DNA from: Pseudobdellovibrionaceae bacterium
GTDB lineage: Bacteria > Bdellovibrionota > Bdellovibrionia > Bdellovibrionales > Bdellovibrionaceae
Assembly (NCBI GenBank): GCA_016785955.1
Contig: JAEUWH010000018.1
Coordinates: 1-45,114, forward strand
DNA length: 45,114 nt
Reading direction: 5' to 3'
Of the stretch, positions 1 through 45,114 are shown piece by piece; positions within the stretch are counted from its first letter, which is position 1, and each line of letters starts with the position of its first letter. The notes under the pieces are model-generated. The model searched no databases and was not told where the DNA came from. It saw only the letters and a list, made by a program, of their open reading frames with translations. Made by a program: the position numbers and the translations under genes.

Positions 1-2
1 AT

Positions 3-227
3 CAGCGGCGGTTTTGGGGGTATTTGGTTTACTCGCGGGTGTTAACCTGGGGGAGGGAGTATCGTCTGGTGAAGCTCTACATTATTCAGAACATGTTAGA
101 GGCTCTGGGGGTGATAGCTTATACTCACAGATCACCTCAGCGTGTTGCTGGACGCTTGAGCAAAGCGAGTACGAAGGGGGGCGATAGTATCCGCCGGCTT
201 GCGGGTGTGGTGATGCGAGTGATGTGA
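3..227 (+). CDS. C-terminal fragment of an unknown protein (5' end outside window)
   Basis: The frame is open from the first bases of the window to a TGA at 225-227, giving about 74 residues that are basic and partly hydrophobic (contains WGREYRLVKLYIIQN and ends GVVMRVM). I do not recognise a family. A second frame (from base 2 to a TAG at 185-187) is also open and cannot be excluded as the real one, because the stretch is G-rich and depleted in stops. The upstream part of the gene lies outside the window. Confidence 0.35.
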   Translation, partial: QRRFWGYLVYSRVLTWGREYRLVKLYIIQNMLEALGVIAYTHRSPQRVAGRLSKASTKGGDSIRRLAGVVMRVM

Positions 228-308
228 GCAGGGGTGATGTCTTTAAGAACAGGCTTACGATGCCGGAAGGACAAATGACCGCAGTGAAAGCTAATGTATG
301 CTAAGAAT

Positions 309-1205
309 CTAATGACTCCACTCGACCTGACCGGATTTTAGATGGTATAGAGCCGTTTCGACGCGAAGGGAGCCTGATTTTGCTGCGTCTCGGACAATCT
401 TTGATTTTTCCATCAATTTTTGTGCTACTCCGCGAGTATTGTCCCAACCTTCGGATATTAATCCTTCCGAGGCCGGGCCGCGTGTGGTCCCGTGAATAAT
501 TCGTGGTTGAACTTCGGCGACTAATGCGTTTAGGAATGGACTTCCTATATCCTCCTCGGAAGCGGTCTCGATGGCTGTTTTGATCGCGCCACACGAACTA
601 TGCCCCATGACAAGAATTAAGTTAACTCCTAGATTTTGAACGCCATACTCGATACTGGATAAAACCGAACTATCGATGGTTTGCCCCACGGTTCGGACTA
701 CAAAAATTTCGCCCAATTTTTGGTCGAAAACTAACTCGGGTGGCACGCGAGAGTCACTGCACGAAAACACAATCGTATGAGGACGTTGCCCTTCAGAAAC
801 TCTGACCACATCTTTTTTGTTTGCACCGTCTTTGCGAAGAAAGCCTTTAAGATAACGAGTGTTTCCATTTTTCAACCATCCCAACGCTTTATCGGCAGTC
901 GTCGGTCCTATCTTTCTTGTTTCGGCGCTAGCTGATTCTGTCGGTGCAAGAGTGTTGTGAGCGTTTTGAGCATCCTTTTTTACGATGGCTTCGGCTCTTT
1001 TCAAAGACTGTTTAAGGTCTTCTAATTCTTTTGACGGGGCTGATTTTTTTTCTTCGTTTTTATCTAGATTTATTGCGACAGGTTCAGGCCTAGCTGCGAG
1101 TGTGGGAGTGGTTGGGGGCGGTGCCGGTTCAGCTTTTTTTGAAGATGAGCATTGAATAAGCGTGGCAGACAAAAGTCCAATCAAAATGGATTTTATAGAA
1201 TTCAT
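309..1205 (-). CDS. Exported lipoprotein beta-carbonic anhydrase
   Basis: Beta-class carbonic anhydrase, which interconverts CO2 and bicarbonate on a zinc centre. The zinc ligands and the Asp/Arg dyad are visible: C149-S-D151-S-R153 followed by H202-S-S-C205, in the family order. The N-terminus is unusual. Residues 1-18 form a hydrophobic leader ending LIQ before Cys19, a good lipobox, and residues 20-105 are a Pro/Lys/Glu-rich linker. The catalytic domain starts near residue 105. This predicts a lipid-anchored periplasmic or outer-membrane enzyme, while most beta enzymes are cytoplasmic. An AAGGAGAT ribosome site lies just upstream of the ATG. The gene is divergent from the aminotransferase at 1374. 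A second, leaderless beta enzyme lies at 31364. Confidence 0.93.
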   Translation of the reverse strand: MNSIKSILIGLLSATLIQCSSSKKAEPAPPPTTPTLAARPEPVAINLDKNEEKKSAPSKELEDLKQSLKRAEAIVKKDAQNAHNTLAPTESASAETRKIGPTTADKALGWLKNGNTRYLKGFLRKDGANKKDVVRVSEGQRPHTIVFSCSDSRVPPELVFDQKLGEIFVVRTVGQTIDSSVLSSIEYGVQNLGVNLILVMGHSSCGAIKTAIETASEEDIGSPFLNALVAEVQPRIIHGTTRGPASEGLISEGWDNTRGVAQKLMEKSKIVRDAAKSGSLRVETALYHLKSGQVEWSH

Positions 1206-1373
1206 TTTATCTCCTTATCTCGGCAAAGTTGGAATAAATTAATTTTGTCGTTGGCTGTGAATAAGGTCAATCTTTGGTTGCTAGAGGTAGGGTTTTGTTG
1301 GTGATATGGGTGACCTTTGACTGGCATACGGAAGAAGATTTGAATTGTTCATAGACTCACGTAAATTAAGATT

Positions 1374-2234
1374 ATGTCTTCGAAGTCGTATTTCAGTTTC
1401 TATTCTACTTATACCGATCAAACCACGACCGATCCCGGACGAATGGTGGTCCCCATTGACGATCACGGGTTTCACCGTGGTGATGGTGTTTTCGAAGCCA
1501 TCAAATGGATTGGGAAAAAAATTTGGTTGTTGGATTCGCATCTGAGTCGGTTAGAAAAAAGTGCAGAACGCATCGGCCTAAAGTTACCATGTTCACAGAG
1601 TGAAACCCGGAAGAAAATTGATGAACTCATCACGCTTTCTGAAAGCGATCGCGGTCTTATTCGAATTTTTGTTACCCGTGGCACTGGCGGCTTTGGGGTC
1701 AGTCCATACGAGTGTACGCAGCCGCAAATGTACATCGTGACCACAGAGTTGAAAGAGTGGAGTTCAGAGAGCGTCATGAAAGGAGTTTCTATTCGTCGAT
1801 CTGAGATTTTACCAAAGCAAGGCTTATTCGCCCAGGTGAAATCGCTGAATTATTTACCCAATGTTTTAATGAAAAAAGAAGCGATCGACAGCGGGTTTGA
1901 TTTTTCATTTGGCGTTTCACCAGCAGGGGACGTGCTCGAGAGTTCGACTGAAAATCTTAGCATATTGAAAAATCGCAAATTGATCACACCACTGTTTGAT
2001 TCCATACTGCGTGGCACCTCGTTGATTCGTCTTATTGAAATTTTACCCAAAGAGTCAGGCATTCAATGGGAACAGAGGAATTTCACTTATCAAGAACTGG
2101 TACAAGCCGACGACGTTTTTTTGGTGGGCACAACCATTGATGTGTTACCCGTTACCCGCATCGACAACCATCTAAAGACCGACATAAAACGTGTACTTTG
2201 GCTGCGTGAGCTTTTACAAAAAGATCAATTGTAA
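1374..2234 (+). CDS. Class IV (BCAT/DAAT/ADCL-like) PLP aminotransferase
   Basis: PLP enzyme of fold type IV, the family of branched-chain aminotransferase, D-amino-acid aminotransferase and aminodeoxychorismate lyase. Seen: the N-terminal HRGDGVFEA motif (residues 34-42), the likely Schiff-base lysine K156 in QVKSLNYLPNVL, and the Glu/Asn pair in ESSTENLSI (E193, N194) that contacts the cofactor pyridine. The length of 286 residues is normal. There is no signal peptide, so it should be cytoplasmic. Sequence alone does not settle the substrate; IlvE-like, D-amino-acid and PabC-like roles remain possible. The ATG at 1374 has no strong Shine-Dalgarno. The gene stands alone between a divergent carbonic anhydrase and the exported-protein cluster. 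Confidence 0.88.
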   Translation: MSSKSYFSFYSTYTDQTTTDPGRMVVPIDDHGFHRGDGVFEAIKWIGKKIWLLDSHLSRLEKSAERIGLKLPCSQSETRKKIDELITLSESDRGLIRIFVTRGTGGFGVSPYECTQPQMYIVTTELKEWSSESVMKGVSIRRSEILPKQGLFAQVKSLNYLPNVLMKKEAIDSGFDFSFGVSPAGDVLESSTENLSILKNRKLITPLFDSILRGTSLIRLIEILPKESGIQWEQRNFTYQELVQADDVFLVGTTIDVLPVTRIDNHLKTDIKRVLWLRELLQKDQL

Positions 2235-2404
2235 ATGAATTAAAGCGTTCTCAATTTGTAAACTCGAATCCCGCATTTATGGAGTGACAAAAACGGTCTC
2301 ACAATTTCTGTCGTAGCGTCATATTTCCCGACATTTTTCTTTCTGTGCTGTTAAGGATTCTTTATAAGTTTGGCCGCTGATTTGTAATAGTGTTTTCCTG
2401 GACA

Positions 2405-2439
2405 TTGAAAGCAGTGGAACGTCATCTCGGAGCTTTCAA
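2405..2439 (+). promoter_or_regulatory. Inverted repeat in the leader of the exported-protein cluster
   Basis: TTGAAAGC (2405-2412) and GCTTTCAA (2432-2439) form a perfect 8-bp stem around a 19-nt loop, about 50 bp before the first gene of the cluster. No U-tract follows, so it is not an obvious terminator. It could be an operator or an mRNA structure. The rest of the 2235-2490 gap shows nothing I can assign. Confidence 0.35.
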
Positions 2440-2490
2440 CATGTAGTACGTTGGCTGGTCCCACCTTTTTTTATGGAATAGGTAAACACA

Positions 2491-4086
2491 ATGGCGTTCC
2501 AAAATTTATATAAGATTGGTTTTTTGATGAGTTCTTTGTCGATAGTGGCATTTGCGCAGAAGACTGATTTGCAAAAGATATTAACTCCCTCGAACATTTC
2601 TCGTGAAGAGTTGATCAAGAATAATCATTTGATACGTTTATGGCCACTTGATTCAGTGTCGAGTCGGGGCGATAAAATGATCATCGAGAATGTCGTAAAA
2701 AACACGGCTGGGGTGATGGATCGCGGTTTAGGAATTGTGCCGGTGAGTTGTGGAGGACAATCATACGCACGGTTTCATCAAGGCGCTATTTTGTCTGATG
2801 AAACAATGGTGATCAAAGACTTGCTGAAAAACGCCGAATACAATGTCGTACAAAGAGCGGATGATTATCTTCGTAAAAAAGCGGTGGCGGGAGTGACGTG
2901 GCTGTCTGGCCAAGGTAGCTCGGTACTGGATCCCTACACACAGTTGCATTCCAATCAGCTGGTCAAAGACATGCAGAATCCAGAAATTCAGAAAGCGATT
3001 GCGAATACGACGTCGTTAGTGAAAGTCACAAATGAAAATCGTCATCGACGACTGCAGCTGGAAAACAGTGATTACACAATTGGCGGTTGGTTTAAGGCGG
3101 ATCCCAGTCCGGGAGGAACCAGTCTTTTTAAAAAATATTTTTACAGCCCTGATCAGGCAGAACCAATACTAGAGTGGGAAATGTTTGCCACAGGAAATGA
3201 TATTTTCTTTCATGGTCACCGCGACAACGAGCTTGCTGCCGAGATGAAATACCTGTCGACAGAAGACGCTCGACGATTTCGCGCTCAGCACGCCGATTTT
3301 TATGGCTTGGATGACACGTACGATGATTTGCTCGAGAAAAAAGCGATTCAAGATCAAATGACACAGCCAAAGAAAGGCAGCATGATCTTGCAACGTATTT
3401 TTGTAGACATGCCTATTGCACACAAGTCGGCAAAGCCGGTTCCGCCTCCAAACACGCCTCCCCCGGTGAGTCCTCCGGTACAGATTAATCCTCCGTTCAT
3501 ACCTTTGCCTCCCAATCAGGAAGTGCCAAGGCCCTATTATCCACAAGCGCCGGTTTTAATCGGTTATGTTTCCAGTGGTAAGGATCACACTATTGGATTT
3601 AATATCAAGCAATTTTGGTGGGGGATGGCAAATTCTCTGGGCGCGTGTTCGGACTGTATCGTTCCTAATCGAGATCATGACATCTGGCATTTTTTTGCGG
3701 TCAGTGTCCATTTTAGTGATCCTTTGGGGCCATATTTGGATTTAACGATTATTCGTGATCCTAATGAATTTAAGTTTGGTAATAAGGCGACATTAAGTAC
3801 GCATTTTCGTACACAACGCGTATTTTTAAATCACGTGGAGTCATCACGTCCTTATAAAACGCCCATTGCTCAAGGGTTCAAAACTGAAAAAGGTTGTCGG
3901 AGCCATGATTTTTGCACGCGATCAGAATTAGAAATCGGCGGCATCAATGGTGCTCGACCGTTTAATGGTTACATGCGAGGCATCTTTATGTCTAAGAAAG
4001 CGCTGAACCAATCAAGTATTTTACAAATGGCCGCGCAGTTTAATCCTCAAGATGCCAGATTGTGCTCATATAATCGAAGTAACTAA
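2491..4086 (+). CDS. Exported LamG/concanavalin A-like protein with proline-rich insert
   Basis: 531 residues with a signal peptide (roughly residues 1-22, ending VAFAQ). The body has features of a LamG/concanavalin A-like jelly-roll: an early LIRLWPLD segment (48-55), YTIGGWFKA (195-203), DIWHFFAVSV (397-406) and, near the C-terminus, FNGYMRGIFMSKKALN, the typical 'small change, visible helper strand' end of LamG domains. Between the two halves sits an insert with a Pro-rich stretch at about 316-352. LamG domains usually bind glycans or proteins; no catalytic residues are evident. It is the first gene of the cluster, two bases before the next one. The LamG call is a pattern judgement at low sequence identity. 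Confidence 0.72.
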   Translation: MAFQNLYKIGFLMSSLSIVAFAQKTDLQKILTPSNISREELIKNNHLIRLWPLDSVSSRGDKMIIENVVKNTAGVMDRGLGIVPVSCGGQSYARFHQGAILSDETMVIKDLLKNAEYNVVQRADDYLRKKAVAGVTWLSGQGSSVLDPYTQLHSNQLVKDMQNPEIQKAIANTTSLVKVTNENRHRRLQLENSDYTIGGWFKADPSPGGTSLFKKYFYSPDQAEPILEWEMFATGNDIFFHGHRDNELAAEMKYLSTEDARRFRAQHADFYGLDDTYDDLLEKKAIQDQMTQPKKGSMILQRIFVDMPIAHKSAKPVPPPNTPPPVSPPVQINPPFIPLPPNQEVPRPYYPQAPVLIGYVSSGKDHTIGFNIKQFWWGMANSLGACSDCIVPNRDHDIWHFFAVSVHFSDPLGPYLDLTIIRDPNEFKFGNKATLSTHFRTQRVFLNHVESSRPYKTPIAQGFKTEKGCRSHDFCTRSELEIGGINGARPFNGYMRGIFMSKKALNQSSILQMAAQFNPQDARLCSYNRSN

Positions 4087-4088
4087 GA

Positions 4089-5279
4089 ATGAAACATTCG
4101 GCCTTGTTGTCCCTATTTTTGTTTTTTTTCTCGGCGACTTCCTGGTCCCAGGCGTGGCCACATGATGCCAACAAAACCTGGAATGACGAAATTGAACATC
4201 AATATTCCAAATGGATCGAGAACAATGTCGATGATAATTTTCTGAGGCGACCAGGCCGGGTGTACAGTGGGATGTCGGTGGACTGTGCTGATTTTGTTTA
4301 CCTGTTGCGAATGGTATTCGCCATGGACAACGGGCTTGAGTTTGCTATTAATGATCCTTCACGTCCAGGGCAAATTATTTCCAGTCGTAGCCGGCGTTGG
4401 CAAATGCATCCGCAAAAAGTGCGAGCATTTTTTCAATATGTCTTTGATGTCACCAACACGCAAACGTTACCCAATGATACGGTATTGGTCCCGTTGTCGA
4501 AGACGGGGCTTCGGCCCGGAGTGATTCTTCTGGGAGATAAAAAGCGGGGGCATTCGATGGTGATCAAAAATTTTAAGCCTTCAGGAATTCCAATACTTTT
4601 TTACGGTAATTTGCCAGCACGAGAATTTGTATACACGGCCTACAATTTTCCGGATCCCTTGAGTTATTTTCCCCTGGGACCCATCTCGCAGGCTCGTGGT
4701 GGGGGATTTCGTTGGTTCAAATGGCCACAAGACTTGTCGCGATCGTTATCAGAAATTTCATACGCCGGTGAGGATCAGCTGGTGGCCGGGAAAGATTTGG
4801 TTCATTATTTCGATTTGGTGCAAAAGGTAGTGCGCGTAAGAACGGTGGTTCGGGACGAACTGGTGAACTACATGATTGATGATTTATGTTCGCAGGTGCG
4901 TGTTCGCATCAATACGATTACGGATGCGGCGCAGTTCCTGAAACGTAACTCCTATCGAGAGTCTCATTGGCGTATGAGCGCGGCCGAAGATGATCGTTTC
5001 TCGACCTACAAGCGCGATGAAAGTATCCGTGGGTTAATTTCGAAAATTCAAGTCGAGTACAAACAGGCTTTGCAGAACACGTCTTATCCATTGTCTACTG
5101 CCACCAAAGCACGGCTACACAGTGTCTTTATGCCAAAAGGCACAATGAATGATGAATGCATTATTGATTGGGCAGAAAATCGAATTGAACCTCTTGGTTG
5201 GATCATCGAACGCTACCAGTCAGGTTTAATTTCCAGCCGTGCCCAGGATCCTTTGGGTGTGCGTTGGGGAATGCCATAG
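4089..5279 (+). CDS. Exported Cys/His protein, NlpC/P60-like (paralogue A)
   Basis: 396 residues with a signal peptide ending near SWSQA (residue 22). It is clearly homologous to the protein at 11661: both share KTWN near the mature N-terminus, then YxG-x3-DCAD, a conserved SR-x-QxIS stretch, RAF-x3-VFDVT, LRxG, GHS/IHS, GIP, and a C-terminal FSTYxRD block ending near RWG. The Cys66 in DCAD at a helix start and His155 in GHSMVI on a following strand resemble the Cys-His pair of NlpC/P60 or CHAP peptidoglycan hydrolases. This is a fold-level inference; the third catalytic residue is not identified. The start lies two bases after the stop of the LamG-like gene, indicating co-transcription. Confidence 0.75.
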   Translation: MKHSALLSLFLFFFSATSWSQAWPHDANKTWNDEIEHQYSKWIENNVDDNFLRRPGRVYSGMSVDCADFVYLLRMVFAMDNGLEFAINDPSRPGQIISSRSRRWQMHPQKVRAFFQYVFDVTNTQTLPNDTVLVPLSKTGLRPGVILLGDKKRGHSMVIKNFKPSGIPILFYGNLPAREFVYTAYNFPDPLSYFPLGPISQARGGGFRWFKWPQDLSRSLSEISYAGEDQLVAGKDLVHYFDLVQKVVRVRTVVRDELVNYMIDDLCSQVRVRINTITDAAQFLKRNSYRESHWRMSAAEDDRFSTYKRDESIRGLISKIQVEYKQALQNTSYPLSTATKARLHSVFMPKGTMNDECIIDWAENRIEPLGWIIERYQSGLISSRAQDPLGVRWGMP

Positions 5280-5282
5280 GGA

Positions 5283-5298
5283 CTCAAGATTTCTTGAG
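5283..5298 (+). other. Short perfect hairpin after paralogue A
   Basis: CTCAAGA and TCTTGAG form a compact hairpin directly after the stop at 5279. The following bases (ACTTTCT) are not a proper U-tract, so termination is doubtful. The 5280-5460 gap also holds two CTCTTGTT repeats shortly downstream and could contain a promoter for the six genes from 5461; I cannot place -35/-10 boxes with confidence. Confidence 0.3.
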
Positions 5299-5460
5299 AC
5301 TTTCTAAGGTTTTCAGGGAGTCCGGCCTCACTCAATTTAAAATTTTGAGTACAAAAGGAAGAAATTCTACACTCTTGTTAAAAACTCTTGTTTTTCCTTG
5401 GCAATTGCATGAGTTTCCACTACGTCTTTGGCAAGCAAATAACACGTTAAAGGAGATTCT

Positions 5461-6408
5461 ATGTTTAGAACGTATGCTGCATTTTTTACTGTTATGTTGA
5501 TCGCGTTGACTCAAGCCGATGCTATCTCATTAAGATTCAAATCGAAAATTTTTTCAAGTGGGCCAGACATCTATGCTTGTAATGCCGGTGTGGCTTCGGC
5601 TTTCTTACAAAACTCGGTGTGTTTTTTTCGTGGAACAAATACATATTGTACGCCCACTTCATGCGACAATGCGAAAGAAAATTGCAATACCAATTGCCTA
5701 TGTCTTGATAAAGGCGGCCAAGGCGATTCTTACGTGAATAAACTTCTTTTAAAATATAAAGCATATAATGCCTCTGGGAACGCAACGATTCCGGTGACGA
5801 AATCGGCCATTGGTCCAAGATTCGAACCGGTATTTTCGGCAGTGGATTCTTGGAATCGTGAAATCAGCGATGTGGCCACTCACTTCATGACCGAGGCTTA
5901 TACCGGTTCTTACTTTATCGATATCTGCTATCGTGGCACTCAAATCCCCAATGGTGGTGGTTACTTTGTGTTATCAACAGAAGCCTCGGCGATTCCATTT
6001 TTAGTTACGGATCTATTGGGCTATGGCTCGTTTGATAACAACCGTAATGGTTTGGACTTCAACGTCGTTGGCCAGTTGTACACCGAAAAAGCCGGCTTAA
6101 CTGTAGAGCGTTTCGTTGTTTGTGGGACGTCGGCGAACACGTCTGATTTTGCCATCAATGGTACAACCGGTGTTCCGTCAGGACCCGTTTCAGGTGCCAC
6201 TTTTTACAGTGCATCGCCAGAAGCTTCGTTACGAGCATCTGCGCAAACAGTCGCGCACGGTTCTACTATTGATCCTAAATTTTGTAAGGTTCGCTATATT
6301 TTCCGTGAAACTAACTGGCGTGCGTCTGTTCCTGCAAAACGTGACAACTTGGGAGAAGGTGCCGAGGTTTGTACATACACTAAAATCAGCGATCCTGTGG
6401 CTCAGTAG
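5461..6408 (+). CDS. Exported Cys-rich protein of unknown family
   Basis: 315 residues with a signal peptide (about residues 1-21, ending TQADA) and a strong Shine-Dalgarno (AAAGGAG) seven bases before the ATG. The mature protein has a Cys cluster near the N-terminus (residues about 38-81, with CDNAKENCNTNCLC) and further cysteines at the C-terminus, consistent with disulfides in the periplasm or outside. The central part is rich in Gly, Ser, Thr and aromatic residues, as in beta-structured secreted proteins. I do not recognise the family. It heads the second half of the cluster, with its own 180-bp leader, and is followed 20 bp later by another exported protein. Confidence 0.8.
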   Translation: MFRTYAAFFTVMLIALTQADAISLRFKSKIFSSGPDIYACNAGVASAFLQNSVCFFRGTNTYCTPTSCDNAKENCNTNCLCLDKGGQGDSYVNKLLLKYKAYNASGNATIPVTKSAIGPRFEPVFSAVDSWNREISDVATHFMTEAYTGSYFIDICYRGTQIPNGGGYFVLSTEASAIPFLVTDLLGYGSFDNNRNGLDFNVVGQLYTEKAGLTVERFVVCGTSANTSDFAINGTTGVPSGPVSGATFYSASPEASLRASAQTVAHGSTIDPKFCKVRYIFRETNWRASVPAKRDNLGEGAEVCTYTKISDPVAQ

Positions 6409-6428
6409 TTTGTGAGTTGAGGACGCGA

Positions 6429-7943
6429 ATGGGAATACAATCATCTTTTCTAAGATTATTGAAATTAGGCCTCCTGATGGGAGGCTGTTTCCATTTTTGC
6501 TCTTCCCAGGCGTGTCAGCTCGAAGGTGAAAATAAAAAAAACGCAAAAATATTTTACGCTTCGAATGATCGGGTGACGAAGTATAATTTAAATACATACG
6601 AGCTTAAAAATTGCCAACAAGATGTGCTGCTGACCAAAACGGTCGAGCTTCCCTCGCCGCAAAATTTTTCTACCGAATCTTGGCTCACGGAAACGGCGAC
6701 ATCAAAGCGCGGATGTTCAGTGGTGGCTCCGACGGCACCCATGGCGGCCATATTTAAAGATCCGAGTGTGTACACGATAGAGCGAATTGAACTCAGTGAC
6801 GCCTGTATAGGGATAAATGTCCAAGAGACACAGCAAAAAGCGATCAGTGTCAGTCAGTCTAAAAATTGCCAAATCCTTAGTCAAAAGACGAATTCTCAGT
6901 TACTGCTAAAAGGCGAAAACTGTCGTATTTCAGGTAAGGGAGTGTTGAATCTTAAAATTGATTGGGTCGTTTTAAATACGTGTTTATCTTATTCAAAGTC
7001 AAAAGTGGATTTGAACTTTCGATTCAGAACGGCTGAGGTGTCTCGGCAGGCAAAAGAATTTGTATTACCAGAGATGATTCTAGATAAGAAAGTTGAATTG
7101 CTGTTTGAAAATGGTTCAGAAAATCAGCCACGATATAAAATGGGTGACAGTCTGTACGCTATTCGTAAATCTGATCAGTATGAAATCGATTTCGATTTTT
7201 TGAATTTGTCACTGATTGGTTCAAAGTACACTCAAATGCGAGTCAAATCAGAATATTTAGTGCAAAATAACTCGACTCAAAAAAGCCCTTTTGTTTTAAA
7301 TCACAATTTATTTTTAGTTAAAAATGGTAATTATGCGTCCCCAATCCTGCTAGGACGATGGTATACAGGAGCTTATTTACCTGGAAAATGGATGGGGATG
7401 GACGGCCTGTCTGAAACTTTCAATTTCGGCCCGGCTTTTGATTCCTTTGAATTGAACGAAAACCGCACCCAGATTATGGCTGGTGATATAATTGTCTTAA
7501 GAAGCGAACTACTGTCACCAAACAAGGGGCCTCAGCGGTTTGTAGAGTTTTTCGACGAGCAATTGAAGAGATATCAGAAAAAAAATCCTGGCCCGGCGGC
7601 CGTCACACAGGTACGCACAGACAAAATTGACGAGATCAAGCCTATTTCGGGCTTAGATCTCATTAAATTGATCCCCGAGATTGATCAATCGTGGAGTGAC
7701 CCTAGAACCACGGCCTTTGCAATGATTCCTTTAAGTCCAATACGTTATCAAAATTACTGTCTAGAAAACGACTGTCGCCGTTTCGAAGAAATGGATGTAT
7801 TTCCAGAGCAGAGAGTTTCATTTCTGGTGGAAGAAGCGGAGATTGGTATCAAGATCAAGCCGGTGCAGGTCTTGAAGCGGAATTTTAAAAATCAAACACG
7901 TGTATCTGAGCTGCATGAAATGGGTCAGATTCTATGTTTTTAG
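6429..7943 (+). CDS. Exported protein of unknown family
   Basis: 504 residues from the ATG at 6429, chosen because TGAGGA lies five bases upstream; an in-frame TTG at 6417 is the only nearby alternative. The N-terminus is a signal peptide ending around CSSQA, and the mature chain begins with Cys. A double Gly before an earlier Cys (LLMGGC) is a poor lipobox, so I favour ordinary signal peptidase I cleavage. The body is mixed charged and beta-prone, with scattered cysteines (for example near YCLENDCRRF at the C-terminal side) and no motif I can name. The next gene starts 14 bp downstream, within the same apparent operon. Confidence 0.78.
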   Translation: MGIQSSFLRLLKLGLLMGGCFHFCSSQACQLEGENKKNAKIFYASNDRVTKYNLNTYELKNCQQDVLLTKTVELPSPQNFSTESWLTETATSKRGCSVVAPTAPMAAIFKDPSVYTIERIELSDACIGINVQETQQKAISVSQSKNCQILSQKTNSQLLLKGENCRISGKGVLNLKIDWVVLNTCLSYSKSKVDLNFRFRTAEVSRQAKEFVLPEMILDKKVELLFENGSENQPRYKMGDSLYAIRKSDQYEIDFDFLNLSLIGSKYTQMRVKSEYLVQNNSTQKSPFVLNHNLFLVKNGNYASPILLGRWYTGAYLPGKWMGMDGLSETFNFGPAFDSFELNENRTQIMAGDIIVLRSELLSPNKGPQRFVEFFDEQLKRYQKKNPGPAAVTQVRTDKIDEIKPISGLDLIKLIPEIDQSWSDPRTTAFAMIPLSPIRYQNYCLENDCRRFEEMDVFPEQRVSFLVEEAEIGIKIKPVQVLKRNFKNQTRVSELHEMGQILCF

Positions 7944-7957
7944 TGAGGAGACGAGAA

Positions 7958-8521
7958 ATGAAAATGTTAGTGGTTATTTTATTTTCTATGGCCGCAATGG
8001 CTCAATCTGGAATCGAGGCTTTGGAAACGGATACGTTAGAGTCGCCGGCTACTAAACCTGCAACACTAGGCACAGTGGCCAAGATCGAGCAGCAAATTGT
8101 TGAAGGTATGAAGATGAAATGTGACATAAAATTTGGTTGTGCCTTATTCGTCGATGGTGGCAAAGGTTATGATGTGAAAGTGACGGTCGGGGCGGGTGAA
8201 GGTCCTAACTATGGAGTGGGTGGTAATGGTGGTGGAATTAACATCTACAGTGGTTCGGCATCAGAGCAGTACTACGGTATTGCGGTGACATTTGTGTATT
8301 CTAACTATGTGTGTACACGCTATGTTCCAGAGGGTTCATTCATGATCGTTGAGACGTATCAACGTTTGATGGCCTCTCCAGAGTATGTAAACAAAGTATT
8401 TTCGGCGTGGAAAAAGGGTGAAGATATGCCGACGCCTGAAGCCGTTAAAACGGCGTTGAGTGTGCTGGCAACGGTCAAGCCGACGCAAGCAAATTGTGGT
8501 CAGCGTTTAAACAACAACTAG
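7958..8521 (+). CDS. Small exported Gly-rich protein of unknown family
   Basis: 187 residues from the ATG at 7958. This start is preferred over an ATG at 7934 because GAGGAG lies just upstream and the product then begins directly with a signal peptide (MKMLVVILFSMAAMAQ). The central region is Gly-rich (GAGEGPNYGVGGNGGGIN), with four Cys spread through the chain (CDIKFGC, VCTRY, NCGQ). Such a composition suits an extracellular or surface protein. No family is recognised. It is separated by 14 and 30 bp from its same-strand neighbours, both exported. Confidence 0.76.
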   Translation: MKMLVVILFSMAAMAQSGIEALETDTLESPATKPATLGTVAKIEQQIVEGMKMKCDIKFGCALFVDGGKGYDVKVTVGAGEGPNYGVGGNGGGINIYSGSASEQYYGIAVTFVYSNYVCTRYVPEGSFMIVETYQRLMASPEYVNKVFSAWKKGEDMPTPEAVKTALSVLATVKPTQANCGQRLNNN

Positions 8522-8551
8522 AATATTTTATCTTTCGACGAAAGGAGGCCG

Positions 8552-11089
8552 ATGAAGTTACTATTTAGTTTCTTATTAGCTCTGCCTCTTTCAATCTGGG
8601 CCAATCAGAATTTGTATTTTTCTAGTCCAAATCTGTGTGCTCGTCAGTCGATGATGCCGGCAAAAAGTGTGTACATTTTTATTGACGGATTTGGCCCGGG
8701 GAGAGCGGCAACCAAATGGGCGCGTGAGGCGGGTAAAGGTCAAGCTGAACTGGTCGCAACCACTTGGCAACAATTGCATGCACGCAGTTTCTTTTTGTCT
8801 AAACGAATTATACAGCGAATGCTTTCCGGTGAGCTGCCTTTGTTTACATCAGCTCAGCTGAAAGCCTGTGGTGCGACGTTGGATTGCCCTGAATTTCAAA
8901 CTCGATTGGCCATGTATCGTGGATTGATTAACGAGATATCTTCGGCGTCGCTAGTCCCTGTGCAATGCACGTGGATAAAGAAAGCCTTGCCAATATCATT
9001 TTCGACGAGGATTCCAGATAAAAATGATTTAGAAAACCTGGCAGTCGCATATCTGGATAAGGCAAACTACATCGACACATGTGAAAAAATATTTTCTGGT
9101 GAAACTCAAAAATCCATCGATCTTGTCTTGAAATTTGATTTGCCGGAATTGTCTAGAGTTCCTGTCAGTTTTGAATTTTGGCGTTCATTCAAAATTTATC
9201 TAAGTTTGTTTTGGGGGCAAAAGTGGACAAACTTAGCATTGCATAATCAGGAAATTGTTCGCAGTTTTGCGGTGGATGAAATTGTCACTTTAATGGCGGA
9301 TGGCTGCTATTCATTGTCTAATCCTTCGTGTGATACCGATTTTTTGAATGTGGCTCAGTTAAAAAACACACTTCGTAAAGGTGGGTTTCAAAACTCGAAC
9401 TTGATGGCGAATGAGATTTTAAAAACGCAAGTTGCGGGTTTGAATGATCGCCTGACTCCGGCACCACAAAATATGTCTGCCGCCGTGAATGTTCGCGAGG
9501 ATATGTTGTCTTTGATGAAAATGCGACATCAGTCCAGTTTTGAACTCTACAAATCTGTTAAGAAATTGAACCTGATCTTTAGTCAAAAATCGTCAGCAGA
9601 AATGTATGGAAATTTGTCTCCGCTTTTGAAGGCTTCGGTGATTGAGCCGGAAATATACACATTATGCGCCGAGATTGGTAAAGTGGTAGCGACAAACTTA
9701 AGTCCTTATGCTCATGAGTTGGCCATCTCAAAAAACAAAGTGTTTGGTTTGAATGATATTTCTTTGATTAACCAAAACCCAGACCAGTTGTTTAGGCAGG
9801 CGATTGATTTTTTAGAAATGTTGAAGCCTTTGTGTCAGAAAGTGGATGACGATTTAAAACAACAAATGATGGCCTCTGAATCAAAAATATTGAATAATAT
9901 GATTCCGGCACGTCAATGGTTTCAGACAATCACTCGTTATACGTTGCCAAACGAGCTATCCTCGCCGATCAGTTTTGTATCCGATAAAGCGCGCGTACCT
10001 GTGGATACATCATATATCAAAGTACAAAATGAAGCTGTTTGCCCATCGGTAGTCGAGTGTACGCGTGATGTGATGGAGAGTCTGGTGCATATTTATCAGG
10101 TCGCCTTGTACCGAAACATAGCGATGAGTAAACAGGCCAATGAAATCACTCCGGATCGACATTTGGGCGGTGATGTGGCGTGTGGGTTGTTTGATCCTTG
10201 GGAAAAAAGCCAGCTACGAAAAAAGAATTTAGTCTCGGACATTGTCAGCGCGGTTATTTCTGGAGTGACGATGCTGCCGGTGTTTTTAGATCTTGATTTC
10301 GATACAAAAAATTTGACCAGTTTTCAGCAGCTCTATGATAATGGTCAGATTAAATTTGATCCTCAGTATGATGATCGTTCCTTACAGACTACATTATTCT
10401 TAGATCTTGGGCCGATGGCTAAGTCACCATGTTACGTGAGTATTTCAAATTCTAGTAAAATTAAGTCGCCGGACACGGCTTTGTTGTTTCAAGGGGTCAC
10501 TTTTCAGGGATGTATTCAAAACGGTAGCGGGCAAATTGTTTCTAATAATTTGAATGCGCAAACGAGCCGTGTTCAAGAACTTTCGGCTTGTGGGGCCTGT
10601 ACATTAAATTTTGAAACGGTTGGGAAATTAGCCGTGCAAAGTCACTTTAATGTTTTTCGTTTTGGAATTCGTTTTGTCGCGGCTTTATCTTCATTTTTTA
10701 GAGATCAAGAAAACCCCATCAATTCGCCAATGGAACTGACGGTTAATCCTGAATACGTTAAGGACGCTTACTTAAAGTATAATTCTATACCGGATAAATG
10801 CATGTACGAACTTGTCAACGGGGCTCGCTGCATGGAAAATATCTGTCTATCGTACACGATATCTAAAGTTGAAGAGGCGTGGAATGTAAGGGTTAAAGAC
10901 GGCAGCGTATGGAATTCCCAGCAGGATGACCAGTTCTTGGTGACGGATCGATCCTATAGTGATGCTTGGTTAAAACTTGATGGTTGTGACAGAGAAACGC
11001 GTATTCCGATCCGTTGTGACCGTGGTAAAAAGCCGACATATGTTAAAACTGATTTTAAAGTGCCGACCTGTGCGAAGCGGTTTCAATGA
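8552..11089 (+). CDS. Large exported Cys-containing protein of unknown family
   Basis: 845 residues, the largest product of the cluster. AAAGGAGG is six bases before the ATG, a very strong ribosome site. A signal peptide ends near SIWA (residue 17). The mature N-terminus reads KSVYIFIDGFGPGRAATKWA, a hydrophobic strand followed by Gly-rich turns, which may be the start of an alpha/beta domain; I could not find a catalytic motif to support that. The rest is largely helical by composition, and many cysteines occur in the last 250 residues (for example SACGACTLNFE). The stop overlaps the next start by ATGA, so the two are translationally coupled. Function unknown. Confidence 0.8.
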   Translation: MKLLFSFLLALPLSIWANQNLYFSSPNLCARQSMMPAKSVYIFIDGFGPGRAATKWAREAGKGQAELVATTWQQLHARSFFLSKRIIQRMLSGELPLFTSAQLKACGATLDCPEFQTRLAMYRGLINEISSASLVPVQCTWIKKALPISFSTRIPDKNDLENLAVAYLDKANYIDTCEKIFSGETQKSIDLVLKFDLPELSRVPVSFEFWRSFKIYLSLFWGQKWTNLALHNQEIVRSFAVDEIVTLMADGCYSLSNPSCDTDFLNVAQLKNTLRKGGFQNSNLMANEILKTQVAGLNDRLTPAPQNMSAAVNVREDMLSLMKMRHQSSFELYKSVKKLNLIFSQKSSAEMYGNLSPLLKASVIEPEIYTLCAEIGKVVATNLSPYAHELAISKNKVFGLNDISLINQNPDQLFRQAIDFLEMLKPLCQKVDDDLKQQMMASESKILNNMIPARQWFQTITRYTLPNELSSPISFVSDKARVPVDTSYIKVQNEAVCPSVVECTRDVMESLVHIYQVALYRNIAMSKQANEITPDRHLGGDVACGLFDPWEKSQLRKKNLVSDIVSAVISGVTMLPVFLDLDFDTKNLTSFQQLYDNGQIKFDPQYDDRSLQTTLFLDLGPMAKSPCYVSISNSSKIKSPDTALLFQGVTFQGCIQNGSGQIVSNNLNAQTSRVQELSACGACTLNFETVGKLAVQSHFNVFRFGIRFVAALSSFFRDQENPINSPMELTVNPEYVKDAYLKYNSIPDKCMYELVNGARCMENICLSYTISKVEEAWNVRVKDGSVWNSQQDDQFLVTDRSYSDAWLKLDGCDRETRIPIRCDRGKKPTYVKTDFKVPTCAKRFQ

Positions 11090-11664
11090 AGATAATTGCA
11101 ATGGTTTTATTTTTTTCGCTGGCAGTTTGGTCTGACGAGTTACGGTTGGACTATCAATATATTAGCTCGTCGTTGATGCTTTCAAAAAAAGTTTTTACGG
11201 AAGATGGTGAAATGAATATGGGATATTTCGTTACCTGCCGTGACGAAGACGGGGACGTGTGTCAGTCAACATGTGGTCAAAACTCATGTTTGATTGCACG
11301 GGATTCGTGTGACTCGTGTGTGTCTTCGTCGAATTTAAATATATTTGCAATATTCCGCGATTTTTCAAATTTGTTTTCACTGCGACAAAACCCTATCGAT
11401 TGGGGATTGGTGTTTTCAGAATTAAAGTCAGGAAGTTGGCGCATTTTGGACGAAAATACGATATTAAATTTGTTTGAAGATACGCAAGCTGATGAGAAGT
11501 ATAGTGATGCTAAAAATCGTTTTATGTCCCGTTGTCCAGTGATGACCGCCAGTGCGTATCTGCTAGTAAATGCAAGAAATTTACGTCCCTATATTTATGT
11601 TTGCCAAGGTCCGTATGGTATCGTGACATATGACACCCACGGGGTTTTGGAGTCGATACCGTGA
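11086..11664 (+). CDS. Small exported Cys-rich protein of unknown family
   Basis: 192 residues with a short signal peptide ending at SLAVWSD. A compact Cys cluster (seven Cys between about residues 46 and 84, including CGQNSC and CDSCVSS) suggests a disulfide-rich domain. Two more cysteines lie near the C-terminus (SRCPVM, YVCQGPYG). The ATG overlaps the stop of the 845-residue gene (ATGA), and its own stop overlaps the GTG of the next gene (GTGA), so all three are coupled. No known family. Confidence 0.76.
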   Translation: MKIIAMVLFFSLAVWSDELRLDYQYISSSLMLSKKVFTEDGEMNMGYFVTCRDEDGDVCQSTCGQNSCLIARDSCDSCVSSSNLNIFAIFRDFSNLFSLRQNPIDWGLVFSELKSGSWRILDENTILNLFEDTQADEKYSDAKNRFMSRCPVMTASAYLLVNARNLRPYIYVCQGPYGIVTYDTHGVLESIP

Positions 11665-12815
11665 GGTTGATCGGGGTGATCTGTCTTATTGGCCTGCAAG
11701 CCATTGCGGCAGTGTGGACGACGGATAAAACATGGAATGAGCAGTTGGAAAGTCAGTACTCGCAATGGGTGGAAGTCAATTGGACAAATGATGTTTTTAC
11801 AAATCCACAAAGCCCGTTGTATGGCTTAAAAACAGATTGTGCTGACGCTTCATACGCCATGCGCGCCTATTTTGCCTATGTTAATCGGCTGCCGTTTACC
11901 TTTCATCGGTTTGATGGTTCTAGATCTTCGCAGGCGATATCTCAATTTGATCATCTTCGTGAATCATTGACTCGGTTTCGTGCGTTTTTGAATCATGTAT
12001 TTGATGTCACAAGTACGTATACTCTGTCGTTAGATACTTATCCCATCGCGATTAATCGTCAAGCTTTACGAGCCGGGACGGTGTATGTAAGCCCCGGTAT
12101 TCATTCGTATCAAATTATCGGAGTGGATATTTATGGGATTCCGAAGACTCTCAGTTCCACTGTCCCGCGCGAGACGCGTGTGCTTTTTTTTAATCATGGT
12201 TTTCCATTTTATATGCCCGGAGATAGCCGTCGAAATTTAGATGGTTTTCGTGCGTTTAAATCATTTGATGACATTCGAGCATCAAATGAGCAATTTCAAA
12301 TTGCCGCTAGTGCGGGCGGAGACTTCATTCAATATCAGAAGATGATGATCCTTAAGCTAGGCGAGGTCGACGAGCCTTTCGAGCGAAAAGTGAAACGAGT
12401 CAAAAGCAATTTGTGTTTTTTTTCGCGCGAGCGAGCTGTTCAGGTTGCAGATGCCTATGTTGAACATCAGGGGCGAGGGGGAACATGTTTTGGACGCGCG
12501 GGCTTTGACGACTACAGCACTTATGTGCGCGATAAAAAACTAAAAAGTTATTTTCAGGAATTCAAAAAAATGACCGCCGAACAAAGTTGGGCGAACACTC
12601 CTACAGAGATCAAGAAAATCTTGTTGTCTGTTTTTCTTTTTGAGATACCTGATGATGATTGTGTGGTGGAAACAAGTCTTGTTCAAAAGCCTTATTTGCG
12701 CTTGGCCGATATCAATAAAGCTTTGGACGAAGACCGCTTGGTTTCGGACCCCAATGCCAACATGCTGCAGCGCTGGGGACTTGAGTCTTATGCGCCGATC
12801 TGTCCTATTTACTAG
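11661..12815 (+). CDS. Exported Cys/His protein, NlpC/P60-like (paralogue B)
   Basis: 384 residues starting at a GTG that overlaps the previous stop (GTGA). The signal peptide ends near QAIAA. It is a paralogue of the protein at 4089, with the same order of conserved blocks: KTWNEQLESQYSQW, YGLKTDC60AD, SRSSQAIS, RAFLNHVFDVT, LRAG, H148 in IHSYQII, GIP, DDYSTYVRD and a C-terminal RWGL. Preservation of Cys60 and His148 while the rest has diverged argues that these two residues matter, as in an NlpC/P60-, CHAP- or transglutaminase-like cysteine hydrolase. Activity and substrate are inference only. It is the last gene of the cluster and converges on mreB 21 bp away with no obvious terminator. 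Confidence 0.75.
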   Translation: MRLIGVICLIGLQAIAAVWTTDKTWNEQLESQYSQWVEVNWTNDVFTNPQSPLYGLKTDCADASYAMRAYFAYVNRLPFTFHRFDGSRSSQAISQFDHLRESLTRFRAFLNHVFDVTSTYTLSLDTYPIAINRQALRAGTVYVSPGIHSYQIIGVDIYGIPKTLSSTVPRETRVLFFNHGFPFYMPGDSRRNLDGFRAFKSFDDIRASNEQFQIAASAGGDFIQYQKMMILKLGEVDEPFERKVKRVKSNLCFFSRERAVQVADAYVEHQGRGGTCFGRAGFDDYSTYVRDKKLKSYFQEFKKMTAEQSWANTPTEIKKILLSVFLFEIPDDDCVVETSLVQKPYLRLADINKALDEDRLVSDPNANMLQRWGLESYAPICPIY

Positions 12816-12836
12816 GGTCGCATAGGGGGCTGATGC

Positions 12837-13874
12837 TTAGACTTCCAGTTGGATTTTTTCAAGCAACGCTGGGTCGCTGAGTACACGTTCGCCACCTTTG
12901 GCAATGGCTACCAAGGGAGAGTCTGCAATATTGACGGGCAAACGCACTTCATTTTGGATTCTCAAGTTGAAGTCGCGAATCAAGGCGCCGCCTCCCGCAA
13001 GCCAAATACCTTGATCGATAATATCCGAGACAAGCTCGGGGGGCGTATTCTCAAGAGCTTTATGGATGGCGTTGATGATTTCTTGAAGAGAATCATTCAT
13101 GGCGAGTCCTACTTGCTCTGAGGTGATCTCCAGGGATGTTGGCAGTCCAGTATCCACATGACGACCGGTGATCATCGCTGTCTGAATATCTTTTTTAGGA
13201 ACGGCGGTGCCGATCGAAATTTTTAAAAACTCTGCTTGGCTTTCCGAGATGACGATACCTTTGTATTTTTTAAAATATTGAACAATATCAGAATCGATCT
13301 TATGACCACCCACGCGGATGGCCTCGCAATACACAATGTCAGCCAACGCAATGACGGCCACTTCGGTCGTTCCGCCACCAATGTCGACAATCATCGATCC
13401 CACCGGGGATTTGATTTTTAGTCCCGCACCAATCGCGGCGGCCATGGGCTCGTCGATGAGGTAAACTTTTTTAGCGCCGGCTTTTTTGCACGCGTCGACA
13501 ACGGCTTTTTTTTCTACTTCGGTCACGCCAAATGGCAGTGAAATCACTACCCGTGGCGAAGAATAATGGGCTTTTACTCGGGGGTGGCTAAGAAGATATT
13601 TTAATAAATATTCCGCCGAATCAAAGTCAGCAATGACGCCATCTTTGATGGGTTTTTGGATGACGATATTTCCAGTCTGTTTGTCGGCAATGGCTTTGGC
13701 TTCCAGGCCGACGGCGATGATTTTTCTTTTTTGATTACTGGTGATCACTTGGGCCACGATGCTGGGCTCATTCAACACGACGCCTTTGTCGCGTACGCTG
13801 ATCACGGTGTTGGCCGTGCCTAAGTCAATGTAAATATCGGCGGCCGTGGTATCGTCCTTAAACCATGAGAACAT
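12837..13874 (-). CDS. mreB: Rod-shape determining actin homologue MreB
   Basis: Bacterial actin that polymerises under the inner membrane and directs lateral wall synthesis. Seen: the phosphate-1 loop DLGTANT (17-23), connect and hinge segment LIDEPMAAAIGAG (139-151), phosphate-2 loop DIGGGTTEVAV (164-174), the VGGxxxD segment (RVGGHKIDSD) and the adenosine motif AGGGALI. The length of 345 residues is typical. The N-terminal MFSWF is amphipathic and could be the membrane-binding end. It is not followed by mreC/mreD here, so it may be a second or solitary mreB. The upstream same-strand gene ends eight bases before its ATG. Confidence 0.95.
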   Translation of the reverse strand: MFSWFKDDTTAADIYIDLGTANTVISVRDKGVVLNEPSIVAQVITSNQKRKIIAVGLEAKAIADKQTGNIVIQKPIKDGVIADFDSAEYLLKYLLSHPRVKAHYSSPRVVISLPFGVTEVEKKAVVDACKKAGAKKVYLIDEPMAAAIGAGLKIKSPVGSMIVDIGGGTTEVAVIALADIVYCEAIRVGGHKIDSDIVQYFKKYKGIVISESQAEFLKISIGTAVPKKDIQTAMITGRHVDTGLPTSLEITSEQVGLAMNDSLQEIINAIHKALENTPPELVSDIIDQGIWLAGGGALIRDFNLRIQNEVRLPVNIADSPLVAIAKGGERVLSDPALLEKIQLEV

Positions 13875-13882
13875 AAAGACTC

Positions 13883-14497
13883 CTATTTCGCTCTCTTCTT
13901 GAACCCCGAAGCATTGTCAAATGGTATACTGACAAAAAAACTGATTCCTGATTCTGATTTATTTAAATCTAGTTGCAGTTCGCCCGCAAAAAAAACATCA
14001 CGGGCATTGGGGTGTTCGTACTCGGCACCCATGGTAAACTGAGTTCCGGTGTGATTGTTATCACGAACGAAGACTAAATTAATTGGCAGCGCCAGATAAC
14101 TGGTGAGGTTACCTTTGTCGATTTGAATTTTTTTACTTACTAAAGGTGCGATCTGAATGGTTGAAACATTGGTGTCGTTTGTGTGAGTCAGCCAGTAGGT
14201 CGTGCGCACGCCAATGGCCGGTTGCTGAGCATAGTCAGGAAAAGGTACGTATTTTAGAGAGGCACCCATTTGAAATTCCACACTCCCTAGGCCAAACAAA
14301 AAACGGCTCGATAAATCATCTCGCCAGCCAGCATCTAAAAAGCCGCCAACGTTCAATCCGCCTTTTCCGGCAGAAAGGGTTTGTAATGAGCCTCCCAAAC
14401 GATAGGAACTTGGCGCAAGCGTTTCGCCAGACTCGCCAATAGATAAATAATTTGCAAATGAGAACAATGGCAAAAATAACAAGAGTATGGCTTTCAT
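13883..14497 (-). CDS. Exported beta-rich protein, possibly a small outer-membrane barrel
   Basis: 204 residues from the ATG at 14495-14497, chosen because AGGGGT precedes it and the product then starts with a clean signal peptide (MKAILLLFLPLFSFA). The mature chain alternates polar and hydrophobic residues with many Gly and aromatic residues, as in outer-membrane or periplasmic beta barrels (for example FLFGLGSVEFQMGASLKYV and ISFFVSIPFDN near the end). No cysteine and no catalytic motif. The product is likely co-transcribed with mreB, eight bases downstream. Function not assigned. Confidence 0.7.
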   Translation of the reverse strand: MKAILLLFLPLFSFANYLSIGESGETLAPSSYRLGGSLQTLSAGKGGLNVGGFLDAGWRDDLSSRFLFGLGSVEFQMGASLKYVPFPDYAQQPAIGVRTTYWLTHTNDTNVSTIQIAPLVSKKIQIDKGNLTSYLALPINLVFVRDNNHTGTQFTMGAEYEHPNARDVFFAGELQLDLNKSESGISFFVSIPFDNASGFKKRAK

Positions 14498-14576
14498 AAT
14501 AACCCCTAACGAAGTCATAGAATAAATAGCTGGCCCCGCATTTGACAAGCTGAATAACTGTTGAGACAGTTAAGTC

Positions 14577-15332
14577 ATGTCGCTCGATAAGTTGCCAATC
14601 AGCCTGGTTGTCATCACCTTAAACGAAGAAAAGAATATACGCGCCTGTATTGAATCAGCTCCTTTTGTGAGTGATATTGTTATCTTAGATAGTTTTTCTA
14701 AAGATAAAACTAAAGAAATTGCGATTTCATTAGGGGCACGTGTTTTTGATCAAAGTTGGTTAGGGTTTGGTCCTCAAAAAAATAAAGCCACTGAGTTAGC
14801 AACTTATGATTGGGTGCTAAGTTTAGATGCAGACGAGTGCGTTTCGCCCGAGTTGCACGCCGAGATTAGGCAAAAATTTGCGAGCTTAAATTCAACAACG
14901 GGTTATCTGATGCCGCGTAAATCGTTTTACTTGGGACGTTGGATAATGCATGGCGGATGGTATCCGGACTATCAGCTACGACTTTTTCATCGTCAGAACT
15001 CGGGTTGGAACCAAGGGGAGATTCATGAAAAAGTGGAGTCCTTAAAAACGGAAAAATTTCAATCGTGTATTCAGCACTATGTTTTTACTTCGATCAGTCA
15101 TCAAGTGATCACCAATGACAAGTATTCCAGTTTACAAGCAAAGCAGATGCATGAAAATAAGTCGGCAGCATTTTCGCTTTTTCGTTTATTGGTCAAGCCA
15201 CCAGTAAAATTCTTTGAAAACTATATTTTTAAACGTGGTTTTATGGATGGGTTACCGGGATTTATTATTGCGGTGGGTTCGGCTTATTCTGTATTTTTAA
15301 AACATGCCAAGCTGTGGGAGCTGAAAAAGTGA
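14577..15332 (+). CDS. Family 2 glycosyltransferase, WaaE/KdtX-like
   Basis: Inverting GT-A glycosyltransferase that uses nucleotide sugars. The N-terminal half has the family signature: SLVVITLNEEKNIRACIES, a DSFSKDKTKEIA segment and the DxD-like metal site in SLDADECVS. Downstream, FYLGRWIMHGGWYPDYQLRLF and the GEIHEKV segment are typical of the WaaE/KdtX group that adds glucose to the lipopolysaccharide inner core. The 251-residue length matches. It should act on the cytoplasmic face of the inner membrane, with the hydrophobic C-terminal segment (GLPGFIIAVGSAYSVFL) near the bilayer. Its stop overlaps the next gene's GTG. Confidence 0.88.
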   Translation: MSLDKLPISLVVITLNEEKNIRACIESAPFVSDIVILDSFSKDKTKEIAISLGARVFDQSWLGFGPQKNKATELATYDWVLSLDADECVSPELHAEIRQKFASLNSTTGYLMPRKSFYLGRWIMHGGWYPDYQLRLFHRQNSGWNQGEIHEKVESLKTEKFQSCIQHYVFTSISHQVITNDKYSSLQAKQMHENKSAAFSLFRLLVKPPVKFFENYIFKRGFMDGLPGFIIAVGSAYSVFLKHAKLWELKK

Positions 15333-16186
15333 AAGTCATGCTTATTGTCGGTATCGTGGTGTGCTCTTACCTGGTAAATGCGGCCGATCATACGGGTTGG
15401 GTGTTGACTACGAATCAATATAAAGACGTCAAAGTGAATGGCGTGCCGTTGAAAAAAGCACATTTTTGGGAGTTTTTGAATTGGGCTCAGGTTGAGACTA
15501 AAAACACTGAGGCGATGATTTTTTTGCCTGGTCAGTACTATCTAAAATTGTATAAACAAACCCATGTTCGCTGGGGTGATTCAGGTCTGATCTTGTTGTC
15601 AGGCCAGGTGTATATTAAAAATCCTATGGGAGAGTTGAATTTCCAGGTGCCTGGATTTTTTAATTTCAAGGTGATTACATCGGATATGGTGGTGGGGTTT
15701 GATATTGGCAGCAAACGTGCTGAATTTGAAATACTGGCACGGTCACAAAATATTCAGATTGATTCGGATGATCGTGAAATTCCGGCTCCCGCGGGGACAC
15801 GTTTGATTTTTAAACCTGAATTTGTGGATGGCGAAATGGCCTATGATTTTTTGTTGAATAATCGAAAAATTCCTAAATTGCATATGGAAAAAAGCCAAGT
15901 GGAAAATGTAAAGCCTTTAGAGCTTGACCAGTGGAAAGCGCCGTTGAAAGTGGCCAGCGCCGCTAAAAACAAAACGGAGAAAAAAGTGAAAGCAGGGGCG
16001 GCTAGGTATATCTGCATGCAGCCGAGTGCGGCTTTGAATGCGTGTGTCTTTGTGAAGGAGGCCTCGGCGTGTGTTCGTTACACGTGTAACTTAAATGGGC
16101 AGTGGGCCCAGCGAACTCCGTTTGATAAAAATGAATTTTGTCCTTCTACGCGGACTGTGAAAGATTGCGAATGGCTGGGGCACTAG
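15329..16186 (+). CDS. Exported protein of unknown family, weakly FecR-like
   Basis: 285 residues from the GTG at 15329, preferred because GGGAG precedes it by eight bases and it overlaps the glycosyltransferase stop as GTGA; a GTG at 15314 is the alternative. The signal peptide ends near SYLVNAA. Residues about 55-120 (AMIFLPGQYYLKLYKQTHVRWG..., VYIKNPMGELNFQVPGFFNFKV) look like a beta-structured FecR-type domain, a weak resemblance. The last 60 residues carry eight Cys (CMQPSAALNACVF, ACVRYTC, FCPS, DCEW), likely disulfide-bonded. Coupling to a lipopolysaccharide-core enzyme may mean an envelope role. Confidence 0.75.
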   Translation: MKVMLIVGIVVCSYLVNAADHTGWVLTTNQYKDVKVNGVPLKKAHFWEFLNWAQVETKNTEAMIFLPGQYYLKLYKQTHVRWGDSGLILLSGQVYIKNPMGELNFQVPGFFNFKVITSDMVVGFDIGSKRAEFEILARSQNIQIDSDDREIPAPAGTRLIFKPEFVDGEMAYDFLLNNRKIPKLHMEKSQVENVKPLELDQWKAPLKVASAAKNKTEKKVKAGAARYICMQPSAALNACVFVKEASACVRYTCNLNGQWAQRTPFDKNEFCPSTRTVKDCEWLGH

Positions 16187-16233
16187 CCGCTGGCGAAGCG
16201 CTCCGAATATCAAAATGTTTCTTACGCGAATAC

Positions 16234-16257
16234 GCGCCACCAACTGGCGCAGTTTCT
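16234..16257. terminator. Candidate hairpin between convergent genes
   Basis: GCGCCA (16234-16239) and TGGCGC (16245-16250) form a six-pair GC-rich stem with a five-base loop, in the 75-bp gap between the convergent genes ending at 16186 and 16262. The downstream AGTTTCTAAATTT is only weakly U-rich, so this is a modest candidate. Confidence 0.4.
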
Positions 16258-16261
16258 AAAT

Positions 16262-17452
16262 TTAAAAAGAACCGTTTTCTGATTTTTGAACGATTTTGTC
16301 GATTTCGTTTCGTGTTTGGATCAGGGTTTTGTCTCGCCATTCAAAATCGGGTGGGTAGAACATATCTCGAAACGATTTTTTAACCTGTTTTAACGAGTCC
16401 TCGTCTGTGGTTTTGTGATGATAAGCTTGGTTCTCTGAGACCATTCGGTACAGGGAATCCAGCGAGCCTAATGTCGTTTGCGAGTTCAACGTACCAAATT
16501 CAAAAGTCACCGCAAAGATATCGCCTTGGGATTTGTAGGTGTTGTCGAAGTACCCCAGGATATCGCCCTTGGTCTCGTAAAAATTTTTATTATTTGAAAA
16601 ATCGATACCAGTGGGGTGGAAGACATTGGCCAACTTTTTAGAACGTTCATCTTCTGAGTGGCCACCCAGTAAATGCAATCGTCCTTTTTCCCCATAACCA
16701 GTGTGTAAATCGATATAGATGATTTTTTCGTAACCGAGTATCTGCGCGTCCCAGATTTTTTTTAAAGCGGTAAATTCAGGTTGGTGTTGTTGGCCGCCGA
16801 AATAAACCCCTGTGGGGTACATATGCTGACCCTTTAAAATCGAGCGTCGTAATGTGTCGATCGAATGATTATATATCAAATAGAGAGAGTTAAAATAAAA
16901 GGAGAGGGTTTTAAAAACGCCGGATTGGTAAGGCGTTTCGGGATTTAAGAAATCGTTGATGGCTGCGTAGTCTTCGCTTTTTTGGGAAAAATCGCGGTCT
17001 TGAATCAAAAAATTTCGGTTGAGGTCAACATTGTTTAAATTTGTTCGCCGCCCCAGAGACATGCCTGCGGGATTGATAAGATGGATATATAAAAATGCCG
17101 TATTTTGATAGGATTTGGCGTGAAGGTATTCAAGTAAAAAATTTTGGATACTGGCGCCGGCATAGCCTTCGATCCCATGAGCCCCCGATTGTATCACCAC
17201 TAAATTTTTCTTGTGGCTACTGGGGACCAGGAGAAAATCAATTTGGTTGGGAAAATCGGTAGAGGGGGCAGAATCAAAGGCGATGGCTGATTGACCCATC
17301 ACGATTTTGTCATTTGATTTCTGTAAGTGTTGACCGCGATTGATAAAATCAGTTTTGAACTCGGCCAAAGTGTCTTTGAAGTAGGATTGAGAGTTAATGG
17401 ACTTCGCCAAGGGCGCCAAAAGTAAACACAACGTAAGCACAGCGTATTTCAT
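16262..17452 (-). CDS. Exported M14-like zinc carboxypeptidase (DUF2817 family)
   Basis: 396 residues with a signal peptide (about residues 1-18). Metal-site residues of the M14/DUF2817 group are visible: H92 and E95 in SGAHGIEGYAG, H250 in YIDLHTGYG, and a likely catalytic Glu318 in VTFEFGTL. The substrate-binding NVDLNRNF motif (141-148) is also present. The family cleaves C-terminal residues of peptides or peptidoglycan stems, or acts as an amidohydrolase; the substrate here is unknown. It is periplasmic or secreted. The ATG overlaps the stop of a small upstream gene (ATGA). Confidence 0.9.
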   Translation of the reverse strand: MKYAVLTLCLLLAPLAKSINSQSYFKDTLAEFKTDFINRGQHLQKSNDKIVMGQSAIAFDSAPSTDFPNQIDFLLVPSSHKKNLVVIQSGAHGIEGYAGASIQNFLLEYLHAKSYQNTAFLYIHLINPAGMSLGRRTNLNNVDLNRNFLIQDRDFSQKSEDYAAINDFLNPETPYQSGVFKTLSFYFNSLYLIYNHSIDTLRRSILKGQHMYPTGVYFGGQQHQPEFTALKKIWDAQILGYEKIIYIDLHTGYGEKGRLHLLGGHSEDERSKKLANVFHPTGIDFSNNKNFYETKGDILGYFDNTYKSQGDIFAVTFEFGTLNSQTTLGSLDSLYRMVSENQAYHHKTTDEDSLKQVKKSFRDMFYPPDFEWRDKTLIQTRNEIDKIVQKSENGSF

Positions 17453-17784
17453 AGTGATTTGATTTCACCATGGTAAGCCACTCCGTGCCAAGTGATTTTG
17501 AATAACTGATCAAAGAGTTGCGCCGAGTATTTGGTTTGTAGAGTGTATTGTTCTTCATACAGGCTGAATTCTTTTGAAAAAATAAATTTTTTTTGATTCT
17601 CGTCGAGTTCGATCCGTTCACCGGTCACAGGGATGTTGAATAGGTACACATTGCTGGCGTGAGTTTGAACATTTTCGATCGCGAATTCCGTTTTAAAATA
17701 AAGGATGAAATGGGGCGTGATGCTGACAGAGAGGCATTGAATGTTGAGCAACATATGATCGTAAATAGAGAGAGGTTTTTTCAT
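17449..17784 (-). CDS. Small hypothetical protein coupled to the carboxypeptidase
   Basis: 111 residues, no signal peptide and no recognised domain. It starts at 17784 and ends in an ATGA overlap with the DUF2817 gene, so it is probably translated with it. The sequence alternates hydrophobic and polar residues (CLSVSITPHFILYFKTEFAI) with a Glu/Lys-rich middle, consistent with a small beta-rich cytoplasmic protein. It follows 25 bp after the methyltransferase gene in the same direction. Confidence 0.6.
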   Translation of the reverse strand: MKKPLSIYDHMLLNIQCLSVSITPHFILYFKTEFAIENVQTHASNVYLFNIPVTGERIELDENQKKFIFSKEFSLYEEQYTLQTKYSAQLFDQLFKITWHGVAYHGEIKSL

Positions 17785-17809
17785 CAGTGCCTTTGATTTT
17801 ATGGTGTCT

Positions 17810-18508
17810 TTATTTCTTTTTAAACAAGGACTCGGCCAGTTCCATTTGTGCAGATTTTTTTATTTCTTTGGGGGAGTCGGCCATGTTGAACAGGTTGTAT
17901 TTTTCAACGTCTTTGTCGGTGGGCTTTTGGGCGATACACTGCACGCGTGTTTTTCCCTGGATGCTGGCTTCGCGGTAGAATAGGATGCGCAGGGGGGTGA
18001 GATTTTTAAGCAGCTCATTGTGTTTAAAATAAAAATTTTTATAATCATCTTCTTTGCCGAGAACTTCATTGATCTCATCCACCAGATAAGATTCGATCAG
18101 CAGAGTGCCGCCGAATTTTAGGCTTTTAATGATTTCCTGATAGAGGCGATTATTATGAGGACGATAATAGTTCATCAAAATGGTATCGTATTGAAGTAGG
18201 CCAAATAAGTGTAGCTCTATATCGGCGACTTTAAATTCGACTTTTTGTTCGGCGCTCGAGATGTTCTTTTCGGCTCTTTGCTTTGCGGTTTCAGAGATAT
18301 CTAGGCCCAGCACTTCAAATCCTTTTTTACTGAGAAAGAGAGCGTCTGTGCCGAGGCCAGAGCCAATATCTAAGGTCTTTCCTTTTTTTAAATTTTCCCA
18401 GTGCTCGGCCACCAGTGACGTCGGAGTTTGCCGTAAGAACTGCTGATAGTTATGATTCTTAACATCTGTTGACTGGTAAATCTGGTTCCAAAATTGTCCG
18501 GGATTCAT
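17810..18508 (-). CDS. Class I SAM-dependent methyltransferase (TehB/UbiE-like fold)
   Basis: 232 residues from the ATG at 18506-18508, chosen because GGAGGTG sits five bases upstream; a longer frame exists but has no ribosome site. The SAM-binding motif I is clear (TLDIGSGLGTDALFLSKKG), followed by the acidic motif II residue in VLGLDIS and a motif III-type YDTILMNYYRP. The substrate cannot be told from sequence. Related proteins include small-molecule and tellurite-type methyltransferases. It is transcribed away from the HiPIP gene, with an unusual set of repeats between them. Confidence 0.85.
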   Translation of the reverse strand: MNPGQFWNQIYQSTDVKNHNYQQFLRQTPTSLVAEHWENLKKGKTLDIGSGLGTDALFLSKKGFEVLGLDISETAKQRAEKNISSAEQKVEFKVADIELHLFGLLQYDTILMNYYRPHNNRLYQEIIKSLKFGGTLLIESYLVDEINEVLGKEDDYKNFYFKHNELLKNLTPLRILFYREASIQGKTRVQCIAQKPTDKDVEKYNLFNMADSPKEIKKSAQMELAESLFKKK

Positions 18509-18520
18509 AACACCTCCACC

Positions 18521-18611
18521 CTTAAGTCCATATCCTAAAAGTCCGCATCTCAAGATACGAGACATAATCCTATCTTAGGTCCATATCTGAAAATACGAGA
18601 CATAAATCCTA
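18521..18611. repeat. Direct repeats in the intergenic region before HiPIP
   Basis: Three copies of a 14-15 bp element (CTTAAGTCCATATC 18521, CTAAAAGTCCGCATC 18535, CTTAGGTCCATATC 18574) are present. Copies two and three extend into a longer near-repeat of about 32 bp (18541-18572 and 18579-18611) sharing ATACGAGACATAA and TCCTA. The repeats sit between divergent genes, which suggests transcription-factor sites serving one or both. An inverted TCTC/GAGA is visible inside the first long copy. Confidence 0.5.
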
Positions 18612-18687
18612 AAAAAATTTAATTGAAAACTAAATGAAAACAAGTAAATTGTGCCTAAGAGCTAAAACATAACGAAAGGAATTGGAA

Positions 18688-19113
18688 ATGTCTGAAAATA
18701 AAATGTCAAAAAGAGAATTTTTATCTCATTTGGTCACGCTTACGGGTGCATCGGTTGTCGCCATGAATATTTTAAGTAACTCGGCGTCGGCGCAGGAAAA
18801 GCGTCGTGGCGCTAAAAAAGAAGAAGCGCCTAAGGCCGCAACGAAAGAGATTGATTGGCCAATGGTTGAAGCGGGAAAAGGAACAGCGGCGGCATTAGCG
18901 TATCACGAGAGTCATGCTGATGCGGATAAGGATCCTAAGACAGATAAAAAAACAGATAAAGGTGTCGCGTGGGATAAGCGAACCTGCGACAACTGCAGCT
19001 TTTATACAAAAGTGGGTGACAAAGGTGGAAAAGAAGCCGGTAAATGCACACTTTTCCAAAACTCTTTAGTGGCGTCCAAAGGTATCTGTAATTCTTGGGC
19101 TAAAAAAGGCTAA
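18688..19113 (+). CDS. High-potential iron-sulfur protein (HiPIP)
   Basis: 141 residues from the ATG at 18688 (AAAGGA upstream). HiPIPs carry one [4Fe-4S] cluster and shuttle single electrons at high potential in the periplasm. The four cluster cysteines are present (C100, C103, C120, C134, spacing CxxC-x16-C-x13-C), as is the AALAYHE helix typical of the family. The N-terminus is a Tat-like leader (SKREFLSHLVTLTGASVVAM...) in which the twin Arg is Lys-Arg. Between leader and core there is a Lys/Ala/Asp-rich linker. The redox partner is not evident nearby. A hairpin terminator follows. Confidence 0.93.
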   Translation: MSENKMSKREFLSHLVTLTGASVVAMNILSNSASAQEKRRGAKKEEAPKAATKEIDWPMVEAGKGTAAALAYHESHADADKDPKTDKKTDKGVAWDKRTCDNCSFYTKVGDKGGKEAGKCTLFQNSLVASKGICNSWAKKG

Positions 19114-19140
19114 CTCGAAAAGCCATCGCTAAAAGAGGCT

Positions 19141-19188
19141 CACATGAAGATGTCTTCTAGAGGGGACATCTTCATTGTGGGTTTTTTT
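19141..19188 (+). terminator. Rho-independent terminator after HiPIP
   Basis: ATGAAGATGTC (19144-19154) pairs perfectly with GACATCTTCAT (19165-19175), extended by CAC/GTG with one bulged base, followed by a run of seven T (19182-19188). This is a textbook intrinsic terminator 30 bp after the HiPIP stop. Confidence 0.88.
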
Positions 19189-19195
19189 ATTTTCA

Positions 19196-20905
19196 CTACG
19201 CGTTTGGCGTTCTGAGCGCGCGTCTTAGAATTTTACCTACATTTGTTTTCGGTAATTCGGTTCTGAACTCGACGATTTTAGGAACTTTGTAGTTGGTCAG
19301 AGACTGTTTGGCATGATCAATCACCATTTGCTCGGTCAATGAGGGATCTTTTTTAACGACGACCACTTTTACGACCTCGCCCGAATGAATGTCTGGCACG
19401 CCAATCGCGGCCACCTCAAGAACTCCGGGATGGGTGGCGATTGCATCCTCAACTTCGTTTGGATAAACATTAAAGCCTGAAACTAAAATCATATCTTTTT
19501 TGCGATCTACGATCTTAACATAATTTTTTTCATCAAGGACTCCGATGTCGCCTGTGCGCAGCCAGCCGTCTTTATCGATCACTTGGGCCGTCTCGTCCGG
19601 TCGTTCCCAGTAGCCTTTCATCACTTGTGGGCCATAAACACAAATTTCGCCTGGTTCATTGTGAGTAACTTCGTTGCCTTCATCGTCTACAAATTTGATC
19701 CATGTTTCTGGTACGGGTAAACCAATCGTTCCGACGCGATCCGTGCCATCGATAGGATTACAGCAGGCCACGGGCGAGGTCTCGGTCAATCCATAGCCTT
19801 CGACAATCTTTGTCTGAGTCATTTTCTCCCAACGCTCGCTGACGGCTTTTTGTAGGGCCATCGCGCCGGCCACGCTGATCTTGACGCGTTTGAAATCAAT
19901 GCTGGTGAAATCGGGGTGATTCATCAAAGCGTTAAACAGGGTGTTGACTCCAGACATGACGGTGAAGTTGCTTTTTTTCATTTCTTTAATGAAGGCCGGA
20001 ATGTCGCGTGGATTCGTGATCAAGATGTTCTGGGCTCCATAGCGCATAAAGGCCAGGCAATTCACGGTCAATGAGAAAATGTGGTATAAAGGCAGTGGTG
20101 TCAGCGCAATTTCTTCGCCTTCTTTTAATTTGGGCCGCATCCAATTACAAATCTGTAACATATTGGCGATGATATTACGGTGAGTGAGTATGGCACCTTT
20201 AGAAACACCCGTAGTGCCGCCAGTGTACTGAAGAAAGGCGGTGTCGACGATGTTCATTTCCACTTTTTGAAAGCTAGCCAGTCGGCCGATCTCGAGGGCT
20301 TGGTTGAAGTCGTAGGCTTGTGGCAAATGATAGGCAGGAACCATTTTCTTGACGTACTTAATAACAAAATTAATCAAAAGATTTTTAGGAAATGACAGGG
20401 CGTCGCCAATCTCGGTCAAAATAACGCTTTCAATTTTAGTTTCTTTGATGATGGATTCCAGAAGATGAGCGTAATTTTTCAAAATCACGATGCATTTGGC
20501 ACCAGAGTCCTTGAATTGATGTTTCATTTCTGAAGCGGTGTACAAAGGGTTTGTATTAACAATAATAAGTCCCGCTTTGAGGGCCCCAAAAATAGCCACA
20601 GGGTATTGCAGTAGATTGGGCATCTGGATGGCGATGCGATCGCCTTTTTTTAGTTTCAGCTCTTGCTGTAAAAACGCCGCAAATTGATCCACTTTTTCTG
20701 ATAGCTGCGAGTAAGTCACGGTGTGGCCAAAGTTTGTAAATGCTTTGCGGTGGGAATAGCGAGAGACGGCTTGGTCAAACACGTCCAGGATGTTTTTATA
20801 CTGATCAATATCTATTTTGGGAGAAACAGAGGGGTGATAAAGCGGGCGCCATGGGTCTTTGCGATTCATCACTGGATTTGAGGAATGTAAATTCATTTCG
20901 TCCAT
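19196..20905 (-). CDS. fadD: Long-chain fatty acid-CoA ligase (FadD-type)
   Basis: Adenylate-forming enzyme of the ANL superfamily that activates fatty acids to acyl-CoA for beta-oxidation or lipid use. Seen: P-loop YTGGTTGVSKGAILTH, the EGYGLTET adenine motif, the GWLRTGDIG signature, the hinge DRKKDMI, the VNPNEVE-type FNVYPNEVEDAI, and a C-terminal lysine in TNVGKILRR. The start at 20905 (569 residues) is chosen because AAGGAG lies six bases upstream; a longer frame to 20974 lacks a site. There is no signal peptide; it should be a cytoplasmic or membrane-peripheral enzyme. It is divergent from the gene at 20951 with 45 bp between starts. Confidence 0.93.
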   Translation of the reverse strand: MDEMNLHSSNPVMNRKDPWRPLYHPSVSPKIDIDQYKNILDVFDQAVSRYSHRKAFTNFGHTVTYSQLSEKVDQFAAFLQQELKLKKGDRIAIQMPNLLQYPVAIFGALKAGLIIVNTNPLYTASEMKHQFKDSGAKCIVILKNYAHLLESIIKETKIESVILTEIGDALSFPKNLLINFVIKYVKKMVPAYHLPQAYDFNQALEIGRLASFQKVEMNIVDTAFLQYTGGTTGVSKGAILTHRNIIANMLQICNWMRPKLKEGEEIALTPLPLYHIFSLTVNCLAFMRYGAQNILITNPRDIPAFIKEMKKSNFTVMSGVNTLFNALMNHPDFTSIDFKRVKISVAGAMALQKAVSERWEKMTQTKIVEGYGLTETSPVACCNPIDGTDRVGTIGLPVPETWIKFVDDEGNEVTHNEPGEICVYGPQVMKGYWERPDETAQVIDKDGWLRTGDIGVLDEKNYVKIVDRKKDMILVSGFNVYPNEVEDAIATHPGVLEVAAIGVPDIHSGEVVKVVVVKKDPSLTEQMVIDHAKQSLTNYKVPKIVEFRTELPKTNVGKILRRALRTPNA

Positions 20906-20950
20906 TAAAAACTCCTTAATATTGTCCACTCGATTTGTTACTATATTAAT

Positions 20951-22048
20951 GTGACCAACACGTTTGTCTATCACTTTGTTAGATTAATTACTCCGCTTTT
21001 TTTACTATTTCTTGTTAGTATTTGCGTCTGTGACACGCACGCGCGCGTCGTGGTGGAGGAAAAAGTAAAACAACCCGCGAGAGTGAAAAAAGTAGACGCA
21101 GCGGCTTTGTCAGCTGCGTTTTTTACTCGAAAAAAAATGGATTTGATCAAAGAACTCGATGAAGTCATGCGCGAGATGATCTGGTTGATTCGTTCCCAGC
21201 GTCCCTCGGCGAATAAAACATTATTTGGTAAAGTGTACCGAGCTTTTCAGCAAGCCAAAGGTGGAAAACTGACGGAAAAAAACAAACATTCGTGTGATCA
21301 ATATTCTGTCGAGAAAATTTCTGAATACCAATATCGTGTTTATGAGCATTGTCAGAAACATCGTAGTCCTGATTTATTGGCGAAGCTGGATTGGAGTCAA
21401 CGCCAGGTTGATTTTCAGTTTCAGGGGCAGAACTATGCCGACGTATTGGGGCTGGCTGCTTCATTGGTGGCCCCAACGATCGATTGTAAGGTGACAATCG
21501 AGGACGAAGCCAAGCTGGTGGCGTTTCAGTGTGCGGGTTTTCGAATCACACGGCTGGATCACGTGATTCGTTTTGAAAGTTTGGTTTATAAAAAAGGCAA
21601 AGAGCCATTGATGTGGCTTAAAGGTGAAGTTTTAAAGAACTTATTGCCGTACTCGGACTATACGATCCGTGTTCCTTTGGTGGGCAAAGTGCAGATTGTC
21701 GAAAAAAAGAAAGTGCCAGATGCGGACGAGACAACGCCCGAGCAAAACGCGCGTGAAAAAGCAAAAGTTCAACCGGCACCGCAAGCGATGTCGCCAAGCG
21801 CTCGCCCCATTGAACAGCCGATGCCCCCCGCACCGGTCGATCCACGCGAGCTGCCGCCAATGTCACCGCTACCGACACAGCCACAGCCATTCAGGCCAAT
21901 GCCCACTCCGCTGCCCCTGGGGCCAAGTGTGCCTCTAGTGCCAGAGGAAGGGAATCAGAGTCCATCCTCGTCGCCCGTTCCTGCGGACACCACGCCTCCG
22001 GCAGAGATGATGCAAAATGCCCCACCTGAAATGATTGAAATCAAATGA
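20951..22048 (+). CDS. Exported protein with proline-rich C-terminus, unknown family
   Basis: 365 residues with an N-terminal hydrophobic leader (about residues 10-31, ending DTHA), preceded by a GTG start; no strong ribosome site is visible, so the start could be slightly later. The middle part is a charged globular region with five Cys (CDQYSVEK, YEHC, IDC, QCAGF). From residue about 250 onward the chain is almost pure Pro/Gln/Met/Ser (PAPQAMSPSARPIEQPMPP), a flexible tail that may cross the periplasm or the cell wall. No family recognised. Confidence 0.75.
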   Translation: MTNTFVYHFVRLITPLFLLFLVSICVCDTHARVVVEEKVKQPARVKKVDAAALSAAFFTRKKMDLIKELDEVMREMIWLIRSQRPSANKTLFGKVYRAFQQAKGGKLTEKNKHSCDQYSVEKISEYQYRVYEHCQKHRSPDLLAKLDWSQRQVDFQFQGQNYADVLGLAASLVAPTIDCKVTIEDEAKLVAFQCAGFRITRLDHVIRFESLVYKKGKEPLMWLKGEVLKNLLPYSDYTIRVPLVGKVQIVEKKKVPDADETTPEQNAREKAKVQPAPQAMSPSARPIEQPMPPAPVDPRELPPMSPLPTQPQPFRPMPTPLPLGPSVPLVPEEGNQSPSSSPVPADTTPPAEMMQNAPPEMIEIK

Positions 22049-22208
22049 CGTTATCGCGCTGCGCTCATACCTAAAAAAATGATTTTATACACACTCTATA
22101 GAGCACAAAGAGTTAAAAAGTAGTCTTTTAAAAAGAATGCTAGCCAAACCATTTTTTTTCTCTAGGATAATTGCACTAACCATTTAATCCATATTAAAGG
22201 AGATTTTT

Positions 22209-23729
22209 ATGACCTATGGTTTTCCTGGAAAAAGTGACGCGCCAATAAAATATAAGTCACAGTACAATAATTTTATCGGTGGAGAGTGGGTCTCTCCGGT
22301 CAAAGGACAATATTTTGATGTTGTTACACCGATCACCGGTCAGGTGTACACGAAGGCCGCGCGTTCGACGGCGGAAGATATCGAGCTAGCGCTAGACAAA
22401 GCTCATTTGGCGGCCGATAGATGGGGCAAAACTCCGGTTCAAGAGCGAGCGAATATGCTTTTGAAAATTGCCGATCGCATGGAAAAAAACTTAGAAGCTT
22501 TGGCCTATGCCGAGACCGTTGATAACGGCAAGCCTATTCGGGAAACGTTAAATGCTGATATTCCATTAAGCATTGATCATTTTCGCTATTTTGCGGGTTG
22601 CATTCGATCTCAGGAAGGGTCTTTGTCCGAACTGGATGAGAACACTGTCGCCTATCACTTTCATGAGCCTCTGGGTGTTGTCGGACAGATCATCCCTTGG
22701 AATTTTCCTATTTTAATGGCGGCGTGGAAATTGGCGCCGGCCTTGGCGGCTGGAAACTGTGTGGTTTTAAAGCCAGCAGAATCCACGCCAATAAGTATTC
22801 TTATCTTGGCTGAACTGATCGCGGACGTTTTGCCGCCGGGAGTTTTAAATATCGTGAATGGTTTTGGTCGAGAAGCGGGGATGCCACTGGCGACAAGTAA
22901 ACGAATTGCGAAAATTGCATTTACTGGGTCAACCTCGACAGGGCGAGTGATTGCACAGGCGGCCGCGAATAATTTAATTCCCGCCACGCTGGAGTTGGGC
23001 GGAAAATCACCCAATATCTTTTTTGCAGATATCGCCGATGCGGACGATGATTATTTCGACAAAGCCATTGAAGGCCTTGTGTTGTTTGCGTTTAATCAAG
23101 GCGAAGTCTGTACGTGTCCATCACGGGCGTTAATTCATGAGTCTATTTACGATAAATTTATGGATCGTGTTTTAAAACGGGTGGCTGAAATCAAGCAAGG
23201 CAATCCTTTGGATCCTGCCACAATGATGGGGGCGCAGGCCTCGAAAGAGCAGCTTACAAAAATCATGAGCTACTTGGATTTAGGCAAGCAAGAAGGGGCT
23301 AAGCTGTTAATTGGTGGCGATGCCGCGCGACTGCCTGGTGAATTAGGTGGCGGGTACTATGTGCAGCCGACCTTGTTTAAAGGCCATAATAAAATGAGAA
23401 TTTTCCAAGAAGAGATTTTTGGTCCCGTATTGGCGGTGACAACATTCAAAACAGAGGACGAGGCCTTAGAGATCGCCAACGATACTTTGTACGGCTTAGG
23501 AGCGGGCGTGTGGACACGTAACGGCAGTTTGGCTTTCCGCGCTGGTAAGGCGATCAAAGCGGGTCGTGTGTGGACGAATTGTTATCATGCTTACCCAGCT
23601 CATTCGGCTTTTGGTGGCTACAAAGAATCTGGTATGGGGCGTGAAACGCACAAAGTGATGTTGGATCATTACCAGCAAACAAAGAATCTGCTAGTGAGCT
23701 ATAGTCCGAAAAAACTGGGATTTTTCTAG
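22209..23729 (+). CDS. NAD-dependent aldehyde dehydrogenase (ExaC/AldB-like)
   Basis: 506 residues with all landmarks of the ALDH superfamily: cofactor segment [39 protein letters not shown], the catalytic Glu262 in LELGGKSPN and the nucleophile Cys301 in [11 protein letters not shown]. The [11 protein letters not shown] form and the paired DUF779 gene 75 bp downstream are typical of the ExaC/AldB/AcoD group, which oxidises acetaldehyde and other short aldehydes. An AAAGGAG site lies upstream of the ATG. The enzyme is cytoplasmic and would work in alcohol or aldehyde catabolism or detoxification. Confidence 0.93.
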
Positions 23730-23804
23730 TTAAATTAAGATGTTTGTCGACCGTGAATGTGATGCCGGCAATGAAAACGATGCCGGCAAAAATAGTGAGG
23801 TTAT

Positions 23805-24173
23805 ATGACGGAAAAAGTTGTCGCCACACCGGCCGCATTAAAACTTATTGAAGAACTCAAGCAAAAGCATGGTCCCGGATTGATGTTTCATCAATCCGGG
23901 GGATGTTGTGATAACAGTGCCGCTAACTGTTACCTGTTGGGAGAACTGACGATTGGTGCGGGTGATGTGTATCTTGGTCATATTGGGGAATGTCCCTTTT
24001 ATATCGGCAAAGCGCAGTATGAATATTGGAAACACACGCAGCTTATCATTGATGTTGTCGAGGGGCATGGGGGAACGTTTTCTTTAGAAGGTCCAGAGGG
24101 CAAAGCGTTTCATACGCGGTCGCGTGTTTTTACGGAGGCTGAGCTCCAGGAGCTAGGCATCGAGGTGTCTTAA
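23805..24173 (+). CDS. DUF779 protein, partner of the aldehyde dehydrogenase
   Basis: 122 residues of the DUF779 family, whose members usually lie next to acetaldehyde-type aldehyde dehydrogenases, as here. Conserved features seen: FHQSGGCCDNSAANCYL, GDVYLGHIGECPFYI, and a C-terminal LEGPEGKAFHTRSR segment. The Cys-Cys and Cys residues suggest a metal or redox role, but the biochemical function of the family is not known to me. It lies 75 bp after the dehydrogenase stop with two GATGCCGGCAA direct repeats in the gap, and is probably co-transcribed. Confidence 0.9.
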   Translation: MTEKVVATPAALKLIEELKQKHGPGLMFHQSGGCCDNSAANCYLLGELTIGAGDVYLGHIGECPFYIGKAQYEYWKHTQLIIDVVEGHGGTFSLEGPEGKAFHTRSRVFTEAELQELGIEVS

Positions 24174-24186
24174 AACGTTTTACATT

Positions 24187-24243
24187 ATCATCAGTCTTTG
24201 CGACTATTCTTTTTCAGATCAGTCTGCGTCCAGATCAGTCTGC
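24187..24243. repeat. Direct repeats upstream of the peroxiredoxin
   Basis: CAGATCAGTCTGC occurs at 24215-24227 and again at 24231-24243 (period 16), and a looser copy (ATCATCAGTCTTTGCG) lies at 24187-24202. They occupy the 95-bp gap before the PrxQ gene. They may be regulator sites or a small tandem expansion. Confidence 0.4.
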
Positions 24244-24268
24244 CCTAAAAAAGAACGAGGAAAATTCT

Positions 24269-24913
24269 ATGGCAAAGAAAAAAGTGACTATTAAAAAAAC
24301 GAGTGTGAAAAAGGCGGCCCCAAAAAACGCGACACAAAAGAAAGCGAATAAAGAGAAAGCGAATAAAAAGAAAATCAGCGAAAAATCCGTGTCTGCTGCG
24401 TCTGCCGCAAGTATATCTGCGGCAAAATTGTCCGCAGCAAAGGTCACAGCTAAGGCTTTGCTGGGCACCACTATTGGTGCGTTTTCAGTTTTGAATGCGC
24501 AGGGAGCGGTCTTTACTCAAGATGATTTGCGGGGGCGTAAAACGGTGCTGTATTTCTACCCTAAAGACGACACTCCTGGATGTACGTTGGAAGGTCAGCA
24601 GTTTTCGGCATTAAAATCGGCGTTTGATAAGCACAACACGGCCATATTTGGTGTATCGAAAGACTCGTCCAAATCGCATGATAAATTCATGTGTAAGTAT
24701 GGATTCAAGTTTGATTTGTTAGCGGATGAAAATGAAAAATTGTGTAAAATATTTGATGTGATCAAAGAAAAAAATATGTACGGTCGTAAGTACATGGGAA
24801 TCGAGCGCAGTACATTTGTGCTGGACGAAAATTTGCAAGTGATCAAAGAAATGCGTAAAGTCTCTCCGGATGGTCATGCACAGGACGTACTAGATTTTGT
24901 TAAATCTTTGTGA
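24269..24913 (+). CDS. bcp: PrxQ/Bcp peroxiredoxin with histone H1-like N-terminal tail
   Basis: Thiol peroxidase that reduces H2O2 and organic hydroperoxides. The catalytic PxxxTxxC motif is present as PKDDTPGC, with peroxidatic Cys105. The nearby resolving Cys found in many Bcp proteins five residues on is replaced by Gln110; Cys142 in KFMCKYGFKFDLL is at the position used by the other PrxQ type and is the likely resolving residue. The first 65 residues are a Lys/Ala-rich tail (KKAAPKNATQKKANKEKANK), not part of the family and resembling histone H1 C-terminal domains, so DNA binding is a possible extra function. The gene overlaps the convergent rRNA methylase gene by 24 bp. Confidence 0.92.
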   Translation: MAKKKVTIKKTSVKKAAPKNATQKKANKEKANKKKISEKSVSAASAASISAAKLSAAKVTAKALLGTTIGAFSVLNAQGAVFTQDDLRGRKTVLYFYPKDDTPGCTLEGQQFSALKSAFDKHNTAIFGVSKDSSKSHDKFMCKYGFKFDLLADENEKLCKIFDVIKEKNMYGRKYMGIERSTFVLDENLQVIKEMRKVSPDGHAQDVLDFVKSL

Positions 24914-25681
24914 GTATGAATAAATCGCGATGCTGCCGGCGACGGTGGCATTCAGCGATTCCATAGAATGAATGGGAATGTGAATTTTATTTTTATCTAG
25001 AAATGAGTTTTTTAATCCTTGGCCTTCTTCGCCTAACCAGAGTCGTAAATTTTCTGGCCATGGGAATTTGTAAATAGATTCTCCGCTTAAATCCAAACCG
25101 TAATCGTCGGAGGTCAGGGTCACATCGTTAACGTTAAGAAATCTAAATTCCAGTTTTAAGGTCGCTCCGCTGGAGGCGCGCAGTGCTTTGGGGTGAAATG
25201 GATCTGAGGCATTGGGAGTCAGAATGATGCGGCGGACATTAAACGAAAGGGCAGTTCGGCACAGGGCGCCCATGTTGGCAGGATCTGTTAGGGGCAGTAC
25301 TAACTCAAGCCCTTGGGGTCTGTCTAAAACTTGGACTTCATTTTCTTCGGGTTTTTGACAAATCAACAACGGGAATCGAGTGCCAAATAAATCCAGCTCT
25401 TTAAAAAGGGCCGTATCCAAAGTGAAATACAGCGCGGGGCTATTAAGATGGGGATCGTTTTTTATCGACGCAATCGCATTCAAGGCAAAGTTCTTGGGAA
25501 TCAAGACCGCCTTGACGGGGAAGCGCGCTGGACCACCGTCGTGCAAAAAATCAGCAATAATTTTTTCTCCTGATAAAATAAAAAGCGATTCCTTGTGGCG
25601 ACCTTTAGTGGTCATTAAACTTTCCCACATTTTGTATTTTAGGTTCTGGGGCGAAGAAATAAAAAAGGGACTTTCGTTCAC
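24890..25681 (-). CDS. SpoU/TrmH-family RNA 2'-O-methyltransferase
   Basis: 263 residues starting at a GTG that overlaps the rsmG stop by one base. The three SPOUT motifs are visible: NMGALCRTALSF (motif 1), LRLWLGEEGQGL (motif 2) and IPIHSMESLNATVAGSIAIY (motif 3), which form the knotted SAM site. The N-terminal 100 residues resemble the substrate-recognition domain seen in RlmB-type enzymes. The target (rRNA or tRNA ribose) cannot be named from sequence. The gene is in operon with rsmG and converges on the peroxiredoxin gene. Confidence 0.9.
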   Translation of the reverse strand: MNESPFFISSPQNLKYKMWESLMTTKGRHKESLFILSGEKIIADFLHDGGPARFPVKAVLIPKNFALNAIASIKNDPHLNSPALYFTLDTALFKELDLFGTRFPLLICQKPEENEVQVLDRPQGLELVLPLTDPANMGALCRTALSFNVRRIILTPNASDPFHPKALRASSGATLKLEFRFLNVNDVTLTSDDYGLDLSGESIYKFPWPENLRLWLGEEGQGLKNSFLDKNKIHIPIHSMESLNATVAGSIAIYSYSQRFNKI

Positions 25682-26610
25682 TAGTCCTCCATTGGATCGA
25701 TGGGATCGATGGGATCTAGTGGTGGAGATTTTATTTTTTTATAAACAATCAGGCGGCGCTCGTGAGGCGTCTTGGGGATCGTATACTTAAAGTCATGTTC
25801 TAGGCTGTAGAATTCTTTATGGGCCTCGGCCAGTTTTAATTCGGGATCAACATTCGGGCCTTTCATGAATATCAAGTGGCCACCATCGACCAAACAATTG
25901 ATCGTGTTTTGCATGGTATTTCCGATGTCTTCCACCGCGCGGGTGATGACCGACTTGACGGGATATACGAATTCGGCGTCGATATTGCGACCAATGATTT
26001 CCAAATTTTCAAGATGCATATCTTCGCGGACTTTTTTTAAAAAATTGACTCGCTTTTGGACGCCTTCGCCTAGCAGAATTTTTTCTTTTGGGAATTTAAT
26101 TTTTAAAGGCAATCCCGGAAATCCCGGGCCTGTTCCCATATCCAAAAGTGGAAATTGTGGTTGGTAGAAATCTAAAAAAACCAAACTGTCGATGAAGTGC
26201 TTTATTGCAATATCCTTTAGAGTTAAAAGTCGAGTGAAATTTTCATCTTTTTGATTCTGCATCAAGAGGCGATAAAAATGCGCCAACTGTCGGCGTTGTT
26301 CATGGGTCACTAAATTAAAATCATGATTTTTAAACACGTCGTACAAACGATCGTTGGCCTCTTCGAGGGAGTATATCTCTTGAGGTTTTTTGTGTTTGCC
26401 TAAAAGAGGTTTGGCCGCGCCAGCGGGAGCAGTGGAGATGGGCGTAGCGGAAGTAGGGGCGGTGGATGCGCGCTTGTTTTGTCGTTCTTTGTAGGCCGAG
26501 TAGTTGGATTTGTTTTTATGAGCCATATTGCCAGGTTCAGTATCTCTTCGATTTGGCTCTGAGTCAAACGAGAGTTCAAAAACCTTGCGGACTTTAGGGG
26601 TCGCTGTCAT
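25681..26610 (-). CDS. rsmG: 16S rRNA (guanine-527-N7) methyltransferase RsmG
   Basis: SAM-dependent methylase of the 530 loop of 16S rRNA. Core features: [33 protein letters not shown] with the SAM-binding GTGPGFPG, the following KRVNFLKKV, and the ITRAVEDIG segment. The N-terminus is extended by about 80 residues rich in Lys, Ala, Ser and Pro relative to the usual ~210-residue protein. An internal ATG at 26526 would shorten this; neither start has a clear ribosome site. The C-terminus ends in a short tandem repeat (DPIDPIDPM) encoded by 9-bp units. Start-to-start distance to the divergent pheS is only 11 bp. Confidence 0.92.
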
Positions 26611-26621
26611 ATTTTAAAAAT

Positions 26622-27644
26622 ATGATTATTTACGAAAAGTTAGACGAAATTCATAAAAAAGCAATTGATGAATTTGGAGGGGCTCTGAACCGCGAGCAGC
26701 TCTATCAATTCAAAGTCAATTATCTGGGCAAAAATGGTCTGGTCACCGAGCTTATGAAAGAAATGGCTAAGCTGTCGGTCGAAGATAAAAAAGAGTTTGG
26801 TCGCCGCATTAATGTTGTTAAGCAGGATCTCGAGACTCAGTACACAGAGCGTTTTGAAACTCTAAAATTAAAAGAACTGGACGAGCAAATGCGCCGGGAG
26901 AGTTTGGATTTAACCTTGCCACCGCCGCGGCAGCCTCGGGGAAATCCTCATCCCGTGCATCGAGTTCGAGATGAGGTCGTGCAGATTTTATCGCGCATTG
27001 GGTATTCATTGCGGCTGGGGCCCTCCATTGAAACGGACTATTATAATTTTGAAGCACTCAATATTCCCAAAAATCATCCAGCTCGGGATATGCAAGACAC
27101 TTTTTTTGTCGACGACACGCATGTCTTGCGCACGCACACCAGCCCCATTCAAATTCACAGCTTAGAGGCTGAGTCCCTGCCGTTACGAATTATTGGAACG
27201 GGACCTGTGTTTCGCGTGGACAGTGATATTTCTCATTTGCCTAATTTTCATCAAATTGAGGGCATGTGTGTTGATCGCAAGATATCGATGGCAGACTTAA
27301 AGGGGACGATCACCTATTTCGTAAAGGAATTTTTTGGCTCTGATTTGAAAACGCGTTTTCGACCGAGTTATTTCCCATTCACAGAGCCATCTGCGGAAGT
27401 GGATTGTCAGTGTCCTATATGCAAAGGCAAAGGCTGTAGTTTGTGCAAAAACTCGGGGTGGATTGAGATTGGCGGTGCCGGTTTGATGAATCCTAAGGTG
27501 TTGCTGGCGGCAAAGGTTAAATACCCGGAGTGGACGGGATTTGCGTTTGGTTTTGGCTTAGAACGTATGGCTATTATTAAATATGGGATTCCAGATATTC
27601 GTTTGTTGCCAGAAAATAACTTGAGCTTTTTAAAGCAATTCTAG
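26622..27644 (+). CDS. pheS: Phenylalanyl-tRNA synthetase alpha subunit
   Basis: Catalytic subunit of the (alpha-beta)2 class II enzyme that charges tRNA-Phe. Seen: N-terminal coiled coil (about 1-90), [17 protein letters not shown], class II motif 2 region around [22 protein letters not shown], and motif 3 [18 protein letters not shown] near the end. A Cys-rich [22 protein letters not shown] insertion (four CxxC-like cysteines) is common in the bacterial alpha subunit. 340 residues is normal. pheT follows 11 bp downstream. Confidence 0.97.
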
Positions 27645-27655
27645 TGGTGTAGTGT

Positions 27656-30109
27656 ATGAAGATTTCTCTAAAATGGTTAAATGAGCTGATCGCAATTGAT
27701 GAGTATATTAAAAAACCCGAACCGTTGGCCGAAATATTGACCAAAGCGGGTTTAGAGATCGAGGCGATTGAAAACAAAGCCAAAAATTTTGAAAACGTCG
27801 TGGTGGGTTTGATCTTGGAAAAAGATAAACACCCGAATGCGGACAAATTGTCGTTGTGTCGAGTGACTACAGGTAATGGGGTGGTTCATCAAATCGTCTG
27901 TGGCGCGAAAAACCACAAGGCGGGTGATCGAGTGGTCGTTGCATTACCGGGAGCTATCCTGCCGGGAAATTTTGCGATTCAAAAGTCGGTGATTCGTTCG
28001 GTGGAATCTTATGGGATGCTGTGTTCCTTAAAAGAACTAGGCTTGCCCGGTGACAGTGAGGGTCTGTTGATTTTGCCCGAGACGGCCACGGTCGGAAAAG
28101 ATTTTGCAGAGTATTACGGTCAAGACGATGTGGTTTTTGAAATCAAGGTGACGCCTAATCGGGCCGATGTGTTGAGTCACTTTGGATTGGCCCGCGAGCT
28201 GTCGTGTTTGTTGTCTCGCCCATTGAAAGAGATTAAAATCGACGAAGGGCATTTTAAAAAAGATAAATCGACTAAAAAGACTGTGTCGTTGGTTGTGGAG
28301 GACGCGTCGTTGTGTCCACGTTATACGGCGGCGTATATTGCCAATGTAAACGTGCAGCCATCACCGGAATGGTTAGTGCGTCGTTTGGAATCGGTGGGTA
28401 TTAACTCGATCAACAATATCGTGGATATTACGAATTATATTCTTCAGGAATTAGGTCAACCACTGCATGCCTTCGATGCCGACGAGATTTTGGATAAAAA
28501 AATTGTTGTGGGTCATCCTGAAAAGAATGCGGCGTTTGTGACTTTAGATGGAACGGAACTGAAACTGTCCGGGGACGAGCTGTCTATTAAAAACGCTAAG
28601 AATGAAACGTTGTGTTTGGCGGGCTTGATTGGTGGTAAGAATTCGGGAGTCAAAGATTCGACTCAGAATATTTTTCTGGAATCGGCCTATTTTATTTCTC
28701 ACTCGGTGCGAAAGTCTTCACGAACTTTAGGTGTCGAGACGGAATCGGGTTATCGATTTGCACGAGGGGTGGATCCTGACTTATCGCTATACGCATTAAA
28801 GCGAGCTGCTGATTTGATTCATCAGCTTGGCTCTGGCGAGGTGTACGCGGATTTTTATGATGTTTATCCGAACCCGATTCGTCGTGAGCCGATCTCGATT
28901 ACACTGGAGACAGTCACGGATCGACTAGGCTATGAAGCCAATGCCGGGGTATTTGAAAACTGGATGATGCGGTTGAATTGTAAGGTAGAGAAAATCAAAG
29001 AAGGTTCGTACTTGGTGACACCGCCGACATTCCGTTTCGATATGGAGCACGAAATGGATTTGGTCGAAGAGTACGCGCGTCTTCAAGGGTACGATTTGAT
29101 TCCAGAATCACTACCAAGTTTGACATATCGGCCACTCGCTCATGATGCGAAATACTTGCAATTGTCACCAATTTCTCTGGCTCTGAGTGGGTTGGGATTT
29201 GATGAGGCATTTAATTATTCGTTTGTAAGTAAAAAAGATGAAGATTTGTTTTTTGGTGATATTGAAAAATTGAGTCAGATGGGATTGCGTGTGTCTTCAG
29301 AGCGTGTGGCGCTGAGAAATCCATTGAATGAAGATTTAAATATCATGCGATCAACGTTGACGTTAGGTCTTGTAAAAAATGCGATAAATAATGTGAAGTA
29401 TGGCAACAATCGTGGTGCTTTATTTGAAGTGGGGAAAACATTTTCTAAAAATAATGGCACCATCGTGGAAAAAAACAGCTTGGGTCTGGTGATGTGGGGC
29501 AAAGAGACTGATCATTGGACTGCGCAGAGTCAGGTTGCAAATGTTTTTCATGTGAAGGAAGCGGTTCAGGTTCTTGCAAAAGTATTTGGTTTAAAAGCCT
29601 ACTCTTGGGAGCAAAAAGCCGACAACGGGGGCTTTGTTCCGACCTGCTTTCATCCGTATCAAACGGCGGTTTTGATCGTGGAAGGTAAAAAATGTGGTTT
29701 TATCTCGTCGTTGAGTCCGCTGGTTTTGGAAAATGAAAAAATTCGCGAGGCAATGTGTGTGGCCGAATTGGATTTGGATGTGTTTCTGCCTCAGGTCGCG
29801 CGGCCGGTTCGAATAAAAGACATTGCTCGTTATCCTGTTGTGGACAGAGACTTGGCTTTGGTGATGAAAAAATCGCAAGCTGTGGGGGATGTGCTGAAGG
29901 TCGTTCGTAAAACGGTGGGGGCTTGTTTATTTGATTTGGAAGTCTTCGACATATATGAAGGCGAAAAGTTGCCTCATGGGCAAAAAAGTATTGCGTTGAG
30001 AATACGTTATCAGGACCCGGCTGCGGCTTTGGCCGATGCCGCGATACAAACCTTCCAAGATCAAATATTAAAGTCTCTTAGCAATGATTTTGGCATAACG
30101 CTGAGATGA
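27656..30109 (+). CDS. pheT: Phenylalanyl-tRNA synthetase beta subunit
   Basis: 817 residues, the usual length. Order of domains: tRNA-binding OB fold (about 40-150, with ADKLSLCRV and VVCGAKNHKAGD-type segments), B3/B4 domain with editing residues, B5 domain, the class II-like core, and a C-terminal ferredoxin-fold anticodon-binding domain (FDIYEGEKLPHGQKSIALRI). It pairs with PheS for phenylalanine charging and hydrolyses mischarged Tyr. It is followed by ihfA, the order known from many proteobacteria. Confidence 0.97.
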   Translation: MKISLKWLNELIAIDEYIKKPEPLAEILTKAGLEIEAIENKAKNFENVVVGLILEKDKHPNADKLSLCRVTTGNGVVHQIVCGAKNHKAGDRVVVALPGAILPGNFAIQKSVIRSVESYGMLCSLKELGLPGDSEGLLILPETATVGKDFAEYYGQDDVVFEIKVTPNRADVLSHFGLARELSCLLSRPLKEIKIDEGHFKKDKSTKKTVSLVVEDASLCPRYTAAYIANVNVQPSPEWLVRRLESVGINSINNIVDITNYILQELGQPLHAFDADEILDKKIVVGHPEKNAAFVTLDGTELKLSGDELSIKNAKNETLCLAGLIGGKNSGVKDSTQNIFLESAYFISHSVRKSSRTLGVETESGYRFARGVDPDLSLYALKRAADLIHQLGSGEVYADFYDVYPNPIRREPISITLETVTDRLGYEANAGVFENWMMRLNCKVEKIKEGSYLVTPPTFRFDMEHEMDLVEEYARLQGYDLIPESLPSLTYRPLAHDAKYLQLSPISLALSGLGFDEAFNYSFVSKKDEDLFFGDIEKLSQMGLRVSSERVALRNPLNEDLNIMRSTLTLGLVKNAINNVKYGNNRGALFEVGKTFSKNNGTIVEKNSLGLVMWGKETDHWTAQSQVANVFHVKEAVQVLAKVFGLKAYSWEQKADNGGFVPTCFHPYQTAVLIVEGKKCGFISSLSPLVLENEKIREAMCVAELDLDVFLPQVARPVRIKDIARYPVVDRDLALVMKKSQAVGDVLKVVRKTVGACLFDLEVFDIYEGEKLPHGQKSIALRIRYQDPAAALADAAIQTFQDQILKSLSNDFGITLR

Positions 30110-30134
30110 CAGTTTTTTTGAAAGTGAGTTTTTG

Positions 30135-30162
30135 GCCCTGCGTAAAGATGCGGGCTTGTTTT
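30135..30162 (+). terminator. Weak hairpin after pheT
   Basis: GCCCTGC (30135-30141) can pair with GCGGGC (30150-30155), with one bulged T, followed by TTGTTTT. It could partly terminate or attenuate between pheT and ihfA. The evidence is weak because of the bulge and short U-tract. Confidence 0.35.
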
Positions 30163-30232
30163 CTAAGCTCTTGATTTTGTTTAGTAACTAATTGAGACTG
30201 AAAGCGTATTTGAAAAACACTTGAGGTGTAGT

Positions 30233-30577
30233 ATGGCAGGGCAAAACGTTTGGAAATCAACGATGACAAAAGCGGATATCGTTGAAAAAGTCTACGATAA
30301 GATCGGGTTTTCGAAGAAGGAAGCCAGTGATTTGGTAGAATTGGTGTTTGACACAATTAAGAGTGAGCTACACACGGGTGAAAAAATTAAAATTTCTGGT
30401 TTTGGTAATTTTGTGGTGACTCAGAAGCACGAGCGTGTCGGGCGCAACCCACAAACGGGGGATCAAATCATGATCTCGGCTCGTAAAAAACTGACCTTCA
30501 AGCCATCGCAAGTATTACGAGCGATGTTGAATGGTGAAGATTACACTCATTTGAAAGATGATGATGACGATAATTGA
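30233..30577 (+). CDS. ihfA: Integration host factor alpha / HU-family DNA-binding protein
   Basis: 114 residues from the ATG at 30233, where GAGGTG lies five bases upstream (a TTG at 30221 is less likely). HU/IHF family landmarks: TKADIVEKVYDKIGFSKKEA at the dimerisation helices and the DNA-bending arm FGNFVVTQKHERVGRNPQTG with the intercalating Pro in GRNPQTG. The position after pheST favours IHF alpha over HU. The C-terminus has an acidic DDDDD tail. The stop overlaps the following gene start by 20 bp. Confidence 0.93.
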   Translation: MAGQNVWKSTMTKADIVEKVYDKIGFSKKEASDLVELVFDTIKSELHTGEKIKISGFGNFVVTQKHERVGRNPQTGDQIMISARKKLTFKPSQVLRAMLNGEDYTHLKDDDDDN

Positions 30578-31211
30578 GAGTGAACTTAAAGAAGCGCTTA
30601 TTTCAGCAACGAATCCTCAAGGGGCTTTGCCTGATATCGGTGTGGATGATAAATCCAGAGAAGAGCAAATGGATTTCTTTAGGTTTGAGAAGAAGAATCC
30701 AGAAGCATTTATAGAGTTTAATATGGCTCCGGTGAGTGAAGAGGAGCCAATCGATACAGTCCAAAAGCCATTGACGGAGTCCGAGCCGTTGTCTTTGCCA
30801 GCGGCTTTGTGTGACGATCAGTTGTTGAGCGAAATTCAAGGTATTCCGGATAAAATGGGATTTAAGATTGGCGATGTGGCTGATATGTTGTCGGTGAAAC
30901 AATATGTTCTGCGTTATTGGGAAAGTGAATTTGATATCTTGAAACCCAAAAAAGCGGGTAACAATCAACGTTTGTATACAAAAAAAGATGTTGAAAATGC
31001 TTTTCTTATCCGTAAGCTTTTGCATCGCGATCGTTTTTCCATCGAGGGGGCTCGTGCGGCGATGAAAAACTTAAAAACGTTTGTTCGTAAAGAAAACAAA
31101 AAAGAAATGGAACTAAAGCAAGCCTTCAACCGTATTGAAAACTTCCATCAAGATCTAGAGGATATCGCACATCAAATCCGGCGTGTTCGTCAGTTGTTCA
31201 AGCTAAATTAA
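30558..31211 (+). CDS. MerR-family transcriptional regulator
   Basis: 217 residues. The N-terminal 90 residues are acidic and not conserved in the family. The winged-helix MerR domain begins near residue 95 (MGFKIGDVADMLSVKQYVLRYWESEFDILKPKKAGNNQ shape: helix-turn-helix then wing), and a coiled-coil dimerisation helix ends the protein (ELKQAFNRIENFHQDLED). There are no Cys ligands for a metal, so it is an orphan-type MerR. The start at 30558 is one of three adjacent ATGs. Its overlap with ihfA indicates co-transcription; the regulated genes are unknown. Confidence 0.86.
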   Translation: MMMTIIESELKEALISATNPQGALPDIGVDDKSREEQMDFFRFEKKNPEAFIEFNMAPVSEEEPIDTVQKPLTESEPLSLPAALCDDQLLSEIQGIPDKMGFKIGDVADMLSVKQYVLRYWESEFDILKPKKAGNNQRLYTKKDVENAFLIRKLLHRDRFSIEGARAAMKNLKTFVRKENKKEMELKQAFNRIENFHQDLEDIAHQIRRVRQLFKLN

Positions 31212-31218
31212 AAGATTT

Positions 31219-31247
31219 AGGAGTTCAAGCAGTGGGCTCCTGTTTTT
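31219..31247 (+). terminator. Candidate terminator after the MerR gene
   Basis: AGGAG (31219-31223) pairs with CTCCT (31237-31241), followed by TGTTTTT. A short stem with a 13-base loop, but well placed eight bases after the stop. Confidence 0.5.
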
Positions 31248-31363
31248 AAATAGCTAAAAGCTGATACTTTAAAAATATTTCAAAATCTGAAAATGATAAG
31301 TTTCGATGTCTGGTCCTCATATTTTTAGTTCAACTTGAGCGACTTTTAGGCTACAAGGTCCCC

Positions 31364-32011
31364 ATGGGAAAAAAAGAAATTCTCCGTTTGATGATTGGTT
31401 TTCGTAAGTTTCATGAAAAGTATTTTGCGAATGAACATTCGTTGTACCAACGTTTATCCTCTGGCGCAGGACAATCGCCGAAAACTTTAATTATTGGTTG
31501 CAGTGATTCACGTGTGGATCCGGCTATTATCACTTCGGCCTCTCCGGGAGAGTTATTTATTGTTCGTAATGTGGCGAACTTGGTGCCTCCGTATGAAAAG
31601 GGAGGAGGGGTTCATGGGGTCAGCGCGGCGATTGAGTTTGCGATAATAAATTTAAAAGTCGAAAATGTGATCGTATTAGGCCATCGTCAATGTGGTGGCA
31701 TTCGTGCGTTGGTGACGAATCAAGGTATTCAAGCCGGTGGTTTCGTCGAGCAGTGGGTGCGTGTGGCTAGTGATGCGAAAGAGCGTGTTTTGAGCAAGTT
31801 CCCAGAGGCGAACGAGGAAACTTTGTGTCGTCATTGTGAGATGGAATCCATCGTGACGTCGTTAAATAATTTAAAAACGTTTCCTTTTGTTGAGGCAGCG
31901 ATAAAAGAACGCGATCTAGCATTGATGGGTATCTATTTCGACTTAGAGCAAGGTCAATTGCAAGAATACGATGACAAAGAGGGTGTTTTTAAAAACGTCG
32001 AATTGATCTAG
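31364..32011 (+). CDS. Cytoplasmic beta-carbonic anhydrase
   Basis: 215 residues without a signal peptide. The beta-class zinc site is present as C46-S-D48-S-R50 and H107-R-Q-C110, in the usual order. PGELFIVRNVANLVPPY and SAAIEFAIINLKVENVIVLGH are further family segments. It should supply bicarbonate or equilibrate CO2 in the cytoplasm. It is the second beta enzyme in this window, the other being a predicted lipoprotein at 309-1205. The short gap upstream contains the MerR gene terminator and, probably, its own promoter. Confidence 0.94.
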   Translation: MGKKEILRLMIGFRKFHEKYFANEHSLYQRLSSGAGQSPKTLIIGCSDSRVDPAIITSASPGELFIVRNVANLVPPYEKGGGVHGVSAAIEFAIINLKVENVIVLGHRQCGGIRALVTNQGIQAGGFVEQWVRVASDAKERVLSKFPEANEETLCRHCEMESIVTSLNNLKTFPFVEAAIKERDLALMGIYFDLEQGQLQEYDDKEGVFKNVELI

Positions 32012-32124
32012 TTATAAAGATTTTTTCTAATACGCCCTAGTAGCCACAGCAAAAATATGATCACCACTATAGATCCCAGAATAAAATAGAGAGAGTGCGC
32101 TCGGGCCTCATAATACCCACCCAA
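32008..32124 (-). CDS. Possible small single-span membrane protein or gene remnant
   Basis: On the reverse strand a 38-residue frame (TTG start, revcomp 32122-32124) reads GGYYEARAHSLYFILGSIVV then IIFLLWLLGRIRKN, with a hydrophobic helix followed by positive residues, a good single transmembrane segment. The open frame extends upstream to about 32169 without an ATG, so it may be the 3' remnant of a larger gene. Its stop overlaps the carbonic anhydrase stop. No family recognised. Confidence 0.35.
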   Translation of the reverse strand: MGGYYEARAHSLYFILGSIVVIIFLLWLLGRIRKNLYN

Positions 32125-32254
32125 AAAAAGTGGAGCCTTATAAGGAAAGACAGGCTTATGGGGACGCTGTCAGCTGAGCTTGTAGGTGTCAATCTGACGA
32201 AACTATAGCTAGGTCGAGTTGAAAACAGTGTGTGTAAAGAGATATTCTAAATAC

Positions 32255-32650
32255 ATGTTTAGATATTTCATTTTTTTAATACCACTTTTTAGCTGGGCTA
32301 ATGTATACGAAGTTATTCACAAAGGAAATTACGTTCGAATTGAAAACATGAAGAGTAAAATCATGTTTTCTAGTCAATATATAAATGAGTCCATTAGAAA
32401 AAATAAATGTTCTAGTGGCGAGATAGAAACCTTTGTAAAAGAAATGGAAGAAAATTTTAATACGGCCCTAATCAGTGGTAAGGACACAGCGAGCGGCAAG
32501 GTGGACAAAAAGACAGAGATGATAAAAATTTCTAAAGATGGAGTTGTTAAAGAATTTAGTCTTTCAACACAGAATGCAGTCTCCTTTTTACAATTGCAAG
32601 ACGGCTTTGTATCCATGCAGACTCGAATAAAGCGAAAGTGTATTCCATGA
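32255..32650 (+). CDS. Small exported protein of unknown family
   Basis: 131 residues from the ATG at 32255, which places a signal peptide (MFRYFIFLIPLFSWA) at the N-terminus; an in-frame TTG at 32219 is the longer alternative. The mature chain is Lys/Glu-rich with Cys near residue 51 and at the C-terminus, and a Thr/Ser-rich middle. No recognised domain. Its stop overlaps the next ATG as ATGA, so it is coupled to the following short ORF, the first part of a metalloprotease locus. The region is visibly more AT-rich than the flanking housekeeping genes. Confidence 0.6.
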   Translation: MFRYFIFLIPLFSWANVYEVIHKGNYVRIENMKSKIMFSSQYINESIRKNKCSSGEIETFVKEMEENFNTALISGKDTASGKVDKKTEMIKISKDGVVKEFSLSTQNAVSFLQLQDGFVSMQTRIKRKCIP

Positions 32651-32778
32651 ATTCATTTAAAAATTTATTTTTAATTTTCTTTTTTATGTTTTTTGTAAAG
32701 TCAGCCGAAAGCAAAGAGACTCAATCGGGTGGCGAATCGAGTGACCGTAAAACTGAATCCTCTGTATCGCTAAGGTGA
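32647..32778 (+). CDS. 43-residue signal-peptide ORF in front of the metalloprotease
   Basis: Reads MNSFKNLFLIFFFMFFVKSA followed by a Ser/Glu/Lys-rich stretch and a TGA at 32776-32778. The sequence is a convincing signal peptide with a mature start but no mature protein. The next ORF opens in the -1 frame at 32775 (GTGA overlap) and encodes the exported-looking metalloprotease body. The two together look like one gene split by a frameshift, or a designed start-stop coupling. Confidence 0.55.
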   Translation: MNSFKNLFLIFFFMFFVKSAESKETQSGGESSDRKTESSVSLR

Positions 32779-34541
32779 TAACGGGCATTTTTGCAGATTG
32801 TGTAAGGGAAGTTTGCGGAACCACCGATTTTCAAAAAATTTATCAAGATGCCAATCCAGAAGAGAAAGCCGAAGTGAAAAGGGCAGAGAAAGAAGTGATA
32901 GAGGCTTTTAAAAAATATCTAAGCGCAAAAAACATTTGGTTAATAAATTTGGAGGATTATTCTAAAAAGGTCCCTCTTTCCAAGAACACTACAAAATTAG
33001 CTATCATAGCGGGAGAGGTGGATAGTGCTGTAACACATAGGCGGGGAAGCAGCCCTGTTGAAGCTGAACTTTCTGGTAAAATTATTTCGTTTAAACCAAA
33101 AAAATGGCCTAGTTCAGGGCCAGAAGTTCAAAAATTTGTAGGTAAGCTTGCCAATGTCATGGGTAACTCAAAACATATGCTAGCTAACACCTATTTGCTG
33201 TATGGGTTTACGGCCCCTATGGCCTATCGTGCTTTAAATTCAAAAGACGATTTTCAAACGGCTGTTAGAAAAGATTTAAGACAAGCACTCGCACAGATTG
33301 AAAACTTGAAAAAAAATTATACAGAAAATGAACTTAAGGCGATCGGCATTTCAAGAAGTGATTTAGAACGTTTTGCCAAAATGGAATACTTTGACGAAAC
33401 AACAGGCAATGTCATATTGAAAAAGACATCAAAAATAGCTCTTTTATCAGAAATGATTGGTTCGAAGGCTATTGATCAGGCTGCCAGCAATTTGCCGTCT
33501 CAGGAGTTAAGCACGTTGGTTAGGCTTCAGGAAAATATCAGCGTTATCAAAGGTAACAAATCCATTCAAGAAAACGATCTTAAGTTGGACTCTATGGATA
33601 ATGGGGTTGTTGAAAAATGCACCGCGAATTTTGAGCAAAGTATTGTTAATTTGCCAACGCGGGATCAGATAGAAACTGCAAAAAAAAGATATGAAAAATT
33701 AAGAACAGAATTTTTGAATAGTTTAGGCCAAACATTTTCTCAGTCCACTGCAAAAAAATTGAAGACGTTTTTAAGTCGTAAGAATGCACCTTTTTTCATG
33801 CCCATGTCTAAAGAAGAGTTTAAATCGAGCTTTTACGCTCGTCTTCAATCATTTAATGACGATCAGAATGTTGACAGGCATGTCACTGCTGAGCATAGAG
33901 ACAATGCGCCACTTTATTTTTCTGCTAAAACATGGAACGCCGGACCTTCTTCATTGGAGCTAAAGGCATTTTGCGATTCATTAGACTTTAGTACACTACG
34001 TGATCATACCTCGGAGTTGGGTGGAATCGTTGTAGGTTCTGAATCGATTAAAGATCTTGAATTTGGGGAGAGTGTTTTAATTCACGAGCTGGGACATCAA
34101 GTTCATCAATTCCTCGAAGATAACCCTGACAGTATCAGCAATGAAAGCAAAGCTAAATTCCAAAAGATGGTAACTTGTTTGAACGGAATGCATTCGCAAG
34201 AATTGAGTTTTCACAAAGAAGCCTTAAAAAATCCGACAAAAGAAAACGAAATGGCCAAAAAAATTCTTCTTAATGAAAGCCGATATTTAGGCGAGGATTT
34301 TAGTGATATGTTAAGTGCTAGGGGCGCAAAAGGCAATGTGGGTTGCAAGCTAGTTCTAGTGACTCAAAATTCTCCTGACGATTTGAAGAATCTAAATGAG
34401 CTTGATGTACATTCTTCAGCTATTTTTCGATTGTTACATATCTACAAAGTTAAAGGATGGCCGCCAAGTTCATCTTGCAATCAAGCAATGGAAAAAGTGA
34501 AGACAACAGAAAAGTTTGAGGACTGTCTGTCTGCACGGTAA
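32775..34541 (+). CDS. Zinc metalloprotease (HELGH), N-terminal signal apparently in a different frame
   Basis: 588 residues. The zinc-binding HExxH motif is H437-E-L-G-H441 in SVLIHELGHQVHQF, and a Glu-Asp pair about 66 residues later (GEDFSDML, E507) fits the third ligand of a gluzincin-type peptidase. The N-terminal part is mostly helical and contains two early Cys (DCVREVCG). Starting at the GTG there is no signal peptide, although proteases of this kind act outside the cytoplasm; the preceding ORF supplies one in another frame. I can name no precise family. Substrate unknown. A short remnant-like ORF follows. Confidence 0.75.
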   Translation: MITGIFADCVREVCGTTDFQKIYQDANPEEKAEVKRAEKEVIEAFKKYLSAKNIWLINLEDYSKKVPLSKNTTKLAIIAGEVDSAVTHRRGSSPVEAELSGKIISFKPKKWPSSGPEVQKFVGKLANVMGNSKHMLANTYLLYGFTAPMAYRALNSKDDFQTAVRKDLRQALAQIENLKKNYTENELKAIGISRSDLERFAKMEYFDETTGNVILKKTSKIALLSEMIGSKAIDQAASNLPSQELSTLVRLQENISVIKGNKSIQENDLKLDSMDNGVVEKCTANFEQSIVNLPTRDQIETAKKRYEKLRTEFLNSLGQTFSQSTAKKLKTFLSRKNAPFFMPMSKEEFKSSFYARLQSFNDDQNVDRHVTAEHRDNAPLYFSAKTWNAGPSSLELKAFCDSLDFSTLRDHTSELGGIVVGSESIKDLEFGESVLIHELGHQVHQFLEDNPDSISNESKAKFQKMVTCLNGMHSQELSFHKEALKNPTKENEMAKKILLNESRYLGEDFSDMLSARGAKGNVGCKLVLVTQNSPDDLKNLNELDVHSSAIFRLLHIYKVKGWPPSSSCNQAMEKVKTTEKFEDCLSAR

Positions 34542-34553
34542 GATTAGGTGGAT

Positions 34554-34625
34554 ATGAAACTTTTGTTGAGTGCTTTACTGATCGTCTCGCTCTCGAAATA
34601 TCATCTATCGCCACAAATATTTTAG
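34554..34625 (+). pseudogene. Remnant of an exported-protein gene
   Basis: AGGTGGAT precedes an ATG (34554) that begins a short signal-peptide-like ORF (MKLLLSALLIVSLS) ending at TAG 34623-34625 after 23 codons. In the +1-shifted frame the sequence stays open and reads EISSIATNILDAREAK into the 3' end of the convergent phospholipase gene. This suggests a truncated, frameshifted gene. No family recognised. Confidence 0.4.
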
Positions 34626-34660
34626 ATGCTCGTGAAGCTAAGCTCATGATGCCGCTAAAT

Positions 34661-36730
34661 TTAGCGATAAAATTTCTGGCAACGCAGGGGTTTCACTTTA
34701 GAACGATCACGAGACACCTGTTTAGACTCGAGATCGTTTGGCATTTCGCGAATTTCTGTGTCAACAAGATCTCGGTCTTCGAGGGGCTCGTCTGTTCGGT
34801 TTATTGGTCGTGAATCAAGTCTTCTTTCGATATATTTTGTGCGCATTCGGGCTCGTTGAACCACAGTCATAGGAGATGTGGCCAGTTCATACATAAAGGC
34901 ATTGATGGTTTTTTTAACGACCGGATGATTTTGGATCATCAATATTTGTTCTTGATTGCCTTCGGCGCTGAGGCTGGGATTAAACGAGGTGCCTAAAATA
35001 GCCAGGTTGATTCGTGGCAAGATGAAAACTTTGTGGTGCAGTTTAACTGAAATTTTTAGACTTTTTCCTTCAATAGTATAATGAAATTCGCCGTATTTCT
35101 TTGGATTCACGCGAATACTATCTTGCAGTTGTTTGATTTGATCTGGGTCCATTATTTTTAATAACGGAGAGTCTTTGTTCTCAAAATATTTTTTGGTCAC
35201 ATCGTCTCGATTCATGATGGAAAGTAACAAGGGAATACTCCAGCTTTGCATGGCAAAGGGGGGATCGCCTACAAATTTGAAATCAAAACGTGTCGGATCT
35301 TTAGCGGCTATTTCAATAATGGTATCCAGAATTTTGGGGGCCGAGGCCACAAATTGCATCATGAAAATCTGTCCCTGTGCTTGCATTAATTGCGGTCGGA
35401 TCAACGAGGAACTGACATCGCCCATGCCGCCATTAGGGGAAAAGGCAATCGTCATTTTGGCTGGACTGGTTTCGCCTGGTGATCGCTGACCCAGAAAAGA
35501 ATAGGAACCGCTGATGGGGTACTGCTTTTGGCCACGTCGTTTCAAATCGATAGTTTTAAAAAGTTCATGCTCGATCACGACCGAGGCCAGGGGATTACGA
35601 TAGACTACAATGTGATTGGCATTGGGGATCGAGGTGGCGGGTCTTAATTGAGGGTCTAAGTTTACGGCATCGCCCTCTTTGCCAAGACAGGACTGAGTTA
35701 AATTCCCGGACGAAAAAATAGTTTTGGCGTGTGCCGTGCCGGCATCGACATTTAGAATTTTTTGATGGTTTAAGCCAGTGGCGTTAACCAGGGTCAACGT
35801 AAATAGACGCCTTCGGCTGGATCTTACATTTGATAGAAGTTTTTCAATTTCTTCAATCGCTAGTCCTTCGATGCTTTGCTCGACGCCGGCCATTTTTACA
35901 AGTTTTGCCAGCACAGCTTTGTTCTCGGGGGCTAGTAGTGTGGTGCTGCGATCGATACCGACTTTGGTTCTTACTCCGCGATTCACGGCAGCTTCCAGGT
36001 CGTCGGCAACATCCAATAAATTAAACTCAAAAATATTCAAGCTCATGGTGCGTTTGGCCTGAGTGATGTGGTCTTTGAAAATTTTCTTCAAGTCTTCTGG
36101 GGCCAGAGTGCCTAGCTCTTGGCGTTCATGGTCGACAAACGTTGGTTGATTAAAATGAACGTCAAAATCAGTAAACGTTGGGCGTCCCGACTGATAAGAC
36201 AGAGTGAGCGATTTTGATGGGTCGTTAAGGCCTCTTAAGTCGGAAGTGACTTTGCTGTTATTAACTAGATCTTGGAATTCGCGCTTAAATGGCTCGGCCA
36301 GTTCTTTTCGAAGCGGGTCGTTCTCGTCAATGGTGCCAAACCTTGCGATGTAACGATCTAATAGATCTTTAATTTTATGGAAATCGTCCAAGTTTTTAAG
36401 CAAGAACAGAATCTGGGGTTCTGAAAGACCCTTCGTACGGCTGGGCCAATTGTATTCCTTCTGTAATTCCTCGGAGACTGTTAAATGTTCGGCGAACACT
36501 TTGTTCAAATGTTCATACAGTTTAGGACTGAAAACAATGGCTCGGGTGACGTCTAAGAGTTCCGTCAGTTCCTGAGGATTCTTCACCTGAACTTCAAATG
36601 GCTTGGCCCTTTCCGCCGCGTCGGCAAAGGCCAAGGGTGTAAAAAGACTAAACACTGTCAGGATATTTAGACAGGCCAGTGTTAAAGCTCTATTCAGTTG
36701 ATTTTTAGATTGAAAAACAGCCTCAATCAT
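34661..36730 (-). CDS. Exported phospholipase D-like protein
   Basis: 689 residues from the second of two adjacent ATGs (GAGGT precedes it). A hydrophobic leader ends near PLAFA (about residue 37 of the longer frame). Two PLD halves are seen. The first HKD motif is intact (H323-Q-K325-x4-D330 followed by SSGNLT). The second has H566-H-K568 and GTSFNPS, but Pro sits where the Asp of HxKxxxxD is expected. The family hydrolyses or transfers phosphodiesters (phospholipids or nucleic acids). Residue numbers use the longer frame. The start is eight bases from the divergent symporter ORF. Confidence 0.85.
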   Translation of the reverse strand: MIEAVFQSKNQLNRALTLACLNILTVFSLFTPLAFADAAERAKPFEVQVKNPQELTELLDVTRAIVFSPKLYEHLNKVFAEHLTVSEELQKEYNWPSRTKGLSEPQILFLLKNLDDFHKIKDLLDRYIARFGTIDENDPLRKELAEPFKREFQDLVNNSKVTSDLRGLNDPSKSLTLSYQSGRPTFTDFDVHFNQPTFVDHERQELGTLAPEDLKKIFKDHITQAKRTMSLNIFEFNLLDVADDLEAAVNRGVRTKVGIDRSTTLLAPENKAVLAKLVKMAGVEQSIEGLAIEEIEKLLSNVRSSRRRLFTLTLVNATGLNHQKILNVDAGTAHAKTIFSSGNLTQSCLGKEGDAVNLDPQLRPATSIPNANHIVVYRNPLASVVIEHELFKTIDLKRRGQKQYPISGSYSFLGQRSPGETSPAKMTIAFSPNGGMGDVSSSLIRPQLMQAQGQIFMMQFVASAPKILDTIIEIAAKDPTRFDFKFVGDPPFAMQSWSIPLLLSIMNRDDVTKKYFENKDSPLLKIMDPDQIKQLQDSIRVNPKKYGEFHYTIEGKSLKISVKLHHKVFILPRINLAILGTSFNPSLSAEGNQEQILMIQNHPVVKKTINAFMYELATSPMTVVQRARMRTKYIERRLDSRPINRTDEPLEDRDLVDTEIREMPNDLESKQVSRDRSKVKPLRCQKFYR

Positions 36731-36779
36731 CATACCTCAGATGCAATCCAATACTTGGGCCAAATCTGCGGGGAAAATA

Positions 36780-38024
36780 ATGGGAACAAAAAATAGCTTT
36801 TTTGCAAAAACTAATAATCTGACATTCTGGATTTTTCTGTTTCTGATCCTGGGTTTTTTGGCGGGGCACTATCTTCCCGAGTTTTCCAAGGAATTAAAGC
36901 CTTTACGAACTTTGTTCTTGCACGGAATTAAATGTATCATCGCGCCCTTGATTTTTTCATCGATTGTGTGTGGAATTTGTTCCGCCAGTAATATGAAAAG
37001 TTTAGGAAAGATTGGTCTTAAGGCCATCATCTGGTTTGAAATAGCAACGACCATTGCGTTGGTGGTGGGTTTGTTTTTTGTGAATTTTTTTGAACCTGGA
37101 AAGGGCGTGAATCTGGTGCCGCACGGAACGTCGCTGGACGCTGTGGCGCCTAAAACCCAGATGACTTTTGCAGGGTTTGTAGAACACCTTCTGCCTAGTA
37201 ATTTTGTAGAAGCCGTTGCGAAGGGGGATGTGTTGCAGATTGTGATCTTTTCGATCATCTTTGGCGCGGCCACGTTGATGGCGGGTGATAAGGGAAAACC
37301 CGTCGTCGCATTTTGTGAGAGTCTCAACCAAGTCATGTTTAAATTTACAGACATCGTTATGAAAATGGCGCCGATCGGGGTCGGAGCCGCCATGGCGGCG
37401 GCGATAGGTGAGCATGGGCTGGGTGTTTTGATTCCGATGTCAAAGTTGGTCTTAGTTCTGTATCTGGCATTGGTTGTATTTGTATTGATTACGCTTGTGC
37501 CGGCGTTAAAATGGAGTCGCATTAAACTGGTTCCTTTTTTTACGGAAATGCGACCTCGTTTAGCGTTGGCTTTTGCGACGACCTCGAGTGAGTCGGCCTA
37601 CCCTGATACTTTAAAATCACTGACCCGAATGGGCGTGCCCGAGAGAGTTTCTAGTTTTGTCCTACCACTTGGTTACAGTTTTAATTTGGATGGATCGACT
37701 TTGTATTTGGCGATGACTTCGGTGTTTGTTGCGCAGGCGGCGAATATCGAACTTTCTTTGGGAACCCAGGTTTCAATGATGTTACTGTTGATGTTGACTA
37801 CGAAAGGCGTGGCGGCCGTACCCCGCGCTTCACTTGTTGTGTTGTCTGGAGCTTTGGTGACGTTTGGTCTGCCGCTGGAAGCGATCCCGCTGATTTTGGG
37901 GGTGGACGAGTTTATGGATATGGCACGAACGACGGTGAACCTTTTGGGGAATGCCGTGGCTACCGTATTTGTCAGTCGCTGGGAGAATGAGCCGCTGGCG
38001 CCTGAGTTTCAAGAGCCGGGGTAG
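36780..38024 (+). CDS. Dicarboxylate/amino acid:cation symporter (DAACS, GltP/DctA type)
   Basis: 414 residues from the ATG at 36780 (GGGGA six bases upstream); an ATG at 36741 lacks a site. Inner-membrane transporter importing glutamate, aspartate or C4-dicarboxylates with Na+ or H+. Family motifs: the serine-rich reentrant loop as TTSSESAYP, GYSFNLDGSTLY in the second hairpin region, and the substrate-site helix DEFMDMARTTVNLLGNAVATV carrying the conserved Asp, Arg/Thr and Asn. Roughly eight hydrophobic helices are visible. The Arg in DMARTTVN favours acidic amino acids or dicarboxylates, though the exact substrate is not settled. Confidence 0.92.
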   Translation: MGTKNSFFAKTNNLTFWIFLFLILGFLAGHYLPEFSKELKPLRTLFLHGIKCIIAPLIFSSIVCGICSASNMKSLGKIGLKAIIWFEIATTIALVVGLFFVNFFEPGKGVNLVPHGTSLDAVAPKTQMTFAGFVEHLLPSNFVEAVAKGDVLQIVIFSIIFGAATLMAGDKGKPVVAFCESLNQVMFKFTDIVMKMAPIGVGAAMAAAIGEHGLGVLIPMSKLVLVLYLALVVFVLITLVPALKWSRIKLVPFFTEMRPRLALAFATTSSESAYPDTLKSLTRMGVPERVSSFVLPLGYSFNLDGSTLYLAMTSVFVAQAANIELSLGTQVSMMLLLMLTTKGVAAVPRASLVVLSGALVTFGLPLEAIPLILGVDEFMDMARTTVNLLGNAVATVFVSRWENEPLAPEFQEPG

Positions 38025-38066
38025 GCACCGGTTTTGGTAATTGTGGGGGTGTCATGTGCCCAGAAA

Positions 38067-39803
38067 CTACTTTGTAAAACTTGCTGGTGATGTTGGTGTG
38101 TGGCTGTTGGCAGGAAAACTGTTTGTGATTGTGCCATTCTTGCACTGCTCGTAGCTGTTATAAGCAAATGGTAAACGGGTAGATAAATCTTCGGTGTAAG
38201 TGGCGTATATTCCGGTTTGAAGGTCGGGTATCTTTATTGGTGTTCGCGTACCTCGTCCTCCAGAATTCAGAGCACCAGCCGAAATTTCACCATTGCTGGC
38301 AAAGTTAAAAATATAGCCACGAGAGTCACCAATTTTGCCCGACACGCTGACGGAGGTCAGCTGGTTATTGGTGAAAACATAACGACTGTGCATGGCATTT
38401 CTGGTGTCTTTAATAAGGACACTATTTTCATCACATGAAATTTGTATGTTTGTTGGGTAGGTTTTACTGTACAAGCGGCGAATTCCTTCGGCAAATGTTG
38501 GCGATTTGCAAATTTCGTTTTTTTGAGTTTGAACATCGGTAAGTAAAAACGTTTTCATATTTGGTGTAAAGGCTACGGTTTCCTTACACTCTTCGTCGAT
38601 GGTGCTAAATTCCGAGTATATTTCGGTGCAGGCAAGATTGCGAATGCCAAAGACTTTGCTGGGGTCGAGTTCATCAAGTAGCTTACCTGTGGTATTGAGT
38701 GCTTCTTTAGTTTGTGAGCACGCCTTGCCAAGGCCGCTGCAATCCGCAGCTTGTGTGGCGAATGGGATAAGGCCGGCAATCAATGCGGGTAGACCCGTTT
38801 TAAGTTTTGTCAACTTGCTCTCTTTTAAAAAACTAGCAAATGATTGCTTTAAATCCCCACTGAGCGATTTAAAAGCTTGAACCGTGGGGAAGGCAACGGC
38901 GGCTTGACCGGCGATCAGTGACAGTCGGTCTTTGAATGCAACACCAACAGACTCTGCCGCCTCTTTCAATATGTTCGACAGGTCTTCGGGTGTTTTGTAG
39001 AGTCCGATTGCGATTTTCTTTTTAATAGCTGCAACTTTGTTGATTCCTGGCAGTTTCTCTCTGACAAGGGCATCATCCGGATAGAGCTTGGTCAAATGAT
39101 CGACGTCGTTGATTATAAAATTTGTCAGATCAACCCCATGATGTTTGGTGAATCGGATGGTCGAAAATTTATTGCAAATTTCTGATTTTGTAGTGCATCC
39201 GAATGGACTTTTTAAATCGGGCTTAAACCCATATTTCTTTTCGAAGTCTGTCAATAGGCCCCTGATATAAAAATCATCAATTTTTTTTCCGGTTTTATCA
39301 ACCCCACCGTCTAAATTATATTTTTTGATGGTTTCGAGTTCCTTTGCTGCGGTGACCAGTTGAGGATTATCCGCTATGACTTTATCATTGAGATATTTGC
39401 CTAATTCATAACGCCGAATTTTTTCGTCGTCATTTAAGGTGGCCGAGATTTCGTCAGTCATAGTCGTAATGGGGGGCTGGCATGCGGCTAGGGCCGCAGT
39501 AGGCAGAAATAGCGCGAAGACGTTGTGATACGCTTGTCGATAGCCACAGGCGGTCGGGGTGTGATGGGTTATGTTCCGGGCGGTTTTGTATCCAACGGCT
39601 GTTCCTATCGCGGAAGCAATGCCGACGCCGGCAATGATGTTTTCGCGACATTCTATGACATTTGTTCCGGCTCCGCATTCGACGACTTTTCGTAAGGCCT
39701 CTAGGCGTGGTTTCATGTCCTCAAAAAGCTTATCACACGCGTGCCCGCGAGACAGTGAGTGGGAAAACAGAAACAAAACAAAGACAGTTATAAACTTTGG
39801 CAT
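38067..39803 (-). CDS. Large exported Cys-containing protein of unknown family
   Basis: 578 residues with a signal peptide ending near SRGHA (residue 22). Three hydrophobic Ala/Gly-rich segments occur (IIAGVGIASAIGTAVGY, NVFALFLPTAALAAC, LPALIAGLIPFATQAAD), separated by charged helical stretches. Cys are spread across the chain, and the C-terminal 120 residues are beta-prone and Gly/Ser/Thr-rich. The hydrophobic segments may be membrane-active or amphipathic helices, as in pore-type toxins, but this is speculation. Its ATG overlaps the upstream small gene by 16 bp, so they are coupled. Confidence 0.75.
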   Translation of the reverse strand: MPKFITVFVLFLFSHSLSRGHACDKLFEDMKPRLEALRKVVECGAGTNVIECRENIIAGVGIASAIGTAVGYKTARNITHHTPTACGYRQAYHNVFALFLPTAALAACQPPITTMTDEISATLNDDEKIRRYELGKYLNDKVIADNPQLVTAAKELETIKKYNLDGGVDKTGKKIDDFYIRGLLTDFEKKYGFKPDLKSPFGCTTKSEICNKFSTIRFTKHHGVDLTNFIINDVDHLTKLYPDDALVREKLPGINKVAAIKKKIAIGLYKTPEDLSNILKEAAESVGVAFKDRLSLIAGQAAVAFPTVQAFKSLSGDLKQSFASFLKESKLTKLKTGLPALIAGLIPFATQAADCSGLGKACSQTKEALNTTGKLLDELDPSKVFGIRNLACTEIYSEFSTIDEECKETVAFTPNMKTFLLTDVQTQKNEICKSPTFAEGIRRLYSKTYPTNIQISCDENSVLIKDTRNAMHSRYVFTNNQLTSVSVSGKIGDSRGYIFNFASNGEISAGALNSGGRGTRTPIKIPDLQTGIYATYTEDLSTRLPFAYNSYEQCKNGTITNSFPANSHTPTSPASFTK

Positions 39804-40129
39804 TGTGGTGTCTCGATATTTTTCTTTTTGATTTTTTTTTCAATCCCACGCCCAACACAGCGACCAAGCTCGGCGCCGATATCACCACTTTGTGGCCCCA
39901 GGAAAATGGCTGCGGGAATTTTAGTTTCTTTTGTGCATGTACGAATTGTATCGACGACGACCTCGCGGCATGAGGGTAATATTTTTTCATAACACAGTTG
40001 AATTTGCGATGACGCACAAAAATTTTCTAGGAACGACTTGGTGAAATTCTCGAGCCATTTTTTCTTTTCGATAGGTTTTGGAAAAGCGCTGATTGGGATA
40101 ATGAAGAAAATAAAAAAGATTGGCCGCAT
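39788..40129 (-). CDS. Small exported Cys-rich protein
   Basis: 113 residues with a signal peptide ending around PISAFP. Six Cys in the mature part (FCASSQIQLC, PSC, RTC, GRC, PQC) in a helical, Lys-rich chain, and a Gly-rich LGPQSGDIGAELGRCVGRG segment. Such a pattern suggests a disulfide-stabilised helical domain. It overlaps the start of the large exported protein at 39803 and is probably its partner. No family is recognised. Confidence 0.68.
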   Translation of the reverse strand: MRPIFFIFFIIPISAFPKPIEKKKWLENFTKSFLENFCASSQIQLCYEKILPSCREVVVDTIRTCTKETKIPAAIFLGPQSGDIGAELGRCVGRGIEKKIKKKNIETPQCQSL

Positions 40130-40153
40130 AGTATATGCTTATATGATAACAAA

Positions 40154-40251
40154 AGGCGATAGACATCTCAATATGAAGTGGGGATTTTCCACTGTCTTAA
40201 AATGAGATATTCTCAATATGAAACTGAACTTTCACTTGGGCGCTATCGCCT
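40154..40251. repeat. Inverted repeat and nested repeats between divergent genes
   Basis: AGGCGATAG (40154-40162) is repeated in inverted form as CTATCGCCT (40243-40251). Inside it, TCTCAATATGAA occurs twice (40166 and 40211), and TGAGATATTCTCA (40203-40215) is a palindrome. The stretch lies between the divergent Cys-rich gene and the parvulin gene, suggesting regulator sites or a foldable RNA. Confidence 0.4.
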
Positions 40252-40297
40252 AGCACTATCGGCTAGACATTAGGATCATATCGGATACCATGATTTC

Positions 40298-40564
40298 ATG
40301 AAAATTCGACCGTATCACATTCTTGTAAAATATGAGTATGAAGCCAATGATATTATGCGCTTATTAAAAAGTGGAGCGTTGTTTGAAGATATGGCTAAAA
40401 AATATTCTATCTGTCCCAGTCGTCAAAACGGAGGCTTTTTAGGAGAGGTCGATGCGCGCCGTTTGGATCAAGATTTCTTAGAAGCCTTTGATGCGCTCAA
40501 GCCGGGCGAGACGTCAATGCCAACACGGACACAATTTGGTTGGCATTTGATCAAGAAGGAATAG
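40298..40564 (+). CDS. Parvulin-type peptidyl-prolyl cis-trans isomerase (PpiC-like)
   Basis: 88 residues, almost exactly one rotamase domain. Features of the parvulin fold: HILVKYE at the first strand, FEDMAKKYSICPSRQNGGFLGEV, a FLEAFDALKPGE helix, and FGWHLIKKE at the C-terminus with the conserved His. There is no signal peptide, so it should be a cytoplasmic PpiC-like enzyme that isomerises Xaa-Pro bonds. The gene is monocistronic and converges on the DUF4097 gene. Confidence 0.93.
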   Translation: MKIRPYHILVKYEYEANDIMRLLKSGALFEDMAKKYSICPSRQNGGFLGEVDARRLDQDFLEAFDALKPGETSMPTRTQFGWHLIKKE

Positions 40565-40573
40565 ATCTGAGAT

Positions 40574-41458
40574 CTACTCGATTTCGATATCACCGCTGGT
40601 CGTCGAGACTTGAATATTAAGTTTGGCTTTATTCACGTTTTGCTTATTGGCTTTGGTGTCGACTGTGTATTTGTTGTGAATATCCCCTGATGAGGATTGT
40701 AGATTGAAGTTAAATAAATTATTTTTTGGCATTTTCAATTTGATGTCGCCAGAAATTGATTTTAAGTTTGCTTCGGATGATTCGTTGTTTTCGATTTCAA
40801 TTTCTCCGCTGACGGATTCGCCAGAAATTTGTTTTGTGATTGTCGAATTGCGAACTTTTGTGTCGCCAGAGACCGTTTCGATGCTTAGGCGAGGCGTGGT
40901 GAATCGATTCAGGGTGATTTCACCCGAGATTGTTTTTAGTTCGGCCTGGGCGACATTTAAGTCCTCAATCGAAACATCCCCGCTGGTCGAATCGAACTCA
41001 ATTTCTTGATTGAATGTCGTGGGGACCTCGATATGAACTTCCAAATCTTGTATGGCGCCTTTAAGTTCTGTCACGGTCAGTTCGTCAGGTGTTTCGGTAA
41101 TCGTTAGCAATTTATCATTCTGTGCTTTGTCGATGCGGCCGGTGGCGATGATTTTAATTTTTGTATCGCGCGTGCTTTTGATGGCGATATCGCCAGAAAA
41201 TGGTTTCAGAACTAACTTTTTTTGTGGGACATTCAGTGTCCATTGGTCTTCGGTGCGTTCCGTATGCTCGCGATGTTTGTAATCGAGGGCCAGGTGGCCT
41301 GAATTAATTTTCATATTGTATTTTTCCTCCAGTTTTGCCAGTAGGTGCGGGTCCGAGTGATAGGCTTTGCTTGCTGAAAATGCCGCAACTGAAAGTGAGA
41401 TGATGGTTGTAAATACTGTGGCGATGAAAAAGCGTGTAAACAGATTTGTTGTTTTCAA
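40574..41458 (-). CDS. Exported DUF4097 beta-helix protein
   Basis: 294 residues with a signal peptide (about residues 1-29) and a TTG start supported by AGGAGA five bases upstream. The body contains at least five repeats built around SGDI or SGE(I) (for example DSTSGDVSIEDL, TISGEITLNRF, SVSGEIEIEN, SISGDIKLKM, SSSGDIHNKY), the hallmark of the DUF4097/adhesin-like right-handed beta-helix. The family is usually encoded with HAAS/DUF1700 and PadR genes and is linked with envelope stress. It is predicted to be exported. The next gene upstream ends eight bases before its start. Confidence 0.9.
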   Translation of the reverse strand: MKTTNLFTRFFIATVFTTIISLSVAAFSASKAYHSDPHLLAKLEEKYNMKINSGHLALDYKHREHTERTEDQWTLNVPQKKLVLKPFSGDIAIKSTRDTKIKIIATGRIDKAQNDKLLTITETPDELTVTELKGAIQDLEVHIEVPTTFNQEIEFDSTSGDVSIEDLNVAQAELKTISGEITLNRFTTPRLSIETVSGDTKVRNSTITKQISGESVSGEIEIENNESSEANLKSISGDIKLKMPKNNLFNFNLQSSSGDIHNKYTVDTKANKQNVNKAKLNIQVSTTSGDIEIE

Positions 41459-41466
41459 GGTGTCTC

Positions 41467-42039
41467 CTATTTTTCCATTACAAATTTAAGGTTCCATTGA
41501 AGATAGCTGATCAGTGCTAAGACAATGTGTTTGGTTATAAAGAACATGGTCAAGACACCAATGATGCCCAGGCCAAAAAAACCGATGGTCGTAGAGATGC
41601 CGGCCAATCCCATCCAAAAGGTTGACGAAATGTTGAGTAAGGATGGCAGATTCCACAAAATTCCAAAGGCAAGAGATCCTATGGCCAAGGACATGGACCA
41701 ACCGGCAGTCAACAAAGCAAAAATTATTATTCCCGGTATAAACAGCACGATAAAATTAAAAGGTGCTAAGATGATTAACCGACCAATGATATTGATCGCC
41801 AAACTCCATTGGAATTTGTTTTCAGTGTTTTTGATTTCTTGAATCATGTGATCTGTCTTATAGGCCTGAGCAATGGTAACAGGTAAGCCTAAGGAGGCGG
41901 TGATCTCGGGTTCGGATTTACCATTGACTTGAGCATGATTAAAGTGTTCCTCGTAATCGGCCAGGATATCTGAAATATTTCGAATTTGGTTGGACTCAAG
42001 CTCTGTTTTTAGTTGTCTTAAAAATTCTTGTTTTGTCAT
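41467..42039 (-). CDS. HAAS/DUF1700 multi-span membrane protein
   Basis: 190 residues. The N-terminal 70 residues form the helical HAAS-type domain (MTKQEFLRQLKTELES..., ISDILADYEEHF, EITASLGLP), followed by about four hydrophobic segments (FNFIVLFIPGIIIFALLTA, SLAIGSLAFGILW, GISTTIGFFGLGIIGV, LTMFFITKHIVLALISYL). This is the standard DUF1700 arrangement. The ATG overlaps the PadR stop (ATGA). It likely works with the neighbouring DUF4097 protein in the envelope. Confidence 0.9.
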   Translation of the reverse strand: MTKQEFLRQLKTELESNQIRNISDILADYEEHFNHAQVNGKSEPEITASLGLPVTIAQAYKTDHMIQEIKNTENKFQWSLAINIIGRLIILAPFNFIVLFIPGIIIFALLTAGWSMSLAIGSLAFGILWNLPSLLNISSTFWMGLAGISTTIGFFGLGIIGVLTMFFITKHIVLALISYLQWNLKFVMEK

Positions 42040-42353
42040 AGGGTGTCCTTACTAATTAATTTTTCAATTTGACCGTTAAATTCGAACCACTGCGCTAGAA
42101 GTTCTTTCTGGGATTCTTTGCCTAGCTTAGTAATTCGATAGTATTTTCTAGGGGGGCCTTCTGATGATTCTTGCAGGTAGGTGTCAAAATACTTTTCGTC
42201 GGTCAGTCGTCTGAGAATCGGGTAAAGTGTGCCCTCTGAGATTTCTAAAACTTTAGAAATCTCTTCGACGAGTTCGTATCCGTAGTAGTCTTTGCGGCTG
42301 ATCTTGGTCAGCACACAGAGTTCGAGTACACCTTTTTTAAATTGGGCGTTCAT
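42036..42353 (-). CDS. PadR-family transcriptional repressor
   Basis: 105 residues, the usual size of the short PadR subfamily. Winged-helix features: FKKGVLELCVLTKISRKDYYGYELVEEIS, the recognition region EGTLYPILRRLTDEKYF, the wing ESSEGPPRKYYRIT and a C-terminal helix. It probably represses its own operon (PadR, DUF1700, DUF4097). The upstream region has direct repeats and a promoter-like sequence at 42380-42413 that fit auto-regulation. Confidence 0.93.
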   Translation of the reverse strand: MNAQFKKGVLELCVLTKISRKDYYGYELVEEISKVLEISEGTLYPILRRLTDEKYFDTYLQESSEGPPRKYYRITKLGKESQKELLAQWFEFNGQIEKLISKDTL

Positions 42354-42379
42354 ATTATCCTTATTCTTGACTACTAAAC

Positions 42380-42413
42380 TATACTAGGTACTATGTATTG
42401 TAAAGTACTATGT
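42380..42413 (-). promoter_or_regulatory. Promoter and likely PadR operator
   Basis: Reading the reverse strand, TTTACA (revcomp of 42399-42404) is followed 15 bases later by TATAGT, a plausible though short-spaced sigma70 pair, about 30-45 bp before the PadR ATG. On the + strand, TACTATGT occurs at 42389 and 42406, and the near-palindrome CTATACTAG overlaps the -10. PadR binding to these is inferred, by analogy with autoregulated PadR genes. Confidence 0.5.
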
Positions 42414-42500
42414 TTAAAATATGAGAATATGAGAATAGGGATGCGGATCTGTGTGTTATCTGGCATTGACCCATTCACTAAATGTTCATAGGTTAGCGAC

Positions 42501-44219
42501 ATGAAAAAAATCACTTTGTTATGCAGCCTGGTATTTTTAAGTACATCATTTGCGCAATCCATCCAGAGTCTAACCACGATAGCCGAGAAATCGGCGTGGA
42601 AACAAACGGGTCGTGCCGACGAGACTCAAAAATTGTGTCATCAGTTTTCCCGAACGTTTCCCGCGCGAATTCAGTGCAAAAGCTACGGGAAAACCCCCGA
42701 GGGACGTCGGCTGTGGTACATTCATATTCAGGATGCTAAACCAATACCCCAAGCTCCTATAGTTTGGATTCAAGCCGGTATTCATGCGGGTGAAATTGAT
42801 GGTAAAGACGCTGTTTTTGCGCTGATGAAAAATGTGTTCGTGCAAAAGACAATTCCTGATCTATTTAAGGGATTGAATGTCATATTTGTTCCCATCGTCA
42901 ATCTGGATGGTCACGAAAGATTTGGTAAATGGAATCGGCCGAATCAAGTGGGGCCCGAAGAAATGGGCTGGCGAGTGACTGCACAGAATTATAATATGAA
43001 TCGCGACTTTGCAAAATCGGATTCTCTTGAAATGCAAAACTTAAATAAATTGTGGAATCAATATACACCGGTGATCAGTTTAGATTTGCACGTAACGGAT
43101 GGGGCCCATTTTCAGCCAGAAATAGGTATTATCACCACACCCACAGAAAATTCGGGCTCATCCGCTTTACATAAAGCCGGAACGGAATATGAAAATATGT
43201 TGATGGAGAAAATGAAATTGCGCGGACGAATGGCCTTGCCCTTTTATCCCAGCTTTGAAGAGGACGATCGCCCTCTTTCAGGATTTTCGCGTGGGGTTTC
43301 GCCACCACGGTTTGCCAATGGCTATTGGTTTGTGCGTAATCGCATAGGCGTTTTGGTGGAGTCGCATTCTTGGAAAGACTACCCCACGCGCGTGAAAACT
43401 CACTACGACACCGTCGCCTCGACATTAGAAATCGCCCAACAAAAAGGTGCGGCTTGGACGATCGTCGCACAAGAGTTGGATAAACAAAATCTGGCCGGAA
43501 AGAAAATCGATGTTTCCTTTAAAAAAACAGGTCAGTTTTCAACGATCGAATTTCCGGGCTATAAATTTTCAATCACGCGATCTAAAATTTCAAATTCAGA
43601 TGTGATTCGCTACTTCTTGGATAAACCCGAGATTTGGAAAGTTCCTTTTTACGAAGCGCTTACCCCGGCGTTGTCTGTGATTGCACCGACCCATGGCTAT
43701 ATTATTCCCGCTTCGGAAATAGAGACTGTGCGGCGTACGTTAGATGTTCATGGTATTCGGTATCATCTTTTAAAGACTTCGGTTCCTGAAAAACTGGGGG
43801 TGTTTCGAGCCAGTAAAGTCGAGCTTTCTAAGGTCTCGTTTGAAGGCCGACAAACAGCAACGATTGAAGGCGCCTGGAGTGACGAAAAGGTAGAACTGGC
43901 GAAAGGCAGCCTTTTTGTTCCTATCAATCAACCCAATGCCCGTATCGCGGTTCACCTTTTAGAACCGCTGGCGCCGGACTCGTTTGTGTTCTGGGGATGT
44001 TTCAACCGATTTTTTGAAATGAAAGAGTATATGGAAGACTATGTGGCCGAAGATGTTGCCACCGAGATGTTAAAAGATAAAAAGATCAGTGTCGAATTTG
44101 AAGCCAAATTAAAGGACGAAAGTTTTGCCAAAGATCCTGCTAAAAGATTTAGATTTTTCTATCAAAAACATTCATCCTGGGATGATCGATATAGTCGTTA
44201 TCCTATACTGAAATGGTAA
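42501..44219 (+). CDS. Exported M14 zinc carboxypeptidase
   Basis: 572 residues with a signal peptide (about residues 1-19, ending TSFAQ). M14 metal-site residues: H95 and E98 in QAGIHAGEIDGKDA, then H197 in SLDLHVTDGAHF. NYNMNRDF (163-170) supplies the substrate-binding Asn/Arg, and VLVESHSW (E287) is the likely catalytic Glu. The C-terminal 200 residues form a further domain. The family removes C-terminal amino acids from peptides or peptidoglycan stems; the substrate is not predictable here. The gene is divergent from the PadR operon. Confidence 0.92.
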   Translation: MKKITLLCSLVFLSTSFAQSIQSLTTIAEKSAWKQTGRADETQKLCHQFSRTFPARIQCKSYGKTPEGRRLWYIHIQDAKPIPQAPIVWIQAGIHAGEIDGKDAVFALMKNVFVQKTIPDLFKGLNVIFVPIVNLDGHERFGKWNRPNQVGPEEMGWRVTAQNYNMNRDFAKSDSLEMQNLNKLWNQYTPVISLDLHVTDGAHFQPEIGIITTPTENSGSSALHKAGTEYENMLMEKMKLRGRMALPFYPSFEEDDRPLSGFSRGVSPPRFANGYWFVRNRIGVLVESHSWKDYPTRVKTHYDTVASTLEIAQQKGAAWTIVAQELDKQNLAGKKIDVSFKKTGQFSTIEFPGYKFSITRSKISNSDVIRYFLDKPEIWKVPFYEALTPALSVIAPTHGYIIPASEIETVRRTLDVHGIRYHLLKTSVPEKLGVFRASKVELSKVSFEGRQTATIEGAWSDEKVELAKGSLFVPINQPNARIAVHLLEPLAPDSFVFWGCFNRFFEMKEYMEDYVAEDVATEMLKDKKISVEFEAKLKDESFAKDPAKRFRFFYQKHSSWDDRYSRYPILKW

Positions 44220-44262
44220 TGGCATAATGACACATGAAATGGTAAGGACACTGAAACAGTAA
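44210..44262. repeat. Short direct repeats at the 3' end of the M14 gene
   Basis: GAAATGGTAA occurs at 44210-44219 (including the stop codon) and again at 44236-44245, with GAAACAGTAA at 44253-44262. This looks like a small local duplication of the gene end. No function is inferred. Confidence 0.35.
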
Positions 44263-44358
44263 AAACCTAGAATTGGTTTTCTGGGCCGTGATTTTTAGGA
44301 ACTGCATCTATTGAGTGGTTCTATGGATAGAGGCTCGCTCCCATGTTTTGTATATTTG

Positions 44359-44377
44359 AGTTCAGGCCACCTGAACT
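44359..44377. terminator. Perfect hairpin before the last gene
   Basis: AGTTCAGG (44359-44366) and CCTGAACT (44370-44377) form an eight-pair stem with a three-base loop, followed by TATTTTG. It could end transcription of the M14 gene or act as an operator for the downstream gene; the U-tract is short. A second weak hairpin (AAAACC/GGTTTT) lies at 44262-44280. Confidence 0.45.
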
Positions 44378-44448
44378 TATTTTGAATATAAAGCTTCCCT
44401 TATTGACCGAATATTTTCAACCATTTATCATTTTGATTTGGAGGAAAT

Positions 44449-44865
44449 ATGAAATCAATTTTAAGTGTCATCGTAGTCATCTTTGCTGTGTCAACGTATG
44501 GAAGTGTTAATTCTATTCAATGCAGTGGTGTTGTTTATAACGGAAAAGCTGAAATTTCTACCTCGCAACCTGAGGCATTTAAGCGATATGGATTGCTCGC
44601 AGATCTTTACTTGAGTGTGACTGCGCCGCCAGTTAAAAATCCTGTTTACATGGACCTTCAGAAAATTGCAGAAAACGACACACCTAGCGCTTTAGAAATA
44701 ACATATGTTTGGTGCCCCAGGTCTACCCCAACAAATCCTTCATGCTCCAAGGCGGTCAGGGTGCTAAAAATTAACAAACAAACTGGTGCTGCTCAGTTTT
44801 TCAATCAATTGGAAGACAAAACTAATTTTCTGGTTTCATCAACGCTTTCATGTAAAGTTCATTAA
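44449..44865 (+). CDS. Small exported protein of unknown family
   Basis: 138 residues with GGAGG seven bases before the ATG and a clear signal peptide (MKSILSVIVVIFAVSTYGS). The mature chain is short and beta-prone with four Cys (IQCSG, VWCPRS, PSCSK, LSCKV) that could form two disulfides. No known domain. It stands alone; the following 249 bp to the window end hold no gene I can see, only a possible hairpin (AGAGCGA 44992 and TCGCTCT 45015). Confidence 0.75.
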   Translation: MKSILSVIVVIFAVSTYGSVNSIQCSGVVYNGKAEISTSQPEAFKRYGLLADLYLSVTAPPVKNPVYMDLQKIAENDTPSALEITYVWCPRSTPTNPSCSKAVRVLKINKQTGAAQFFNQLEDKTNFLVSSTLSCKVH

Positions 44866-45114
44866 CCCCTACAAATCAAGTCCGCTCCTGCTCAGTATAG
44901 CTAAGCTTTATCGTGTTATAACCAACTTTGTCCTTACCAACCTATCTCTAGATCGATTTAGTTTTTCTAAACAATCTGATAGCCGTTATTAAGAGCGATG
45001 TATAAGTAAATATGTCGCTCTAAGTTTTCAATAACTTTAGTGGTACACCAGGATCTTCTGGTTAAGCGCTTGATATGATCCCTGAGCTTAGCAAATCTCT
45101 GATTTAAGGCAAAG

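Follow-up and report, generated by a model that had tools for sequence, protein, structure and literature searches.

The closest described relatives of the locus analyzed here are the NlpC/P60 peptidoglycan hydrolases, such as MepS, RipA, and the YkfC-like enzyme BT_1314. The product of one of its genes, g8, shares with them a predicted papain-like domain (residues ~32 to 205) in which the cysteine stands at the start of a helix and the histidine at the start of a strand, but differs in belonging to a DCAD family of its own and in having an extra helical C-terminal domain and constant partners. Part of the g8 family also resembles the Pfam family DUF4846, from which it differs in that the N-terminal half, which holds the cysteine, is not matched. 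For laminin G-like/concanavalin A-like domains, the likeness consists of subthreshold Laminin_G_3 matches of another product, g1, and of one g1 homolog; g1 differs in its long proline-rich insert and in its constant neighbor, a hydrolase of the g2 family. In Bdellovibrio bacteriovorus HD100, one copy of the module described below adjoins the bd0743/dgcB region, but the papers on this region treat a sigma factor and a diguanylate cyclase instead (PMC3464611, PMC6561027); the cyclase gene, dgcB (Bd0742), is required for predation (PMC6561027). We group the module with envelope assemblies that have a dedicated papain-like cutter of wall or protein, its core families having no named relative.

The window, a stretch of 45,114 nucleotides from a Pseudobdellovibrionaceae bacterium (contig JAEUWH010000018.1), contains eight consecutive forward-strand genes, g1 to g8 (Table 1), which a first-pass annotation had taken for one cluster of exported proteins. 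Their spacing of 2, 181, 20, 14, 30, -4, and -4 bp is as that annotation gave it, and the signal peptides that it had assigned to all eight products were found again, as a hydrophobic N-terminal stretch with an AxA/SxA-type site; by this heuristic, which is not a trained predictor, type I-like cleavage sites occur in all eight and a lipobox in none. Cysteines past residue 25 number 6, 3, 11, 10, 4, 22, 8, and 5 from g1 to g8, and purine-rich, Shine-Dalgarno-like stretches precede g3, g5, and g6. None of the eight proteins reached a curated Pfam or NCBIfam cutoff, and PHROGs and PADLOC gave no convincing match for any of them; the profile searches bore out the observation that most of the products have no recognizable family. 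A role in antiphage defense was rejected on the lack of a PADLOC match. Of the two carbonic-anhydrase-like genes in the window, one has a lipoprotein-type signal sequence.

Table 1. Features of the window, with products as predicted from sequence
Feature	Position	Strand	Predicted product or nature	Remark
Carbonic-anhydrase-like gene	309..1205	-		
g1	2491..4086	+	Exported 531-aa protein, LamG/concanavalin A-like (weak), Pro-rich insert	First gene of the g1-g2 pair
g2	4089..5279	+	Exported papain-like (NlpC/P60-like) cysteine hydrolase, g8 paralog	Invariant C66 and H155
181-bp gap	5280..5460	+	Border between modules	Separate purine-rich ribosome-binding site for g3
g3	5461..6408	+	Exported 315-aa protein, 11 Cys, motif SSGPDIYACNAG	Core; most conserved member
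g4	6429..7943	+	Exported 504-aa protein, 10 Cys	Core
g5	7958..8521	+	Exported 187-aa protein, 4 Cys, middle Gly-rich	Core
g6	8552..11089	+	Exported 845-aa protein, 22 Cys, known fold not found	Core
g7	11086..11664	+	Exported 192-aa protein, 8 Cys	Core; 4-bp overlap with g6 and with g8
g8	11661..12815	+	Exported 384-aa papain-like (NlpC/P60-like) cysteine hydrolase, C60/H148, GTG start	Accessory
Carbonic-anhydrase-like gene	31364..32011	+		

The eight genes are two modules lying side by side, with the border at the 181-bp gap. The check for synteny across relatives that the first-pass annotation had proposed came out positive for g3 to g8, which are found gene by gene, in the same order and between the same flanks, in four genomes of the same genus (G001, G003, G004, and G005), and negative for g1-g2, whose place is taken there by other genes or by none. 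The shared flanks are an aminotransferase gene and a carbonic-anhydrase-like gene on one side and MreB-like, outer-membrane-like, and glycosyltransferase genes on the other. A single eight-gene operon was rejected, since g1-g2 is missing at this place in the four relatives. The sequence upstream of g3 is a different one in these relatives, so a separate start must exist for the g3-g8 block. Promoter and terminator scans gave counts near those of shuffled sequences and identified no promoter for g3-g8. At the place of g1-g2, G004 has an opposite-strand gene (L032 2480-3631, minus strand) whose product looks like a peptidase of the C1 papain family (VTNQCRTSECYLFSA). The g8 gene of G005 is split by a frameshift near the C terminus (L034 12686-13836), with residues 1 to 359 and 357 to 384 in different frames; the split is either genuine or an assembly error.

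A search with g1 detected homologs in 4 of 369 genomes of the phylum, this one and three others, and in all four g1 lies directly upstream of a g2-family gene, with a 4-bp overlap in G090 and G083. Since this holds for every genome that bears g1, g1-g2 is a real pair, although a rare one, and it adjoins another module here. G002, of the same genus, has no g6, yet it carries a g1-g2 pair elsewhere in its genome. The family resemblances seen earlier for g1 and for two Cys/His paralogs fared differently: g2 and g8 are paralogs (32% identity), but the LamG assignment of g1 falls short of the cutoff (Laminin_G_3, E 0.046, 14.3 bits versus a Pfam cutoff of 27.6), as does that of its G002 homolog (13.9 bits), and in a PDB-profile search of g1 neurexin LamG domains were the only matches, at E values of 1.6 to 2. 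If the likeness holds, g1 may direct the g2 enzyme to its ligand, either a carbohydrate or a protein. A recent foreign origin of g1-g2 was rejected, as base composition gives no sign of it (G+C of 0.44 and 0.47 versus 0.43 for the window).

The g3-g8 module is found far beyond this genus. The g3 alignment was run against 84,980 species genomes, a scan that depends on two short peptide patterns and makes absence outside Bdellovibrionota provisional; it returned 25 loci whose titles carry generic labels or name Bdellovibrionota (Bdellovibrio, Bacteriovoracaceae, Halobacteriovorax, and Oligoflexia, including B. bacteriovorus kdesi and Halobacteriovorax marinus). The g6 profile was found in 75 of the 369 phylum genomes, as a rule in one or two copies; B. 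bacteriovorus kdesi has three g6 genes. A g3-like gene, g4, g5, g6, and g7 occur together in 36 of 42 nonredundant g6 loci, a figure that describes the company of g3, g6, and g8, through which the loci were fetched, and not an unbiased sample; of the other six loci, five run into a contig end and the last consists of g6 alone. The order g3-g4-g5-g6-g7 is that of the window and of several Bacteriovoracaceae and Halobacteriovorax; Bdellovibrio, in which a second g3-like gene (x3) is present, has g5-g6-g7-g3-g4-x3-g8, and in L056, L057, L065, L071, L093, and L094 the module is split into two opposed halves. The flanks differ between genera and the gene set stays together. This keeping of content under changing order and place is the strongest sign of a shared function.

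The six families are also inherited together: their pairwise distances correlate (r of 0.67 to 0.94), species history contributing as well. In the g6 tree, the g8-bearing copies of G037 (an HD100-like genome), G010, and B. bacteriovorus kdesi group in one supported clade and the g8-less copies of these genomes in another; from this separation, the duplication of the units is old, and both versions have been kept. A chance neighborhood of unrelated exported genes is accordingly hard to credit at all: g1-g2 is a separate unit that merely adjoins g3-g8 here, but the co-occurrence of g3-g8 is conserved in permuted order, at different chromosomal sites, and across genera. The dedicated exported assembly of the first-pass annotation is thus supported for g3-g8, by synteny, recurrence at unrelated chromosomal places, multicopy units, and correlated divergence, and not as one eight-gene unit. 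Plasmid or phage cargo was another candidate that we rejected, as g6 has no match in plasmids and g3 none in phages.

The five core families, g3 to g7, have no match in Pfam, NCBIfam, PHROGs, or PADLOC, and no consistent Pfam match appeared across the 20 to 23 members of each. PDB sequence profiles returned nothing for g3 and g6 and no significant match for g4, so that none of these has a solved relative there. Confidence in the g6 model is low (pLDDT 65); it had no PDB match with an E value of <1, and a second look gave short-helix rows only. The products had been called orphans, which is right in that no known family matches them and wrong in that their families are conserved within the phylum; provisionally, the core families appear to be restricted to Bdellovibrionota and to recur there as a unit. 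It seems improbable that the module represents a diverged version of an established envelope machine, such as a pilus, conjugation, or secretion apparatus: the sizes and cysteine content loosely recall exported parts of such machines, and g4 has a subthreshold match to TcpS (E 0.06), but no ATPase, inner-membrane platform, or channel gene is constant in the set, and the core families lack a consistent Pfam match, as noted above.

We most likely face, in g3-g7, an accessory Sec-exported set that makes a single extracytoplasmic complex, located either in the periplasm or at the outer surface; its products would be exported, disulfide bonded, and in physical contact. For the locus as a whole we favor, on balance and by no wide measure of confidence, two independent exported modules, a phylum-specific disulfide-rich complex (g3-g7) with an optional hydrolase, g8, that would cut a wall, and the rare g1-g2 pair. 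The broader proposal that the core families build an extracytoplasmic structure that has no counterpart outside Bdellovibrionota, comes with its own wall-cutting enzyme, and persists in one or two ancient versions per genome is more tentative.

The hydrolase is the member about which most can be said. In many genomes of the order (60 of the 100 searched), the g8/g2 family is represented by several genes, and Cys60 and His148 (g8 numbering) are present in 49 of 49 aligned members, the cysteine within a DCAD motif. T/S167 is frequent without being invariant, and a third catalytic residue was not recognized in the alignment. An AlphaFold2 model of g8 (12 sequences) has a pLDDT of 86.8 and a pTM of 0.82; in it, Cys60 opens a helix (60 to 74) and His148 a strand (148 to 155), as in papain-like enzymes, and a helical C-terminal domain spans about residues 205 to 384. 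A Foldseek search with the model gave no significant match. In a second-look structure alignment (residues 11/32-205), MepS came first (Z 6.8 over 126 residues, 4.3 Å), followed by RipA (Z 6.5) and Bacteroides NlpC/P60 enzymes including BT_1314 (Z 6.1 to 6.4), Z scores of 6 to 7 being within the range that unrelated folds can reach by chance; phage tail proteins, CHAP domains, PlyPy, Tae2 (Z 3.5), and SpeB (Z 3.5) appeared further down. The papain-like reading therefore rests on the recurrence of one superfamily in the top rows and on a Cys and a His in the positions that the fold requires. Pfam NLPC_P60 matched none of 12 family members at an E value of 0.5, and DUF4846 (PF16138) matched 6 of the 12 weakly around the His (best E value, 1.6e-4), with 20.1 bits versus a curated cutoff of 37. 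There is, then, moderate evidence that g8 is papain-like, or NlpC/P60-like, in its predicted fold; by profile, it is not a member of Pfam NLPC_P60.

If so, g8 would cut an amide bond using Cys60 and His148, most likely a peptidoglycan stem-peptide bond, as MepS and RipA do, and the cut could allow its partners to be inserted into a wall, attached to it, or moved across it; the substrate and the owner of that wall are guesses on our part. About one module in two has no g8, so that the core can do without this gene in cis, and paralogs elsewhere in the same genome could stand in for it.

A doubtful but respectable alternative makes g8 and g2 maturation enzymes, that is, papain-like proteases or transpeptidases that process their exported partners, by trimming, cross-linking, or anchoring them, and do not cut peptidoglycan. 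It would suit the tendency of each family member to have a regular partner of its own (the g3-g7 core, g1, or a signal-anchored protein with a C-terminal CxC), the protease SpeB among the structural matches, and the occurrence of the hydrolase domain as part of exported proteins of about 950 to 1,120 aa. The highest-ranked structural matches of g8, however, are peptidoglycan-acting NlpC/P60 enzymes, and the partners revealed no common motif for cleavage or sorting; we keep to a wall-cutting role as the preferred reading.

Outside the module, g8-family genes are usually followed directly by a gene for a protein of 225 to 320 aa that has a membrane anchor at its N terminus and a CxC-type motif at its C terminus (L036 13797-14474, L037 1106-1807, L038 11827-12513, L040 7699-8334, L044 2723-3562, L050 13859-14587, L120 8646-9341, and, on contig 22 of the genome that holds the window, L048 11744-12511). 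By gene order, this anchored protein is a second regular partner of the hydrolase family. The hydrolase domain also lies inside longer exported proteins of 470 to 1,124 aa (L111 to L119, L121, and L122), five of which were scanned and had no Pfam match.

More than 40% of B. bacteriovorus genes are uncharacterized or hypothetical (PMC6561027), and the analysis sorts part of these in Bdellovibrio into a defined module of five cotraveling families plus a hydrolase family with a testable active site. In the HD100-like genome, G037, a g8-bearing copy adjoins bd0743 on the opposite strand, and the published bd0743 reverse transcription-PCR primers (PMC3464611) match this locus (L107) exactly, at 3548 and 3782. 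A list of hypothetical genes thereby becomes one unit that can be deleted and purified, with one copy beside bd0743 in the model strain. The main texts searched (data tables aside) do not discuss the HD100 genes under the numbers expected from position, Bd0746 to Bd0755, naming only bd0745, and those on collagen-like proteins say nothing of the module genes.

Could the module be a weapon against prey or competitors, g8 and the core being released to open or remodel the envelope of the other cell? The phylum is rich in predators, among them B. bacteriovorus kdesi and Halobacteriovorax marinus, the type VI secretion amidase effector Tae2 has the same broad fold as g8 (Z 3.5), and g8-less copies lie directly beside a collagen-repeat protein in three Bdellovibrio genomes. 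We nevertheless hold this to be unlikely, as the g6 gene is missing from at least 7 of 24 genomes in the genus to which B. bacteriovorus kdesi belongs and no gene of the expected numbers is named in the main texts mentioned above. Because of these g6-less genomes, the module is not a universal requirement of predation, and predation is unlikely to depend on it in general; an envelope complex with an optional wall-cutting hydrolase remains our preferred reading.

The second copy in G037, which has no g8, lies near 2.84 Mb. In B. bacteriovorus kdesi, whose genome is complete, the third g6 gene (L101 8150-10918) stands alone, apart from the rest of the module. The gene for the collagen-repeat protein lies just upstream of the g8-less copy of G037, on the same strand, and this neighbor is common to G037, G010, and B. 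bacteriovorus kdesi (L108 12299-15454, L100 ~14167-14751, and L067 ~3193-3705); in L108, it matches PF01391 with an E value of 1.2e-35.
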